DNA of 64,000 nucleotides, from positions 1 to 64,000 of the forward strand of contig NZ_BOMH01000036.1 in the NCBI RefSeq assembly GCF_016862095.1. The letters are read 5' to 3'. Position numbers and translations under genes: made by a program. This document shows, piece by piece, positions 1-64,000 of the stretch. Position 1 is the stretch's first letter; the number at the start of each line of letters is the position of its first letter. Origin of the DNA: Actinoplanes cyaneus. GTDB taxonomy: Bacteria; Actinomycetota; Actinomycetes; Mycobacteriales; Micromonosporaceae. The notes beneath the pieces are model-generated. The model searched no databases, had not been told where the DNA came from, and was given only the letters and a program-made list of their open reading frames with translations.

Positions 1-248
1 CGTTCAACGGAGCCGACAGCCATGTCACCTGCTCGTCGACCTCCCACCCAAGGTCGCCGCGGCCCGCCTGGTCAACAGCCTGAAAGGCGTCTCCTCGCGC
101 CGCCTGCGACAGGAGTTCCCCGACCTGGTACGCCACTACTATCGGGATAACAAGCTCTGGTCGGGTTCGTACTTCGCCGGGTCTGTCGGCGGCACACCCG
201 CTGAGCGCCATCAAGCAGTACATCGAGCAGCAGAACCGTCCCGGTTAA
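1..248 (+). pseudogene. tnpA: IS200/IS605 TnpA transposase remnant (5' truncated by window, two frameshifts)
   Basis: Reading across two corrected frames gives the C-terminal part of a Y1 (HUH) single-strand transposase: FNGADSHV, then HLLVDLPPKV, then RHYYRDNKLWSGSYFAG and finally AIKQYIEQQNRPG before a TAA at 246-248. A base is missing near 25-26, where an 'HVHLL' continuity is expected, and an extra G sits near 200, so no single frame covers the sequence. The YIEQQ helix near the end normally carries the catalytic tyrosine. The element is therefore dead unless helped in trans. The N-terminal part lies outside the window. A hairpin follows at 283-307, as expected for the right end of such elements. 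The family call is confident; the number of frameshifts assumes no sequencing errors. Confidence 0.85.
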
Positions 249-282
249 GGCACTGCTCGGGCCTGACGGCCCTCCCAGCGCG

Positions 283-307
283 GGCCTTCACCCCCGGCCT
301 GAAGGCC
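283..307 (+). repeat. Hairpin downstream of tnpA remnant, candidate IS right end
   Basis: GGCCTTCA at 283-290 pairs perfectly with TGAAGGCC at 300-307 around a 9-base loop. IS200/IS605 elements end in short subterminal hairpins recognised by TnpA, so this placement 35 bases after the transposase stop fits a right-end structure. It could equally be a simple transcription terminator. No second end can be seen because the window begins inside the element. Confidence 0.5.
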
Positions 308-341
308 GGAGCACTGGCCCGCATTCCGGTAGCGCGCAGGC

Positions 342-908
342 TCAGCCGAGTTCTCTGGCCAGCCCCTCGATCACGTGCGCGCCCGGGAGTGCGCCGAGCG
401 CCGGCCCGGCCACCGCGATCTTGCTGTGCCGCACCCCGGATCCCACGATGACGTGCGGCGCGGCGATCACCCGGGAATCGACCAGGATCGGCCAGTCGGC
501 GGGCAGCCCGATCGGCGTGATCCCCCCGAACTCCATCCCGGTCAGCGACACCGCCTCCTCCATCGGCGCGAAGCTGCACTTGCGCACGTCGAGATGCCGC
601 CGGACGACTCCGTTCACGTCGGCCCGCGTGGTGGCCAGGACGACGCACGCCGCGTACTTCGTGACCTCTCCGCGCCGGCCCGCCACGATCACGCAGTTGG
701 CCGACTCGGCGAGGGTCACCCCGTACGCCTCGCAGAATGCCGCGGTGTCGGCAAGGCCCGGATCGATCGGCGCCACCAGCACCTGATCGACGTCGATCGG
801 CGCCTCGTCCGGCCACATCGACAGCGCCTTGACCACCGGCACCGCGAGCAGATCGGGTCGAGACTGGGCAGGTTCGGTCTGCAGGCTTCCCATCACGCCC
901 GTCATCAT
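342..908 (-). CDS. YbaK/EbsC-family aminoacyl-tRNA deacylase-like protein
   Basis: The 188-residue protein carries a YbaK/ProX-type editing domain. The family hydrolyses mischarged tRNAs such as Cys-tRNA(Pro) in trans in the cytoplasm. Visible signatures are the central block around DVRKCSFAPMEEA followed by LTGMEFGGITPIGLP, which matches the conserved lysine-containing strand and the G-G-(I/V)-(T/S)-P-(I/F)-G-(L/F) loop of the family. The start is uncertain: ATG codons at 908 (used here), 905 and 893 are possible, and the frame stays open to 998. It is divergent from the membrane-protein gene at 1004, so promoters probably sit between 909 and 1003. Substrate cannot be told from the sequence. 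Confidence 0.8.
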   Translation of the reverse strand: MMTGVMGSLQTEPAQSRPDLLAVPVVKALSMWPDEAPIDVDQVLVAPIDPGLADTAAFCEAYGVTLAESANCVIVAGRRGEVTKYAACVVLATTRADVNGVVRRHLDVRKCSFAPMEEAVSLTGMEFGGITPIGLPADWPILVDSRVIAAPHVIVGSGVRHSKIAVAGPALGALPGAHVIEGLARELG

Positions 909-1003
909 CACCCAAGTCCGACCGCGCAGCCAGACGACCAGCGGACCGGGGCCGGGCACCTCCGTAAGGCCACGACCGCTCAGGTTTCGGCGGATCATGC
1001 CGA

Positions 1004-1453
1004 ATGTCTGAGGTTGTGAAGGAGGAGCTCATCTCAGAACGCCGCACGCCCCGCGTCGGCACTGTCAGCGGCCTGGCCCTGATGACCGGCGCCACCGCCA
1101 TGGCCGCGATCGGCGGCGGCCACCACTCGGTCTTCGCGACGATTCTGCTGGCCCTCCTGGCGCTCGGCATGGCCCACGCGTTCACCGTGGAGATCCAGCG
1201 TCAGGCCCACCGCCGGGCCGGCCGCTGGGGCCGCAACGACCTGATCAACACCGTGCTCCTGGCCAGCTGGGCAGTCGCCTCGCTCACGATCGCGATGCTG
1301 CCCTACCCGCCCGCCTCGGTTCGGATCCTGGGGCTGCTGCTGACCTTCAGCTACACCGCGGCCGCCGCCTACTTCGTGGCGGAGCGACACCGCGCGATCG
1401 CCACGGCCCAGGCCGAGAGCACCTCCTCGGTCTCCGAGTCGGCCTCGGTCTGA
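1004..1453 (+). CDS. Small four-helix membrane protein of unknown function
   Basis: A 149-residue protein with about four hydrophobic segments (roughly residues 18-37, 41-60, 80-100 and 105-126), a basic loop after the second (QRQAHRRAGRWGR) and a Ser/Glu-rich C-terminal tail. I do not recognise a named family. The ATG at 1004 lacks a clear ribosome binding site; a GTG at 1016 in the same frame is an alternative. It is divergent from the YbaK-like gene and convergent with the NUDIX gene, so it looks monocistronic. No catalytic motif is visible. Confidence 0.6.
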   Translation: MSEVVKEELISERRTPRVGTVSGLALMTGATAMAAIGGGHHSVFATILLALLALGMAHAFTVEIQRQAHRRAGRWGRNDLINTVLLASWAVASLTIAMLPYPPASVRILGLLLTFSYTAAAAYFVAERHRAIATAQAESTSSVSESASV

Positions 1454-1480
1454 CCGCAGCCTGCCCCGCCGCGCGCTTTC

Positions 1481-1915
1481 CTACCGATCGCCCGCGGCGG
1501 CCCGCTCCACCGGCGGCCCCATCGTCGGCAGCACCACCATCAGCGGCGGCACCGCCACCCCGCTGGTCTCGATCGGCAGCTCCGGCACCGGCAGCCAGTC
1601 CAGCCCGAGCGGCTCCGGCCCCTTCCCGTCATCCCGCCCGGCCCGCGGCTCGCCGTCCGCCACCGTCACCGCGAAGACCGACGTCATCCCCGACGGGTAC
1701 GGCATCTCCAGCACATACCTCAAGTCGCTGACGATCAGCCCGGTCTCCTCGAAGACCTCGCGGCGCACCGCATCTTCGGCGGTCTCACCGGGCTCCAGCC
1801 CACCACCTGGCAGAGTCCACCACTCGCCGCCCCCGGATCGCCGGCTGCGCTCGTGCACCATCAGCACGCGGCCGTCCCGCACGATCACGGCGGCAGCCCG
1901 CCTTCGTTCGCTCAC
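1481..1915 (-). CDS. NUDIX hydrolase
   Basis: A 144-residue protein with a complete Nudix box GX5EX7REUXEEXGU at residues 38-60 (G38, E44, R52, E53, E56, E57, G59, L60). The REVFEETGL block gives the metal-binding glutamates needed for pyrophosphohydrolysis of a nucleoside diphosphate linked to another group. The N-terminal strand RRAAAVIVRDGRVLMVHE is typical of the MutT-like fold. The substrate cannot be assigned; the protein is as long as a single-domain family member. A DnaA-box-like sequence lies 53 bases upstream of its start at 1968-1976. Confidence 0.9.
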   Translation of the reverse strand: MSERRRAAAVIVRDGRVLMVHERSRRSGGGEWWTLPGGGLEPGETAEDAVRREVFEETGLIVSDLRYVLEMPYPSGMTSVFAVTVADGEPRAGRDDGKGPEPLGLDWLPVPELPIETSGVAVPPLMVVLPTMGPPVERAAAGDR

Positions 1916-1967
1916 GAGTCGCAGGCTAACCGCCGGAATGGCCGTACGCAGGATTTCCTCGTTCCTC

Positions 1968-1976
1968 TGTGGATAA
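1968..1976 (-). promoter_or_regulatory. DnaA-box-like site upstream of NUDIX gene
   Basis: The sequence TTATCCACA, read on the minus strand, is the consensus DnaA box used in this chromosome's origin. It lies between the NUDIX gene and the lipoprotein gene, about 13 kb from oriC. A single box may act in DnaA-dependent transcription control or titration, or be chance. Confidence 0.4.
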
Positions 1977-2006
1977 CTGGCAGACCCAGACCGGGCTAAT
2001 GCGTAG

Positions 2007-2600
2007 CTAAACCTTCGGAACGGTGACCAGCAGGAAGTCCTTCTTGGCGAGGATCGCCCCGCTCAGCTTCAGCCTGGTCTTCTTCTCGATGAACGTGATC
2101 GCCGTCTCGGTGTGGTCGGCCACCTCGGTCTTCAGCCGGCCCCGCTCGTAGAGCCGCCGGGTCCCGCGCCCCGCGGCATTCCCCCGGTACGCCACGACGG
2201 TGCGCCCCTTGGAGAGCGGCTCCGCGATCGCCTCGGTCATCCCCAGGCTGCCGGGACCGTCCTCGAGGAGCATCGTCCACCGGCCGAACCCGCTCACCCC
2301 GAGGAAATACCGAGCGGCGTTCTCCTCACCGTCACCGGGGCCGACCACCTGCGGCCAGGTGACCTGCTCGGAGATCGTCCCGCCGATCGCCTTCACCGCT
2401 GCTTCCGGGGACAGCCCGCTCACCATCGTCAGGCAGAAGCCCCGTGCCAGCGGGCCGTCCGGACCGACCCACAGGTGTCCTTGATCACTGCTGGTGTCGG
2501 TCAGGTTCGTCCGGCTCTGGCTCGCCAGCCCCGCCCGCGACTTACCGCATCCAGCCAGCGGCGCCAGGACCACCGCCGCCAGAAGAACCCGCCGTCTCAC
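2007..2600 (-). CDS. Putative lipoprotein, DUF6461-like
   Basis: A 197-residue protein starting with a basic n-region and hydrophobic stretch ending in the lipobox LAGC with Cys18, so it is probably lipidated and held on the outer face of the membrane. The central part contains GFCLTMVSGLSPEAA, reminiscent of the opening strand-helix of DUF6461-type actinobacterial proteins, but that assignment is from memory of the motif style and is weak. No enzymatic motif is visible. It is transcribed away from the tRNA block and has about 100 bases of upstream sequence before the tRNA terminator. Confidence 0.65.
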   Translation of the reverse strand: MRRRVLLAAVVLAPLAGCGKSRAGLASQSRTNLTDTSSDQGHLWVGPDGPLARGFCLTMVSGLSPEAAVKAIGGTISEQVTWPQVVGPGDGEENAARYFLGVSGFGRWTMLLEDGPGSLGMTEAIAEPLSKGRTVVAYRGNAAGRGTRRLYERGRLKTEVADHTETAITFIEKKTRLKLSGAILAKKDFLLVTVPKV

Positions 2601-2697
2601 CGCGTCAGTAGACCAAACATTTAGACGTCCGGTAAAGCAAAGAATGAGATGTGCTGTCGATCTGTCCGTATTGGAAACGAACGCCGGGAAAACGCTG

Positions 2698-2723
2698 AAG
2701 CCCTCACCAAATGGTGAGGGCTT
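2698..2723 (-). terminator. Intrinsic terminator of the tRNA-Ala transcript
   Basis: Eleven-base-pair perfect stem (2698-2708 with 2713-2723) and a four-base AAAT loop. It lies 10 bases after the 3' end of tRNA-Ala on the minus strand. The following minus-strand sequence has a short run of four T bases about 9 bases later. The position immediately after the last gene of the gyrA-to-tRNA-Ala series fits a termination role. Confidence 0.75.
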
Positions 2724-2733
2724 GAGAAGTCTG

Positions 2734-2806
2734 TGGAGCCCAGGGGACTTGAACCCCTAACCCCCGCCTTGCAAAGGCGGTGCTCTGCCAGTTGAGCTAG
2801 GGCCCC
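2734..2806 (-). tRNA. tRNA-Ala (anticodon TGC)
   Basis: A complete 73-base cloverleaf: a seven-pair acceptor stem (GGGGCCC with GGGCTCC, one G-T pair), D arm GCTC...GAGC, anticodon stem CCGCC/GGCGG with loop TTTGCAA, and T arm AGGGG/CCCCT with TTCAAGT. The anticodon is TGC and the discriminator is A. The 3' CCA is not encoded (the next bases are CAG), so it must be added by the CCA enzyme encoded at 41073-42503. It is the last gene before the terminator at 2698-2723. Confidence 0.97.
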
Positions 2807-2816
2807 GGACAGCGCC

Positions 2817-2945
2817 TCAGCGCAGATCAGGAGCGGTGGTCGCCTCGTGCCACAGGGCTCGCTCGTCGCTGGAGGCCTTGACCTTCTTGACCACCAGGGT
2901 GGCAGCACCGACAACGGCGGCCACGATCAGAAGCTTCTTGAGCAT
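2817..2945 (-). CDS. DLW-39 family small protein
   Basis: A 42-residue protein beginning MLKKLLIVAAVVGAA and ending with a basic-then-acidic segment: VVKKVKASSDERALW. It fits the small actinobacterial DLW-39 family: one N-terminal hydrophobic helix, a Lys-rich stretch, then a motif usually read D-L-W, here A-L-W. The gene sits between tRNA-Ile and tRNA-Ala downstream of gyrA, its usual place in the phylum. The stop at 2817 is only 10 bases before the 5' end of tRNA-Ala. The start codon ATG is preceded by GGGGG 6-10 bases upstream. Its function is unknown; it is probably a single-pass membrane peptide. Confidence 0.85.
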   Translation of the reverse strand: MLKKLLIVAAVVGAATLVVKKVKASSDERALWHEATTAPDLR

Positions 2946-3046
2946 CAACTACCCCCACTCTGGGACGGGAGACGCAACTGGGCGAGCAAAACAATGGGCG
3001 ACCCAAGTCCGCGCCATCCGTGCGGACAGGATCGCCCGATCGCTCG

Positions 3047-3120
3047 TGGGGCTAGATGGAATCGAACCATCGACCTCAGAGTTATCAGCTCTGCGCTCTA
3101 ACCGACTGAGCTATAGCCCC
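3047..3120 (-). tRNA. tRNA-Ile (anticodon GAT)
   Basis: A complete 74-base cloverleaf with acceptor stem GGGGCTA/TAGCCCC, D arm GCTC...GAGC, anticodon stem CAGAG/CTCTG with loop CTGATAA, and T arm with GTTCGATTC. The anticodon GAT reads isoleucine codons ATC and ATT. CCA is not encoded. It follows the DUF3566 gene after a strong hairpin at 3148-3187 and precedes the small DLW-39-type gene. Confidence 0.97.
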
Positions 3121-3147
3121 TCACCTGCGGACAGAACATTACCGCAT

Positions 3148-3187
3148 CGGGTTGCGAGCCACCAAAACGGGGGTGGCTCACAACCCG
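3148..3187 (-). terminator. Strong hairpin between DUF3566 and tRNA-Ile
   Basis: A 16-base-pair stem (3148-3163 with 3172-3187, one G-T wobble) with an 8-base loop. It begins 11 bases after the stop of the DUF3566 gene on the minus strand. There is no U-tract after it, so it may be an RNase-processing or 3'-protecting stem as much as a terminator between the gyr transcript and the tRNAs. Confidence 0.6.
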
Positions 3188-3197
3188 ATCAGGCATG

Positions 3198-4100
3198 TCA
3201 GTCGCGTTCCGCGAGCGTCAGCTCGATGCCGCCGACCAGGTCGGCGCAGACGTTGTAGATGAACGCCCCGAGCGTCGCCAGCGCCGTGAACAGCACGACG
3301 TTGACCGCGCCGATCAGCATCGACGTGCCGATGACGCCCCACGCGGTGATCCGGAAGCCGCCGGAGGCCTCCGAGCCGCCGCTCGCGCTGACCAGTTCCT
3401 TGAGGCTGTCGTTGACCGAGGTCCACACGCCCATGGTGTCCAGCGCCAGGTAGAGCACCGACGTCGCGACTACCACCACGATGAACAGCACGATGGAGAC
3501 CGCGAACGCGAACTTCATCACGGACCAGGGGTCGATCCGCTTGAGGTTCAGCCGCGCCCGGCGCGGGCCGCGCGCGGCAGCCGAGGACACCGTGGAGCGA
3601 GCCGAACGAACCGCTTCGGAGACCCGGGCGGCCCCGACCGCCGACGTCCCACTCGAGCCGGCCGGCGTGGCCGTCCCGCTGACCGGCGCGGTGCGCTGCT
3701 TCGAGGCACCGGGCGGGGTCACCGTGGGGCCGCTGCCCGCCGGGCGCGCAGCGGAGCCCGTGACGGTCCCGGGGGTCGTCCCGGGGCGCGACTGGGCAGC
3801 ACCGGGCGCGGCGCCCTTGCCCTTGGTCACAACCGGCACCGCCGCCGAGGCCTTGGCCACAGCGGGCCCGCCGGGCTGCTGGCGCTTGGCATCGGCTTCC
3901 GGCCCGGCAGCGGACGGCTCACCCGGCGGCGGGGCCATGCCCGGCGCCCTGGTGAACTTCGGCGGGGACGGGGCATCGGCGGGGACAGCGGCGCGCCCAG
4001 CGGACTCGCGTCCAGGCGTTGCGGCGCTGTCATTCTTCGCCGCATCGCCCGGAGCTGCTGAGCTCCCGGGGCCCCCCGACTTCGCCTGTGTCTCCGGCAT
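3198..4100 (-). CDS. DUF3566 domain membrane protein, gyrA-linked
   Basis: A 300-residue protein. The first ~185 residues are Pro/Ala/Ser-rich and probably disordered; the C-terminal ~110 residues form the DUF3566 domain with two membrane helices, one around FAFAVSIVLFIVVVVATSVL and one around GTSMLIGAVNVVLFTALAT. DUF3566 proteins lie directly downstream of gyrA in many actinobacteria; their role is unknown. The ATG at 4100 lies 3 bases after the gyrA stop, so translation is probably coupled; a TTG at 4103 is also possible. The end of the gene is marked by the hairpin at 3148-3187. The linker is longer than in many homologues I recall. Confidence 0.9.
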   Translation of the reverse strand: MPETQAKSGGPGSSAAPGDAAKNDSAATPGRESAGRAAVPADAPSPPKFTRAPGMAPPPGEPSAAGPEADAKRQQPGGPAVAKASAAVPVVTKGKGAAPGAAQSRPGTTPGTVTGSAARPAGSGPTVTPPGASKQRTAPVSGTATPAGSSGTSAVGAARVSEAVRSARSTVSSAAARGPRRARLNLKRIDPWSVMKFAFAVSIVLFIVVVVATSVLYLALDTMGVWTSVNDSLKELVSASGGSEASGGFRITAWGVIGTSMLIGAVNVVLFTALATLGAFIYNVCADLVGGIELTLAERD

Positions 4101-4103
4101 CAA

Positions 4104-6617
4104 CTAGTCCTGTTCGTCAGGCTCGTCGGCATTGCGAGCAAGCGCCACGATGGTTACACCTTCAGGGAGGTCCATCAGCTTGACCCCCATTGTGTTCCGA
4201 TCCCGTGTGCGCCGTACAGGCTTCACGGGAGTCCGGATGACACCACCATTGCTGGTGATGGCAAACAGTTCATCCTCCGGGCTGATCACCAGAGCGCCGA
4301 CAAGTCCACCACGTCGTTCGGTGATCTTCGCGGTGAGCACCCCCTTGCCGCCACGCCCCTGCACCGGATACTCCTCGATCGGCGTTCGCTTCGCATACCC
4401 ACCGTTGGTGGCGACCAACACATCCATGTCGTCGCGCACCACTTCCATGGCGAGAAGCTCGTCGTTGTCGCCGAAGCGCATGCCGATCACACCCGAGGTC
4501 GCGCGCCCCATCGGCCGCAGCGCCTCGTCGGTCGCGTTGAACCGGATGGCCTGGGCGTGCTTGGACACGAGCAGGAGGTCGTCCTCCGGTGCCACCAGAG
4601 CCGCGCCCACCAATTCGTCATCCTCCCGCAGGTTGATGGCGATAATGCCACCGCTGCGGTTGGAGTCAAATTCGTCGAGGCGGGTCTTCTTCACGAGACC
4701 ATTCTTAGTGGCGAGCACAAGGTAGGGCGCGACCTGGTAATTCGGGATCTGGATGACCTGGGCGATCTGCTCGTCCGGCTGGAACGCCAGCAGGTTCGCG
4801 ACGTGCTGACCCTTGGCCGTCCGGTTCGCTTCGGGAAGTTCGTAGGCTTTCGCCCGATATACCCGGCCTTTGTTCGTGAAGAACAGCATCCAGTCGTGGG
4901 TCGAGATCACATAGAAGTGCGAGACGATGTCGTCCTGTCGCAGGGTAGCGCCGCTCACACCCTTGCCGCCGCGCCGCTGGGATCGATACATGTCGACCTT
5001 GGTGCGCTTCGCATAACCAGTTCGTGTGATGGTCACCACAACGTCCTCGCGCGCGATGAGGTCCTCCATGGAGACCTCGCCGTCGAACGGGATGATCTGG
5101 GTGCGCCGGTCGTCCCCGAACTTCTGCACGATCTCGCCGAGTTCGTCGGAGATGATCGCCCGCTGCCGCTCCGGCTTCGCCAAGATGTCCTTGAAGTCGG
5201 CGATCTCGAGCTCGATCTTCACCAGCTCGTCGATGATCCGCTGCCGCTCCAGGGCGGCCAGGCGGCGCAGCTGCATGTCGAGGATCGCGGTGGCCTGGAT
5301 CTCGTCGACGTCGAGCAGGGTCATCAGGCCCTGGCGGGAGTCCTCCACCGTGGGCGAGCGCCGGATCAGGGCGATGACCTCGTCGAGCATGTCCAGCGCC
5401 TTGCCCAGACCGCGCAGGATGTGCGCGCGCTCCTCGGCCTTGCGCAGGCGGTACGCCGTACGCCGGCGGATGACCTCGATCTGGTGGTCGACGTAGTAGC
5501 GGATGAACTGCGCCAGATTCAGCGTCCGCGGCACGCCGTCGACCAGCGCCAGCATGTTGGCGCCGAAGGTCTCCTGCAGCTGGGTGTGCTTGTAGAGGTT
5601 GTTCAGCACCACCTTGGCGACCGCGTCGCGCTTGAGGACCAGGATCAGCCGCATGCCGGTACGCCCGGACGACTCGTCCCGGATGTCGGCGATGCCGGTG
5701 AGCTTGCCCTCCTTGACCAGCTCGGCGACCCGCTCGGCGAGGTTGTCCGGGTTCACCTGGTACGGCAGCTCGGTCACCACGAGACACGGCCGGCCGCGCT
5801 GGTCCTCCTCGACCTCGACGACCGCGCGCATCCGGATCGAGCCACGCCCGGTCCGGTACGCGTCCTGGATCGCCTGCTGGCCCACGATCAGGCCGTAGGT
5901 CGGGAAGTCGGGACCCTTGACGATCTCGAGGAGCGCCTCGAGCATCGTCGCCTCGTCGGCCTCGATGTTGTCCAGGCACCACTGGACCGCGGCCGCGATC
6001 TCCCGCAGGTTGTGCGGCGGGATCTTGGTGGCCATGCCGACCGCGATGCCCTCGGACCCGTTGACGAGCAGGTTCGGGAAGCGGGCCGGCAGGATCGTCG
6101 GCTCCTTCGTACGCCCGTCGTAGTTGTCCTGCATGTCGACGGTGTCCTCGTCGATGTCCCGCAGCATCTCCATCGCCAGCGGGGACAGTTTCGACTCGGT
6201 GTAACGCATGGCGGCCGGCGGGTCGTTGCCCGGCGAGCCGAAGTTGCCGTTGCCGTCGATCAGCGGGTACCGCAGCGACCACGGCTGGCCCATCCGGACC
6301 AGGGCGTCGTAGATGGACGAGTCGCCGTGCGGGTGGTAGTTGCCCATCACGTCGCCGACGACGCGCGCGCACTTGACGTAGCCACGGTCGGGGCGGAAGC
6401 CGGCGTCGTACATCGCATAGAGGATCTTGCGGTGCACCGGCTTCAGGCCGTCGCGGACGTCCGGCAGCGCGCGGCCCACGATGACGCTCATCGCGTAGTC
6501 GAGATACGAGCGCTGCATCTCGACCTCGAGACCCACCGGCTCGACGCGCTGGGTCACACCGCCGCCGGTCTCCTCCGGGGAAGCGTCGCCGTCAGGGGGT
6601 TCGGGAATGTCAGTCAC
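4104..6617 (-). CDS. gyrA: DNA gyrase subunit A
   Basis: An 837-residue GyrA, the breakage-reunion subunit of the A2B2 enzyme that introduces negative supercoils. The catalytic tyrosine is Y139 in the AMRYTES motif. The quinolone-resistance region reads [15 protein letters not shown], with serine at the position equivalent to E. coli Ser83 and aspartate at that of Asp87, so no resistance substitution is visible there. The C-terminal pinwheel domain contains the GyrA box QRRGGKG. The GTG start follows a short leader. It is 124 bases downstream of gyrB, with a DnaA-box-like site in the gap, and is followed at 3 bases by the DUF3566 gene. Confidence 0.98.
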
Positions 6618-6674
6618 TGTTAACCCTTACTCAAGGTGAAGCCAGACAAATTCGGCCAAAGACCCGCGAACTGC

Positions 6675-6683
6675 TGTGGATAA
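6675..6683 (-). promoter_or_regulatory. DnaA-box-like site between gyrB and gyrA
   Basis: A consensus TTATCCACA on the minus strand lies in the 124-base gap between the gyrB stop and the gyrA start. A second, weaker TGTGGACAC-type sequence is close by at 6707-6715. This could link gyrA expression to DnaA or titrate the initiator. A single 9-mer is weak evidence. Confidence 0.4.
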
Positions 6684-6741
6684 CACTGTGGAAAGGTGCC
6701 CTTCGCTGTGGACACGTGACCAGCAGTGCAACCCCGGGAGT

Positions 6742-9218
<2,477 letters not shown>

Positions 9219-9785
9219 ATGGCGCACGACAAGGGCCTGGACAACGTCGCGGTGCACTGGCCGCGGACGAACCAGTACTACGACCCGGTGGCTCCCGCCG
9301 AGTTCGTGGACTTCGGCGCGATCGCCGACGCCCCGGAGATCGCCGCGCCCACCGGTGCGCTCGCACTGCACATCGCCAAGACCGGCACCGTGCGCGCGAC
9401 CGCGTACACCGAGCTCGTCGACCTGCTGCTGGGGCTCGAGGGCGTGCTCTACGCGACCGACGCGGCCGCCGAGGACGAGGATCCGGTGATCGACCCGGAC
9501 GGCTGCGCCTGGATCGCCGGCGGCCTGGAACGCTTCGTCGAGGGCCACGAGAAGTTCGGCGACCTGGTCACCTTCGACACGGTGGCGGAGGTGATGCGGA
9601 CCGCGATCGCCGGCGGCCGCCTCGCCGAGCAGCAGTTGCGCTGGCTCGACCACCGGCTCGCCGCGCTGCGCGACGACGCCGGCAACGCGCCGCACTGGAG
9701 CTTCGCGCGCACCGAGCTCGCGGTCCTGGCCGGTTTCTACCGTCGCTGCGCCGAGCGCGGCTTCGCGATCTTCGCGGACTACTGA
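9219..9785 (+). CDS. Conserved-looking hypothetical protein, head-on in the replication block
   Basis: A 188-residue acidic, soluble protein (MAHDKGLDNVAVHWPRTNQ...) with no transmembrane segment or signal peptide and no motif I recognise. It contains several Trp and Asp/Glu-rich helices. The ATG at 9219 is preceded by GAGGAAGGG at about 8 bases, which favours it over upstream starts at 9177 and 9198. It is the only plus-strand gene between gyrA and dnaN, so it is transcribed against the leftward replication fork unlike its neighbours. No function is proposed. Confidence 0.7.
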   Translation: MAHDKGLDNVAVHWPRTNQYYDPVAPAEFVDFGAIADAPEIAAPTGALALHIAKTGTVRATAYTELVDLLLGLEGVLYATDAAAEDEDPVIDPDGCAWIAGGLERFVEGHEKFGDLVTFDTVAEVMRTAIAGGRLAEQQLRWLDHRLAALRDDAGNAPHWSFARTELAVLAGFYRRCAERGFAIFADY

Positions 9786-9878
9786 CCGATCGCTTCCGGT
9801 CACGACCCTCAAGATCGAAGATCAAGTTCCTGAGGTCCCAGGTGGGCGGGTGGTCCCTCGCCGCCGCTCCCGCGGGGA

Positions 9879-9932
9879 CCCTTGCGGGCCGAGCAGGGCG
9901 CTGACGCGCCCTGAACGCTCAGCCCGCAAGGG
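9879..9932. repeat. Nested inverted repeat after the 9219 gene
   Basis: An outer stem of 10 pairs (CCCTTGCGGG at 9879-9888 with its complement at 9923-9932) encloses an inner 8-pair stem (CAGGGCGC at 9894-9901 with GCGCCCTG at 9906-9913, loop TGAC). It lies between the ends of convergent genes (plus-strand 9219-9785 and minus-strand 9968-10213), so a bidirectional terminator without U-tract is the simplest reading. Confidence 0.6.
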
Positions 9933-9967
9933 CGATGTCCGTGGGTGGTCGCGCCGCACCCTTTCCG

Positions 9968-10213
9968 TCAGGAGGCGTCGGACTCGGCAGAAGCACGAGC
10001 GTCCTGCCGAGCCAGCCACCACATCTCGCCGACGATCACCAGCAGCAGCACCGCGATGCCGGTGCCCAGGAACAGCGACCAGCGCATGCCGTCCGGCACC
10101 GAGCCGCCGTAATAGGCGGCGGCCCACGCCGGACTCGCCGCGACCGCGAGCAGGCCCGGCACGATCAGGGACAGCACGACCAGGGACAGAGCCAGCAATC
10201 GCCGAAGCACCAT
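9968..10213 (-). CDS. Small secreted or two-helix membrane protein
   Basis: An 81-residue protein with an N-terminal hydrophobic segment (LLALSLVVLSLIVPGLLAVA) followed by an A-S-P-A-W-A-A possible signal-peptidase site, and a second helix around LFLGTGIAVLLLVIVGEMWW. The tail is charged (ARQDARASAESDAS). I start it at the ATG at 10213 because the upstream in-frame sequence is arginine-rich noise antisense to other frames. It lies downstream of dciA on the same strand. It may be a two-pass membrane protein or a single-pass protein with cleaved signal. No family is recognised. Confidence 0.65.
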   Translation of the reverse strand: MVLRRLLALSLVVLSLIVPGLLAVAASPAWAAAYYGGSVPDGMRWSLFLGTGIAVLLLVIVGEMWWLARQDARASAESDAS

Positions 10214-10323
10214 GCAGCCTAAGACGCTGGGAAACGCGCCAGGGTTGCAAGTACGACGAACTTTCACCGAATGTCGCTCATCGGTGACAGCCCGGAACCG
10301 CACAGCGAAACCGGGATCCCGGC

Positions 10324-10971
10324 TCAGCCGTAGGTGTCGCGCGGCCCCCGGCCCTGCACCCGGCGCGGCCCCCGATTCCACGACGGCGCCGCCGGCCCGT
10401 GGATGTTCAGCCTGGTCACCACGTTGTGGCCGACCTCGCCGGCGATCTGCTTCAGCAATCGCCCGGTCAGCATCCGCAGCTGGGTGGCCCACGCGGTGGA
10501 CTCGGCCTCGACGGTGAGCACCCCGCCGTCGAGCTTGATCGGCCGGCTGTGCGCCGCGATGTCCGGCCCGACCACCTTCTCCCAAGCACCGAAGACGGTG
10601 GCCTCGGCCTTCGGGCGCTCCCAGCCACGGGCCTTCATCAGGCGCTCCAGCATCGCACCGAACAACTGCGGGTCCCGCGGGTCCGGCCCCGGCCCGGAAT
10701 AGCCGCGCAGCCGTTTCTCGCCACCTTTGCCGCCGGTGCGCCGCCGCGGCTGCTGAGCCGCCGACCGACGCTTCGCCAGGGCGGCGTCCAGCACCGCGCG
10801 GGCCAGCTCCGGGCCGGCCTTCCCGGCCTCACCGGCAGCGGCATCAGCAGCGTCCGGCAGCGCCCCGGCAGCGCCCGGCACGGCCCCTCCACCGGAGGGC
10901 GCGGGCCCCGCCCCGGCCACGGGTCGCCCGGCCGGTCGATCGTCACCCGTTCCGCTCACCTTGCGCGGCAT
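10324..10971 (-). CDS. dciA: DciA family protein (DUF721), replicative-helicase operator
   Basis: A 215-residue protein with a C-terminal DUF721/DciA domain (around GAWEKVVGPDIAAHS and VEAESTAWATQLRM). DciA interacts with the replicative helicase DnaB and promotes its loading in bacteria that lack DnaC/DnaI-type loaders. The N-terminal half is Ala/Gly/Pro-rich and basic, typical of actinobacterial versions. I choose the ATG at 10971, preceded by a GGGGGTGG stretch; the frame is open further up to 11031. It lies downstream of recF, its usual actinobacterial neighbour, with an unusual 243-base gap in which two DnaA boxes occur. Confidence 0.9.
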   Translation of the reverse strand: MPRKVSGTGDDRPAGRPVAGAGPAPSGGGAVPGAAGALPDAADAAAGEAGKAGPELARAVLDAALAKRRSAAQQPRRRTGGKGGEKRLRGYSGPGPDPRDPQLFGAMLERLMKARGWERPKAEATVFGAWEKVVGPDIAAHSRPIKLDGGVLTVEAESTAWATQLRMLTGRLLKQIAGEVGHNVVTRLNIHGPAAPSWNRGPRRVQGRGPRDTYG

Positions 10972-11214
10972 GCCGCCACCCCCTGTGGACAACTTACGCT
11001 CGCACCAGCGCCGCTCGGCACGCCGGACCACACTGGACCCTGCGGCGAGCGGATCAGGCGAACCCAGGACGCGCTGAGAGCGGTAGAACGGCGATTCGTT
11101 CCGGCTGCACCCTGCCGGGCCGCGCGCAGCACCGGACGATCACCGTCCAAAACCGGTCTCTTCCCGCAAAACACCACAGCAGTTGTCCACAGGCTGTGGG
11201 TGATGCCGCCGGCA
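10972..11214. promoter_or_regulatory. recF-dciA gap with two DnaA boxes
   Basis: Perfect TTGTCCACA boxes occur at 10984-10992 (minus orientation) and 11183-11191 (plus orientation), framing the gap between the recF stop and the dciA start. In many actinobacteria these two genes nearly overlap, so a 243-base interval with two inverted boxes suggests a separate, possibly DnaA-responsive, promoter for dciA. This is an inference. Confidence 0.45.
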
Positions 11215-12345
11215 TCAGGGCACACGGGTCACCGACCCGGTCGTCACGTCGAACCGGGCACCGTGCAGGGAGGCCGGCACGTCCTCCGGCACCGCGCACG
11301 TCACCAGCAGCTGCGCGGCGTCGGACACCAGCGCCGCCAGCCGGTCGCGCCGCCCCGCGTCCAGCTCCGCGAACACGTCGTCGAGCACCAGCACCGGCTC
11401 GATGCCGTCCGACCGCAACAGGTCGTACGCCGCGAGGCGCAGCGCCAGCGCGAACGACCACGACTCACCATGGCTCGCATACCCCTTGGCCGGCAGCTCG
11501 CCGAGGGACAGTGCCAGGTCGTCGCGATGCGGGCCGACCAGCGTCGTGCCGCGCTCGATCTCGGCGGGCCGGCGCTCCTGCATCCGGGCCAGCAGCGCCG
11601 CCTCCAGAGCCGGGCGGTCCGGTGTCACGTTCTCGCCGAGCCGCGACGCGTACGTGATGGACGCCGCCGACTTCCCCGCCGCAACCGCGTCGTAGGCCTT
11701 GGTCAGATGCGGCCCGAGAGCCGCCGCGAGCTCGAGACGACCGGCGAGCAGCTCGGCCCCGTGATAGGCCAGATGCTGGTCCCAGACGGCCAGCGTCGAC
11801 AGGTCCTGCCCGCGGGTGCCGCCCACCTTGCGGGTCAGGTACGCCGTCCGCAGCAACGCGTTGCGCTGCTTGACCACCCGGTCGTAATCGGCCCGCACCC
11901 CGGCATACCGCGGCAGCCGGGCGACCAGCAGATCGTCGAGATAACGCCGGCGCTCGGACGGGTCGCCGCGGACCAGCTCCAGATCCTCCGGCGCGAAGAG
12001 CACCATCCGCAGGGCGCCGAGCACCTCGCGCGGGCGCCGCACCGGGGACCGGTTGAGCCGCGCCCGGTTCGCCTTGCCCGGCACGATCTCCAGCTCGACC
12101 AGCAGCTCGCGACCATCGTGGACGATCGCGCAGCGGATCACCGCCGAGGCGGCACCGAACCGCACCAGCGGCGCGTCGGTGGCGACCCGGTGACTGTCCA
12201 GAGTGGCCACATAGCCCAGCGCCTCGATGAGGTTCGTCTTGCCCATGCCGTTCTGACCGACCAGCACGGAAACGCCGGGTTCGAGATCGACGGCAACCCG
12301 CCCGTAGGAACGGAAGTCGACGAGCTCGACCCGGCGTACGTGCAT
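11215..12345 (-). CDS. recF: DNA replication/repair protein RecF
   Basis: A 376-residue SMC-like ABC ATPase that helps load RecA at gapped DNA with RecO and RecR. Walker A is GQNGMGKT at residues 30-37. Walker B and the D-loop read [13 protein letters not shown] near residue 310. The N-terminus [17 protein letters not shown] and the length are standard for actinobacterial RecF. The ATG start at 12345 lies 3 bases after the gnd stop, so the genes are probably translated together. It is part of the dnaN-gnd-recF series. Confidence 0.97.
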
Positions 12346-12348
12346 GGG

Positions 12349-13221
12349 TCAGCGCTTGACGGCGTGGCCGCCGAACTGCTGGCGCAGCGCGGCGACGGCC
12401 TTCATCGCCGGGGAGTCGGCCTGCCGTGACTCGAAACGCGTGAAGATCGAGGCAGCCAGGACATGGGCCGGAACGGCAAGGCGGATCGCCTCGTCGACGG
12501 TCCACCGGCCCTCGCCGGTGTCCTCGACGTAGCCCTTGAGGTTGGCGAGCGTCGGGTCCTCGTCGAGCGCACGGTCGAGCAGGTCGAGCAGCCAAGACTT
12601 GACGACACTGCCCTCACGCCAGCTCTTGATGACCGCCGGCACGTTGTCGACGAGCTCGGAGGCCAGAAGGATCTCGTAGCCCTCGCCGTACGCCTGCATC
12701 ATGCCGTACTCGATGCCGTTGTGGATCATCTTGGCGTAGTGACCGGCGCCGTGCTTGCCGGCGTGCGCGAAGCCGAACTGACCGGCCGGCTTGAGCGCGT
12801 CGAAGATCGGCTGGCAGTGCGCCACGATCTCCTCGTCGCCACCGACCATCAGCGCGTACCCGTTGGTGAAGCCCCAGATGCCACCGGAGACGCCGACATC
12901 CAGGTAGTGGATGCCCTTCGGCTTCAACCGCTCGGCCCGCGGGCCGTCGTCGGTGAACTTGGAGTTCCCGCCGTCGATGATGATGTCGCCCTCGGAGAGC
13001 AGCCCCGCGAGCTCGTTGATGGTGTCTTCGGTGATCTGCCCGGCCGGCACCATGGTCCAGATGACCCGTGGAGCCGCCAGCTTCTCCACCAGCTCGGCCA
13101 GGTTGGCAACGTCCGACTTGTCCGCGTTGTGGTCGAATCCGACCACGTCATGCCCGGCAGCACGCAGGCGTTCCCGCATGTTGCCACCCATTCGGCCGAG
13201 ACCGATCAGGCCGAGTTGCAT
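12349..13221 (-). CDS. gnd: 6-phosphogluconate dehydrogenase, short decarboxylating type
   Basis: A 290-residue Gnd of the short (about 300-residue) class. It oxidises and decarboxylates 6-phosphogluconate to ribulose 5-phosphate in the pentose phosphate pathway. The Rossmann motif GLIGLGRMGGNM is at residues 4-15; the substrate loop GVSGGIWG and the catalytic lysine segment HGAGHYAKMIHNGIEYGMMQ follow. Its position between dnaN and recF is a known actinobacterial arrangement. The cofactor (NAD or NADP) cannot be told with confidence. The gene is 39 bases downstream of dnaN. Confidence 0.95.
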   Translation of the reverse strand: MQLGLIGLGRMGGNMRERLRAAGHDVVGFDHNADKSDVANLAELVEKLAAPRVIWTMVPAGQITEDTINELAGLLSEGDIIIDGGNSKFTDDGPRAERLKPKGIHYLDVGVSGGIWGFTNGYALMVGGDEEIVAHCQPIFDALKPAGQFGFAHAGKHGAGHYAKMIHNGIEYGMMQAYGEGYEILLASELVDNVPAVIKSWREGSVVKSWLLDLLDRALDEDPTLANLKGYVEDTGEGRWTVDEAIRLAVPAHVLAASIFTRFESRQADSPAMKAVAALRQQFGGHAVKR

Positions 13222-13260
13222 GGTCTTCCCCCTAGAAGTGCGAATGTTCCTCGCTCAGTA

Positions 13261-14394
13261 TCAGCGCGTTACCCGGATCGGCATGATCAGATAGCGGTAT
13301 CCCGGGATGATTTCGCCACTTTCGCCAGCGGGCGAGATCACAGCGGGCTTGAACGCGTCGACGAACGAGAACACCGCCGTCGGCGCGCCGAGGTTCTGCA
13401 GGCCGTCGATCAGGTACTGCGGGTTGAAGCCGATCGTCAGCGCCTCACCGGTGAACGCCGCCTCCATCGCCTCGCTGGCGCGCGCCTCCTCGGTGGTGCC
13501 GGCCTCGACGACCAGACCGTCCTCGCTGAAGCTGAGCAGCACCGGGGTGGTGCGCTCGGCGACCAGCGCGACCCGGCGGACGACCTCCACCAGGGCGGAG
13601 ACGCTGATCCGGGCCTCGGCGTTGTGCGAGGCGGGGAAGAGCGAGCGCACCGGCGGGTAGTTCGCCCCGTCGAGCAGGCGGCTGGTCGTGCGCTTCTGTC
13701 CACCGGCGAAACCGATCATGCCCTCGCCGGCGTTGCCCTGTGCCAGTGCCAGGGTGGCCGAGCCACCGCCCGGGCCGAGCGCCTTGGCCGTGTCGTTCAG
13801 CGTCTTCGCCGGGACCAGCGCGTTGAGGCTGATCTCCGGGTCGTCCGGGTTCCACTCGATCTCCCGCATGGCCAGCCGGTAGCGGTCGGTGGCCAGCATC
13901 GCCATGGTCGTGCCGTTCAGCTCGATGCGCACACCGGTCATCATCGGCAGCGTCTCGTCCCGGCCGGCCGCGATGGCCACCTGGGAAACCGCTGAGGCGA
14001 ACGTAGCGGCGTCGACGGTCCCCGCGCTGGACGGCATGTCCGGCAGGGTCGGATAGTCCTCCACCGGCATCGTGGGCAGGGTGAAACGCGCACTGCCGCA
14101 GACCAGCTCGAGGTGAGCGCCGACAGCGGCGATGTCGACAGGCTTGCCGGGCAGCGCCTTGGTGATCTCGGCGAGCAGGCGGCCGGAGACCAGCGCGGCG
14201 CCGTCCGCATCCGCCTGGACCTCGACGGAGACCTGGCTGGAGACCTCGTAGTCGAACCCGGAGACCTGCAGGCGGCCGTCGGTCACTCGCAGCAGGACAC
14301 CGGCGAGCACCGGCACTGACGGCCGGCTCGGCAGGCTCTTGGCCGTCCAGGCGACGGCCTCGGCGAGCGAGTCTCGCTCCACCCGGAACTTCAT
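13261..14394 (-). CDS. dnaN: DNA polymerase III subunit beta (sliding clamp)
   Basis: A 377-residue beta clamp, which encircles DNA and tethers polymerase III. It begins MKFRVERDSLAEAVAW and ends with the conserved RYLIMPIR strand. The ATG at 14394 has GGAGGAC five bases upstream, which decides the start. The three repeated clamp domains fit the usual length. It is the first gene after oriC on this side and heads the dnaN-gnd-recF series. Confidence 0.98.
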   Translation of the reverse strand: MKFRVERDSLAEAVAWTAKSLPSRPSVPVLAGVLLRVTDGRLQVSGFDYEVSSQVSVEVQADADGAALVSGRLLAEITKALPGKPVDIAAVGAHLELVCGSARFTLPTMPVEDYPTLPDMPSSAGTVDAATFASAVSQVAIAAGRDETLPMMTGVRIELNGTTMAMLATDRYRLAMREIEWNPDDPEISLNALVPAKTLNDTAKALGPGGGSATLALAQGNAGEGMIGFAGGQKRTTSRLLDGANYPPVRSLFPASHNAEARISVSALVEVVRRVALVAERTTPVLLSFSEDGLVVEAGTTEEARASEAMEAAFTGEALTIGFNPQYLIDGLQNLGAPTAVFSFVDAFKPAVISPAGESGEIIPGYRYLIMPIRVTR

Positions 14395-16062
14395 GCTGTC
14401 CTCCGCGATGCTTCCTCTACGGGGCGTGGAGCCCACTGAAACTCTATGGCGCTGACCGTGTTGACGTGTGCCCGACCCCGGGTGCGGCAGGCAGGACCCG
14501 CCGAGCCTGACGGCACGGACCTACCTTGCCTTGCTTCGCCGGAGAAGCGAAATGCCGCCACTCCACGGTGCTGACGCCGTCCGGCTGAATGTGGGCCCTC
14601 AGGCGTTGTGGCGGGAGCGGCGGCTACGACCTCTGCTGGAGTGCGGTGCTGGAGCTCGGTGCGAGTGTGCGGTGCCAGCCGGGCGGGTTCCACCGCGGCG
14701 GGGCAGCGACGCTCACGGGTGCTAACTCTCCATCGACCCGGAAGGGCGCGTCTACACCTTCTCGGTGCTCTCTTCGGGGATCCGATCGGCGACAGGGTGA
14801 TGCGCGGGATCGTTCGCGCCTCGGAGGCTGACACCCGGCTCTTGATGAAGTCGCTCCGGCGCACTGCCCGAGCGCGACGGTGACAGGGCAGACCGAGGCA
14901 CCTGGCTCCTTGGTGCTGGCTCTTCCCGACCTGTGCCCTCCACGGCCCGGAGGCAGGCCGACCAGCCTTTCCACACGCTGATGATTTCTTTTTATCTATT
15001 AGAGAGATAACTAGTCGTCTTCATCGGTCCTGTGCATTCTGTGGAGAACCCGCGTTTCCGCTGGTGAGAGGGTTATCCACCGGTGATTCACATGTGGGTA
15101 ACCGGGGTACAACCATGCCTACTTGTCCACACCCGGGGTTCGCCAACAGGGTTATCCACCGTTGTACACAGGCTATCCACCGGTTATCCACCGGGTTTGT
15201 CCCCCGACCTGTGGACGACGCCGAGACGCCGGCGTCACGTTGTCCCCAGAACCTTCAACAGGCTATCCACACTCGTCCACAGGCAGCTGACTAGCAGCTA
15301 ACTCTCCGTGTCTGTCCACATCGATTTCCCCAGGAGTTGTCCACATCTGTGGTTAACGACCTAAAAGTTATCCACCGTCTGGGGACGAAGCCTGTGGATG
15401 CCTGTGGACGAGTGTGGACAACGTTGGCACGAAACTGACCCGTTCCGACGTTGACAAGTTCGCTCCGACCGCACAAGAAAGTTCACATGGAAGAATGTCA
15501 ATCTCTCCAGGTCAGAGCCAAATCTGGGGATAAATCTGTGGGTAACGCGGTGAAAGCCGTGGATAAACGTGTGGACAGCCGTGTTGTCCCAGCTCAGAGC
15601 TGTTGTCAGGTGCCTGTGGGAAACGCTGCTTTCTCGGCGGGGCGTCGTCGCTGTGCAAAACCCGGATTTCCCGTACGCCACCGGTTGTCCACACCCGGCG
15701 CCGGCGTCGCACATCCGCGTCCCGGGGACCGTCCCGACCGCTGGTGATCAGTGGAGCGGAGAGCGTGCCGATCTGTCAGTTCAGCCCGGCGAGGCACCAG
15801 CGGCCGGAGTGGGGCGCCGCGATCCTCGACTCGACGACGTGCCCTCGACGAGTGCCGAGGCGCGCGGACGGCCACCCGGACGGCGACGAGCGCCGAGACG
15901 CGTGTGGACGACGACGCGGACGACGCGTGATCTGGTCGGCAGTGTCGTCGGAGGCGGTGCGATAGCGATGGACGGCCCGCGGACGACGAAGCGCTGCCGG
16001 CTGTAGGAGCTCGGCAGCGCTCGGGGACGGTGCTGCGGGACGGTGCTGACGCCGTACCGAAA
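14395..16062. other. oriC: Chromosomal replication origin region (oriC) between dnaA and dnaN
   Basis: A 1,668-base gene-free interval between dnaA and dnaN. At least 20 DnaA-box-like 9-mers cluster between 15073 and 15693 in both orientations. Perfect TTGTCCACA-type boxes are at 15123-15131, 15337-15345, 15413-15421 (reverse) and 15685-15693. Close variants are at 15073, 15093 (reverse), 15152, 15173, 15184, 15210 (reverse), 15263, 15273, 15312, 15348 (reverse), 15368, 15393 (reverse), 15403 (reverse), 15525 (reverse), 15537 (reverse), 15558 (reverse) and 15570 (reverse). Forward boxes predominate on the dnaN side and reverse boxes on the dnaA side. Genes on both sides are transcribed away from it. 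The segments 14395-14970 and 15700-16062 show no further recognisable element. Confidence 0.95.
14980..15014. other. AT-rich candidate DNA unwinding element in oriC
   Basis: The stretch around ATGATTTCTTTTTATCTATT and the following AGAGAGATAACTAGT is the longest AT-rich run in the window, in otherwise ~70% GC DNA. It sits about 60 bases from the first DnaA box, on the dnaN side. In bacterial origins the unwinding element is such an AT-rich segment beside a box array, so it is the best candidate for strand opening. Confidence 0.7.
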
Positions 16063-17919
16063 TCAGGTGTTCTGTTTGATCCTGTTGGTGAGCTCGGCGA
16101 TCTGGTTGTAGAGGGACCGGCGCTCGGCCATGTGCTGCCGGATCTTGCGGTCCGCGTGCATGACGGTGGTGTGGTCGCGGCCGCCGAATGCCTGACCGAT
16201 CCGGGGAAGCGACAGGTCGGTGAGCTCGCGGCAGAGGTACATGGCGACCTGTCGCGCGTTGACCAGCACCCGGCTGCGGGAGTGCCCGCGCAGGTCCTCC
16301 AGGGAGACGCCGAAGTAGTCAGCGGTGGAGACCATGATCTGGTCCGCGGTGATCTCCGGGCCGGCGCCGTCGGGCATGAAGTCGCGCAGGACCTCCTCGG
16401 CGAGCGAGAGCTGCACCGGGGAGCGGGTCAGGCTGGCGAACGCGGTCACCCGGATGAGGGCGCCCTCGAGTTCGCGGATCGAGTTGGAGACCCGGGAGGC
16501 GATGAACTCCAGCACGTCGTCGGGCGCGTACATCCGCTCCTGGGCGGCCTTCTTCTGCAGGATCGCGATGCGCGTCTCGAGGTCGGGCGGCTGGATGTCG
16601 GCGAGCAGGCCCCACTCGAAGCGGGTGCGCATCCGGTCCTCCAGCGTGGCGAGCTGGCGCGGCGAGCGGTCGGAGCTGATGACGATCTGCTTGTTCGCGT
16701 TGTGGAGGGTGTTGAAGGTGTGGAAGAACTCCTCCTGCGTCCGCTCGCGGTTCTCCAGGAACTGGATGTCGTCGATCAGCAGGATGTCGACGTCGCGGTA
16801 ACGGCGCTGGAACGCCTGCGTCTTGTCGTCGCGCAGGCTGTTGATGAAGTCGTTCGTGAACTCCTCGGTCGAGACGTAGCGCACCGAGCGCGCGTGCCCG
16901 AGGGTGGTCGCGTAATGACCGATGGCGTGCAGGAGGTGCGTCTTGCCCAGCCCGGAGCTGCCGTAGATGAACAGCGGGTTGTACGCCTTCGCCGGTGACT
17001 CGGCCACCGCGACCGACGCGGCATGCGCGAACCGGTTGGACGAGCCGATGACGAACGTCTCGAACATGTACTTCGGGTTGAGCCGGTTCCCGTCCTGGCC
17101 GCCGGGACGCGGGGACGCGCCGGGGCCGCGCAGGTCGGCCTGTGGACGGCCGGGGCCGTTGTCGCCGCGCATCGGCATCGTGTCGTCGCGGCGGTCGTCG
17201 AGCTGGCGCTGGTTCTCCCGCAGATGTGCCGGGTCGGCGGGCATCCGCAGCGCGGCCGCCTCGTTCGGCGCCGGGGGCATCTCGCGCTCGGGGCCCTTCT
17301 CCGGCGCGCGTGCCGGGGCGGGCCGGTTGACCTGCGGCGCGGCCGGCATCGGGTCGGCGAAGAGCGCCTCCTGGCCGTCGCGGGCGGAGGCGGCGTTACG
17401 CCCGTAGGGCCCGGCCGGCGCGGAGTGCTGCGCGGAACCCGTCGGGTACGGCTCGGGCGCGCGGTCCGCCGGCCCGAAGGCCTGCTGCTGGTACGCCGAT
17501 TGCTCCGGCGGATAGGCCGGAAGCTCGGGCTGGAACGGCCGGGGATCCGGGTTGCGCGGCGCGTCGGCGTAGTGCATCGGCTGCGCGTCGCGGGGCGGCG
17601 GCTCGGACTCGGCCTCCACCGGGGTGCCGTAGACAGTGCCGGGCATGCCGGTCCCGTCCTCCGGTGGGCGGACCGTGACGGCGACCTGGATCGGCCGGTT
17701 CAGCCGCCGGGTGAGGGCCTCGGTGATCGCCGGCCGCAGCCGCAGCTCGATCACGTCCCGGGTGTACGCGTCCGGAACCGACAGCAGCGCGGTGTCCTCG
17801 ACGATGGCCCGGAGACGGGTGAACCGGAGGTAGGCACGCTGCTGCCGGGAAGCGATCTCCTCGGACAATTCGCTGAGTGTGTCCTGCCACAGCATGCCCA
17901 GGTCGACCTGATCGGCCAC
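16063..17919 (-). CDS. dnaA: Chromosomal replication initiator DnaA
   Basis: A 618-residue DnaA, the AAA+ initiator that binds the oriC boxes and melts DNA. Domain I (about residues 1-90) begins [17 protein letters not shown]. Domain II is a long Pro/Ala/Arg-rich linker (about 95-280) usual in actinobacteria. Domain III has Walker A GSSGLGKT at about 320 and Walker [11 protein letters not shown] at about 378. Domain IV ends with the box-binding signature [15 protein letters not shown] near 579. The GTG start at 17919 is chosen by homology; the frame is open further upstream without matching DnaA. Two DnaA boxes 140-160 bases upstream suggest autoregulation. Confidence 0.98.
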
Positions 17920-18060
17920 CGCCGCGCCACCCCCATCGCCACCGACCCCCGGTGGACCTTGTGTCCGGCCTTCCCTGTGCCTGTCGGCGCCCGTGCAGGC
18001 GACCGATCGGCTCCCCCAACCCAGCACAGTCAACGCGCTGAACACGCACGGCGCCACCGG

Positions 18061-18080
18061 CTATCCACAGGTTATCCACA
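18061..18080. promoter_or_regulatory. Paired DnaA boxes upstream of dnaA
   Basis: CTATCCACA at 18061-18069 and a perfect TTATCCACA at 18072-18080 are spaced by two bases. They lie 142 bases upstream of the dnaA start and about 420 bases upstream of rpmH. Boxes in the dnaA promoter region usually give autorepression, so this pair is the likely autoregulatory site. I could not place a convincing -35/-10 pair for dnaA itself. Confidence 0.75.
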
Positions 18081-18503
18081 ACCCGTGACGGTGCCGATGG
18101 CGCTCCCGGCCGGATGGTCGGCAGAATCACCGGAGCCTGTAGCGGCGCGGGCTTGAAACAGGCTCACCATGGCGAACGATCCACCTGCTTGTCCGGTTTT
18201 GGCCGCCGCTTCGCGGTATGCGAACGGACGGGTAAGACCAGCAACCGCGCACGCTAACAGCGCCTGCCGGGGGACTACAACCGCTGTCCCAGGCGAGCGC
18301 CGCCCGTTCGCAGGAAAAGATTCACTTTGTGCGTGGAAAGACCTGCTGGTCGTTCGGGTTCCTGCATGACGGCGTGCCGATCCAGGATATGGTTGACCGC
18401 TGCAACCGCCGTGCGTAGGGTTGAGCGGTTGCTCCGCCGCGCTCTGATAAAGTGGCGTCTTGCAGCGGATGCCCCCTGACGTAGTTGAAGACGGAGTTGT
18501 GAC
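18081..18503. other. dnaA-rpmH divergent interval
   Basis: This gene-free interval, with the paired DnaA boxes at its dnaA edge, holds the rpmH promoters at 18393-18450 and, presumably, the dnaA promoter. A GTTTC-like half parS (CTTGAAACAG at about 18152) is not a full site. No other element is recognised. Confidence 0.5.
18393..18421 (+). promoter_or_regulatory. Candidate rpmH promoter
   Basis: TTGACC at 18393-18398 and TAGGGT at 18416-18421 are separated by 17 bases, a good match to a housekeeping sigma promoter. A second candidate follows immediately: TTGAGC at 18421-18426 and TGATAA at 18445-18450 with an 18-base spacer. Either would give a leader of about 50-75 bases before the rpmH GTG at 18504. 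Confidence 0.65.
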
Positions 18504-18641
18504 GTGAGCAAGCGCACCTATCAGCCGAACAACCGCCGGCGCGCCAAGACCCACGGCTTCCGGCTGCGCATGCGCACCCGTGCCGGCCGCGCCATCCTTT
18601 CTTCCCGCCGTGCCAAGGGCCGCGGCACGCTGTCGGCCTGA
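18504..18641 (+). CDS. rpmH: 50S ribosomal protein L34
   Basis: A 45-residue very basic protein starting [20 protein letters not shown] and ending [10 protein letters not shown], the standard L34 sequence. L34 is a late-assembling protein of the large subunit. The GTG at 18504 is the start by homology. It is the first gene on the plus-strand side of the origin and is followed 37 bases later by rnpA, as in nearly all bacteria. Confidence 0.98.
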
Positions 18642-18678
18642 GCCGACCGCTTAGCCGGGCCGGAATGTCCAGGTAGCC

Positions 18679-19035
18679 GTGCTGGCCGCGACGCAGCGAC
18701 TGCGGCGTAGCGCGGAGTTCGCCGCAGCGATCCGCGGTGGCCGCCGAGCCGGCCGCGGGACCCTGGTCGTTCACCTGCTTATCGAGGAGCCGGCGCACGC
18801 CTCCACGGCGCGCGCCGGCTTCGTCGTATCCAAAGCCGTGGGCAACGCGGTGGTGCGGAACAAGGTCCGGCGTCGGCTGCGCCACCTGGTCCGGCCGTTG
18901 CTGGCCGACCTCCCACCAGGCGCTTCTCTGGTGGTGCGGGCGCTGCCGCCGGCCGCTCAGGCGGGCTTCGCGGAGCTCGACTCGGATCTCACCGGCGCGC
19001 TGGCCTCCGCACGTCGCCCCCGGCGGCCGCGATGA
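18679..19035 (+). CDS. rnpA: Ribonuclease P protein component
   Basis: A 118-residue basic protein that binds the M1 RNA and helps RNase P mature the 5' ends of tRNAs. The signature block is [18 protein letters not shown] (the family's RNR motif). The GTG start at 18679 fits the homologous N-terminus ([18 protein letters not shown]). It overlaps yidD by four bases (ATGA), so translation is coupled. Confidence 0.96.
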
Positions 19036-19289
19036 GCCTGGCTGCCCGGCTCCTGACCGCTGTGGTCGTCGCGTACCGTCGATACTTGAGTCCGGCGTTG
19101 CCGGCCCGCTGTCGGTTTTACCCCTCGTGCAGCGCGTACGCCCAGGAGGCCCTGGCGCGGCACGGCGCCTTGCGAGGGACAGGCCTGGCGATCTGGCGGC
19201 TCCTGCGTTGTCATCCCTTCCACCCTGGCGGGTACGACCCGGTGCCTGACCCGATCCGTCACCGTCCTGCCGATGTGACTGGAGATTAG
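19032..19289 (+). CDS. yidD: Membrane protein insertion efficiency factor YidD
   Basis: An 85-residue protein with an N-terminal amphipathic helix and the family core [20 protein letters not shown], with conserved cysteines, then [13 protein letters not shown]. YidD sits at the inner face of the membrane and assists insertion by YidC. It overlaps rnpA by four bases and its stop is one base before the yidC start, so the three genes form a coupled unit. Confidence 0.96.
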
Positions 19290-19290
19290 A

Positions 19291-20322
19291 TTGAGTCTCG
19301 ACTGGATCTACTACGCCATTTCGTGGATCCTCCTTCGCTGGCATGCCCTGTGGGATGCGATCGGGATCCCTGACGACCGCGTGCTCGGCACGAACTGGTC
19401 CTGGGTCCTCTCCATCTTCTTCCTGGTGGTGACGCTGCGCGTCATCCTGTTCCCGGTCTTCGTCAAGCAGATCAAGAGCCAGCGCGCGATGCAGGCGCTG
19501 CAGCCGAAGGTCAAGGCTCTGCAGGAGAAGCACAAGGGCGACCGGGAGACGCTCCAGAAGGAAATGATGGAGCTCTACAAGACCGAAAAGGCGAACCCGC
19601 TGATGGGCTGCCTTCCCATGGTCCTGCAGATCCCCGTCTTCCTGGGCCTGTTCCACGTGCTGCGCCACCTGAACCCGAACCTGCCGGAACGTCTGAAGAC
19701 GATCTACGGCTGGTCGCTCGAGCAGTTCACCAGCGCGTCCGGCGCGCACCTGTTCAACGCCCCGATCAGTGCCAAGTTCGGCTCGACCGACGCCGAGCTG
19801 GCCGCCCTGGGCGCGAACGGCACCACGGTGAAGATCCTGGCCGCCGTCCTGATCCTGCTGATGATGACGACCACGTTCCTCACCAGCCGGCAGATGATCC
19901 TGAAGACCGGCTGGGCCGAGGACCCGCAGCAGAAGATGATTCAGCGGCTGATGCTCTACGGCATCCCGTTCTCGCTGCTCATCTCCGGCTCGCTGTTCCC
20001 GATCGGTGTCGTCATCTACTGGGTGACGAACAACCTGTTCACCCTGGGCCAGCAGCAGTGGGTGCTGCGGAAGTTCCCGCCGCCGCAGATGGCCGGCGCG
20101 AAGACCGGCTCCAGCGCGCGCCCGGCCACCGCGACCGCGAGCGACGCCAAGGGCGTGAAGAGCCCGGTGCAGTCCGGCCGCAGCGGTGGACTCTTCGGCA
20201 AGAAGAACGCGGTCGAGGAGCCGGCTCCGGTCGTCGACACCAAGGCGCTCGCTCCGAAGCCCGGCGCCAAACCGGTGAATCCGAAGAAGGGCGCCCGGCC
20301 GGCGAACAAACCCAAGGGATGA
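19291..20322 (+). CDS. yidC: Membrane protein insertase YidC
   Basis: A 343-residue YidC/Oxa1 protein that inserts and folds membrane proteins alone or with SecYEG. The first transmembrane helix of the core has the conserved arginine in VVTLRVILFPVFVKQ, which forms the hydrophilic groove. A coiled-coil cytoplasmic hairpin (about residues 70-105) follows, then the helices around CLPMVLQIPVFLGLF. The C-terminal tail (about 270-343) is Lys/Ala/Pro-rich and cytoplasmic. The start is TTG at 19291, directly after yidD. It has no large periplasmic domain, as expected in Gram-positives. Confidence 0.96.
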   Translation: MSLDWIYYAISWILLRWHALWDAIGIPDDRVLGTNWSWVLSIFFLVVTLRVILFPVFVKQIKSQRAMQALQPKVKALQEKHKGDRETLQKEMMELYKTEKANPLMGCLPMVLQIPVFLGLFHVLRHLNPNLPERLKTIYGWSLEQFTSASGAHLFNAPISAKFGSTDAELAALGANGTTVKILAAVLILLMMTTTFLTSRQMILKTGWAEDPQQKMIQRLMLYGIPFSLLISGSLFPIGVVIYWVTNNLFTLGQQQWVLRKFPPPQMAGAKTGSSARPATATASDAKGVKSPVQSGRSGGLFGKKNAVEEPAPVVDTKALAPKPGAKPVNPKKGARPANKPKG

Positions 20323-20327
20323 TCGCG

Positions 20328-20355
20328 GCGCGGGGCCCGGATCAGGGTCCCGCGC
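20328..20355 (+). terminator. Hairpin between yidC and jag
   Basis: An 11-pair stem (20328-20338 with 20345-20355, one G-T pair) with a six-base loop, starting 6 bases after the yidC stop. There is no T-run after it. It may attenuate read-through into jag or protect the 3' end of the upstream message. Confidence 0.5.
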
Positions 20356-20457
20356 GCTCCCCTTGCTACAGACCTCCCCGCGACACGTATGCAAGCCGGT
20401 GGCGCGGGAAACAGCGGACCGACTTCGGTCCGGCCCGAGTGACAACGGAGATGAACC

Positions 20458-21042
20458 GTGACCGACACCAGTACTCCCCCTGCCTCCGACTCCTCCGCTC
20501 CGGTTACGGAATCGGTTGCCTCGGCGACGCCAACGGAGGAGGCCTCCACGGAGGCGAAGAAGTCGGAGAGCGTCGCCTCGGACAGCGACCTGTTCCGGCA
20601 GAGCGAGATCGCCGCGGACTACGTCGAGGGTCTGCTGGACATCCTCGACTACGACGGTGACATCGACGAGCTGGTCTCGGCCGGCCGGCCGATGGTCGAG
20701 GTGGTCGGCGGCCGGCTGCAGCCGCTGGTCGGGCAGCGCGGCGCCACACTCGAGGCGCTGCAGGAGCTGACCCGACTGGCGATCTTCCGGGCCACCGGGT
20801 CACCGAGCCGGCTGCTGCTCGACATCGGCGGTTACCGCGCCACGCGGCGTAAGGAACTCGCCGCGGTCGCCCGTAACGCCGTGGAGAAGGTCAAGGAGCA
20901 CGGCGACGCGGTCCGCCTCGAGCCGATGTCGGCTTTCGAGCGCAAGTGCGTGCACGACGTGGTGAACGCGATCCCGGGCGTGCAGAGCGAGTCCGAGGGT
21001 GTGGAGCCGAACCGGCGCATCGTGGTTCGCGTGGCGGATTGA
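20458..21042 (+). CDS. jag: Jag/KhpB family RNA-binding protein (KH and R3H domains)
   Basis: A 194-residue protein. An acidic Ser/Thr/Glu-rich N-terminal region (about 1-45) precedes a KH-like domain (about 60-135, with [22 protein letters not shown], within which VGQRGATL is the GxxG-type loop) and an R3H domain (about 135-194) with R-x4-H-type residues in [10 protein letters not shown]. Jag/KhpB binds RNA and affects envelope growth and division in Gram-positives. The GTG start follows ACGGAGATGAACC. It ends one base before the rsmG ATG, so it is coupled to rsmG. Confidence 0.93.
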
Positions 21043-21043
21043 G

Positions 21044-22420
21044 ATGACCGACCCCCGCTTCGGCGCGGGTGACCTCGGCCCGGGCGGCTCAACGCCCGGG
21101 CCGTCGTCTTTCCCGGCGTCTTCGCCCCCGTCTTCCGCGGGTCCGGTGTCCGCACCGCCGCCGTCAGTTCCTTCCTTCACCTCGTCCTCGCCGGCACCGG
21201 CATCGTCCGAGTCGCCCGCGCCCGGCGCGGTCCCGCCGGCTTTCCCGGCCTCGGTGCCTCATCTGCCCACGGTCTCGTCGGAGGTTCCCGTGTCCGCGTC
21301 CATGGATCCGTCCGAGACTCCCTCTTCCTCGCCGAGCGACCCGCCGGCTTCGGCGTCGTACGCGTCCAGGCCAGGGCTTTCTCCCGGTGGCACGGGTTCC
21401 CCGGTGCCGGTGGATCTCTCGGCCGTCGATGTCCGGCGTCCGCCTGCCGAGATCGCGGCGGTCGCTGCCGAGGTCTTCGGGGACCGGCTGGAGCTGGCGG
21501 GGCGGTTCACTCAGCTACTCGCTACCGAGGGAGTCGTGCGCGGGTTGATCGGTCCGCGGGAGACGCCCCGGCTGTGGGAACGCCACCTGGTGAACTGCGG
21601 AGTTATGTCCTCTTTATTCCCTTTCGGGGCTTCAGTGGTCGACGTGGGTTCTGGCGCCGGTTTGCCCGGTATCGTGCTCGCTGTAGCTCGTCCTGATCTT
21701 CGGATCACGCTGGTCGAGCCGCTGGCTCGGCGTACCGCTTTCCTAACCGAGGCGGTCGACGAGCTCGGCCTGGACAACGTCACGGTCGTGCGCGGGCGGG
21801 CCGAGGAGGTGCTCGGTGAGGTCGGCGAGGCGGACGTCGTCACGGCTCGGGCGGTGGCCGCGCTGGACCGGCTGGCGGGGTGGTGCCTGCCGCTGGCCCG
21901 GGTCGGGGGCAGGCTGCTGGCCCTGAAGGGGGCGTCGGCGGAGGAGGAGATCGGTGAGCACGGAGCCGCGATCGCGCGCATCGGTGGTGGGCAGCCGGAG
22001 ATCCGGCTCTGCGGGGTCGGACTGATCGACCCCCCGGCAACGGTGGTCGAGATCGTCAAGGAGCGGGAGGTGGCGCCTCCCGCGCGTGACAAGGGTCGTG
22101 CTGCCGGCGCCGGTCGTCGCTCCGGCCGGGGCGACGACCGAACCGAACGAGGCGGCGTCGGCGGCGACGGCCGGCAGCGCGACTCCGGTGACGGTGCGCG
22201 TCAGGATCGCTCGGACGGGCGTCGCGGTCAGGGCGATGCCGGGGGTCGCGGCCAGCGGGATGGCGGCGGTCGCGCCGGTCAGAACCGGTCCGATGGACGT
22301 TCTGGTCAGGGCGGTGGTGGTGGCGGTCGGTTCGGTCAAGGTGGCCGGGCCGGAGGGTCCGGTGGCGGGGCGTCGGGTGACGGCCGCGGCGGCGGACGGG
22401 GGAATCCACGGAGGGGATAG
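21044..22420 (+). CDS. rsmG: 16S rRNA (guanine-N7)-methyltransferase RsmG with long terminal extensions
   Basis: A 458-residue protein; typical RsmG is 210-250. The core (about 135-350) has the SAM-binding motif [13 protein letters not shown] near residue 200 and [10 protein letters not shown], and methylates G527 of 16S rRNA in the decoding region. The first ~130 residues are Ser/Pro-rich, and the last ~110 are Gly/Arg/Asp-rich with RGG-like repeats, like an RNA-binding tail. The ATG at 21044 is one base after the jag stop. The stop at 22420 abuts the parA ATG. If an internal start is used, the N-terminal extension would vanish; the sequence does not settle this. Confidence 0.93.
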
Positions 22421-24391
22421 ATGGGCCGGCGGGGTGCGAGGAAGCGGACTGCGCGCAATGCGCGCCCTAACCCATCAAAGGCTTCGGATGTACGTCCGGA
22501 GCGGTCCCGTGCCCAGGAAAGCCCCAGGGTCGACCATCCCTGGCCGGGGCGCCCGGTAAGCGGCTCCGATCCGTCCCGCGCTGACGCGGTCGAGCACTCG
22601 CCGACTGCCAATCCTCGTGTGACCCCGATCGGTGCCGATGAGGTGGCGGATCGCCCGCCGGTGCCCGAGGTGCCGACGCCCGGCCGGGACTTCCAGCCGG
22701 CCGTTCACCGCTCGGCGGAAAGCGATGTTTCACGGGAAACAATGGCTCCCGGTACGGCGGTGGACCACGACAAGGAAGCTTGCGGTGGCACGCAGTCAGC
22801 CGTGGTTCCGGGCGCCGCTGAGTCGTTTCGTGGTGCGCGGGAGGAGCGGGGGCGTGTGCTGGACGGGACCTCCCCGGGTGTCATGGGGAGCAGCGATGGC
22901 CGTACGGGAAGTCATCCTTCTGATGGAGACCGTGAGCAACGGGACCGCCTCGAGCCGCCCGTGACCGCGAGCTATGGCGGTGATTTGAGGCTTGTGTCGG
23001 GCGTGATGATGTTTGTCGACGCGCCTGTGGACAACAATGCGACGTTGCGCTCGACTCATCCTGTGCACGAACATAGCGACGTTCGCCCGGCGGCCGTAGG
23101 CTGGCCAAGCGTCGATAGTGTGGACCGGATCTCTCCCGCCGGAATACACGATTCGCCGGCCGACCCGTTCCTAGCCAACAGGGATAAAGCGGTGCATGAG
23201 TACGGTGTTTCACGTGAAACCGAGTCGCCTCTCGACCGGTCGTCGGGAGTGAACGCGGGTGGGCTGCACGCCGGTGAGCAGGGCGTTCCTCAGCCACGTC
23301 CCGGCGGCTACCAACCGACTGCCTCCGGCTCCACTTATGGGTATGGCGTGCCCACGCCCGGTCAGCCGGACGATTTCCGTGGGCGCGCGCCATCGCCACG
23401 TTCGGGCGTGCCGGCAGTCGGGCAGGTTTCCGCTGCCCCGGCGTCCACCACGATCCCCACTTCAGGTGCCTCTGTTCAGCCCGGCGAGCATGTTTCACGT
23501 GAAACGCCGGGCGGGGTTGAGGACGATCCACCCCTGGCCATGGAAGCGTTGCGAGCTGTGCAGATCCTCAACCCGAGCGGCGAGATCATCATGCCGCGCC
23601 CGGACCACCCACGGGTGATTTGCGTTGCCAATCAGAAGGGCGGCGTCGGCAAGACGACCACCACGGTGAACCTGGCGGTGGCGCTCGCGCTTCACGGCAA
23701 CCGGGTGCTCGTGGTCGACCTGGACCCGCAGGGCAACGCGTCTACCGGTCTCAACGTGCCGCATCACGCCGGTGTGCCGGACGTCTACGACTGCCTCATC
23801 GACAATGTGCCGCTGGCAGAGGTGGCCCAGGGCGTTGAGGGAATCCCGAACCTGTTCTGCGTGCCGGCCACCATCGACCTGGCCGGTGCCGAGATCGAAT
23901 TGGTGTCGGTGGTGGCTCGTGAGTCCCGCCTGGCCCGCGCGATCGCCGGGCACCCCGAGAAGTTCGACTACGTCTTCATCGACTGCCCGCCGTCGCTGGG
24001 CCTGCTGACGGTCAACGCGCTCTGCGCGGCGCAGGAAGTGCTGATCCCGATCCAGTGTGAGTACTACGCGCTGGAAGGCCTGAACCAGCTGATCAACAAC
24101 ATCAACCTGGTACGCCAGCACCTCAACCCGACCCTGGATGTCTCCACCATCCTGTTGACCATGTACGACCGGCGTACCCGCCTGGCCGACGCGGTCGAGC
24201 AGGACGTCCGGAACCACTTCGGAGCGAAGGTTCTGAACGCGGTCATTCCCCGGAACGTGCGCGTGTCGGAGGCTCCGAGCTACGGCCAGTCGGTGATGAC
24301 CTACGATCCGGGATCAAGGGGCGCGACGAGCTACTTCGAAGCGGCTCTCGAGATCGCGATGCGCGGGGTCAACACGGGAGGCACGGCATGA
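22421..24391 (+). CDS. parA: Chromosome partitioning ATPase ParA with ~395-residue N-terminal extension
   Basis: A 656-residue protein. The C-terminal ~260 residues are a complete ParA/Soj ATPase: deviant Walker [17 protein letters not shown] near residue 405, [12 protein letters not shown], and Walker [13 protein letters not shown]. ParA cycles on the nucleoid with ATP and moves ParB-parS complexes. The first ~395 residues are disordered, Pro/Ser/Asp-rich, and contain three copies of VSRET, each encoded by a parS site (22726, 23206, 23491). The ATG at 22421 has a good GGAGGGG seven bases upstream and directly follows the rsmG stop, which supports the long start. A shorter protein from an internal ATG (for example the one at 23540) would also have a full ATPase. 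It overlaps parB by four bases. Confidence 0.93.
22726..22741. promoter_or_regulatory. parS: parS site 1 (inside parA, one mismatch)
   Basis: TGTTTCACGGGAAACA matches the parS consensus TGTTTCACGTGAAACA except for one central base. It lies in the parA frame and encodes VSRET. One changed base may weaken ParB binding. Confidence 0.75.
23206..23221. promoter_or_regulatory. parS: parS site 2 (inside parA)
   Basis: A perfect 14-base parS core GTTTCACGTGAAAC with T-G at the left flank (15 of 16 bases match). It is in frame with site 1 and again encodes VSRET. Confidence 0.9.
23491..23506. promoter_or_regulatory. parS: parS site 3 (inside parA)
   Basis: A perfect 14-base core, 15 of 16 bases of the full site, in the same frame of parA, encoding VSRET just before the ATPase domain begins. 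Confidence 0.9.
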
Positions 24392-25458
24392 AGAATCGTC
24401 CGCGGGGAGGCCTGGGCCGAGGCCTGGGTGCACTGATCCCCACGGCGCCCGCCGCTGAGCCGGCCGAGAACGGTTCGGAGATCGCCCCGGTGTCGGCCGT
24501 TCCGAGTGCGGCTGTCGCCGTCGCACCTGACGGCCTGCCCTCCCCCTCGGCCGCTCCGCTCAGCCCCGCACCCGCGCCTGCTCCGGCGCCCGTGCCCGCC
24601 CTCGAGAACGAACTCGCGCCCGTGCCGGGCGCCCGATTCGCCGAGCTGCCCGTCGGGTCCATCGAGCCGAACGCGAAGCAGCCGCGGCACGTCTTCGACG
24701 AGGAAGCCCTCGAAGAACTCAAGATCTCGATCCAGGAGATCGGCTTCCTGCAGCCGATCGTGGTGCGCGAACTCGGCGACGGTCGCTACGAACTCGTCAT
24801 GGGCGAACGCCGCTGGCGTGCCGCCCAGGCGGTGGGCAAGGAGACCATCCCGGCGATCGTGCGGGACACTCCCGACGACGCCATGCTGCGGGACGCGCTG
24901 CTGGAGAACATCCACCGGGCGAACCTGAACCCGCTCGAAGAGGCGGCCGCCTACTCGCAGCTGCTCGAAGAGTTCGGGGTCTCGCACGAGGAGCTGGCTC
25001 GGCGGATCGGCCGGAGCCGGCCGCAGATCTCCAACACCATCCGGCTGATGAACCTGCCGGCGCCGGTGCAGCGGCGGGTCGCGGCGGGAATCCTCTCGGC
25101 GGGGCACGCTCGGGCGTTGCTCGGGCTCGCCGGCGCGGAAGCTCAGGAAGACCTCGCCAAGAAGATCGTTGCGGAAGGTCTGTCGGTCCGGGCGACCGAG
25201 GAGATCGTGAAGCTGGCCGAGCTGGACGGGCGAGCGGCGAAGAAGGCGGCGCCGGCTCGGCGGGCCAAGGTGCACGCGCCGGCTTTGAACGATCTCGCCG
25301 ATCGGCTGTCCGACCGGTTCGACACCCGGGTGAAGGTCGACATCGGCCGGAACAAAGGCAAGATCACGATCGAGTTCGCGACCGTGGATGATCTCGAGCG
25401 GATAGTGGGCATGATCGGGGTCGAGGAGGAAGGGGCTCGCACCGGCACTGAGGAGTGA
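24388..25458 (+). CDS. parB: Chromosome partitioning protein ParB (CTP-dependent parS-binding clamp)
   Basis: A 356-residue ParB. The N-terminal [18 protein letters not shown] is the conserved ParA-interaction segment. A Pro/Ala-rich linker (about 20-80) leads to the ParB/Srx CTPase domain with GERRWRAAQ near residue 140 and [14 protein letters not shown], then the parS-reading helix-turn-helix ([19 protein letters not shown]). The C-terminal dimerisation domain ends [12 protein letters not shown]. ParB loads at parS, spreads as a CTP-bound clamp, and recruits condensin and ParA. Overlap with parA is four bases; a strong terminator follows at 25476. Confidence 0.98.
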
Positions 25459-25475
25459 GCGGTCGAGTCACTGGG

Positions 25476-25505
25476 AGGCGCGCGTTTTCGAACGTGCGCC
25501 TTTTT
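25476..25505 (+). terminator. Rho-independent terminator of the rpmH-parB side
   Basis: An 11-pair stem (25476-25486 with 25491-25501, one G-T pair), a stable TTCG tetraloop, and a T-run at 25501-25505. It begins 18 bases after the parB stop. This is the clearest intrinsic terminator in the window. Confidence 0.92.
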
Positions 25506-25750
25506 CGTTTTCCAGGGCCGTTCCGGATGCCTTTCCGGTTCTGTCAGAGCCATTCTCCTAGGGTTTTGGACCTTGGTGTCCCCGCGCTTGATCCAGTTCG
25601 AAATGGCCCTTTTGCGCGAGTTGTGGTTGGGCTGTCCATCGGGCGGTTGACAGCTGAGCTCCGTGGCTCGGTCGTCCCGCGCAAGGTGCCTTCCCGGCGA
25701 AGATTTGTTTATCGCCGCCAAGGTGTCGGCCCGCTCGAAGGAGAACTGTG

Positions 25751-26383
25751 ATGCGACTCGACTCCGGTGTGACCGCCATGATCCGTTCGATGGCCGCGGA
25801 CCTCGGTCTGCCCGTGGTTACCTACTACGGTCTGCACGCCCTCGGCGCCGACGACACGACCGCCCTGCTCGCCGGGACGCTGGCAGCCGGCGCCCGTCTG
25901 GTGTGGGTCGCCGTGCGGAGCCGGACCGTCAGTTACTTCTCGATGGTCATGGGTGCAGTCTTCGGGGTCGGTCTCCTCTTCACTCTGCTGACCGGGGACG
26001 CGCGTTTCCTTCTGATCAAGCATTCGATGATGGCCGCGGTGATCGGGGCGCTGTTCCTCGTCACGGGCCTTCGCGGAGGCAAGCCGTTGACACTCTCCGC
26101 GCAACAGAGCTTCACGCCGGCGAAGGCAGCGGAGATCGCGGCCGAATACGCGAACAGCCCCGAGGTGCGGCGGGGGCATCGGATCGCTTCCGTGGTGTGG
26201 GGTGGCGGGCTGCTGACCGAGGCCGTGGTCCGCGTCGTTCTGGTCTACCTGCTGCCGGTGGACGTCATGGTGGGCCTCTCCACGCTGCTGACCGTTGTCA
26301 CGCTCACTCTGTTGATCGGGTGGAATGCCCGCTACATCGCGACGCGCAAACGAGCTGCGGTCGGTGAGTTAGTCAACGCCTGA
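25751..26383 (+). CDS. VC0807-like integral membrane protein
   Basis: A 210-residue membrane protein with five or six hydrophobic helices, an early PVVTYYGLHALG segment and a central LLTGDARFLLIKHSMMAAVIGALFL block that resembles VC0807 family proteins (distant relatives of intracellular septation protein A). The function of the family is unknown. The ATG at 25751 has GAAGGAGAA eight bases upstream; a GTG lies just before it at 25748. It has its own upstream interval of about 240 bases after the parB terminator and is followed by the gene-free parS region. Confidence 0.75.
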   Translation: MRLDSGVTAMIRSMAADLGLPVVTYYGLHALGADDTTALLAGTLAAGARLVWVAVRSRTVSYFSMVMGAVFGVGLLFTLLTGDARFLLIKHSMMAAVIGALFLVTGLRGGKPLTLSAQQSFTPAKAAEIAAEYANSPEVRRGHRIASVVWGGGLLTEAVVRVVLVYLLPVDVMVGLSTLLTVVTLTLLIGWNARYIATRKRAAVGELVNA

Positions 26384-26387
26384 CTCC

Positions 26388-26515
26388 GGTGCCGCGGATC
26401 CGGTAGGCGCTTCTTCCTCAAGAGCGATGCTGGGGATCTGGTAGGCCGGTCCTTCCCCGAGAGCGGTGCCGCGGATCCGGTAGGCCGGTCCTCGCCCGAG
26501 AGCGGTGCTGCGGGA
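26388..26515. repeat. 39-base imperfect tandem repeat (about 3.3 copies)
   Basis: Units start at 26422, 26461 and 26500, with a partial, diverged unit before them. The shared part reads GGTAGGCCGGTCCT with GAGCGGTGC ahead. Units differ by several bases. No protein frame is conserved convincingly, and no known protein site is recognised. Confidence 0.75.
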
Positions 26516-26648
26516 TTGAGTCGGCTGGCCATTACGTGATACCGGTGCCGGGGATCCGGTCGTGGCCGTCGCCTGGCGGTGCTGCAGAGACCAAGCCAGT
26601 GGCAGGGGTGGCGCATCAGCTCGGATGAGCTGGTGCGCCACCCCTGCG

Positions 26649-26664
26649 CGTTTCACGTGAAACG
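26649..26664. promoter_or_regulatory. parS: parS site 4
   Basis: A perfect 14-base core GTTTCACGTGAAAC in the gene-free region, with C and G flanks instead of T and A (14 of 16 bases match). Confidence 0.85.
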
Positions 26665-26837
26665 TTGCGGCGGTGTGCCGATCTGCGATGCAGCGGCCGC
26701 GTCGGGGCATGCCCCGAGGATCGCGAGGCCGCAGTCCACACTCAGCGGTCCGGCGACTCGTCAGCGCAGTGGCCGAATCCGGCGGTGGTCCGTAGCCGCC
26801 GTTTTGATTAACCGTGAGCTATTCGAGCTTCCTGCGC

Positions 26838-26853
26838 CGTTTCACGTGAAACG
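26838..26853. promoter_or_regulatory. parS: parS site 5
   Basis: A perfect 14-base core in the gene-free region, flanked by C and G. It is 189 bases from site 4 and adjacent to the 25-base tandem repeat. Confidence 0.85.
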
Positions 26854-26880
26854 GCCGGTCGTTGGCTGGCCGGCCCCACC

Positions 26881-26977
26881 GGTCGCAATGGGCTGCGCCC
26901 CACCCGGTAGCAATGGGCTGCGCCCCACCCGGTAGCAATGGGCTGCGCCCGACCCGGTCGCAGTGGGCTGCGCCCGG
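26881..26977. repeat. 25-base tandem repeat, four copies
   Basis: Four copies of a unit containing GCAATGGGCTGCGCCC start at 26881, 26906, 26931 and 26956. Copies two and three are nearly identical; the fourth is incomplete at its end. It lies between parS sites 5 and 6. Period and near-identity suggest recent slippage. There are no spacers, so it is not a CRISPR. Confidence 0.85.
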
Positions 26978-27110
26978 CTGAAGCGGCCAGCCGCACCGTT
27001 AGCACCGACTGCCACGCAACCCTGCGAGGTGATAGCGGCCGATGCGATTCATGGGCACCGACCACTATCCACAGCCTGTGGGTTTTGCTGTGCCGAGATG
27101 GAGTGCGACC

Positions 27111-27126
27111 CGTTTCACGTGAAACG
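27111..27126. promoter_or_regulatory. parS: parS site 6
   Basis: A perfect 14-base parS core flanked by C and G, located between two DnaA-box-like sequences. Confidence 0.85.
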
Positions 27127-27188
27127 ACGTTGATGGACTGGGAGTTGTCCACTGCGCTATCCACAGGGCCACCAAGCGTTCTACGTCG

Positions 27189-27204
27189 AGTTTCACGTGA
27201 AACT
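27189..27204. promoter_or_regulatory. parS: parS site 7
   Basis: A perfect 14-base parS core flanked by A and T, nine bases before a perfect reverse DnaA box at 27213. Confidence 0.85.
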
Positions 27205-27405
27205 GGTGGGGCTGTGGATAACTTCTGTGGATAACTTTGGGGCGCATGTGTGGAGAAACACGCGCTCATGCCGGTCGACGTTTGCCCCTCTCTGGGCGTC
27301 CGCTAGATCAGCTCGAGGCCTCCACGGGGCGCCTTCGACACCGTCCCCCCGAACGTGCGAAATTGGCCCGGGACAGCCCGTCCTGACCTGGGCTAAGGTC
27401 ACGTC

Positions 27406-28599
27406 GTGTCTGAGAACACCGCCCCTCTGCCCGACTTCACCCGCTGGCCGTCGTTTCCGTTCGAGGGCGACATGCGGGTCAAGAAACTTGCCCCGCCCGT
27501 GGAGGTCGAGCCGCCACGGAGCGGCGAGGACGGGTCAGAATGCGTGGCTTGCGGGACGCCCGACGACGCGTACATCTGGGTCTCGGAACGCTGGCGAGTC
27601 AGGGCGATGGACCGTCCCACGGGACTCCCGATGGTGCTGATCCTGGAGTGCCGGTCGCACCTCGATCTGGGAGATCTGCCCAACCTGCTGGCCGCCGAGC
27701 TCGGGGTGATGACGGTCCGGCTCGAGCGCGCGATCCGATCGCTCGACGATGTGGCACGCGTCCACGTGAATCGCTGGGGCGACGGCTCCGCGCACCTGCA
27801 CATGTGGTTCCTGGCGCGGCCGTACGGGCGGTTGCAGCTGCGCGGCACGTTCCTCTCGCTGTGGGACGACATCCTGCCGGTCATCCCCGAACAGAAGTGG
27901 CGGGAGAATCTGTCGCTCGTCGCCGCGTGGCTCGCCGACTTCGGCGGCCGGGCGATCGCGGAACCGGCCCACATCGAGTGGGAATCACCGGCGACCCTGA
28001 ACGTGCCGGGCACCGACCCGGAGGACGATCGCGAGGAAGCCACTCGTCCCGCAACGCTGGACGATGTCCGGGCGAGCGCCGCGCCGGCCGATCCGTGGGT
28101 GCGGCACAACGACGATCCGTCGGCAGGCAGTCCTCCGCCGAGTGGCCCTCTCGCGGACACGTCGACTGCGGTCCCGCCCAAGAGATCGTCGCTGTATGAG
28201 TTCACCGAAGGGGTGTGGGCGACCGCAGCGAATCCGACCGCCCCTCGGGATCCCGCAGTGGAGGAAACCACCGCCGGCGCCACCGATCGGGGCGAGGCGG
28301 CTTGGGAAGGCCCCGGCAGCGATGCCTGGCCCCCGTCGGCGGGAGGCACCGCGACGGGAACGCCGCCGGAACCATCGACTGCCGGGGTGCCGGGCCCGAG
28401 CGGCGACGAAGCCCACGGCAGCCCGGCCAGAGACGGCTACGTCGCCACCGGCGCGCCCAGTACCGGCGCGCCCAGCACCGGCGCATCCAGGACGAGCGCG
28501 CCCAGCACCGGCGCGCCCAGCACGAGCGCTGCCAACTCCGGCGTCCTCAGCACGGGCGCTGCCGGCACCGCTGCCGGAGCGGGCGACCACGAGTCGTAA
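27406..28599 (+). CDS. HIT-like domain protein with long disordered tail
   Basis: A 397-residue protein. Residues about 40-190 look like a histidine-triad-superfamily fold: a CVAC pair near residue 46, then GDGSAHLHMWFLARP near 126, with the H-x-H arrangement of the family's active site but not the full H-x-H-x-H triad. Such proteins bind or hydrolyse nucleotides. The C-terminal ~190 residues are Pro/Ala/Thr/Ser-rich and end in degenerate five-residue repeats of the GAPST type. The GTG at 27406 is the start. It follows the parS/DnaA region and precedes parS site 8, but there is no evidence of a segregation role. Confidence 0.7.
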   Translation: MSENTAPLPDFTRWPSFPFEGDMRVKKLAPPVEVEPPRSGEDGSECVACGTPDDAYIWVSERWRVRAMDRPTGLPMVLILECRSHLDLGDLPNLLAAELGVMTVRLERAIRSLDDVARVHVNRWGDGSAHLHMWFLARPYGRLQLRGTFLSLWDDILPVIPEQKWRENLSLVAAWLADFGGRAIAEPAHIEWESPATLNVPGTDPEDDREEATRPATLDDVRASAAPADPWVRHNDDPSAGSPPPSGPLADTSTAVPPKRSSLYEFTEGVWATAANPTAPRDPAVEETTAGATDRGEAAWEGPGSDAWPPSAGGTATGTPPEPSTAGVPGPSGDEAHGSPARDGYVATGAPSTGAPSTGASRTSAPSTGAPSTSAANSGVLSTGAAGTAAGAGDHES

Positions 28600-28654
28600 C
28601 TCGACCACCGGTTTCGGGTCGTGGCCGCAGAGGAGCCCCCGTACCGGGAGCCGG

Positions 28655-28670
28655 TGTTTCACGTGAAACG
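28655..28670. promoter_or_regulatory. parS: parS site 8
   Basis: TGTTTCACGTGAAACG, 15 of 16 bases of the consensus, located between the HIT-like gene and the terminator that separates it from the convergent ATP-grasp gene. Confidence 0.9.
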
Positions 28671-28712
28671 GCCACCGGAGAACGGCGGCCGACACTCTGC
28701 GGGAAACAGGAA

Positions 28713-28741
28713 CGGGCGTGACATCACCGATGTCACGCCCG
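28713..28741. terminator. Bidirectional terminator hairpin
   Basis: A 13-pair perfect stem (28713-28725 with 28729-28741) with an ACC loop, between the stops of the convergent HIT-like gene (plus) and ATP-grasp gene (minus). No long T-run on either side. Confidence 0.75.
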
Positions 28742-28763
28742 GATCGCCTCGAGGAACGGCCGG

Positions 28764-29729
28764 CTACCCCCGCCGAGCCCGCCCTACCGCTCGCTCCACC
28801 AACGCCCCCAGCACAGCCCCGAGATCCACACCGGCCGCCTGCACCGCCAACGGCAGCAGCGACGTCTCCGTCAGTCCGGGCGACACATTGCAGCCCAGCA
28901 CCTGAGCCTCGCCGTCCTCGGAGACGATCACATCGATCCGGGACAGGTCACGAAGCCCCAGGGCCTGATACGCCTCCAGCGCCGTAGCCGTCACCCGCGC
29001 GGCCACCTCGTCGGGAAGTCGAGCCGGCACGTGCCAGGTCGTCAACCCGGCCGTGTACCGAGCCGCGTAGTCATACAGCCCGTCCCGGGGCACGATCTCC
29101 ACGATCGGCAGAGCGGACGGCCCGGTCCCCAGGTCGATGATCGACACGGCCAGGCTGGTGCCGGTGACGTACTGCTCGACGAGCGCCGTCGAGTCGTACC
29201 CGAAGCACCCCACCATCGCCGCCGGCAGATCCGCGGCGTCGCGCACCACGGCGGCACCGAGCCCCGATCCACCCTGAGCCGGCTTGACCATCAACGGCAG
29301 CCCGAGGCGCGACACGATCCGATCGAGGACGGCGACGGCGCCCAGTTCGGAGAACCGATCGTGCGGCAGCGCCACCCAGTCGGGTGTGGGGATCCCCGCC
29401 TCCCGCAGTCGCGATTTCGCGGACGGCTTGTCCCAAGCGAGGCGAGCGGTCCGCGCGTCCGCACCGACGTAGGGCACTCCGCACAGATCGAGCACTCCGC
29501 GCAGCGATCCGTCCTCGCCGGTCGCCCCGTGCAGCGCGATCACCACGGCGTCCGGCGGGTCGGCCTGCAGAGCCGGCAGCAGCGAGACGTCCACGTCGTG
29601 CAGGTCGGCCTCGATGCCGGTGGACCGCAACGCGTCGAGGACGCGACGACCGGACCGCAGGGAGACGTCCCGCTCGTACGAGAGACCGCCCGCCAAAACC
29701 AGAACCCGTAACTCCATGGTGCTGATCAT
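28764..29729 (-). CDS. D-alanine--D-alanine ligase-like ATP-grasp protein
   Basis: A 321-residue ATP-grasp enzyme. Ddl features are the serine loop YERDVSLRSGRR near residue 18-29, LMVKPAQGGSGLG, VEIVPRDGLYDYAARYTAG, RIDVIVS and SPGLTETSLLP. Ddl joins two D-alanines for peptidoglycan. Two key positions deviate: the YDYxAKY lysine is arginine, and the metal-binding glutamate of the E-V-N-x-S-P-G motif is glycine (G279 in VLGCNVSPG), although asparagine is kept. It may therefore act on other substrates or be weakly active. The ATG at 29729 overlaps the aminotransferase stop (ATGA); an ATG at 29717 is also possible. Confidence 0.85.
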   Translation of the reverse strand: MISTMELRVLVLAGGLSYERDVSLRSGRRVLDALRSTGIEADLHDVDVSLLPALQADPPDAVVIALHGATGEDGSLRGVLDLCGVPYVGADARTARLAWDKPSAKSRLREAGIPTPDWVALPHDRFSELGAVAVLDRIVSRLGLPLMVKPAQGGSGLGAAVVRDAADLPAAMVGCFGYDSTALVEQYVTGTSLAVSIIDLGTGPSALPIVEIVPRDGLYDYAARYTAGLTTWHVPARLPDEVAARVTATALEAYQALGLRDLSRIDVIVSEDGEAQVLGCNVSPGLTETSLLPLAVQAAGVDLGAVLGALVERAVGRARRG

Positions 29730-31024
29730 GCCAAGTCGGGGCCGGGGGTGTCGGCGGCGGCCGGGCCGCGACGACGCTGCGCCGAGATGGTGGTCGAGCC
29801 ACCGAAGACGGCACGGGTGGCGAGCTCCTGCTCCATCACGCCGGACAGCCGCCGGACGCCCTCACGGAGTCGTTCCGGCGCGGAGAACGAGTAGTTGAGC
29901 CGCATGTTGTTCCGGCCGGTCCCGTCCGCGTAGAACCCTGTCCCCGGCACGTAGGCGACCCGGGCCGCGATCGCCCGCGGCATCATCGCCTTCGAGTCGA
30001 GCCCTTCGGGAAGGGTCGCCCAGACGAACAGGCCACCGGCCGGGCGGGTCCACGTCGTACCGGCAGGCATGAGATCTTCGAGGGCGCTCAGCAGAGCATC
30101 CCGGCGCTCGCGGTAGATCTCGCGATAGACCTTGATCTGCTCGCGCCACGGCATCGTCGTCAGGTACTGCGTGACCGCGCCCTGGGCGAACGCACTCGGG
30201 CACAGCACGTTCGCCTCGCTCATCATGACGAGCTTCTCCCGGACGGCGTGCGGCGCGAGGATCCAGCCGACGCGCAGACCGGGCGCGAACGTCTTCGAGA
30301 ACGTGCTGCAGTAGAAGACCCCGTCCCGGCGGCGGGCACGCAGCGGGCGGGGGGCGTCACCCTCGAAGGAGAGCATCCCGTACGGATCGTCCTCGATCAC
30401 CAGCAACCCGGCCCGCTCGCAGATGTCGAGCACCTGCTCGCGCCGCTCCTCGGAGAGCGTCACGCCGGCCGGGTTCTGGAACGTCGGGATCGTGTAGAGG
30501 AACTTGGCCCGCGGGTTCGCCGCGATGGCCTCCTCGAGTGCTGCCGGGATCAACCCGTCGGCGTCCATGGCTACGTGCCGCACCTGTGCCTGGGCGGCTT
30601 GGAGGACGCCGAGTGCGCCGACGTAGGTCGGCCCCTCGGCGAGCACCACGTCGCCCGGGTCCAGGAACAGCCGGGCCAGCAGGTCGAGAGCTTGCTGCCC
30701 GCCGACGGTCACGACCACGTCGTCGGGGGAGGCGCCGGTGATGCCGGACAGGCTCATCACCTCGCAGATCTGCTCGCGCAGCTCGATCGTGCCCTGGCCG
30801 ATGCCGTACTGCAGGCTGGTGGCGCCCTGCTCGGAGCCGAGCCGGTTGAGCATCTCGCCGACCGCGTCGAGCGGCAGCGCGGCGATGTACGGCGAACCGC
30901 CGGCCAGCGACACCACTTCGGGCCGGCTGGCGACGGCGAACAGCGCGCGGATCTCGGAGGTCGTCATGCCACGAACCCGCCGCGCATAACGATCGGTGTA
31001 GTCGTCCTGAGTAGTACCGGACAT
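29726..31024 (-). CDS. PLP-dependent aminotransferase, class I/II (MocR/LysN-like catalytic domain)
   Basis: A 432-residue fold-type I aminotransferase. The Schiff-base lysine is K244 in STFSKTFAPGLR; other family marks are NPAGVTLSEERR (N184, phosphate/PLP region) and EDDPYGMLSF. The sequence resembles 2-aminoadipate/alpha-keto acid aminotransferases and the catalytic half of MocR regulators, but there is no N-terminal DNA-binding domain. It is the promoter-proximal gene of a two-gene unit with the Ddl-like ligase (four-base overlap), so its product may feed an amino acid, possibly a D- or unusual one, to that ligase. Substrate is unknown. Confidence 0.92.
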   Translation of the reverse strand: MSGTTQDDYTDRYARRVRGMTTSEIRALFAVASRPEVVSLAGGSPYIAALPLDAVGEMLNRLGSEQGATSLQYGIGQGTIELREQICEVMSLSGITGASPDDVVVTVGGQQALDLLARLFLDPGDVVLAEGPTYVGALGVLQAAQAQVRHVAMDADGLIPAALEEAIAANPRAKFLYTIPTFQNPAGVTLSEERREQVLDICERAGLLVIEDDPYGMLSFEGDAPRPLRARRRDGVFYCSTFSKTFAPGLRVGWILAPHAVREKLVMMSEANVLCPSAFAQGAVTQYLTTMPWREQIKVYREIYRERRDALLSALEDLMPAGTTWTRPAGGLFVWATLPEGLDSKAMMPRAIAARVAYVPGTGFYADGTGRNNMRLNYSFSAPERLREGVRRLSGVMEQELATRAVFGGSTTISAQRRRGPAAADTPGPDLA

Positions 31025-31208
31025 TCGGTTCTCACCTCTTAGAAGACGAATCTCGAAACGTGAACTGTCGACAGCCTAATCGCCAAATGCATGCAGGAGG
31101 AGTCACCCATCGCCCGACCTGCTCCCGTTCATGGGTGCCGCGACGTACGATTTCCAGGGCGCGGCGAGCGCCGGTCCGGTTGTCCATCCGCCAGCGCAGG
31201 GGGTCCGC

Positions 31209-31859
31209 ATGTCGCGACGCCTCGTCAGTCTCACCCTCGACACCCTGGAGGACCTGCCCCGGCCGTGCCGCCAATGCGTCTACTGGGAGCTTGATCCGGT
31301 CTCCGCCGAACGTGCGTGCGCCTCCGGTGACCCGGGGCTGGAGAAGGAAGCCTGGGTCTCCCAGACGCTTCTGGAGTGGGGCTCCTGCGGCAAGCTGGTG
31401 TATGTGGACGGCATGCCCGCCGGTTTCGTGATGTACGCGCCGCCCGCCTACGTCCCCCGCTCGATGGCGTTCCCGACCTCCCCGGTCAGTGCCGACGCTG
31501 TGCTTCTCACCCTGGCCAACGTCGTGCCCGCGTTCGCCGGCGGCGGCTTGGGCCGGATGCTCGTGCAGGGCGTCGCCCGTGATCTGACCAAGCGGGGCGT
31601 GAAGGCGATCGAGGCCTTCGGCGACGCGAAACCGGATGAGGAGAAGGAGGGCGCGTGCGTTGCGCCCGTCGACTTCTTCCTGTCGGTCGGCTTCAAGACG
31701 GTCCGCCCGCACCCGCGCTATCCGCGTCTGCGGCTCGAGCTGCGCACCGCGCTGTCCTGGAAGTCCGACGTCGAATACGCGCTGGAGAAGCTCCTCGGCT
31801 CGATGAGCCCGGAGAAGCTTCTCCGCCCGCTGCCGGCGACCAGTTCCATGGAGAACTGA
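31209..31859 (+). CDS. GNAT family N-acetyltransferase
   Basis: A 216-residue protein, divergent from the aminotransferase. It begins MSRRLVSLTLDTLEDLP, has a Cys-containing early segment RPCRQCVYWE, and an acetyl-CoA-type motif around VVPAFAGGGLGRMLVQGVARDL, matching the (R/Q)-x-x-G-x-G/A helix region loosely. GNAT enzymes transfer acetyl groups to amines of small molecules or proteins. The ATG at 31209 has AGGGGG seven bases upstream, which is better than the upstream in-frame starts. Similar proteins lie beside parB in other actinobacteria as I recall. The substrate is not predictable. Confidence 0.8.
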   Translation: MSRRLVSLTLDTLEDLPRPCRQCVYWELDPVSAERACASGDPGLEKEAWVSQTLLEWGSCGKLVYVDGMPAGFVMYAPPAYVPRSMAFPTSPVSADAVLLTLANVVPAFAGGGLGRMLVQGVARDLTKRGVKAIEAFGDAKPDEEKEGACVAPVDFFLSVGFKTVRPHPRYPRLRLELRTALSWKSDVEYALEKLLGSMSPEKLLRPLPATSSMEN

Positions 31860-31887
31860 CGACGACCGGAAAAGCTCAAACGCCGAT

Positions 31888-33096
31888 TTACGTACGCTCG
31901 GCCAGCGCGAGCCGCAGCTGCCGCACGTCGATCGAGCCGGTCGGCACGTCCCGCTCGACCGGGAAGTACATCCGCTGCACGGCAGCCAGGATCGCCTCCA
32001 CGATCTGCTCCCGGAACATCGGGTTGATCAACCGCTCCCGGTCGACCGGCGACGTCAGGTAACCCAGGTCGACGCGCACCGTCGGCATCCGGGTGAGCCG
32101 CAGCAGATCCCAGGTCTTCGCGTGCGTCCGGCAGTCGTGCATCCCGGTCCGCACCACGATCTCGCGCTGCACCAGGTTGGCCAGCCGCTCGGCCACGGTG
32201 CTGCTCAGGCCGCTCTCGGTGCCGTAGTGATAGGTCGCGACACCCTCGGCCGCGGTCGACGCCTGACCGTCCAGATGCAGCGAGATGAGCAGGTCCGCGC
32301 CGAGGCTGTTGGCCAGCGCGGCCCGGTCCGCGGCGCTGATCGGCTCGGCGGGCTGCGGGCCCCGGGTCAGGTGCACCCGCATGCCGGCCGCGGCGAGACG
32401 GCCCTCCAGACGGGTCGCCAGGTCGAAGACGAGGTCCGCCTCGGTCCACCGCAGCGGCCCGTCGGGCACCACCACACCGGAGTCGTCACCGCCGCCGTGA
32501 CCGGGATCGATCACGATGGTCTTGCCCACCAGGTTCGGCCCCGACTGGCGGAACGCCTCGGCCTCGCGCAGCCACTGCGGCCGCCCGCCGACGACCTTGC
32601 GGCCGAGCCGGCGCAGCGCCTTCATGGTCTGCGGCCCGCACGACCCGTCCGGCGTCAGGCCGACCTCGCGCTGGAACTGGGCGACCGCCCGAGCTGTCCG
32701 CGCGCCGTAGATCGAGTCGGTGCGACCGGCGTCGTAGCCCATCTCGAGCATGCGCTCCTGCAGGGCGCGCACGTCCTCACCGGTCAGCGCGTCCGGCACG
32801 GAGTGGAACAGGGTGCGCGAGCCGAGCCGCCAGCGGGCGCCGTCCAGCGCGCGCCACGTCTCGTCGCCGACCATGCCGTCCACGCCGAGCCCGCGGCTCT
32901 GCTGGAAGGCGCGGACAGCGTTCTCCAAGCCCTCGTCGAACAGAGCTTCGTCGGACGTGGCCCCGTTGATGGCTTTGCCGGACGGGGCTTGGTCGGAGGA
33001 CTCCGGCGCCGGATCGACGAGCAACTCCAGGCCGGCCAGAATCGACCGGATCTCGGAGACGGCTGGGCCGGTGTCTCCGCGTCGGATGGACCGCAC
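31888..33096 (-). CDS. cwlM: CwlM-type peptidoglycan amidase homologue (two PG-binding domains, Amidase_3)
   Basis: A 402-residue protein without a signal peptide. Two peptidoglycan-binding domains (about 1-85, with VRAFQQSRGLGVDGMVGDET, and 105-165, with VAQFQREVGLTPDGSCGPQT) precede an Amidase_3 domain (about 190-380). Zinc ligands are kept (DPGHGG, TEAD, SLHLDG), but the usual catalytic Glu near the end is Asp (RVDLGYLTS). The gene is in the position of mycobacterial cwlM, an essential cytosolic protein that activates MurA when phosphorylated rather than cutting peptidoglycan. The family and synteny are clear; the regulatory role is an inference. It is downstream of trxA, past a terminator-like hairpin. 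Confidence 0.88.
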   Translation of the reverse strand: MRSIRRGDTGPAVSEIRSILAGLELLVDPAPESSDQAPSGKAINGATSDEALFDEGLENAVRAFQQSRGLGVDGMVGDETWRALDGARWRLGSRTLFHSVPDALTGEDVRALQERMLEMGYDAGRTDSIYGARTARAVAQFQREVGLTPDGSCGPQTMKALRRLGRKVVGGRPQWLREAEAFRQSGPNLVGKTIVIDPGHGGGDDSGVVVPDGPLRWTEADLVFDLATRLEGRLAAAGMRVHLTRGPQPAEPISAADRAALANSLGADLLISLHLDGQASTAAEGVATYHYGTESGLSSTVAERLANLVQREIVVRTGMHDCRTHAKTWDLLRLTRMPTVRVDLGYLTSPVDRERLINPMFREQIVEAILAAVQRMYFPVERDVPTGSIDVRQLRLALAERT

Positions 33097-33158
33097 TCAC
33101 GACTCCCTAGGGGCGAGATGGGACGACCTTCCGGAGCGTACTCCGGCTGACAAAAGGG

Positions 33159-33188
33159 AGCCCCGCGTCCGTACCGGGACGCGGGGCT
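33159..33188 (-). terminator. Intrinsic terminator after trxA
   Basis: A 12-pair perfect stem (33159-33170 with 33177-33188) with a six-base loop. On the minus strand it is followed by CCCTTTTG. It starts 12 bases after the trxA stop and separates trxA from cwlM. Confidence 0.85.
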
Positions 33189-33199
33189 TCAGAAGACGA

Positions 33200-33526
33200 T
33201 CAGAGCGCCGACTCGATGAAGTTCACCAGGAAGCTCTTGGGCTTGGCGCCGGCCACCGAGTTGACCCGCTCGCCGTCCTTGAAGATCGTCAGGGTCGGAA
33301 CGGACATCACGCCGTACTGCATGGCGATCTGCGGGTTCTCGTCGATGTTGACCTTGACGATCTCCACCTGCTCACCCAGCTCCGAGTTGGCGATCTCGGC
33401 CAGCAGCGGGTCGACCTTCTTGCAGGGCACGCACCACTCAGCCCAGAAATCCACCAGCACCGGCTTCTTCGACTGCAGCACGTCGCTGGCGAAGGTGGCG
33501 TCGGTGACCGCCTTGGTTGCTCCCAC
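33200..33526 (-). CDS. trxA: Thioredoxin with variant CVPC active site
   Basis: A 108-residue thioredoxin reduced by the adjacent TrxB. The active site is WCVPCKK at residues 31-37, with valine where most thioredoxins have glycine (WCGPC). The cis-proline strand SVPTLTIFKDGE and the length are standard. The dipeptide between the cysteines sets the redox potential, so V may shift it. The ATG at 33526 has GGGAGAGGGG about 7 bases upstream. It lies 20 bases downstream of trxB. Confidence 0.95.
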   Translation of the reverse strand: MGATKAVTDATFASDVLQSKKPVLVDFWAEWCVPCKKVDPLLAEIANSELGEQVEIVKVNIDENPQIAMQYGVMSVPTLTIFKDGERVNSVAGAKPKSFLVNFIESAL

Positions 33527-33545
33527 GAGGACCCCTCTCCCGGTC

Positions 33546-34505
33546 TTACAGCTCTACGAATGAAGCGATGAAGCGCTCGGCGTCCAGCGCGGCGGCACAG
33601 CCGGTGCCGGACGCGGTGATGGCCTGCCGGTACGTGTGGTCGACCACGTCACCCGCGGCGAAGACGCCCGGGATGTTGGTCCGGGTGCTGGGCGCGTCGA
33701 CCTTCACGTAGCCCTCGTCGTCCAGCTCGATCTGGCCCTTGAAGAGCTCGCTGCGCGGGTCGTGGCCGATCGCCACGAACACGCCGGTCACGTCGAGCAC
33801 CTTGGTCTCGTCGGTCTGCACGTTGCGCAACCGCACGCCGGAGACCTTGCCGTCGGCGCCGAGGATCTCCTCGACCACCGAGTTCCACTCGACCTTGATC
33901 TTCTCGTTGTCGAGCGCGCGCTTCTGCATGACCTTGCTGGCCCGGAACGAGTCACGACGGTGCACGATCGTCACGGTCTCGGCGAAGCGGGTGAGGAACG
34001 TGGCCTCCTCCATCGCCGAGTCGCCGCCGCCGACCACCACGATGTGCTGGTTGCGGAAGAAGAAGCCGTCACAGGTGGCACAGGCCGACACGCCGTGGCC
34101 GAGCAGCTCCTGCTCACCGGGCACCCCGATCGGGCGCCACGCGGAGCCGGTCGACAGGATCACGGCGCGGGCAAAGTACTTCTTGTCGCCGACCCACACC
34201 GTCTTCAGGCCCTCGGTGCCGGCCTCGGTGGGCTTGTCGGTCAGCTCGACGCGGCTGACGTCGTCGGTGATGAACTCGGCGCCGAACTTCTCCGCCTGCG
34301 CGCGCATGTTGTCCATGAGCTCGGGGCCCATGATGCCGTCGCGGAAGCCGGGGAAGTTCTCCACCTCGGTGGTCGTCATCAGCGCGCCGCCGGACTGCAC
34401 ACCCTCGATCACCAGGGGCTTCAGCTCGGCACGAGCGGCATAGAGAGCCGCCGTGTAGCCGGACGGCCCGGAACCGATGATGATCAGATTGCGGACCTCG
34501 TCCAC
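33546..34505 (-). CDS. trxB: Thioredoxin reductase (NADPH)
   Basis: A 319-residue flavoprotein disulfide reductase. The FAD motif [14 protein letters not shown] is near residue 11, the redox disulfide is in [11 protein letters not shown] near residue 140, the NADPH motif is [13 protein letters not shown], and the C-terminal FAD motif is [10 protein letters not shown]. It transfers electrons from NADPH to thioredoxin in the cytoplasm. The GTG at 34505 has GAGGAG seven bases upstream. The gene forms a unit with trxA and lies after the anti-sigma gene. Confidence 0.97.
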
Positions 34506-34610
34506 TGCCGACTCCTCAAGGTTTGTGTCCACGCCGGTAGAACGCCATGCTAGGCATTCACCATTCCCCGCGGTCCGGCTCGTGTCCGACCTCACGCCGA
34601 GGGGCGCTGC

Positions 34611-35597
34611 TCAGCGTACCGGGACCGAACCCAGGGTGTCCGCGCCGCCACCGGGCAATCCGCAGTCGGCGCCGCTGGCCCAGGCCCATTCGCCGTTCGA
34701 CGCGGCGAATCGGACCACCAGCGCCGGTTCACCCTCGAAGCGGGCGTAATCGATCGAGGTGACGGTCATCCGGCCGCCGGCGTTCTCCCGGGCGATCTCG
34801 GCGAGGCAGTCGCCCAGCGCGCCCGGCGCGGTCAGCCGCTCCAGCCCGGTGCTTTCCGGCCCGGAGAGCTCTGGCCCGGAGAGCTCCGGCAGGCTCTTCG
34901 GGGTGCCGGCGGCGTCCGCGTTCATGACGCTCTGCCCCAGCGTGCCGAGCGTGTAGTCGAGGCCGCTGGTCGTCGGGGCCGGCATCGACGCGGCCAGCAT
35001 CGGCTCGGGGGCCCCGGCAGCGGCCGTGGAGGCTTTGTCCTCCTGCGCGGCATCGGTCGAGGCGAACAATCCATATCCCGCGAGGCCGGCGACGGCGGCG
35101 GCGATGCCGATCGGCGCGACCAGGCGGCCCCATCCGCGGTTGCCGCGCTTCCGGCGCCGCTCGTCAAGATCCACGACGGTTCGCGACACGGCGTCGGCGT
35201 TGCCGGGCGCGGGCTCCGCCGATCTCCCCGACATGGCGTCGACACCGCTGTGCACGGGCTCCGCCGATCTTCCCGGTACGGCATCGACGCCGCTGTGCGC
35301 GGGCTCCGCCGGTTCCCGCGGCACGGCGTCGGTCACCGCCCCGCCCGCCGGAAACGCGCTCAGCGCGGCCCCCAGCCGGGCCACCACGTCGTCCGGCATG
35401 GGTTCCGCCGGGAGATCGCCGAGCAGCGCACCGACCGTCGCCATCTCCGGCGCCAGCACCTCGAACGCCTCCCGCCAGGCCGGGTCGCCGGCGATCAGCG
35501 CGGCCACCCGGTCCGCCTCGGGGGTGCCGTCCAGGGCGCCACCGACATAGTCGGCCAGCAGGTCGATGTCGACCCCGTGGAACTCGGCGCCCGTCAC
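34611..35597 (-). CDS. Membrane-bound anti-sigma factor for the SigM-like sigma factor
   Basis: A 328-residue single-pass protein. The cytoplasmic N-terminal part (about 1-165) begins with an acidic helix DLLADYVGGALDGTPEADRV, typical of anti-sigma domains though without a ZAS zinc motif. It contains three copies of a ~15-residue repeat built on EPxHSGVDA. One membrane helix (about IGIAAAVAGLAGYGLF) precedes a ~140-residue extracytoplasmic domain. The GTG start overlaps the sigma gene stop (GTGA), so both are translated together. The pairing implies that it holds the sigma factor at the membrane. This position corresponds to rsmA of mycobacteria, but similarity beyond position is modest. Confidence 0.82.
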   Translation of the reverse strand: MTGAEFHGVDIDLLADYVGGALDGTPEADRVAALIAGDPAWREAFEVLAPEMATVGALLGDLPAEPMPDDVVARLGAALSAFPAGGAVTDAVPREPAEPAHSGVDAVPGRSAEPVHSGVDAMSGRSAEPAPGNADAVSRTVVDLDERRRKRGNRGWGRLVAPIGIAAAVAGLAGYGLFASTDAAQEDKASTAAAGAPEPMLAASMPAPTTSGLDYTLGTLGQSVMNADAAGTPKSLPELSGPELSGPESTGLERLTAPGALGDCLAEIARENAGGRMTVTSIDYARFEGEPALVVRFAASNGEWAWASGADCGLPGGGADTLGSVPVR

Positions 35598-36325
35598 TGC
35601 TGGTCCCTCCGTTCCCGCCCGGCCGGCAACGACGTCACCGTGCTGCCCGACCGGGATGAGACGTCCCGCGCGCCCGTCCGGTTCCCGGCGTGCCGCGGTT
35701 CACTCGGAGCGCCACGCAGCTCCCGCAGCGCGAGTGCCATCCGGGCCCGTCCGCGCGCGCACCGGCTCTTCACCGTCCCCTCGGCGATCCCGAGCATCTC
35801 GGCGGCCTCGGCCACCCCATACCCCTGCACGTCGACCAGCACGATGGCGGCGCGCTGATCGACCGGCAGGGCGGCCAGCGCCTCCCGCACGAGGAGCACG
35901 GTGTCCTGATCGGGGGTGGGCGCGATCGGCTCCGGGCCGGCCGGCCGCTCGTCGCCGGAACGGTTGCCGTCGTGCAGCGGGACGGTCGGATGCGCCTGAC
36001 GCCGGCGGACCCTGTCCAGGCAGGCGTTCACCACGATCCGGTGCAGCCAGGTGGTGACGGCCGAGTCGCCGCGGAAACCGGCGGCCGCGCGGTGCGCCGA
36101 GAGCAGCGCGTCCTGCACCGCGTCGGCGGCCTCCTCGCGGTCACCGATGGTGCGCAGGGCGACCGCCCACAGCCGGTCGCGGTGCCGCCGGACCAGCTCG
36201 CCGAACGCCTCCGGGTCACCCGCCACGTGGGCGCGGACCAGCTCGGCGTCGCTCGGCGCGGGGTCCTCCGGGCCGGTTCCGCCGGGCGTCACATCCCGGA
36301 AAGCCACGTCAACAAAGTAAGCCAT
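35594..36325 (-). CDS. sigM: ECF-type RNA polymerase sigma factor, SigM-like
   Basis: A 243-residue ECF sigma factor. Region 2 (about 30-110) contains AFGELVRRHRDRLWAVALR, DAVQDALLSAHRAAAGFRG and TTWLHRIVVNACLDRVRRR; region 4 (about 145-205) contains LPVDQRAAIVLVDVQGYG and GIAEGTVKSRCARGRARMA. The C-terminal ~35 residues are an added basic/Ser-rich tail. It is encoded with its anti-sigma factor in the sigM-rsmA-trxB-trxA order known from mycobacteria, where SigM is a stress and stationary-phase factor. The first ATG at 36325 is used; a GTG at residue 7 is another possible start. Confidence 0.92.
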   Translation of the reverse strand: MAYFVDVAFRDVTPGGTGPEDPAPSDAELVRAHVAGDPEAFGELVRRHRDRLWAVALRTIGDREEAADAVQDALLSAHRAAAGFRGDSAVTTWLHRIVVNACLDRVRRRQAHPTVPLHDGNRSGDERPAGPEPIAPTPDQDTVLLVREALAALPVDQRAAIVLVDVQGYGVAEAAEMLGIAEGTVKSRCARGRARMALALRELRGAPSEPRHAGNRTGARDVSSRSGSTVTSLPAGRERRDQQ

Positions 36326-36410
36326 CGGGTCCGCATCCCGTGGCGTCGGTGGACGCGGCGCGATAACGATCGTCTGAGATCAATCTGAGTGCCCCCGGGC
36401 CGTGAACGAC

Positions 36411-36441
36411 AGAAGGACCGGCCCGCCGGGCCGGTCCTTCT
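36411..36441 (-). terminator. Terminator of the pseudokinase gene
   Basis: A 14-pair perfect stem (36411-36424 with 36428-36441) with a GCC loop, about 20 bases after the stop of the pseudokinase gene and about 85 bases upstream of sigM. No T-run follows. It separates murJ-pseudokinase transcription from the sigM unit. Confidence 0.8.
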
Positions 36442-36460
36442 TCGCGGTTCGCGGGTTCGA

Positions 36461-38014
36461 TCAGTACCCGTACAGCTCGATCTCGTTGACGTTGACCTGG
36501 TAGCCCGGGGTGTCCTCGTTGCGCGGCAGCTTCGTGAGGAAGACCAGCACGTACTGGTACTTCGTGTCCGGGTCGAAGCCGTTCAGGATCTGCTTGTCAC
36601 CGGTGTTCGCGTCAGCGCCGTCGGCATCGCTCAGCTTGGTGTACGAGCTGACGATCGCCTTGTCGCCATCGCGGCTGTTGCCCGGGTCCTTGTCGCCGAC
36701 CCGGAGGTCGATCACGGCGCCGGGGGCGGACAACGAGACACGCACCTCGGAGAGCGCCCGGGGCTGCGGCAGGTGGATCAGGACACCCATCCCCTCCTTG
36801 CGGCCACCGAAGTTCGGCTGCAAGTAGTAGGAGAGCTTCCAGGACGTGTCCGGGTCGCCGTCGACGACGAACTTCGACTCGCCCTCGTCGTTGCGGTCGC
36901 CCTGCGGCGGGTCGACGATCCGCACCATGTCCGCGGTCAGCGGGATCTTCACCGGGTTGCCGAGCGGCGCACTGCTCGCCGTGCCGGCGTCGCCGGGCTG
37001 CCCGCCCGGGTCGACCTGCGCCGGCGTGGAGGGCGTCGCGTCCGGCTTGCTGGAGTCGTTGATCGCCTGGATGCCGAAGATCAGGCCGATCACCGCGATG
37101 ACCACCAGGGCACCGACGCCGAGCAGGATCTTCCGCGTGCTGCGGCCGGGCTCGCTCGGGGCGCCGCCGGCCTGCGTGAAGCGCAGCGGGCCAACATCCT
37201 CGAACTCCTCGTCCTCTGCCGCCGCGTCGAGCCGGCTGAGCTCGGCGGTGATCGCCTCGGCGGCGGGCGCCGCCACCCGCCGGTCGAGCAGATCCATGGT
37301 CAGGTCGTCGAGGTAGGCCGGGACACCGGCGCGGACCTGCCGCGGCGCGGCCGGGCTGCCGGAGGTGTCACGGGTCGCATCCGGCAGCGCCGAAGCACTG
37401 AGCTCGGCGTGCGGCCAGTGGCCGGTGAGCGCGAAGTAGAGAAGGCCGCCGACCGCGCGGACGTCGGCCTCGGTGCTGTCCGCGGCATCGGCTCGCGCGT
37501 CCGCCAGCACGACCCGGCCGTCGTCGCCGATCAGCGTGGTGCCGGGGTGCACGTTGCCGTGGATCATGCCGGTGGCGTGCACGGCCGCCAGGGCGTCGGC
37601 GACCGAGTGCGCGATCGCGACCGCCCGCGCCGGGTCCAGCGGGCCCTCGGCGGCGACCAGATCGCGCAGCGACTCGCCGTCGACCCACTCGCGGACCACG
37701 TAGGCCCGCTCCTGCTCGTCGATGGCGTCGTAGACGCCGACCAGATTGGGGTGGAGCACTCGGCTCGCCGCGACCGCCGCCTGCAGCATCTCGGCGGCGG
37801 AGTCGCCGCCCGGATGCCGGAGAACGACCGCGACCGGCCGTCGCAGCACCACGTCGATCCCGCGCCAGACCTGTCGCCCGGCGCTGTCGTCGTTCACGTG
37901 CTGCTCGAGCTGATAACGCTCGGCGAGGATCTCACCAGCGGTGGGCTCACCGAAGGTCAAGACCGGTCCGCCCTCGTCGGCCGCGGTCTCATGGCCTTCG
38001 CCGACCTGGGTCAC
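36461..38014 (-). CDS. MurJ-linked pseudokinase with membrane helix and extracytoplasmic domain
   Basis: A 517-residue protein. Residues about 25-250 are a protein kinase-like fold, but catalytic marks are lost: the HRD-type motif reads MIHGNVHP and the DFG-type motif is replaced by VVLADARAD. One membrane helix (ILLGVGALVVIAVIGLIFGI) lies near residue 300, and the C-terminal ~150 residues form a discoidin-like sugar-binding-type domain starting KIPLTADMVRIV. In Mycobacterium the same module is fused to MurJ and binds FhaA when phosphorylated. Here it is a separate gene after murJ. The GTG at 38014 has GGGAGGA just upstream and is preferred over the far upstream ATG at 38143. Confidence 0.9.
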   Translation of the reverse strand: MTQVGEGHETAADEGGPVLTFGEPTAGEILAERYQLEQHVNDDSAGRQVWRGIDVVLRRPVAVVLRHPGGDSAAEMLQAAVAASRVLHPNLVGVYDAIDEQERAYVVREWVDGESLRDLVAAEGPLDPARAVAIAHSVADALAAVHATGMIHGNVHPGTTLIGDDGRVVLADARADAADSTEADVRAVGGLLYFALTGHWPHAELSASALPDATRDTSGSPAAPRQVRAGVPAYLDDLTMDLLDRRVAAPAAEAITAELSRLDAAAEDEEFEDVGPLRFTQAGGAPSEPGRSTRKILLGVGALVVIAVIGLIFGIQAINDSSKPDATPSTPAQVDPGGQPGDAGTASSAPLGNPVKIPLTADMVRIVDPPQGDRNDEGESKFVVDGDPDTSWKLSYYLQPNFGGRKEGMGVLIHLPQPRALSEVRVSLSAPGAVIDLRVGDKDPGNSRDGDKAIVSSYTKLSDADGADANTGDKQILNGFDPDTKYQYVLVFLTKLPRNEDTPGYQVNVNEIELYGY

Positions 38015-38043
38015 CAGTCCTCCCTCGGTGGTGCATACCTCGG

Positions 38044-38127
38044 TGTCCGGGGCACTGTCCTTGGCGTTCCGGGCAATGTCCCTGGTGTTCGAGGCAATGT
38101 CCGTGGTGTTCGGGGCAGGGTGCCCCC
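38044..38127. repeat. 21-base tandem repeat upstream of the pseudokinase gene
   Basis: Four imperfect 21-base units begin at 38044, 38065, 38086 and 38107; the shared core is GTTCGGGGCAATGTCC-like. If translated from an upstream start the units would give a seven-residue repeat of the NTRDIAR type. With the preferred start at 38014 they lie in the leader. Confidence 0.7.
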
Positions 38128-38284
38128 GAGCACATGCCGACAACGACCATACCCGTACTCGGCCATGCTCCGGCAGGTCGTCCCCCGGCGCGGCATCGGC
38201 GCGGTCCCGTACGAACGGGTGGTTTTCCGGGCAATCCGGTTGAAGTGCCCCTGTTCAGGGCAGGCCCGGCACCAGGACCGGCCG

Positions 38285-40045
38285 CTATCGGCCGATCTTG
38301 CGACGCACCATGCCGACGACCTGGCTCACCTCGCGGACGCGCAGCAGCGTGGCGGCGACCAGATAGGCGATCAGGATCACGGCGCCGCCGGCGACGAGCT
38401 GGATCAGCGCTTCGATCCGGCCGTCCGGCTCACCGGCGCCCGGCAGCAGACGCACCACGAGGTAGCCGAGCGCGCCGGCCACCGCGGCGGCGATCGCGAC
38501 CCGGATCAGCGCGGCGGCCACCGAGCCCAGGTTCAGCCGGCCGACCCTGCGGCGCAGCACGGCCAGCGAGACCAGCGCCGAGACCAGGTAGGAGATCGCG
38601 TTGGCGGCGGTCATCCCGGCGGCCAGCAGCCCCCTGCTGAGCCCCGCCGCGAAGATCAGGTACGCGGCGACCCGGACGACCACCACCGGAAGGTTGATCA
38701 GCGCGACGGTCTTGTTGCCCTGCAGCGAATAGAACGCGTACGTGCAGAGGTAGCTGACCGACAGCGGGATCACCGCGAACGCCGCGACGGTCAGAACCGT
38801 GCCGGTGTCCAGTGCCTGGGCGTGGGTGTAGTTGCCGCCCTCGAAGAGCATCACCGAGATCGGCACGCCGAGCACCGCATAGACCACCGAGATCGGCGCG
38901 AGTGCCGCGACGGTGAGCTTGATGCCGCGGGTCAGGTCGGCGCTGACGTCGGCGAACCGGCCCTCGGCGGCGGCCGCGCTCATCTTCGGCAGCAGTGCCG
39001 TCATCACCGACACGCCGATGATGCCGTGCGCCATCATGGTCAGCAGGAAGACATTGTTGAAGGCCAGCACGCTGGCGCTGCCCTTGCCGGCCACCCGGTT
39101 CAGGATCTTGACCATGACGAAGACGGCGACCTGGTTCGCCGCGACGTAGCAGAGCATCCAGCCGGCGAGCCGGCCGATCTCGCCGAGGCCGAGCGAGCGC
39201 GGATCCCAGGAGAGCTTCCAGCGGAAACCGACCTTGCGCAGCGCGGGCAGCAGGCCGAGAGCCTGCACCACCATGCCGAGCAGGGTGCCGCCGCCGATCA
39301 GCGCGATCTGCGCGGGCGAGATGTTGTCGACGGTGAGGTCACCGCGCCCGAACATCAGCAGGAAGGCCCCGGCGGTGGCGATCACCACGAGGTTGTTCAG
39401 GATCGGTGCCCACATCGGCGCGGCGAAGTGGCCGCGCACGTTCAGCACCGCGCCGATCAACGCGGAGACGCCGGTGAAGAAGATGATCGGCAGGATCAGG
39501 TAGGCGAAGTGGGTGACCAGGTCCTTGTAGGCAGCGCTGTTCTCCGAGCTGGCCTGGATCGCGGTGATCACCGGCGCGGCCGCCACCACCAGCAGCGCCG
39601 CGAGACCGAGAGTGACCACCGCGAAGGTGAGCAGCTTCTGGGTGAACGCCTGCCCACCGTCCGGGTCGGCCTTGCGCCGCCGCACCAGCAGCGGGATCAG
39701 CACGCTGGACAGGATGCCGCCGAGCAGCAGCTCGTAGATCTGGTTCGGCAGGAACTGCGCGCTGGTGTACGCATCGCCCACGCCTGCCCCGAGCGCCATG
39801 CCGATCAGCGCATTGCGGACGAAGCCGATGATCCGGCTGACCAGGCTGCCGATCGCCATGATCGCGCTCTGCCCGGTGGTGCTGCCGCCCTCGCTCTCGC
39901 CGGCCGGCACCCGCTCCGGGGGCAGTGCCTGGTCACCGCCGGCCGTGGGGATCTGGTCATCGACCGAGACGACCGTCACGCCGTCCTCCGGCCGCGGGTC
40001 ACCGTCCGGCGCCGCGTGCGTGCTGCGGTACAGGCCGCCGTTCAC
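38285..40045 (-). CDS. murJ: Lipid II flippase MurJ
   Basis: A 586-residue MVF-family protein with about 14 membrane helices, which moves lipid II across the membrane for peptidoglycan assembly. Characteristic segments are SLVSRIIGFVRNALIGMALG, AYTSAQFLPNQIYELLLGG and TALLPKMSAAAAEG. The first ~60 residues are hydrophilic. The GTG at 40045 is preceded by GGGAGG at about six bases and is preferred over in-frame starts further up. The downstream pseudokinase is in the same direction after about 270 bases, which include the 21-base repeats. Confidence 0.95.
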   Translation of the reverse strand: MNGGLYRSTHAAPDGDPRPEDGVTVVSVDDQIPTAGGDQALPPERVPAGESEGGSTTGQSAIMAIGSLVSRIIGFVRNALIGMALGAGVGDAYTSAQFLPNQIYELLLGGILSSVLIPLLVRRRKADPDGGQAFTQKLLTFAVVTLGLAALLVVAAAPVITAIQASSENSAAYKDLVTHFAYLILPIIFFTGVSALIGAVLNVRGHFAAPMWAPILNNLVVIATAGAFLLMFGRGDLTVDNISPAQIALIGGGTLLGMVVQALGLLPALRKVGFRWKLSWDPRSLGLGEIGRLAGWMLCYVAANQVAVFVMVKILNRVAGKGSASVLAFNNVFLLTMMAHGIIGVSVMTALLPKMSAAAAEGRFADVSADLTRGIKLTVAALAPISVVYAVLGVPISVMLFEGGNYTHAQALDTGTVLTVAAFAVIPLSVSYLCTYAFYSLQGNKTVALINLPVVVVRVAAYLIFAAGLSRGLLAAGMTAANAISYLVSALVSLAVLRRRVGRLNLGSVAAALIRVAIAAAVAGALGYLVVRLLPGAGEPDGRIEALIQLVAGGAVILIAYLVAATLLRVREVSQVVGMVRRKIGR

Positions 40046-40094
40046 CCTTGCCTCCCGAGCCGTACCGATGTTGGAGCCACCATAGAAGAAAAGC

Positions 40095-40982
40095 TCAGAC
40101 GTGGCGCCGCAGGAGGGTCCCCGGCTCGACCCCGGCCAGCGTCTCGACGACCCAGCAGGCCTCCAGCGGGACCAGGGGCTCACTCAGCGCGTCCAGAACA
40201 GTCGGGTGGTCACAGCCGGCCTCGGTCAGCGCGCCGACCAGCTCCGGCAGCCGTGCCAGGTCGCCCGAGCCGGCGATCGTGCGGGCCAGCGGGCGGCCCA
40301 CCGAGTAACACTCCTGGCCGGGGAGCTGATCGAGACGGGCGCCGGCACGACGTACCAAATCGAGGAGGTCTTCGTGGGGGAAGCGTTTGTCCGCGCGGAC
40401 CTGGTCCATCGCCTGGGCCGGGAAACTGAGCTCGGCGATCGTCGCCTCGCTCAGCACCTGCGGTGACGGCGCCGGAGGTGACGGCCACCAGCGCTCGTCG
40501 GTGAAGAGCGGCAGCGGCGCCTGCTCGGGCCCGGAGGGGGCGGGCGGCGGCACCTCGCGGCGCAGCGACCGGTACGCCGCCTCGCGCATCGCCGCCACGG
40601 CCGGCGCGTCGTCGTCCCCGGTCACCGGCGCGAACGGCGACAGCAGTGCGACCACCAGCCCCGGATGCGGCAGCGTGGGGTCGGCCAGCGCGATCACCCG
40701 GGCGCACATCTCCAGCTCCCACCAGCGCAGCGAGGCGGGGTAGGGCCCGCGGGCCGGAGCCCAGCCGAGCTGGACCGGCTCGCTGGCGGCCGGACGGCGC
40801 AGCCCGAGCGTCCGCTCGCCGGAGGGCACCTCGATCTCGAGGACCAGCGCATACCCGCCCACCACCGGGAAGGAGGCGCGAAGCAGGTCGGGCAGGAGAT
40901 CGGCGTCGCTGAACTCGCCTGACCAGAACCCGGGATCCAGGCTCAGCCGACGCAGCGCCTCGGAAAGCGGCACGGGTCCCAT
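40095..40982 (-). CDS. Hypothetical protein upstream of murJ
   Basis: A 295-residue soluble protein beginning MGPVPLSEALRRLSLDPGFW and ending VEPGTLLRRHV. It has many Trp and Pro residues, a Pro-rich middle (PPPAPSGPEQAPLPLF) and no membrane segment. I do not recognise a family. The start is either the ATG at 40982 or a GTG at 40973, which has AGGA at a better distance. It lies 49 bases upstream of murJ on the same strand and is divergent from pcnA, so it could be co-transcribed with murJ. Confidence 0.7.
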   Translation of the reverse strand: MGPVPLSEALRRLSLDPGFWSGEFSDADLLPDLLRASFPVVGGYALVLEIEVPSGERTLGLRRPAASEPVQLGWAPARGPYPASLRWWELEMCARVIALADPTLPHPGLVVALLSPFAPVTGDDDAPAVAAMREAAYRSLRREVPPPAPSGPEQAPLPLFTDERWWPSPPAPSPQVLSEATIAELSFPAQAMDQVRADKRFPHEDLLDLVRRAGARLDQLPGQECYSVGRPLARTIAGSGDLARLPELVGALTEAGCDHPTVLDALSEPLVPLEACWVVETLAGVEPGTLLRRHV

Positions 40983-41072
40983 CCTGCCCGTCGCGTTCCG
41001 GAACGACCACGCCACGGTCCGGCGACCCCGCCACCCGGGAGCGCGCTCGCGGCCCGATACCCTGGTAATCCC

Positions 41073-42503
41073 ATGTCTGTGTTGAACAACGCCCAGCAGA
41101 ACGCGGTAGCCGAGTTGCTCCGCGTGTCCCCTGTCGCCGACGAGCTGGGGCGCCGGTTCGGCGCCGCCGGCCACGAGTTGCACCTCGTCGGCGGGTCGGT
41201 GCGGGATGCGCTGCTCGGTCGTCTCGGCGACGACCTCGACTTCTGCACCGATGCCCGGCCCGAGCGGACGCTCGAGCTGGTGCACGGCTGGGCTGACGCG
41301 ATCTGGGAGACCGGTCGCGAGTTCGGCACGATCGGCATCCAGAAGAACGGTCTGCGGATCGAGATCACCACGTTCCGCGCCGAGGCGTATGACGGGGTCA
41401 CCCGCAATCCGGTGGTGTCCTACGGCACCTCGCTGATCGAGGACCTGTCCCGCCGCGACTTCACGATCAACGCGATGGCGGTGTCGCTGCCGGGGCACGA
41501 GTTCACCGACCCGTTCGGCGGGCTGGCGGACCTGGCCGCGCAGGTCATCCGTACGCCGGGAACCCCGGAGTCCTCGTTCGGCGACGATCCACTTCGGATG
41601 CTGCGGGCCGCCCGATTCGCGGCGAAGTTGCGCTTCACTGTGGACGAGCCGGTCATCGCGGCCATGCGGGACATGGCGGCAGATCTCGACCGGATCACCG
41701 CGGAACGGATCCGGGACGAGTTCACCAAGCTGCTCTGCGGCGCCGACCCGATCACCGGTCTGCGACTGCTGGTCGACACCGGGCTGGCCGACCGGTTCCT
41801 GCCGGAGATCGCCGGGCTGAAGCTGGAGATCGACGAGCACGCCCAGCACAAGGACGTCTACGAGCACACGCTGATCGTGGTGATGAACGCGATGCGGCTC
41901 GAGGGCGATGAGGGCCCGGACTTCGTGCTGCGGATGGCCGCGCTGATGCACGACGTCGGCAAGCCGGCCACCAAGGCGGTCGGGCGTGACGGGCGGGTCA
42001 GCTTCCACCACCACGAGGTGGTCGGCGCGCGGCTCACCAAGCAGCGGATGAAGGCCATGAAGTTCCCGAAGGACGTCACCTCCGACGTGGTCGGGCTGGT
42101 CGCCCTGCACTTGCGTTTCTACGGTTACGGCCGGGGCGAGTGGACCGATTCCGCGGTCCGTCGTTACGTCACCGACGCCGGGCCGCTGCTGTCCCGCCTG
42201 CACAAGCTGACCCGGTCCGACGTCACCACGCGCAACCGGCGCAAGGCGTCCGCCCTGGCCGCCGACTACGACGCCCTCGAGGAGCGGATCGCCCGGATCG
42301 CAGCCGAGGAGGACCTGGCCAAGGTTCGCCCCGACCTGGACGGGAACGCGATCATGGAGCTGCTCGGCGTGCCGCCCGGCCCGATCGTCGGCGCTGCCTG
42401 GCGTCACCTCAAGGAGCTGCGCCTCGACCGCGGGCCGCTGGATCATGACGAGGCCGAGGCGGAGCTCTTCCGCTGGGCGCGCGAGCAGGGCCACATCTCT
42501 TAG
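41073..42503 (+). CDS. pcnA: CCA tRNA nucleotidyltransferase
   Basis: A 476-residue nucleotidyltransferase of the class II CCA/poly(A) polymerase family with an HD domain. Motifs: HLVGGSVRDALLG near 37-49, metal-binding DDLDF (53-57), RRDFTINAMAV, and the HD domain with ALMHDVGKPA near 290. It adds CCA to tRNA 3' ends, needed because both tRNA genes in this window lack CCA. The position next to murJ matches other actinobacteria. The ATG follows no strong ribosome binding site, and 90 bases separate it from the divergent gene, so transcripts may be nearly leaderless. Confidence 0.95.
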   Translation: MSVLNNAQQNAVAELLRVSPVADELGRRFGAAGHELHLVGGSVRDALLGRLGDDLDFCTDARPERTLELVHGWADAIWETGREFGTIGIQKNGLRIEITTFRAEAYDGVTRNPVVSYGTSLIEDLSRRDFTINAMAVSLPGHEFTDPFGGLADLAAQVIRTPGTPESSFGDDPLRMLRAARFAAKLRFTVDEPVIAAMRDMAADLDRITAERIRDEFTKLLCGADPITGLRLLVDTGLADRFLPEIAGLKLEIDEHAQHKDVYEHTLIVVMNAMRLEGDEGPDFVLRMAALMHDVGKPATKAVGRDGRVSFHHHEVVGARLTKQRMKAMKFPKDVTSDVVGLVALHLRFYGYGRGEWTDSAVRRYVTDAGPLLSRLHKLTRSDVTTRNRRKASALAADYDALEERIARIAAEEDLAKVRPDLDGNAIMELLGVPPGPIVGAAWRHLKELRLDRGPLDHDEAEAELFRWAREQGHIS

Positions 42504-42784
42504 CGGGCGCTTCGCGCCAGTCCACACTACGAAACACCGCCTACGTGATCGAGAGCGATCATTGCGTTACGGATGGTGATCTCGTATTGCCATCCAAACG
42601 GGCACCCGTCGTCGAATCGACCGCATCGCGCGGTTGAACGGCGTGAACAACGGCGTGAGCAGTACGAATCCAATCCGGCTGAACGGTGGATCCAGGCCCG
42701 CCAGGGGCCTCATAACCTGCACTTCTGCGCCTGCCGAAAGCATTTCCCGGCGGGTGGACGAGGTGCGGGCGGGAGGCGATCGGC
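42504..42784. other. Intergenic interval between pcnA and the GT2 gene
   Basis: A 281-base interval with no gene seen on either strand and no strong hairpin (only a 5-pair stem after pcnA). It likely carries the promoter of the GT2-lipoprotein-GT-C cassette. The GC content is somewhat lower in its first part. Confidence 0.4.
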
Positions 42785-44287
42785 GTGGCAGCGGCAATGG
42801 CCGGCACAGCCCGCAAACTGCTCGGAACGGGGCAGCGGGTAACCGGCGGAATGGCGTTGGCCGCGATCGGCTACGGATTGTTCGCCAATGCACGACTGAC
42901 CGTCACCGTGATCGTCGGCGCGTGTGTCGGCTTCTATCTGATCTTCGCGCTGTTCAAGCTGTTCGTGACGACGGCCGGGCGCGGGCATCGGATGATCCTG
43001 ACCACGCCGATGAGGTCGTCGCGGGTGCTGCCGCACTACGGCGTGCTGCTTCCGGTGCACCACGAGGCCAACATGCTGCGCCGGCTGGTGGCGCGGGTCG
43101 GCCGACTGGACTATCCGCGCGAGAAGCTGCACGTCTACCTGCTGATCGAGCAGGACGACGAGGAGACCCTGGCGGCCGCGGCCGCGATGGGCCTGCGGGT
43201 GCACGGCGACGGTACGACCGCGCAGGGTCCACTGAGTCACGTCGTGGTCGTGGTGATCCCGCCGGGTGGCCCGAAGACCAAGCCGAACGCGATGAACGTG
43301 GCCTTCCCGCTGGTCGTCGCCGACGGCTGCCGGTACGTCACGATCTATGACGCCGAGGACCGCCCCGACCCCGAGCAGCTGCTGCTCGCCGTGGCCACGT
43401 TCCGCCTCGCCCGGCGCGACGTCGTCTGCCTGCAAGCCGAGCTGGTGTTCTGGAACGACGACACCAACTGGGTGTCCGCCCTGTACTGGGTCGGCTACAA
43501 GGTCCACTTCCGGCACTTCCTGCCCGGCCTCGCGCGACTCGGTCTCCCGGTCCCCCTGGGCGGCACGTCGAACCATTTCAAGGTCAGCGTGCTGCAGGAG
43601 GTCGCCCTCCCCGGCGGGCTGGTCTGGGATCCGCACAACCTCACCGAGGACGCCGATCTCGGCGCGCGGCTGGCCGCCGCCGGGTACCGCGTGGACCTGC
43701 TCGCCTCGGTGACCCTGGAAGAGGCTCCGGTGTCCAGCCGGGTGGTGGACAAGCAGCAGCGTCGCTGGAAAGGCGGCTACCTGCAGACCGCGCTGGTGCA
43801 CAGCCGGCGGCCGATTCGCACGGCCGGGCGGATGGGCGTACATCGGTGGCTCGCCTTTCTTCTGATGACCTATGGCACGCCGCTGACGTTCCTGCTGAAC
43901 CCGCTCTTCCTCGGGTTGACCGTCGCCTGGTTCGCAACCGGGTCGCCGGTGATCGTGGAGCTGTTCCCGGCGCCGATCTACTACACGGCCACCGCCCTGC
44001 TGGTGATCGGCAACTTCGGGATCATGCTCGAGCTCGTCCAGACGACGCTGGTCGAGGCACCGCGGACGCAGGGGCGGTTCCGCCTTCTGAAGTACATGTT
44101 CATGGCCCAGGTGATGTGGCTGTGGATGAGCGTCTCGACCTACATCGCGGTGTTCGAGCTGGCCATCGGCAAGCGTGGCTGGCACAAGACCCCGCACGGG
44201 CACGCCGAGGACGACGACGACGCGGAGGTCGCGATCCCGCAGTCGCGCCGGCCGGTCGTCTCCAGCGCCGTTTCCGGTATGCCGTGA
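42785..44287 (+). CDS. Membrane glycosyltransferase, family 2 (processive-type motifs)
   Basis: A 500-residue GT2 enzyme. Two N-terminal membrane helices (about 20-60), a cytosolic catalytic domain (about 75-340) and four or so C-terminal helices. Catalytic motifs are YDAEDRPDP (near 188), GGTSNHF, TEDADLG (near 287) and QQRRWKGG (near 323), the D-DxD-TED-QxxRW set of cellulose synthase-like and mannan synthase-like enzymes. It probably polymerises or transfers a sugar from a nucleotide donor and exports it. The GTG at 42785 has GGGAGG eight bases upstream. Its stop overlaps the next gene's GTG (GTGA). Product and sugar are unknown. Confidence 0.9.
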   Translation: MAAAMAGTARKLLGTGQRVTGGMALAAIGYGLFANARLTVTVIVGACVGFYLIFALFKLFVTTAGRGHRMILTTPMRSSRVLPHYGVLLPVHHEANMLRRLVARVGRLDYPREKLHVYLLIEQDDEETLAAAAAMGLRVHGDGTTAQGPLSHVVVVVIPPGGPKTKPNAMNVAFPLVVADGCRYVTIYDAEDRPDPEQLLLAVATFRLARRDVVCLQAELVFWNDDTNWVSALYWVGYKVHFRHFLPGLARLGLPVPLGGTSNHFKVSVLQEVALPGGLVWDPHNLTEDADLGARLAAAGYRVDLLASVTLEEAPVSSRVVDKQQRRWKGGYLQTALVHSRRPIRTAGRMGVHRWLAFLLMTYGTPLTFLLNPLFLGLTVAWFATGSPVIVELFPAPIYYTATALLVIGNFGIMLELVQTTLVEAPRTQGRFRLLKYMFMAQVMWLWMSVSTYIAVFELAIGKRGWHKTPHGHAEDDDDAEVAIPQSRRPVVSSAVSGMP

Positions 44288-45408
44288 ACCGGCAGATGAT
44301 CGCGGTGGCGCTGCTCGCCACCCAGCTGGCCGCCTGCGGCTCGCTCGCGCCGCACCTCCCGGCGAGCGCGGCACGCACCCCGGAGAGCACGCCGCAGTCC
44401 CAGCCGGTCACCGCGACACCGTCGACGGTCGCCCCGGCGTCGCCGGCGTCCGTGCCGGCCACCACGGCGGAGCTGGGCGTGCAGATCTACTGGCACGAGG
44501 TCAACACGCCGGAGCAGGTGCGCGCCAATGCCGTCCGCCTGCTGGACTACATCGTCGGGCTCGGCGCGAACAGTGTCGGCATCACGTTCCCGATCTACAC
44601 CGACGGCGCGAAGCCGACCCGGGTCTACACGACGGCGGGTGTCACCCCGACGCCGGGCGACCTGCGCACGGTGATCGGCCTGGCGCGGGCACGAGGTTTG
44701 CGGGTCCTGGTCCGGCCGCTGATCGCCGAGGTGAACCTCAAGGGCGCCGGTGTCTGGCGTGGATCCATCAAACCGTCCGACGTCGATGGCTGGTTCACGT
44801 CGTACGGGAAAACTCTTCTTCCTTATCTGACCGCGGCCCAGGAGGCACGGGCGGACGGCTTCGTCGTCGGCTCGGAGCTGGATTCCCTGGTGAAGTACCA
44901 GGATCGGTGGCGCACGACGGTGGCCGAGGCGGACCGGATCTTCACCGGCCGGCTGATCTACGCCGACAACTGGGGCGTCTGGGCGACCGGCCGGCCCGGT
45001 GTTCCCGGCACCGAGAGCGGCCTCGACGCCTATCCCCAGCTGCACCTGAACGATGCGGCGACCGTCGCGCAGATCACCGCGGCCTGGAAGAAGTGGCTGC
45101 TGAAGCGCCCACAGGGACTGGAGCGGACCACCATCCAGGAGATCGGGATCGCCGCCGTCACCGGCGCCTACAAGCTGCCGGCCAGCTGGCCGGGCGACGG
45201 GCAGACCGTCACGCCGCAGGTCCAGATCCGCTGGTTCGCCGGTGCCTGCGCGGCCGCGAAGTCGCTGCACCTGGCCGGCATCTACTTCTGGACGCTGGAC
45301 GCGTGGGCCGACCCGGCGAACGCCGCGGGTTACGACGCCGGCTCGTTCATCGGCCGCGGTGACCAGGCGATCAAGGAATGCTTCGCCTCCGGATGGCCGG
45401 GCCGATGA
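44284..45408 (+). CDS. Lipoprotein with TIM-barrel glycoside hydrolase-like domain (GH113-like)
   Basis: A 374-residue protein with signal peptide and lipobox LAAC (Cys18 region, in LLATQLAACGS), then a ~50-residue Thr/Pro/Ser linker and a (beta/alpha)8-like domain. Segments such as LGANSVGITFPIYTD, RARGLRVLVRPLIAEVN, GFVVGSELDSL (candidate acid/base Glu near 196) and TIQEIGIAA (candidate nucleophile Glu near 284) resemble GH113-type beta-mannanases. It is tightly coupled with the GT2 gene before and the GT-C gene after (four-base overlaps both sides), so it likely trims, releases or edits the glycan made by the GT2. The GH family is by memory of motif pattern. Confidence 0.82.
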   Translation: MNRQMIAVALLATQLAACGSLAPHLPASAARTPESTPQSQPVTATPSTVAPASPASVPATTAELGVQIYWHEVNTPEQVRANAVRLLDYIVGLGANSVGITFPIYTDGAKPTRVYTTAGVTPTPGDLRTVIGLARARGLRVLVRPLIAEVNLKGAGVWRGSIKPSDVDGWFTSYGKTLLPYLTAAQEARADGFVVGSELDSLVKYQDRWRTTVAEADRIFTGRLIYADNWGVWATGRPGVPGTESGLDAYPQLHLNDAATVAQITAAWKKWLLKRPQGLERTTIQEIGIAAVTGAYKLPASWPGDGQTVTPQVQIRWFAGACAAAKSLHLAGIYFWTLDAWADPANAAGYDAGSFIGRGDQAIKECFASGWPGR

Positions 45409-47045
45409 CCACGATCCCGTCCGACCGGACCCGGGCCGATGCGGTCGGCAGCCTGACGCAGGAGATCCAGCTGCGTCACCTGACGCGCCTGCGCCGGCCG
45501 GGCGACCCGGGACAGGAACACCGCGCCGACCGGGGCGCGATCGTCGTCGCGGTGACCGCGAGCGTGCTGGCCGTCGTCGCGTGCGTGTACTTCTACCGGA
45601 CCGGCCACCTGCTCGGTTACCACGACACCTACTCCCACCTGGAGATCAGCCGCCGGATCCTGACCGGCCGGACGACCGGCATCGCGCAGCTCGGCGCGAT
45701 CTGGCTGCCGCTGCCGCACATCCTGCAGTCGCTCTTCGCGTGGAACACGACGCTTTACACCACCGGCCTGGCCGGCTCGATCGTGTCGATGACCTCGTTC
45801 GTCGCGTGCGCGGTGCTGATCTACCGGATCATCCGCGTCTACAGCCCGGACCGCGTCTCACCCGGATACGCCGGCGCGGCCGTGTTCATGCTCGGCGCGA
45901 ACATGCTGCACCACCAGTCGACGTCGATGGACGAGCTGCCGTTCTACGCGTTTGCGCTGGCCGCGACGTACGGCATGATCCGCTGGGCGGACACCGAGCG
46001 GCCGACCTTCCTGCTGCAGGCGTCGCTCGCCAGCATGCTCGCCATGCTCTGCCGGTACGAGGGCTGGTTCCTGGCCGGCATGCTCACCCTCGTCGTCCCG
46101 GTGATCGCCCGGCGGATCGGCTGCTCCTGGCCGGACACCCGCGGCCTGACCGGCATGTTCGCGGCGTTCGGCGTGCTCACGTCGTCGATCGGCTGGATGC
46201 TCTACAACTGGATGATCGCCGGCTCGCCACTGAACTTCCTCACCGGGCCGAATTCCAGCGCCGACCAGATGGCCCGGCGGACCACCGACGTCGAAACCGG
46301 AAACCTCGGAAAGACCCTGCTGGCGTACGGCAATGCGCTGCTCGCCGACCACGGCCTCGTGGTCATCGTCGTCGCCGCGATCGGCCTGCTGGTCTTCCTG
46401 ATCGGTGAGCGCCTGTCGGCCCGGTCGCTGCCGGTGCTCGTGCTCGGCTCGATCATGCCGTTCTTCCTGTACACCATCTACCGTGGACAGGCGCCGATCG
46501 GCATGCCGCCGGTCAACGAGTACCTGCTCAATGCCCGGTTCGCCCTGGTCGGCGCGTTGCCCGCGGCGATCCTGACCGGCTACCTGGTGTCCCGGCTCCC
46601 GAGGCGCGTGATCCCGTCGGCCGCGTTGATCGTCGTGGTCGGGATGGCCGGCCTCTCGATCACCGCGTTCCGGCAGGACGGACTGGTCAGCGTCCGCGAG
46701 GTGACCGAGGACCTGTCGGCACAGCAGGACCAGGTGCGGGTCGCCGACTTCCTCGCGGCGCACACCAGCGGCCCGATCATGCTGGACCTGGTCGGCAACG
46801 AGCGCGCCGCGTTCCCCGTTCTCGACCGGGTCATCTACGACGGTACGAAGATCGGCCGCGCGAACGTCTGGAAACGGGCGCTGGCATCGCCGCGCTCGGT
46901 GGGCGCGCACGTGGTGCTGATGCGTGGTGCCGGGCCGCGGGGCGCGGACGCGGTGTTCACTGCCCTGCACGGCGCGGCCGCGATGACCGGCGCCGAGGTT
47001 CTCTACGAGGCCGACGGTTACATCGTCTATCAGCTCCCGTCGTAG
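45405..47045 (+). CDS. Polytopic GT-C type glycosyltransferase-like membrane protein
   Basis: A 546-residue protein with about 11 membrane helices and a large extracytoplasmic C-terminal part. The first outer loop holds GYHDTYSHLEISRR; an Asp in this loop is typical of GT39/GT83-like enzymes that use polyprenyl-phosphate sugars. It fits a dolichol-phosphate-sugar type transferase acting outside, possibly decorating the polymer. The ATG at 45405 overlaps the lipoprotein stop (ATGA). Direct family identification is not possible from motifs alone. Confidence 0.75.
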   Translation: MTTIPSDRTRADAVGSLTQEIQLRHLTRLRRPGDPGQEHRADRGAIVVAVTASVLAVVACVYFYRTGHLLGYHDTYSHLEISRRILTGRTTGIAQLGAIWLPLPHILQSLFAWNTTLYTTGLAGSIVSMTSFVACAVLIYRIIRVYSPDRVSPGYAGAAVFMLGANMLHHQSTSMDELPFYAFALAATYGMIRWADTERPTFLLQASLASMLAMLCRYEGWFLAGMLTLVVPVIARRIGCSWPDTRGLTGMFAAFGVLTSSIGWMLYNWMIAGSPLNFLTGPNSSADQMARRTTDVETGNLGKTLLAYGNALLADHGLVVIVVAAIGLLVFLIGERLSARSLPVLVLGSIMPFFLYTIYRGQAPIGMPPVNEYLLNARFALVGALPAAILTGYLVSRLPRRVIPSAALIVVVGMAGLSITAFRQDGLVSVREVTEDLSAQQDQVRVADFLAAHTSGPIMLDLVGNERAAFPVLDRVIYDGTKIGRANVWKRALASPRSVGAHVVLMRGAGPRGADAVFTALHGAAAMTGAEVLYEADGYIVYQLPS

Positions 47046-47100
47046 GCGCCGGGCGCACTGCCCTCAGTTCCTGTCAGGGGTGACGGGCACACTGGGAGGC

Positions 47101-47556
47101 ATGTTCGTCGTCGAGTCACCGATCGGGCCGCTCGGCGTCGTCGTCGAGGGCGACGTCGTGGTGGGGGTGCGCTTCGGCGCGGGCCCCGGCACGGATACCG
47201 CGCACCCGGCGTCCGAGCAGCTCAGGCGATACTTCACGGGTGAGCTGACCGACTTCACGGTGCCGGTGGAGATGCGCGGCGGCTCCGAGTTCGAGCGCGC
47301 CGTGTGGGCCGAGATCGCCAAGATTCCGTATGGGGAGATGCTGACCTACGGGGCGATCGCCACCGCGCTGGGTGATCCGGGCGCGGCTCGGGCCGTGGGC
47401 ACGGCCTGCAACCACAACCCGGTGCCGGTGATCGTGCCGTGTCATCGGGTGGTGGGCGCCGGCGGGAAGATGGTCGGCTTCGGTGGCGGTCTCGAGCGCA
47501 AGCGCAAACTGCTGGAGCTCGAGGCCCGGGTCGCGCTGACTCGCGCCTGGAGTTGA
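47101..47556 (+). CDS. ogt: Methylated-DNA--protein-cysteine S-methyltransferase
   Basis: A 151-residue suicide repair protein that removes alkyl groups from O6-methylguanine onto Cys114 in the PCHRV motif (113-117). The DNA-binding segment FERAVWAEIAKIPYGEMLTYG and the upstream helix AVGTACNHNPVPV are standard. The ATG at 47101 fits the homologous start; a GTG at 47080 is in frame. GGGAGG lies only a base or two before the ATG. It is followed by a bidirectional terminator. Confidence 0.94.
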   Translation: MFVVESPIGPLGVVVEGDVVVGVRFGAGPGTDTAHPASEQLRRYFTGELTDFTVPVEMRGGSEFERAVWAEIAKIPYGEMLTYGAIATALGDPGAARAVGTACNHNPVPVIVPCHRVVGAGGKMVGFGGGLERKRKLLELEARVALTRAWS

Positions 47557-47607
47557 ACTGTGAGCGGAATCACGACGTACTGGACAAGGGTTGTGCGGAT
47601 GAAGGAA

Positions 47608-47636
47608 AAGGCCGGCTCTCGGTGAGAGCCGGCCTT
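47608..47636. terminator. Bidirectional terminator between ogt and ino1
   Basis: A 13-pair perfect stem (47608-47620 with 47624-47636) with a GGT loop. It lies between the ends of convergent ogt (plus) and ino1 (minus). Confidence 0.8.
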
Positions 47637-47653
47637 CTCAGGTCAGGGGTGCG

Positions 47654-48733
47654 TCAGCGCTCGACGTCGCCCTTGATGAAGCCCTCGACGGCGTTGTGCG
47701 CGTCGTGGTCGCTGTACTGCACGGGCGGGGACTTCATGAAGTAGGAGGACGCCGAGAGGATCGGGCCACCGATGCCGCGGTCCTTCGCGATCTTCGCGGC
47801 GCGGACCGCGTCGATGATCACGCCGGCCGAGTTCGGGGAGTCCCACACCTCGAGCTTGAGCTCGGCGTTCAGCGGGGTGTCACCGAAGGAGCGGCCCTCG
47901 AGGCGGATGTACGCCCACTTGCGGTCGTCGAGCCACGGCACGTGGTCCGACGGGCCGATGTGCACGTCGCTCTTGATCATCTCGTGCGGGATCTGGGACG
48001 TGACCGACTGGGTCTTCGAGATCTTCTTCGAGACCAGGCGGTTGCGCTCCAGCATGTTCATGAAGTCCATGTTGCCGCCGAAGTTCAGCTGGTACGTGCG
48101 CAGCAGCTCGACACCGCGGTCCTCGAACAGCTTGGCGAGCGCGCGGTGCACGATGGTGGCGCCGACCTGGCTCTTGATGTCGTCACCGACGATCGGGACG
48201 CCGGCGTCGGTGAACTTCTGCGCCCACTCCGGGTCGGAGGCGATGAAGACGGGCAGCGCGTTCACGAATGCCACACCCGCGTCGATGGCGCACTGGGCGT
48301 AGAACTTGTCGGCCTGCTCGGAGCCCACCGGGAGGTAGGAGACCAGAACGTCGACCTCGGCGTCCTTGAGCGCCTGGACGACGTCGACCGGCTCGGCCGA
48401 GGACTCCTCGATGATCTCGCGGTAGTACGTGCCCAGACCGTCGAAGGTCGGGCCGCGCTGCACGGTGACGCCGGTCGGCGGCACGTCGGTCAGCTTGATC
48501 GTGTTGTTCTCGCTGGCGACGATCGCCTCACTCAGGTCCATGCCGACCTTCTTGGCGTCCACATCGAACGCCGCGACGAACTTCACGTCGGAAACGTGGT
48601 AGTCGCCGAAGGTCACGTGCATGAGACCCGGGACGCGGTCGTTGGGGTCGGCGTTCTTGTAGTACTCCACGCCCTGCACGAGGGACGAGGCGCAGTTACC
48701 CACACCGACGATGGCGACGCGGACGGAACCCAT
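47654..48733 (-). CDS. ino1: Inositol-3-phosphate synthase
   Basis: A 359-residue myo-inositol-1-phosphate synthase that converts glucose 6-phosphate to inositol 3-phosphate with NAD. This feeds phosphatidylinositol and mycothiol, both typical of actinobacteria. The NAD motif [10 protein letters not shown] is at residues 9-18; the catalytic domain has [11 protein letters not shown] and [13 protein letters not shown]. The ATG at 48733 has AAGGAGG nine bases before it. An in-frame ATG at 48757 overlaps the PadR stop. It is transcribed from the padR promoter unless an internal one exists, so its level should follow the PadR operator at 49445. Confidence 0.97.
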
Positions 48734-48756
48734 CGCGTTTGCCTCCTTGTTGTTCA

Positions 48757-49419
48757 TCACGGCCGGTCCGGGTGCGGACGCGGTGTTTCTGGGGGTGCCG
48801 TCCCCGACGGTGGCGTGCCACCTGCGGGAGCGGGGTTCGTGGTGCCGGGCAGCCCGGCACGGTTGCGGAAGGCCGGGGTGCGGCCGGACCGCTCGTTGGT
48901 GATCAGCTCCTCGAGCCAGCGGACCTCGCGCTCGCACGCGTCCAGGCCGTGTCGCTGCAGCTCGAGCGTGTACGCGTCGAGGCGGTCGGCGGCGCGGGCG
49001 AGAATGTCCCGCAGGCCCTCCCGGCGCTCCTCGATCCGGCGCCGCCGGCCTTCCAGGATCCGCAGCCGGGTGGCGGTGTCGGTCCGGGAGAAGAAGGCCA
49101 TGTGCACGCCGAAGCCGGCGTCGTCATACGTCTCCGGGCCGGAGGCGGCGATCAGCTCGGCGAAGCGTTCCTTGCCCTCTGCCGTGATCTTGTAGACAAC
49201 GCGGCCCCGTTTGCTGGTCATCGGGGGAACAATCTCGTTGTCGCTCGCCTCGGCCTCGCTGATCCAGCCGGCGAGCTTCAACCGCTTCAAAGTCGGGTAA
49301 AGCGTCCCGTAACTGATCGCGGCGCGGAGCGTGCCGAGCTTCATCGCCAGCTCCTTGCGGAGCTCGTAGCCGTGCATCGGGGCTTCCTGCAGGAGCCCGA
49401 GAATCGCCAATTCCAACAT
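48757..49419 (-). CDS. PadR family transcriptional regulator
   Basis: A 220-residue regulator. The PadR winged helix (about 1-85) begins [19 protein letters not shown], with [20 protein letters not shown] and the wing. A coiled-coil-like C-terminal domain (about 100-175, with many Arg/Glu) gives dimerisation, followed by a Pro/Thr-rich tail. Such proteins repress their own gene and neighbours until bound by a ligand or signal. It is the first gene of the unit with ino1 and has a perfect 23-base palindrome 26-48 bases upstream of its start. The ligand is unknown. Confidence 0.94.
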
Positions 49420-49444
49420 CTCGACCCTCCCTCAATCTCTGCCC

Positions 49445-49467
49445 CGATGTATCGGCCCGATACATCG
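49445..49467. promoter_or_regulatory. Perfect palindromic operator upstream of padR-ino1
   Basis: Half-site CGATGTATCGG at 49445-49455, a one-base centre, and its exact complement at 49457-49467. It lies 26 bases upstream of the padR start, where a promoter is expected. PadR regulators bind ATGT-N-ACAT-type palindromes, and this site contains ATGTATCGG...CCGATACAT. It is the likely autorepression site, governing ino1 too. Confidence 0.85.
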
Positions 49468-49579
49468 TCACCGTAGATCGGCTCGCGCCCGCACGCAACT
49501 TGGCCATCCTGCGCGATCGCCACGCCACGCTGCGTGATGACGGTCGCCGTGTGAGCGGTGACCGCGTACTCTCTTCGCC

Positions 49580-50014
49580 ATGCGCACGCAGCGACAGGTG
49601 GTGGACTACTCGCTCCAGAGGCGGGCAGTTCTGCGTGACGTGCGCAATGGCCGGATCAGCGCCCTCGAGGTGTGCGACGCGTCTCCGTACCTGAAGAACG
49701 CGGCGACCTTCCACGGCGAGCCGACCGACGAGCGGTGCCCGATCTGCCGCCGCGACAACCTGACCCTGGTGAACTACGTCTATGGCGACGAGCTCAAGCA
49801 GTCGGCCGGCCAGGCACACAAGACTGCCGAGTTGCCGCTGCTCGCGATGACGCTCCGTGAGTGCCAGGTGTTCGTGGTCGAGGTGTGCCGCTCCTGCTCG
49901 TGGAACCACCTGATCGAGCGCTACGTGCTCGGCCGGGACACGCTCGGCGAGGACGAGCCCGAGATGCAGTGGAAGACCGGTTCGGAATCACACGTCCGGG
50001 AGGGCCGACGGTGA
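49580..50014 (+). CDS. DUF5318 family protein
   Basis: A 144-residue protein with two zinc-ribbon-like cysteine pairs: CPIC near residue 53 and CRSC near residue 103 (sequence VCRSCSWNHLIERYVLG). This is the DUF5318 arrangement found next to class A penicillin-binding proteins in actinobacteria. It begins MRTQRQVVDYSLQRRAVL. Function is unknown; a zinc-stabilised small protein possibly tied to envelope assembly. It overlaps the next small gene by GTGA and so belongs to the same transcript as the penicillin-binding protein. Confidence 0.88.
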   Translation: MRTQRQVVDYSLQRRAVLRDVRNGRISALEVCDASPYLKNAATFHGEPTDERCPICRRDNLTLVNYVYGDELKQSAGQAHKTAELPLLAMTLRECQVFVVEVCRSCSWNHLIERYVLGRDTLGEDEPEMQWKTGSESHVREGRR

Positions 50015-50184
50015 ACCGGATCGATGTCGTTAACGTGGACACGTTCAGGACCGGGTCGGGCACCCAGCACCGGAGTCGGTCATTTCAGACATTCGAAGAG
50101 TACGCCCGCTCGTGGCACGGTCGCCGGGATCCGATCCCGGACAGCCCGGCCGCGCCCCCGCGAACGGTAGGTGTGAAGGAATGA
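50011..50184 (+). CDS. Small overlapping gene between DUF5318 and penicillin-binding protein
   Basis: A 57-residue protein starting from GTG at 50011 (NRIDVVNVDTFRTGSGTQHR...). Its start overlaps the DUF5318 stop by four bases (GTGA) and its stop overlaps the penicillin-binding protein start by four bases (ATGA), so it would be a perfect translational bridge. The sequence is basic and aromatic (SFQTFEEYARSWHGRRD) with no signal peptide or membrane helix. I do not recognise a family. Doubt remains because short frames are common in GC-rich DNA; the exact double overlap is the main evidence. Confidence 0.6.
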   Translation: MNRIDVVNVDTFRTGSGTQHRSRSFQTFEEYARSWHGRRDPIPDSPAAPPRTVGVKE

Positions 50185-52850
50185 ATCCGAACGGCGAACC
50201 GCAGAACGCACGAGCCCGGGCCCAAGTGCCCGGGTCGTTCGCTGCTTCCACCCCGGACGGTGGTGACCGCCCCGCCCCTGACGCGTACCGGCGGTCATCG
50301 GGCTCCGCGTCGGTGGGGTCGGCCGGCCCCGGTCGTGCCTCGGTGAGCGGCGTGCCGCCGGCCGGTGGACGCGCCTCGGTCGGCAGCGCTTCAGTGGGCG
50401 GTCGTGCCCCGGTGGGCTCCGCCGGCGCCGGTGGCCGCGCGTCGGTCGGTGCGGCGTCGGTCGGCGCCGCGTCCGTCGGTGCCCGTGCCTCGGTCGGCTC
50501 GGCCGGAGTGGGTGGGCGCGCCTCGGTGCCGCCCCCGGGCTCCGGTGGTGGCGGGGGCGTCAGCAGCGGCAGTGGGGGCAAGCGCCCGCGCAGCAAGGCC
50601 GACAAGAAGTATCGCCGGGCGAACATCCTCACCGCGGCCGCCGCCGTGCTGGTCATCCTGGTCGGCGCCGGCATCGTCGGTGGCACCTACTTCTTCGACG
50701 ACGTCGATCTGCCCACGCCTCAGGCGGAAGAGCAGCTGAACGTCATCAAGAACGCTCAGGGCCAGGTCCTCGCGAAAGAGGGCGAGCCCCGCATCAACGT
50801 GCCGTACCAGAACATCAGCAAGACCATGTCGGACGCGGTGGCGGCGGCGGAGGACAAGAACTTCTACCACCACAACGGCATCGACATGAAGGGCATCGCC
50901 CGCGCCGCGTGGAACAACTTCACCGGTGGCGACAAGCAGGGCGCGTCCACGATCACCCAGCAGTACGCGCGGCACGTCGCCGAGCTGAAGGACATCAGCT
51001 ACAGCCGTAAGCTGCGCGAGGCGGTGATCGCTCGCAAGCTGGAGTCGAAGTACTCCAAGGACCAGATCATGGGCCTGTACCTGAACTACATCGACCTCGG
51101 CGAGGGTCGGTACGGTGCCGAGGCCGCTGCCCAGGGGTACTTCGGGGCCAGCGTGGTCAAGGGCAGCAAGAACGAGATCACTCCGTACCAGGCCGCGGTG
51201 ATCGCCTCGATCATCAAGCAGCCGTACCCGACCGCCACGCACCAGGGCTACGACCCGCTGATCAACCCGGCTGCCTCCAAGGAGCGCTGGGAGTACACCA
51301 TGAAGAACATGCTCGACATGGGTGCGATCACCCAGGCGCAGTACGACGCCCGGAAGTACCCGGAAGCCAAGAAGAAGAGCGCTGCCTGTACCACCTGTGC
51401 GGACGGCAAGCCGGTCGGCATGATCATGCGGCACGTCACCTACGAGCTGCACGAGCTCGGCATCACCGACGACCAGATCAAAAAGGGTGGTCTGGAGATC
51501 ACCACCACGATCGACAAGGACGTGCAGGCGGCGGCCGAGGCGGCCGGTTCGGCGAACAGCAAGACCTCGCCGCTGAACGGGCGCCCGAAGACCTACCAGG
51601 CCGCGGTGATCGGCATCGACCCCAGCACCGGTGAGGTCCTCGGCTACTACGGCGGCGACGACCCCAATGGCATCGACTACGCCGGTTACATGTCCGGCGA
51701 CGGCAAAGGCGTGATGGATTCCGGCGGTCAGTCACCGGCCTCCTCGTTCAAGATCTACACGCTGGCCGCGGCGATGCGGGCCAACTACTCCTTCGAGACG
51801 CTGTGGGACGGCACGCAGAAGCGGTCCAACGGGACGACGATCAGCAACGCCGGCCAGGACCCGGGCGCGACCTGTAACGGTGGCAACCACAGCGTTAAGA
51901 GCTGTGACCTCGAGCAGGCCACCATCAAGTCGTACAACTTCCCGTTCTACTTCATCACCCAGCAGCTGGGCGTCGACAAGGTCGTCAAGGCGGCCAAGGA
52001 CGCCGGTGTCCGGTACATCTGGAACAACGAGGGCAAGCGGATCGATCTGACCAACTCCGACGCCTCCACCTGGAACAAGAACTTCAGTGAGGAGATCGGC
52101 TTCGGTCAGTTCCGGGTCCTCCCCCTGGACCACGCGACCGGCGTCGCGACGATCGTCGCGCAGGGCGTGCGCCACCAGACGCACTTCATCAAGTCGATCA
52201 AGTCGGTCGACCCGGCCACCGGCAAGCTGACCAGCCTGAAGACCATCACGAAGAACGGCACCAAGGTCTTCGAGCCGGATCGCATGTCCGACATGACAGC
52301 GGTGCTGGAGCAGATCCCGGAGCACGCCAAACACACGCTGGCCGGCGGCCGGGACGCCATCGGCAAGTCCGGCTCGTGGGAGCTCAACCCCAAGGAGAGC
52401 AGTAAGAACGGTGACGCCTGGTTCGTCGGCGGCATTCCACAGTTGGCGGCCACGGTCTGGGTCGGTGGCAAGGGCAACCGCGTCGCGCTGACCGAGGCCA
52501 GCGGCAAGAAGATGTTCGGGTCCAACACCCCGGCGGAGATCTGGAAGGAATTCCTCGACGCCGTCGCGAAGAAGAAGGACTGGGACAAGGAGAAGTTCCC
52601 GGACCGGCAGAAGGGTGGCGACGCCTCGCTCGGCAACGGTCAGCCGCTGCCGGTCCAGCCGCCGCCGCAGCAGCAGGACGACAGCGCCATCTGTGACGGC
52701 TCGCAGGCGATCTCGATCCTCTGCCCGGGTCAGAACACCGGGATCCCCGGCAACAACACGGGGAACACCGGGAACACGGGCAACAACAACGGCAACAACG
52801 GCAACAACAACGGGAACAACAACGGCGGCGGGAACAACAACGGCGGTTGA
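50181..52850 (+). CDS. Class A penicillin-binding protein (bifunctional transglycosylase/transpeptidase)
   Basis: An 889-residue PBP. The first ~140 residues are cytoplasmic and carry degenerate [11 protein letters not shown]-type repeats. One membrane helix ([21 protein letters not shown]) is near residue 150. The transglycosylase domain (about 200-390) has [15 protein letters not shown] with the catalytic Glu near 225. The transpeptidase has the nucleophile in SSFK (near 520), SYN and KSG motifs. It makes and crosslinks glycan strands. The C-terminal tail is Asn/Gly-only repeats. The ATG at 50181 has GAAGGA just upstream and overlaps the preceding small gene. A strong terminator follows. 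Confidence 0.95.
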
Positions 52851-52866
52851 CGTTCCACCCGGTCTC

Positions 52867-52904
52867 GACGGCGCCCACCTCGACGAGGTGGGCGCCGTCT
52901 TTTT
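52867..52904 (+). terminator. Rho-independent terminator after the penicillin-binding protein gene
   Basis: A 15-pair perfect stem (52867-52881 with 52885-52899), a GAC loop and a five-T run at 52900-52904, 16 bases after the stop. Confidence 0.95.
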
Positions 52905-52978
52905 CCGCCGGTTTCCATCGGTGTGCCGCGTGCGGGCGACGTCCGATCTCTGAGGTTCATGCGGCATGATGCCAAGAC

Positions 52979-54496
52979 ATGAGCACGCAACCGTCCACCG
53001 ACCGGCCCGACGTTCCGAGCGCCACCTCGGACGGTTTCGTGCGGGGCCTGTCGCAGTTCATCGGCGGGCCGCTCGGCTCGCACGCGACCCGCCCCGACGC
53101 GCGGCCCGGCCGGTTCTGGACCGCCCCGCGGTTCGTGCTGGCGCTGACCTGCCTGATCCTGGCGCTCTCCTGGGTGCAGAAATCGCCCTGCGTCACCGGC
53201 GAGTGGCAGAACAACGTTCAGTACACGCGGTTCTGCTACACCGACGTCCTCGCCCTCTACTACGCCGAGGGGCTCAACGAGGGCCAGGTGCCGTATGTCG
53301 ACCACGAGGTGGAGTACCCGGTCGTCACCGGTTACTTCATGGGCGCGCTCGGCCTGCCCGTCCACTGGTACGGGACCACGAAGAACACGGGCATCAACCA
53401 GGGCACGTGGTTCTACAACCTCAACGCCCTGATCCTGTCGCTGCTCGCGGTCGCCACCGCGGCGGTCATCCTCGCCCTGCGACGACGGCGGCCGTGGGAC
53501 GCGGCGATCTTCGCGCTTTCCCCGATCCTGCTGGTCACCGCGACGGTCAACTGGGACTTCCTGGCGATCGGGTTCGCGGCGATCGGCCTCTACCTGTGGG
53601 TGCGCCGGCAACCGGCGTGGGCGGGCATCTTCCTCGGGCTCGGCGCCGCGGCCAAACTGTGGCCGCTGTTCATCCTCGGGCCGTTGCTCGTGCTCGCGTT
53701 GCGCAGCGGGCGGTTCCGGCCGTTCCTGAGCGCGACCCTGGGCACGGTGATCACCTGGGCGGTCGTCAACTTCCCGGTCTACTACTGGCATCACGAGGCC
53801 TGGCTGCGGTTCTTCCGGCTCAACTCGACGCGGCCGGTGGACTGGGGCACGCTCTGGTACATCGGGCGGTACCTCGACGGCAAGTGGAAGAGCGGGTCGG
53901 CCGGGGACCAGGGGCCGTTCCAGTGGCTCGCCGACCACATTCCGACGCTCAACACGCTGACGTACACGCTGTTCGGCCTCGCCTGCGTGTTCGTCGTGGC
54001 GCTCGGGCTGCTCGCGCCGAAGCCACCCCGGCTCGCGCAGATGGCGTTCCTGGTGGTGGCGTTCTTCCTGATCTTCAGCAAGGTCTGGTCACAGCAGTAC
54101 GTGTTGTGGCTGCTGCCGCTGATCGTGCTGGCCCGGCCGAAGTGGGGCGCGGTGATCGCGTGGACCGTGGCGGAGATCGGATACTTCACCGCGTTCTACG
54201 CCGAGCTGATCGGCGCCGGTGGCAAAGCGGTGATCCCGGAGGGCACGTTCGTGCTCGCCTCCACGTTGCGGCTGGTCACCGTGGCCGTTCTGTGCGGCCT
54301 GGTGATCCGGGAGATCTGGCGGCCGGAGCTGGACGTGGTCCGGCAGAGCTACGACGACGCGGATCCCGACGCCGGGATGCTGAGCGGGCCGGACACGCCG
54401 TGGGTGCAGCGGCTGCGGTGGTCCCTCGGCTACGGGCGGCCGACGCTGGGCGACGTCGCGCTCCCGCCGGAGCCACCCGCGGTCATCAAGGTCTAG
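52979..54496 (+). CDS. GT87-like polyprenol-phosphate mannosyltransferase-type membrane protein
   Basis: A 505-residue polytopic membrane protein with about 10 helices. The first extracytoplasmic loop has an acidic/aromatic set (TRFCYTDVLALYYAEGLNEG, then VDHEVEYPVVTGYFMGALG), like GT87 mannosyltransferases such as those acting on phosphatidylinositol mannosides and lipoarabinomannan. GLGAAAKLWPLFILGPLL also fits. It probably uses a lipid-linked sugar outside the cell. The adjacent penicillin-binding and ino1 genes make an envelope role plausible, but the substrate is not shown. A 50-base palindrome follows. Confidence 0.82.
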   Translation: MSTQPSTDRPDVPSATSDGFVRGLSQFIGGPLGSHATRPDARPGRFWTAPRFVLALTCLILALSWVQKSPCVTGEWQNNVQYTRFCYTDVLALYYAEGLNEGQVPYVDHEVEYPVVTGYFMGALGLPVHWYGTTKNTGINQGTWFYNLNALILSLLAVATAAVILALRRRRPWDAAIFALSPILLVTATVNWDFLAIGFAAIGLYLWVRRQPAWAGIFLGLGAAAKLWPLFILGPLLVLALRSGRFRPFLSATLGTVITWAVVNFPVYYWHHEAWLRFFRLNSTRPVDWGTLWYIGRYLDGKWKSGSAGDQGPFQWLADHIPTLNTLTYTLFGLACVFVVALGLLAPKPPRLAQMAFLVVAFFLIFSKVWSQQYVLWLLPLIVLARPKWGAVIAWTVAEIGYFTAFYAELIGAGGKAVIPEGTFVLASTLRLVTVAVLCGLVIREIWRPELDVVRQSYDDADPDAGMLSGPDTPWVQRLRWSLGYGRPTLGDVALPPEPPAVIKV

Positions 54497-54497
54497 A

Positions 54498-54547
54498 CCG
54501 ATACGAGGAAGGGGCACACCGCGCGGTGTGCCCCTTCCTCGTATCGG
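54498..54547. terminator. Perfect 50-base palindrome between convergent genes
   Basis: Two exact 25-base arms (54498-54522 and 54523-54547) with no spacer. It starts two bases after the GT87-like stop and ends six bases before the stop of the minus-strand membrane protein gene. It should form a very stable hairpin in either transcript and is best read as a bidirectional terminator. Confidence 0.85.
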
Positions 54548-54552
54548 CGTCC

Positions 54553-57500
54553 TCAGTTCAGGCGGAAGACCACCGCGTCGGCGAGGTCCTCGCGGCGGAT
54601 GGTGAGCGCGTCCACCGGCACGTCACCGGCCTGCTCCCAGGGCGTGCCGGCGACCTCGGAACGGATCAGCACCACCGTGCCGACCCCGATCGAGCGCAGG
54701 TACGCGATGCTTGCCAAGTCCGGGAACGACTGCACCTGCCTGCGCATCTCGGTCTGCTGGGCCACGGCGACGTTGCCGCCACCGTTCGCCACCTGCTGGT
54801 ACCCCGAGGTGGTCCAGAGCTGCACGGTCTGGTCGCGGAGAGCGTCGGTGGGCAGGACCAGCATCGGCCCGCCCACCGAGCGCAGCGCTTCCGGCTGGCG
54901 GGGCGTGACCGGGTGAGCGGTCGCGTTCCAGCCCTCCAGGAGCACCAGGAAGAGCGGCAGCAGCGTCGCGAGCCGCAGCAACGGGCCGGGCCGGGCCGGC
55001 GTGCGCTGGGCCGCGAGGTGCTCGGTGCGCCGCACGAACTCGTCGACGGCCCCGGCCGCCAGGATGGCCAGCACCAGCGTCACCCACAGCATCAGGCGGC
55101 CCGGGACGACCTGGTTGAACGCTGCCCCGAAGTGCCCGAAGAGCGGAAGGTACGTCCAGCGGCCGCCGAAGAAGGTGGTGCCCAGCGTGAGGATCACCGC
55201 GACGGCCAGGCCGAGCAGCAGGAACAGCCGCTGCCGCCACCGCCAGATCGAGAAGATCAGGCCGGCCAGCGCCAGCGCGTACAGCATGAAACCGGGAAGC
55301 AGCGACATCTCGGCGGCCCAGCCCAGGGAGGCCCGCGGCGTGACGTGCGCAGCGCCCCAGATCCGGGACTCGGCCGGCCCGATCAGCAGCCCGCGCAGCG
55401 GTGCGGAGAGGTCTTTGATCTGCTCGCCGCGGGTGCTGAGGTCGGGCACCCGCAGATACGGAATGGCGAGCACCGCGCCGACGGCGGTGAAGAACAGCAC
55501 GCCCAGGTAATCGGCGAGCAGCAGCCGCCAGCCGAGCACCGCCCTCGTCGGGCGGGGAGGCTTCCGCTTCCGCTCAGGCCGGCTTTCCGGACGCCGCTTG
55601 CCACGTGGCGCGGTCTTGCCCGCCGAGCCCGTACCGGCGTCCTTCTTTTCCGGCTTCTCTTCCGGTTTCTTGCCCTGCGGATCCTTCTCCGTGCCGGGCT
55701 CGTCCTTGCCCGGAGCCTTCGGGGTCGGGGCGGCGCCGGTCAGCTTGTCCCCGCTCGGCTCTTCCTTCTTCCCCGGCTTGCCCGGCTCGGCCTTCTTCTC
55801 CTCCGGCTTGCCCGGCTCGGCCTTCTCGATGCGGTCGGCCTTGTTCAGGACCTGCTTCGTGTTGCCGAGGGCATGCGCGCTCTGCTCGGACTTCGTCTTG
55901 GCAGGCGTTGTCGTGGAGCCGGCCGCTTTGTCGGGCTCGTCCTCGGTCCGGTCCTTCGGAGCCTTGTCGTCCTTTGCGGACTTGTCGACGTCCGCCTTCT
56001 CCGACTCGGCTGGGCCCGGCTTGTCTGCCACGGTTGTGCCCGGCTTGAACGGTGCGGCCGTGCCTGGCTTCGACTGCTCGGCCGTGCCGGGCTTGGGCGG
56101 CTCGGTCGTGACCGGCTTGCTCTGCTGCTCAGGGCTCTGCACTGCGAGGCTCTGGGCTTCAGGGCTCTGCTTGTCCGAACCTTGCTTGTCCGGGTTCTGC
56201 TTCTCCGGGGTCTGCTTGTCCGAGCTTTGCTTGCCCGGGTTCTGCGTGGCCTTGAGCCGCCTCGCCCGCCAGAACTGCCGGAACCGCCGGATCGGCACCA
56301 CGATCAGCAGGACGAGCACGATCGCGCCCAGCAGGTAGGCGAACGGCACCCCGAGCGCGAAGCCCAGAGTCAGCTGCCAGATGGCCACGAGCCAGCCCAG
56401 TGCCGCCCAGCCGGAGTTGCGCCGGGCGGGCCGGAAACCGTACCGGATGGACCAGCCGTGACCCCTGGCCAGCAGCGCCAGGGCGAGCGGGATGGCACCG
56501 GCCGAGACGATGTTGAGGTGACCCTCCTGGGCGAGGCGCCACGGCGCGCACGCGAACGCGGCCGCCGCCACCGCCGCACCCGTCGGTCGCGCGCCGAGTT
56601 GCCGCACCAGGGCGTAGGCGCCGAACAGCAACAGCGCATGGGCCAGCACGAACAGCATGTTGTAGCGCAGCACGGCCGCTTCCGGCCCCGTCCCGAGCAG
56701 GCCGGCGGGCGCGTAGCCGAGCAGGCTGTCCCCGTACGCCAAAGCGTCCGGGGTCGGGAAGTAGGCGTTGGCCTGCCAGAGCTTGACCGGATTGGTCTGC
56801 AGCACGTGGCCCAGCCAGGAGATCTGCCACGCCTGCTGGGACGGGTCGCCGAGATCCTGCGGCAGGGTGTGCAGCGGATCGCGCAGCGTGGGCCAGGTCA
56901 GCGCGGCCGCGAAGATCAGCGAGAGGTAGATCGCCCGCGAGTACTCATGGATGAGCCCCCGGCCGAAAGCACGGAAGGCGCGCCGGATCCGCCCCGGCGG
57001 CTTCTCGGCGGCGGCGTCGGCGAAGGCGGCCCAGGGGTCCTGCGGGACCCCCGGTGGCCGGGTCTCCGGCAGTTCCTTCCGCCGCCGCTTACCTTTCTCG
57101 CCGCCCGTGGTCGTTTGTGGACCCGCTGCCGGACTCTTGCCGGCCGTGGTGTCCTTGGTCGCCGCCGGCTCTTCCCGGGTCGTTCCCGAAGTGCTGAGCA
57201 CCGTTGCAGGCTTGTCGGCGGGCGAGGCCTCCGTCTTGCCGGCGGCTGTCTTCCCCGTCTCGGTCGTGTCAACTTTGGCGTCGGCCGTCGTCTCCGGCTT
57301 CCCGGACGGCGTTCCGTCACCAGACTTGTCCGACTTGTCGGAAGGCGCGGCGTGCCGCGGAGAAGCAGCCGACGACGTCACCTCGCTCGAAGCTTTCGCG
57401 TCGCCCGGAGCCTTGACGTCGTCCGAAGCTTTCGCGTCGCTCGGAGCGGCGTCGCCGCTTGATGGCTTCACGTCGCTTGGTGGCTTCACGTCGCTTGGTG

Positions 57501-57684
57501 GCTTTGGGTCGCTCGAAGGCACCGAGCTGACCGGCTCAACCGCGCCGGCCTTCCGCCCCCGGCGGCTGCTCTTCCCGGACCCGAAGATCCCGAAGAGTCG
57601 CCTCCGTCCCGGCTTGCCTGGCTCCGGCGTCTGGGCGCCGTCACCGGCCGACCTGGTCGGGAGCGATTGTGGCTGCTCGGTCAT
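54553..57684 (-). CDS. Very long polytopic membrane protein with disordered insert (GT-C-like)
   Basis: A 1,043-residue protein. Residues 1-~255 are charged and disordered with SDVKP/SDAKA-type repeats. Two hydrophobic blocks follow, about 260-470 (first helix AIYLSLIFAAALTWPTL) and 715-920, separated by a ~235-residue Lys/Pro/Glu-rich insert with xxxKQ and EPGKP repeats. The last ~120 residues are extracytoplasmic. The fold hints at a lipid-linked-sugar glycosyltransferase (the loop LPQDLGDPSQQAWQISW is acidic), but no signature settles it. The ATG at 57684 has GGGGAGA close upstream. It lies downstream of nfo (22-base gap) on the same strand. Confidence 0.75.
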   Translation of the reverse strand: MTEQPQSLPTRSAGDGAQTPEPGKPGRRRLFGIFGSGKSSRRGRKAGAVEPVSSVPSSDPKPPSDVKPPSDVKPSSGDAAPSDAKASDDVKAPGDAKASSEVTSSAASPRHAAPSDKSDKSGDGTPSGKPETTADAKVDTTETGKTAAGKTEASPADKPATVLSTSGTTREEPAATKDTTAGKSPAAGPQTTTGGEKGKRRRKELPETRPPGVPQDPWAAFADAAAEKPPGRIRRAFRAFGRGLIHEYSRAIYLSLIFAAALTWPTLRDPLHTLPQDLGDPSQQAWQISWLGHVLQTNPVKLWQANAYFPTPDALAYGDSLLGYAPAGLLGTGPEAAVLRYNMLFVLAHALLLFGAYALVRQLGARPTGAAVAAAAFACAPWRLAQEGHLNIVSAGAIPLALALLARGHGWSIRYGFRPARRNSGWAALGWLVAIWQLTLGFALGVPFAYLLGAIVLVLLIVVPIRRFRQFWRARRLKATQNPGKQSSDKQTPEKQNPDKQGSDKQSPEAQSLAVQSPEQQSKPVTTEPPKPGTAEQSKPGTAAPFKPGTTVADKPGPAESEKADVDKSAKDDKAPKDRTEDEPDKAAGSTTTPAKTKSEQSAHALGNTKQVLNKADRIEKAEPGKPEEKKAEPGKPGKKEEPSGDKLTGAAPTPKAPGKDEPGTEKDPQGKKPEEKPEKKDAGTGSAGKTAPRGKRRPESRPERKRKPPRPTRAVLGWRLLLADYLGVLFFTAVGAVLAIPYLRVPDLSTRGEQIKDLSAPLRGLLIGPAESRIWGAAHVTPRASLGWAAEMSLLPGFMLYALALAGLIFSIWRWRQRLFLLLGLAVAVILTLGTTFFGGRWTYLPLFGHFGAAFNQVVPGRLMLWVTLVLAILAAGAVDEFVRRTEHLAAQRTPARPGPLLRLATLLPLFLVLLEGWNATAHPVTPRQPEALRSVGGPMLVLPTDALRDQTVQLWTTSGYQQVANGGGNVAVAQQTEMRRQVQSFPDLASIAYLRSIGVGTVVLIRSEVAGTPWEQAGDVPVDALTIRREDLADAVVFRLN

Positions 57685-57706
57685 GACTCTCCCCGGACCA
57701 GTGACG

Positions 57707-58480
57707 TCAGGCGCCCGACCGCTCGCGCAGCAGGGCGATGTCGGCGCGCTGCCCCTCCACCCCGCCCGGAGTCTCCACAATGGCCGGGGCACCGGAGGCG
57801 CGGATGGCGGCGACCACCAACTCGGGGTCGATCTTTCCATTCCCCAGGTTGTCGTGCCGGTCCTGGCCCGAGTCGAACCCGCCCTTGGAGTCATTCGCGT
57901 GGATCAGGTCGATTCGTCCGGTGATCGCCTTGACCCGGTCGACGATGCCGACCAGGTCCTCCCCGCCGGCGAAGGCATGGCACGTGTCCAGGCAGAAGCC
58001 GGCCCCGAACTCGCCGACCGCGTCCCACAGGCGGGCCAGGTTGTCGAAGCGCCGGGCGCACGCGTTCTCCCCGCCGGCGGTGTTCTCGATGAGGATCGGG
58101 AGCGGGAGGCCGCCGTCCTTCTCCGCGTACTCGAACGCCTTCCGCCAGTTGGCGAAGCCGGCGGCCAGGTCACCGCCGTCGACGTGCCCGCCGTGCACGA
58201 TCAGGCCCTTCGCGCCGATCTCGGCGGCCGCCCTGGCGTGCGTCATGAGCAGTTTGCGGCTCGGGATGCGGATCTTGTTGTTCGTCGAGGCGACATTCAG
58301 CCTGTACGGCGCGTGGATGAAGACGTCCACGTCGGACGCGCGCAGCCGCTCCGCGTCCTCGCGCGGCTCCGGATTCTTGTAGCTCTGCGGGTCGGCGAGG
58401 AAGAACTGCACCGCCTCGGCGCCGCGGGCGGCGGCCTCGGCCAGCGGGTCGGCGGGATCGACGTGGGCTCCGATGCGCAT
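57707..58480 (-). CDS. nfo: Deoxyribonuclease IV (apurinic/apyrimidinic endonuclease)
   Basis: A 257-residue AP endonuclease of the EndoIV TIM-barrel family, cleaving at abasic sites in base excision repair. Zinc-ligand motifs are VFIHAPYRLN, LIVHGGHVDGG, ILIENTAGG, FCLDTCHAFAGG, LIHANDSKGGFDSGQDRH and PAIVETPGG, so all catalytic segments are present. The ATG at 58480 begins RIGAHVDPADP, the usual start. It is transcribed divergently from the secreted-protein gene at 58611. Confidence 0.95.
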   Translation of the reverse strand: MRIGAHVDPADPLAEAAARGAEAVQFFLADPQSYKNPEPREDAERLRASDVDVFIHAPYRLNVASTNNKIRIPSRKLLMTHARAAAEIGAKGLIVHGGHVDGGDLAAGFANWRKAFEYAEKDGGLPLPILIENTAGGENACARRFDNLARLWDAVGEFGAGFCLDTCHAFAGGEDLVGIVDRVKAITGRIDLIHANDSKGGFDSGQDRHDNLGNGKIDPELVVAAIRASGAPAIVETPGGVEGQRADIALLRERSGA

Positions 58481-58610
58481 GGGACGAGCCTACGACGCCC
58501 GTCCGACAGTTTCCGGAAAGCGTCACCGCCGTCCGATCCGCCTCGTTAGCCCCATCGATCACGTTTGACCGATCGCCGGCCGTGACCGGCGGCGAACTGG
58601 GGAGATCTGC

Positions 58611-59585
58611 ATGTCGCGGCAGTTCCGATACCGGATGGCAGCGCTGGTGGCCAGCGGCCTGATCTTCGGCCTGCCGCTGCTCACCAACGGCACGGCCAGT
58701 GCAGGTCAGCTCCAACCCGGTGATCGGTGGGTCACCTTCGGGGCTGGCATGCTGGGACTTTCCTGTGATTCCAGGCCGAACGTCGAGAAGATGACGGTGC
58801 CCGCCGAGAGCACCCTGCGCGTGATCAATCGGACCGGGCACGACGCCCGCCTGGAGCTCGCCGGCCGGCCCGGGGGAGTCATCCCGGAGAACGGCGCCGC
58901 CGAGGTGCTGTTCCGCCGGGGCACCACGCCGGTCGTCCTCACGCCGGACTGCTCGGGCTCCGGTGACCCGATTCCGATGCTGGTCACCGCGGTGCCCTCG
59001 ATCGCGGCGACGCTCGTGGACCCGGCGCCGGGCGGTTCGGACGCGTCGGGCCTGCCCGCCCTCGTCAACAGGGTGTCCGGGCAGTCGTCGGCGTCCGGGC
59101 CTGCGGTGTCGCGCACCAGGCAACCGCGGGCACGTCCGTCGCAGGGCGCGGGACACGGCGGGTCCCGCGACCAGGACGACCGGCGGGCACGAGCTGACGC
59201 TTCCAGGAGCGCCGCCGCACAGCCGGACAAGGCAACTGCCCATCACAGCAAGGACCGGATCGCCCGTACGGCGCAGGCTCGTGATCCTGGATCTGCCGGG
59301 GTGCCGCCGGCCGGTCGCGGGACGCAGGCGCCACCGAGTGGTGTGGCAACCGGCGTGACCGGCGACGACGCCCTCCCGCGGGCCTCCGCGACCGACCCGT
59401 TCCCGCAGTCGGGGGAGCCGGTGGACGCGCCCGCGGCCGAGCCGGTGGCGGCGGTCGGGCCGCTGCGCACCGGCCGCCCGATCGGTCTGCTCGGCCTGAC
59501 CGCCGTGGTTTGCATGCTCGGTGTGCTGACAGCGGCTATTCGGGCAATCGTGTCGCAACGTGCATCTCGGTCAAATCTGGCGTAA
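58611..59585 (+). CDS. Secreted, C-terminally membrane-anchored protein of unknown function
   Basis: A 324-residue protein. Signal peptide ends near ASA-G (residue 31). A small beta-rich-looking domain (about 32-130) with two cysteines (SCDSRP and PDCSG) is followed by a long Ala/Arg/Ser-rich disordered region and a C-terminal hydrophobic helix (LLGLTAVVCMLGVLTAAI) and RxxRSN-like tail, so the domain is outside and tethered. There is no LPxTG motif. The ATG has GGGGAGA eight bases upstream. No family was recognised; a cupredoxin-like fold is possible. Confidence 0.75.
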   Translation: MSRQFRYRMAALVASGLIFGLPLLTNGTASAGQLQPGDRWVTFGAGMLGLSCDSRPNVEKMTVPAESTLRVINRTGHDARLELAGRPGGVIPENGAAEVLFRRGTTPVVLTPDCSGSGDPIPMLVTAVPSIAATLVDPAPGGSDASGLPALVNRVSGQSSASGPAVSRTRQPRARPSQGAGHGGSRDQDDRRARADASRSAAAQPDKATAHHSKDRIARTAQARDPGSAGVPPAGRGTQAPPSGVATGVTGDDALPRASATDPFPQSGEPVDAPAAEPVAAVGPLRTGRPIGLLGLTAVVCMLGVLTAAIRAIVSQRASRSNLA

Positions 59586-59700
59586 GGTTTTCTTCGTAAG
59601 GCTCCGCGGGGCGACCGCGTCCACCTCATCGGTGTGGTCGTTCCTCCCCAGGTCCCACCCAACGAACCGGACCGGACGCCCCGCGGCTCTGCAGGAAACG

Positions 59701-59730
59701 AGACCCCGTCCACACGGACGGGGTCTTCGT
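59701..59730 (+). terminator. Terminator before the rpsF operon
   Basis: An 11-pair perfect stem (59701-59711 with 59716-59726) with ACAC loop, followed by TCGTTTT. It ends transcription from the secreted-protein gene. Confidence 0.85.
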
Positions 59731-59782
59731 TTTGGGACCCAGCGCCCTACCTGGGTATGCTGGCTCGGTTCGCAGACTGTTC

Positions 59783-59875
59783 GCCGTGGGCGTTCCTTCT
59801 CCCACGGCTTTCTTCTGCGTGCGACACAAGACCTCCTGCCACGGAGAGACCGTGGCCGTATAGCCCACAGGAGGT
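59783..59875 (+). promoter_or_regulatory. Structured rpsF leader with sequestered Shine-Dalgarno
   Basis: Three elements: a hairpin (GCCGTGGG at 59783-59790 with CCCACGGC at 59801-59808) followed by a T-rich run; ACCTCCTG at 59831-59838, exactly complementary to CAGGAGGT at 59868-59875, which is the rpsF ribosome binding site; and between them an inner hairpin CCACGG (59839-59844) with CCGTGG (59850-59855). The outer pairing would hide the ribosome binding site. rpsF leaders in many bacteria bind the S6:S18 complex for autoregulation; this fold could be the local version. Confidence 0.65.
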
Positions 59876-59882
59876 GAATGTC

Positions 59883-60173
59883 TTGCGTCATTACGAACTC
59901 ATGGTGATCCTCGATCCTTCGCTCGAGGAGCGCACCGTGGCCCCGTCGCTCGACCAGTACCTGAACGTGATCAGGACCGCGGGTGGCTCGGTGGAGAAGC
60001 TCGACGTCTGGGGCCGTCGCCGGCTCTCGTTCGAGATCAACAAGAAGGCTGAAGGCATCTACGCGGTCATCGACCTGCAGGCGACGCCCGAGGCCGTGGT
60101 GGAGCTGGACCGTCAGCTCAAGCTCAACGAGTCCATCCTGCGGACCAAGGTCATCCGTCCCGAGACCCGCTGA
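59883..60173 (+). CDS. rpsF: 30S ribosomal protein S6
   Basis: A 96-residue S6 beginning [19 protein letters not shown] and ending [11 protein letters not shown]6 pairs with S18 on the 30S platform. The start is TTG at 59883, eight bases after AGGAGG; a GTG just before it would be too close to the ribosome binding site. It heads rpsF-ssb-rpsR-rplI. Confidence 0.97.
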
Positions 60174-60239
60174 GGCGTTTTTTGTCAGAGGGTCCTGAGA
60201 CCCTTTGCGTCAACGACTTGAGCGGCGAGGAGAAGTTTC

Positions 60240-60812
60240 ATGGCTGGAGAAACCGTAATCACGGTGGTTGGCAACCTGACCAATGACCCTGAGCTGCGCT
60301 TCACCCAATCGGGGGCGGCGGTCTGTTCCTTCCGCGTCGCCTCCACCCCGCGGACCCTTGATCGGCAGTCGGGCGAATGGAAAGACGGCGAGCCACTCTT
60401 CCTGGCGTGCAGCATCTGGCGTGACGCCGCTGAGCACGTGTCCGAGTCGCTGCAGCGCGGCGCTCGGGTGATCGTGCAAGGCCGGCTGCGTCAGAGGACG
60501 TACGACACCAAAGAGGGAGAGAAGCGCACCGTTTACGAGCTCGAGGTCGACGAGATCGGCCCGTCCCTGCGCTACGCCACGGCGAAGGTGCAGAAGGCGA
60601 GTCGTTCCGGCGGCGGGGGTGGCTTCGGTGCCTCCGGCGGTGGTGGCGGCGGCAATCGGCAGCAGTTCAACGGTGGTGGCGGTAACAGCGGCGGTGGTGG
60701 TGGTCGGAGCAACAACGACTACGACGACCCCTGGGCCACGGCTGCGCCCGCTTCCGGCAACCGTTCCGGCGGTGGCAACAACTCCTCGTTCGACGACGAG
60801 CCTCCCTTCTAA
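60240..60812 (+). CDS. ssb: Single-stranded DNA-binding protein
   Basis: A 190-residue SSB. The OB fold (1-115) begins [19 protein letters not shown] and contains [16 protein letters not shown] Gly-rich linker leads to the acidic tip DDEPPF that binds partner proteins. It coats single-stranded DNA during replication and repair. It lies 66 bases after rpsF and 36 bases before rpsR. Confidence 0.98.
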
Positions 60813-60848
60813 GCCCTCGGGCTTATCTTGAGTTCAGGAGTAAGAGCA

Positions 60849-61088
60849 ATGGCCAAGGCTGCGGCGCTTCGCAAGCCGAAGAAGAAGGTGAACCCGCTCG
60901 ACAAGGACGGGATCACCTACATCGACTACAAGGACACCGCGCTCCTGCGGAAGTTCATCTCCGACCGGGGCAAGATCCGTGCCCGTCGCGTCACCGGGGT
61001 GACCTCGCAGCAGCAGCGGCAGATCGCCCGCGCGGTCAAGAACGCCCGCGAGATGGCGCTCCTGCCGTACACGGCGACGGCGCGCTGA
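60849..61088 (+). CDS. rpsR: 30S ribosomal protein S18, cysteine-free form
   Basis: A 79-residue S18 with [16 protein letters not shown] and [18 protein letters not shown]. It binds S6. The N-terminal zinc-type CxxC found in many actinobacterial S18s is replaced by [11 protein letters not shown], so this is a C-minus version in the main operon. Zinc-free paralogues usually serve in zinc shortage; here it may be the ordinary copy. The ATG has CAGGAG at eight bases. Confidence 0.96.
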
Positions 61089-61102
61089 GGAGGGTCACCG
61101 AA

Positions 61103-61552
61103 ATGAAGATCATCCTCACACAGGAAGTTTCGGGTCTCGGGACCCCCGGCGACGTGGTCGAGGTCAAGAACGGCTACGGCCGTAACTACCTCCTGCCGCA
61201 GGGCTTCGCCATCCGGTGGAGCAAGGGCGCCGAGAAGCAGGTCGTCGTCATCAAGCGGGCCCGCGAGGCCCGTGAGATCCGCGACCTGGGCCAGGCGACC
61301 GAGGTCAAGGAGCAGCTCTCCGGCCTGAAGGTCTCGCTGAGCGCGCGTACCGGCAACGGTGGCCGCCTGTTCGGCTCGATCACCCCGGCCGAGATCGTCG
61401 ACGCGGTCAAGGCCGCCGGCGGCCCCTCGCTGGACCGTCGTCGTCTCGAGCTCCCGAGTCACATCAAGACCACGGGCTCGTACAACGTCCAGGTCAAGCT
61501 GCACCCCGAGGTGACCGCCACGTTCCCGGTGAACGTCGTCGCCGCGAAGTAA
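61103..61552 (+). CDS. rplI: 50S ribosomal protein L9
   Basis: A 149-residue L9 that binds 23S rRNA. Sequence begins [20 protein letters not shown] and carries [15 protein letters not shown], the N-domain signature, then the long connecting helix and C-domain. It is the last gene of the operon; a terminator follows at 61571. The start has GAGGAGGGT about eight bases upstream. Confidence 0.97.
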
Positions 61553-61570
61553 GTCCTCGCACCACCATGT

Positions 61571-61601
61571 AACGGCACGCCGGTTCGCCCGGCGTGCCGT
61601 T
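61571..61601 (+). terminator. Terminator after rplI
   Basis: A 13-pair perfect stem (61571-61583 with 61589-61601) with a TTCGC loop. No T-run follows. It ends the rpsF operon. Confidence 0.8.
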
Positions 61602-61620
61602 CGTGCTTTCCGCACCGGGC

Positions 61621-61794
61621 GCCGCCGCCTCGTCGTCCGGTGCTCTGGGTGGGTCAGCTGAGCTCGCGCCGCCTCGTCGTTCGGCGCTCCGGGTGGGTCA
61701 GCTCAGCTCGCGCCGTCTCGTCGTCCGGAGGCTCCGGATGGGCCAGGTGAACTCGCGCCGCCTCGTCGTCCGGCGCTCCGGGTGGGTCAGCTGA
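61621..61794. repeat. 44-45 base tandem repeat, four copies
   Basis: Copies start at about 61622, 61666, 61710 and 61755, sharing GCGCCGCCTCGTCGTCCGG and GGGTGGGTCAGCTGA-like ends. The last copy runs into the stop codon of the minus-strand gene at 61787. No protein frame is clearly conserved on either strand; it occupies the gap between convergent rplI and that gene. Confidence 0.8.
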
Positions 61795-64000
61795 GGCTGT
61801 TGCCGGTGATGGCGGAGTTCAGAACCGTGGCCAGCCCAGCGCCGACGACCGCGGCGGCCAGGCCGACGCTGGCGGATTTCCAGGCGGTGGTGGCGAAGCG
61901 CAGACCGAAGGCGACCATGATGCTCAACACGAGCGAGATGCCGAACTCCGGCGCCGCGTTGGCGAGCGTCTGAAGGGCGTGGGCCCGCTGGCCACCGTTG
62001 AGCAGGAGGATCCCCAGGACGAACAGGACGACCGGGACGCCGTACCACACGACGGTGTAACCCACCGCTGCGAGCGGGCTGTTGGACTTCTGGTCCTCGT
62101 CCTCGTCATCCGGGTCGAGCAGGTCGTTCTGCCGGCCGGAGAGCACGCCGCTGCTGACCGGGCGCCGCTCGTAGGATCCGGTGTTCTCGAAGAGGGCACC
62201 GCTCACGCCGCGGCGAGGCGGCCACGAGGTGTCCTCCTCGGGGGAGGCCGGGGGCGTCGCGATCACCGAGGTGGCACTCAGCGCCAGGTTCGACCCGCCG
62301 TTGACCGTGGCGGTGCCGCTCGGCCGGAAGGGCGGGAAGTCCGACGTGCTGAACCGCTGAGGCTCCCCGTCGACCGGTGCGGCATCGCGGGCGAGCTCGC
62401 GCCGCCAGTCGTCGTCGGTGCTTGCGGGCGTGGTGGCGCGGTAACCGGTGGCGCCGGAGACCGGAGCGGCGACCGGCGTCACGCCCAGGTCGGTACGCCA
62501 GTCGGCGCCGGCGGTCGCCCGATATCCCGCGGCGCCCGAGGTGGGTGCGGCGGCGGTGCCGTTCAGCTCGGCCCGCCAGTCGCCGGCCGGCGGTGCGGAG
62601 GTGACAGCGGTCGCCGCCGTCCCGGTGAACCCGGGCGCGGCAGCCGCTGAGCCGCTCAGCTCCGGCGTGGCGGTCCCGTTGAGCTCGGCCCGCCAATCAC
62701 CGCCTGGAGTCGCCGTGGCACGGTACCCGGAGACGGGGGCCGCGCTGGTGACGGTGGCGCCGCCGCTCAGATCGGTGCGCCAGTCCCCACCCGCGGCCGC
62801 ACGGTAGCCGGCAACGCCCGACGTGGGCGCGGCCGTCCCGCCGCTGAGCTCGGCCCGCCAGTCCCCACCGGGACCCTCTGCCTCGGCGCGGAAACTGCCG
62901 TCCGGCGGGGCGCCGCGATAGCCGGGCCCGTCCGGGGCCGCGCCGCGCCGGTAGTCGCCGCCGGGCCGTCCGCCACCGTTCCACCCGGTGGCGGGGCCGC
63001 TCCCGTCGTTCCAGGAGGGGCCGGTCGGCGGTTCCGGAGCTCGGCGGTCACCCTGGCCACGGGGTCCGCCGCCCCCACCCCCGAAAGGGGGTTCATCACG
63101 GTCATCCCGCCGGCGGGGATTCCCGTACCGGTCGGTCTCCTCGTCGAATGCCGGTGATTCCTGGCCGGCCCAGGAGGACGGGCCACCGGGCAGCTCACGC
63201 TGCGCGCCGTAGGCCGGTTTGCGCTGCTCGCGCCAGTCCGGCTCGTCGTAGCCGTCATCCCGCCGCTGCGGGGCGGCGGGCAGCTCACGCATGCCGAAGG
63301 CCGGCTCGCGGGACGCGCTGCCGGACGGCAACTCCCGCGCGCCGCCCGCCTGACGCGTGCCGGACCAGGACGAGTCGTCATAGCCACCCGGACGAGGATC
63401 GCGCCGCGGCTCCGGAGCGCCGTAACCGCCCTGGCGATCAGGGGCGCCATAGCCGTTCTGCCGGGGCCCGCGGTCCGTCTCGGGGCCGCCGTAGCCGTTC
63501 TGCCGGGGGATGCGATCCGACCAGCCGTCCGGCTCGGGCGCGGCATAGCCGTTCTGCCGCGGCTCACGCTCCTCCGACCACGACGAACGCCCGGCCGGCA
63601 GCTCGCGCTGAGCCCCATAGCCCGGCTCCGACCAGCCCGAACGCTCCGCCGGGAACTCACGGGGGCGCGGCGGCACGGGACCCTGCCGCCAGCCCTCGGT
63701 GGCGTAGTCGTCGTCGCGACGGGCCTGACGTCCCGGCCACGCTTCGGGTTCCGGCTCCGGCGCGCGTCGCCGGCCGCCGTTCTCGTTCGGGTACGCCTCG
63801 GGGGCGCCCCGCTGCGCCGGGTAGGGACCCGACTCGTACTGCTCGGAGCGGAAGCGCCCGGAAGTCGAAGGGTCGGGCTGGTCCGCACCGGTCCACGGGG
63901 TGCCGCCGGGCATCGCGCTGCGCGGGGTCGCCGGGCCGGGCATCGCCCCGGCGGTCGACCAGCCGCCACTTCCCTGCGACGGCACGGCGCTGCGCGGCGC
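61787..64000 (-). CDS. Repeat-rich protein with C-terminal membrane domain (5' partial)
   Basis: At least 732 residues; the frame remains open to the window edge, so the N-terminus is outside or starts close to it. About 590 residues are Gly/Pro/Arg/Ser-rich, with many RELP(S/A)G and DWRxEL repeats: six DWR(A/T/R)(E/D)L copies lie in the later part, spaced by GYRAT-type segments. The last ~140 residues contain about four membrane helices (SPLAAVGYTVVWYGVPVVLF and onward). It reads like a small membrane domain with a long cytoplasmic tether. No family is recognised. The stop is inside the tandem repeat. Confidence 0.65.
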   Translation of the reverse strand, partial: APRSAVPSQGSGGWSTAGAMPGPATPRSAMPGGTPWTGADQPDPSTSGRFRSEQYESGPYPAQRGAPEAYPNENGGRRRAPEPEPEAWPGRQARRDDDYATEGWRQGPVPPRPREFPAERSGWSEPGYGAQRELPAGRSSWSEEREPRQNGYAAPEPDGWSDRIPRQNGYGGPETDRGPRQNGYGAPDRQGGYGAPEPRRDPRPGGYDDSSWSGTRQAGGARELPSGSASREPAFGMRELPAAPQRRDDGYDEPDWREQRKPAYGAQRELPGGPSSWAGQESPAFDEETDRYGNPRRRDDRDEPPFGGGGGGPRGQGDRRAPEPPTGPSWNDGSGPATGWNGGGRPGGDYRRGAAPDGPGYRGAPPDGSFRAEAEGPGGDWRAELSGGTAAPTSGVAGYRAAAGGDWRTDLSGGATVTSAAPVSGYRATATPGGDWRAELNGTATPELSGSAAAAPGFTGTAATAVTSAPPAGDWRAELNGTAAAPTSGAAGYRATAGADWRTDLGVTPVAAPVSGATGYRATTPASTDDDWRRELARDAAPVDGEPQRFSTSDFPPFRPSGTATVNGGSNLALSATSVIATPPASPEEDTSWPPRRGVSGALFENTGSYERRPVSSGVLSGRQNDLLDPDDEDEDQKSNSPLAAVGYTVVWYGVPVVLFVLGILLLNGGQRAHALQTLANAAPEFGISLVLSIMVAFGLRFATTAWKSASVGLAAAVVGAGLATVLNSAITGNSLS

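Follow-up and report, generated by a model that had tools for sequence, protein, structure and literature searches.

The origin region of the Actinoplanes cyaneus chromosome carries DnaA boxes and parS sites side by side in a stretch between two genes. Are these two kinds of sites neighbors by accident, or do they form one element, and what would such an element do? We analyzed a window of 64,000 nucleotides, which is the origin region of this 10.36 Mb genome. Pfam matches in the window identify dnaA (16063-18057, minus strand), dnaN (13261-14436, minus strand), gidB, parA (22421-24391, plus strand, with the ATPase domain starting from residue 398), and parB (24388-25458, plus strand), which encodes a canonical ParB. 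The C-terminus of the window DnaA contains the DHTTV signature. The oriC box field (15040-15693) is located between dnaA and dnaN and contains four copies of TTGTCCACA and zero copies of TTATCCACA. Directly upstream of dnaA, a CTATCCACA and a perfect TTATCCACA are found 11 bp apart (18061-18080), which fits autoregulation, as expected. There are eight GTTTCACGTGAAAC parS cores in the 64 kb, versus 0.08 expected from shuffles, and 31 boxes with at most one mismatch to TTATCCACA, versus 1.74 expected. The parS copies lie close to parAB, as in an ordinary parS cluster. The parA frame has ~397 residues in front of the ATPase domain (22421-23611), and three parS sites are located inside this part, at 22726 (with one mismatch), 23206, and 23491.

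The original prediction described four parS cores alternating with five DnaA-box-like sequences, two of them perfect, over 600 bp of a gene-free region about 11.7 kb from oriC. The region is indeed intergenic, lying between the end of a VC0807-family gene at 26383 and the start of the next gene at 27406, and its clustered parS sites and boxes are 11.4-12.2 kb away from the oriC boxes. Small open reading frames cross this stretch and are without conservation support, because the flanks hold only ~0.1 bit per column. The four parS cores (16-mers starting at 26649, 26838, 27111, and 27189) and the five box-like sequences are present beyond chance, and two boxes (27213 and 27226, both minus strand) are perfect copies of TTATCCACA, with the other three (27065 and 27157, plus strand, and 27249, minus strand) at no more than one mismatch. 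The alternation over the whole 600 bp does not hold. All boxes are confined to 27065-27257 together with the last two parS sites, and in the scan the parS sites at 26649-26664 and 26838-26853 stand alone, with no DnaA boxes nearby. Between the preceding gene and the clustered sites there are also tandem repeats, one with a 25-bp unit (4.2 copies, 26873-26975) and one with a 39/79-bp unit (26386-26560).

The sites in the right part of the region form a 170-bp module (27065-27234), whose limits in its Actinoplanes form are set by near-constant spacing in the window and 22 loci of the genus (alignment A1). The order of the module is a DnaA box, a parS, a weak box, a DnaA box, a parS, and two inverted DnaA boxes. 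Box 1 is a CTATCCACA on the plus strand (27065-27073), in which TATCCACA is invariant in 23/23 aligned sequences. It is followed by parS 1 (CGTTTCACGTGAAACG, 27111-27126), with a 14-base core invariant in the 23 sequences, and by the weak box TTGTCCACT (27145-27153, plus strand), which is partly conserved and lies 12 bp before box 2. Box 2, found by both box scan and alignment, is another CTATCCACA (27157-27165, plus strand). The second parS (AGTTTCACGTGAAACT, 27189-27204) is exact in 21 of the 23 aligned sequences and has one mismatch in the other two. Boxes 3 (27213-27221) and 4 (27226-27234), supported by scan and alignment, are perfect TTATCCACA on the minus strand, 13 bp from each other. 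The part from box 2 to box 4 (27157-27234) is the core that is found family-wide, in the form box(+) N24 parS N8-10 box(-) N4 box(-). In other words, parS 2 is the center of a frame of two convergent DnaA boxes spaced 56/57 bp from each other, and a further box lies 13 bp beyond one of the two. The fifth box-like sequence, TTCTCCACA (27249-27257, minus strand), is unconserved in the 23 aligned genus sequences and probably lies outside the module.

Two other identities were considered for the module and rejected. A second origin would be expected neither from its composition nor from its place: an AT-rich unwinding element is absent (GC content 57-75% in 100-base steps from 26300 to 27499), and the module is outside the dnaA-dnaN neighborhood that holds the canonical oriC at 15.0-15.7 kb. 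A structured RNA was also sought, and Rfam gave only sub-threshold matches of microRNA type at the module.

The arrangement is kept in relatives. We collected 58 loci around parB, picked by ParB alone, of which 35 belong to the genus and 23 to other families of the order. We found the core in 22/35 genus loci; as for the other 13, 12 have contig ends ~5 kb or less from parB, and in one (L046) the core lies ~1 kb past the fetched stretch. The 22 loci and the window share the order box(+), parS, box(+), parS, box(-), box(-), with successive spacings of 46-49, 44-45, 33, 23, and 13 bases. All spacings are identical in 15/23 sequences, and the rest are within 1-2 bases. The invariant or nearly invariant columns of the alignment of the 23 sequences are mainly the two parS sites and the four boxes. 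From parB to parS 2 there are 1.7 kb in the window, compared with 2.5-8.3 kb in the 22 loci. When genus genomes were searched for the exact core (a parS followed by two inverted boxes), it was found in 64/67, as a single copy in each, and two of the three genomes missed by the exact pattern have a parS with one mismatch.

Other parS sites in the 35 genus loci have a box within 70 bp in 5/211 cases and none in 206/211, a count that is not circular; the corresponding 44/44 for parS sites of the module is circular, as these were located via the box pattern. In an ordinary parS cluster, the parS sites have no fixed neighbors, and at this site they do have them. The order of boxes and parS sites in the proposed joint DnaA/ParB region is conserved in relatives, as the original prediction would have it, except for its fifth box. 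The spacing is near-fixed in the genus, and the arrangement is recognizable across much of the family, one lineage having the core inverted.

The pattern of a parS followed by two inverted boxes is present in 173/354 genomes of the Micromonosporaceae, from 8 of 44 genera, and a reversed-pattern control gave 0. In a collection of named genomes, 114 stretches match. Among the matches listed (80 of 114) are Actinoplanes and its segregates, Micromonospora, Verrucosispora, Salinispora, Dactylosporangium, Catenuloplanes, and a few close genera, and the exceptions among them are a Treponema bin (L162) and an uncultured bacterium (L120). These two and L210 are without family context and were excluded from family counts. 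Across 142 family stretches, a set in which some genomes appear twice, the paired boxes are invariably separated by 4 bp, and 8 (5 stretches), 9 (88), or 10 bp (49) lie between them and parS. In this set, pattern selection inflates the information values at parS and boxes 3-4, and those at box 2 and the gaps less so. The family alignment (A2) contains 36 of the 95 non-redundant cores listed for the set.

A sample that is independent of the motif gave a similar picture. It consists of up to 4 kb upstream of the next gene in 60 loci from 41 genera other than Actinoplanes, drawn from 117 genomes matching that gene (L261 and L299 cover ~1 kb only). In these related, not independent, loci, 156/200 DnaA boxes are located no more than 100 bp from a parS, compared with 38.7 expected for an even distribution. 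A box is found within 100 bp of a parS in 45/60 loci, and in 27/41 genera at least two boxes lie that close to one parS. The core is not universal, as 14/41 genera have no parS with two boxes within 100 bp; one of these 14 is represented by a 1.1-kb stretch, and two others show the frame by a looser count. The geometry is sharp: of 105 convergent box pairs within 160 bp, 66 are at 56, 57, 69, or 70 bp, and 12 or 13 bp separate 46/109 same-strand pairs. The 23 divergent pairs show no peak, with at most two per distance. Boxes facing outward within 30 bp of a parS were seen in only 7/122 family genomes, from three genera.

To place the element in history, we used a ParA+ParB tree with 55 of 73 rows, including 9 of the 22 core-bearing genus loci and 3 of the 23 other-family loci. 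All placed carriers fall in one 41-row clade with support of 100/99. The sole boxless member of this clade is g42, and the boxless genera g26, g37, g38, g44, g50, g58, g63, and g65 are outside it. We note that several end branches of the tree are long and that the three other-family rows sit among family rows. The 18 rows left out have an incomplete parA or parB, and they include the boxless g25, g33, and g53 and the carriers g27, g30, g31, g32, g39, g52, g59, g60, and g62.

The orientation of the core relative to the next gene differs between lineages. Among the matches listed, it is uniform in 28/28 scored loci of Actinoplanes, Paractinoplanes, and Amorphoplanes, and one locus in each of three close genera has this orientation too. 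The scored loci among the matches listed have the opposite orientation in 37/37 Micromonospora/Verrucosispora cases, 4 in Dactylosporangium, 3 in Salinispora, and 1 in Catenuloplanes. There are 33 further oriented loci whose names are not among the matches listed, and 5/114 stretches are without the next gene (L120, L162, L210, L136, and L137, the last two from Micromonospora). Because of this split across genera, the Actinoplanes orientation is probably derived; the element was kept through the inversion.

Outside the family, no such cluster was found right of parB in the 23 other-family loci, of which L086 (3 bases) and L068 (1.7 kb) reach little past parB. One of them, L057, has a convergent box pair at a spacing of 56 bp and lacks a nearby parS. 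A parS followed by an inward box within 30 bp was found in 1/293 non-family genomes of a class sample (G575, upstream of parA) and in 1/244 of an order sample (G680, next to parB); the family members of these samples have it in 3/3 and 44/54 genomes, respectively.

Some arrangements elsewhere resemble the module in part. In ten large genomes, probably Streptomyces (L328-L337), nine have a looser DnaA-box pair and one has a single box. The boxes of this pair are 18 bp apart and are located upstream of the match to the ParA ATPase domain, ~100-200 bp from parS, between or beside parS sites and ~2.15 kb before the end of the parB match. The Treponema case (Treponema sp. isolate Horse_feces307 MAG, L162, ~4767-5433) contains 12 parS-like sites, none with more than one mismatch, that are interleaved with 8 DnaA boxes over ~670 bp between gyrA and a gene with a tRNA-editing domain. 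This cluster is an independent look-alike. Because Streptomyces-like, Treponema, and rare other cases exist outside the family, putative initiator sites at centromeres probably arose more than once.

What would the element do? We consider it reasonably probable that the module is an origin-proximal cis element bound by both DnaA and ParB, which would couple initiation to segregation in the way reported for DnaA boxes at the Caulobacter parS. For this dual-binding reading, DnaA acting on ParB and segregation is a tentative proposal, held at clearly less than even chances, and ParB acting on DnaA is somewhat doubtful. In the mechanism we have in mind, DnaA would occupy the boxes that point toward parS from both sides, 24 bp away on one and 8-10 bp on the other. 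A ParB that loads at the central parS and slides away would have to pass bound DnaA, and a DnaA assembly spanning the 56/57-bp frame would need to leave room for ParB. In the likeliest direction, DnaA occupancy would gate the loading or escape of ParB at one site, and the other parS sites of the region would remain unregulated. We prefer this direction on account of the inward orientation of the boxes and their restriction to this site (5/211 at other parS sites). A more complete version is a composite centromere, in which one parS per chromosome is gated by convergent DnaA and ParB in turn gates DnaA assembly. Such a site would read the replication state and switch segregation, would work in either orientation, and would have a single origin in the Micromonosporaceae, with unrelated look-alikes elsewhere, the Treponema cluster among them. 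We offer this fuller version as a speculative possibility.

The rival that survives best is a DnaA titration or inactivation locus of the D78 (Streptomyces coelicolor) or datA (Escherichia coli) kind, in which early-replicated boxes would sequester or reset DnaA once initiation has occurred, and ParB would only bend or occlude the site or be a bystander. We judge it unlikely as the explanation; nevertheless, it has to be taken seriously, as the frame is able to persist when no parS is enclosed. Among 35 convergent frames, parS occupies the middle of 26; in 8 it lies outside the frame, 20-131 bp from the first box, and one frame (L300) has none near. An enclosed parS is not strictly needed for the frame, and in several genera the DnaA frame has outlived the loss of this parS. 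A remnant of a lost central parS was considered for eight parS-less frames and rejected, as it beat shuffles in three of them (L271 and, from a single genus, L290 and L291). Plain titration would be served by these same sites: they include several putative strong-consensus boxes outside oriC, presumably replicated early at 11-12 kb from it, in a single-copy locus kept in both orientations, and the two TTATCCACA of the module are a word absent from the oriC field. However, titration alone needs no parS, and yet 156 of the 200 boxes in the motif-independent sample are close to one, with an inward orientation and a spacing that are sharp. Judged by the consensus TT(A/G)TCCACA, the module boxes are also no better than those of oriC with its four TTGTCCACA, and four to five more boxes would be a small sink in a genome with 221 matches to YTRTCCACA.

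A regulatory region for the next gene, where DnaA and ParB would set its transcription in the cell cycle, is an improbable alternative. This gene (27406-28599, plus strand, with a provisional 3' end) encodes a conserved orphan protein with ~200 conserved N-terminal residues. We call it hit, a label taken from its histidine-triad-like look and not a result; the protein has no Pfam or NCBIfam match and no convincing PDB match. The gene was matched in 117/121 family genomes. The module mostly lies 100-277 bp from it, which a regulatory role would also account for, and the median distance of the parS from the gene is similar for both orientations of the core, 183 bp in one (47 loci) and 175 bp in the other (62 loci). 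On the other hand, transcription of the gene seems to start from a separate leaderless promoter, as judged from a -10-like element, TAAGGT (27394-27399, plus strand), 12 bp before its GTG. Such an element is found 12 or 13 bp before the start in 47/60 family loci, compared with a mean of 0.06 in shuffles of the upstream 100 bases, and it is also present in the window and in 21/21 genus loci that have the gene in the stretch. The inversion of the module in one lineage is likewise hard to fit with a regulatory region, as are distances of 609 bp (L035) and 1348 bp (L033). Because the next gene is kept in lineages without boxes, and because the parS is 854 and 867 bp from the gene start in two genera, the module is not simply its promoter.

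It is very improbable that the TTATCCACA-like sequences are sites of some protein other than DnaA. The binding of DnaA to the boxes is predicted from sequence, and paired TTGTCCACA also occur in an interspersed element of this genome; against this, the sequences equal the classical DnaA box, close variants fill oriC, and the window DnaA has the DHTTV signature in its C-terminus. Near the origin, parS and DnaA boxes are both enriched in general; that the two site types are unrelated and came to be crowded together there by chance, or as a neutral relic, is hardly credible in view of the near-fixed geometry over many genera with flanks at ~0.1 bit per column, the boxes at only 5/211 other parS sites, and the reversed-pattern control of 0.

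The interspersed element deserves a description in its own right. Same-strand pairs of TTGTCCACA, TTATCCACA, or CTGTCCACA, 17 bp apart, recur in the genome (among loci L308-L322), at contig positions C2:151836, C3:26199, C14:62751, C14:211874, C17:99372, C21:16521, C24:99081, C31:90125, C33:57558, and C33:165172. These loci share, in varying degree, a tail of GATCTT, AATGG, and a C-run followed by a GGGAGGGTGGG-like sequence. They have no obvious common downstream protein, and six of them gave one sub-threshold Rfam match. The paired-TTGTCCACA loci are an interspersed non-coding element. Elsewhere in the genome, three perfect TTATCCACA are found within 62 bp at C31:36952-37013 (L325), next to three adjacent open frames without a Pfam match. 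A perfect parS is located at C57:13733-13746, 51 bases from the contig end, and a parS with a single mismatch at C36:87233-87246, 60 kb right of the module, inside an open frame of the radical-SAM molybdenum-cofactor type.

Several known systems are similar to the module in part. The parS region of Caulobacter crescentus is reportedly bound by DnaA (Mera et al. 2014). Like the module, with its predicted binding, Caulobacter has DnaA boxes at parS near the origin, and its initiator acts at the centromere. The module differs in its repeated, near-rigid geometry, with a convergent pair 56/57 bp apart around parS, and in its place, being in an actinobacterial family, at one of several parS sites, 11-12 kb from oriC. 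In Escherichia coli, DnaA boxes of datA and DARS flank the site of a second DNA-binding protein outside oriC, which is IHF or Fis where the module has ParB. The IHF site lies between the boxes in datA, and datA and DARS act by hydrolysis or exchange of the nucleotide of DnaA-ATP. Streptomyces coelicolor, also a mycelial actinobacterium, has DnaA boxes outside oriC, in clusters named D78, H24, and H69, for which a titration result was reportedly obtained (Smulczyk-Krawczyszyn et al. 2006); we know of no parS inside any of these clusters.

The kind of element is known from published work. In the excerpted text of PMC6399470, Caulobacter parS is bound by DnaA and DnaA-ATP is needed for partitioning, and RctB binds the rctA/parS2 locus of Vibrio cholerae chromosome II. 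The original prediction held that a joined binding region had not been described, which is wrong in general, as these two loci precede the module (PMC6399470, in excerpt). At rctA/parS2, as in the module, centromere (ParB2) and initiator (RctB) sites adjoin, and the Vibrio sites influence replication; the difference is that RctB is not DnaA, the chromosome is a secondary one, and the sites are different. In the secondary replicons of Deinococcus radiodurans, repeats upstream of parAB have ori and parS-like functions, according to an excerpt of PMC7671480. These replicons resemble the module in having replication and segregation functions on one DNA stretch and differ from it in that they carry arrays of direct repeats on secondary replicons (same excerpt). 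For actinobacteria, a 2013 review discusses crosstalk between DnaA, ParB, and ParA by analogy with Bacillus (PMC4255298, in excerpt), and the excerpts of PMC3411110, PMC4285127, PMC4210621, PMC7022226, and PMC6275241 contain nothing on such an element. No actinobacterial composite of fixed geometry appears among the matches listed, which are titles and abstract starts with subscription journals mostly outside. The kind is known from Caulobacter and Vibrio, and as far as titles and abstract starts show, the actinobacterial form with fixed geometry appears to be new.

How initiation is tied to segregation in bacteria is an open question, above all in mycelial actinobacteria with multiple genomes. 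The boxes and parS sites kept in a near-fixed pattern suggest that such a link may exist at this site. The module is a compact, single-copy, non-coding element with near-exact geometry, and it comes with natural orientation variants and losses of parS, so that it is testable by small edits. It offers a site for asking whether DnaA would be a roadblock or a license for ParB clamps.
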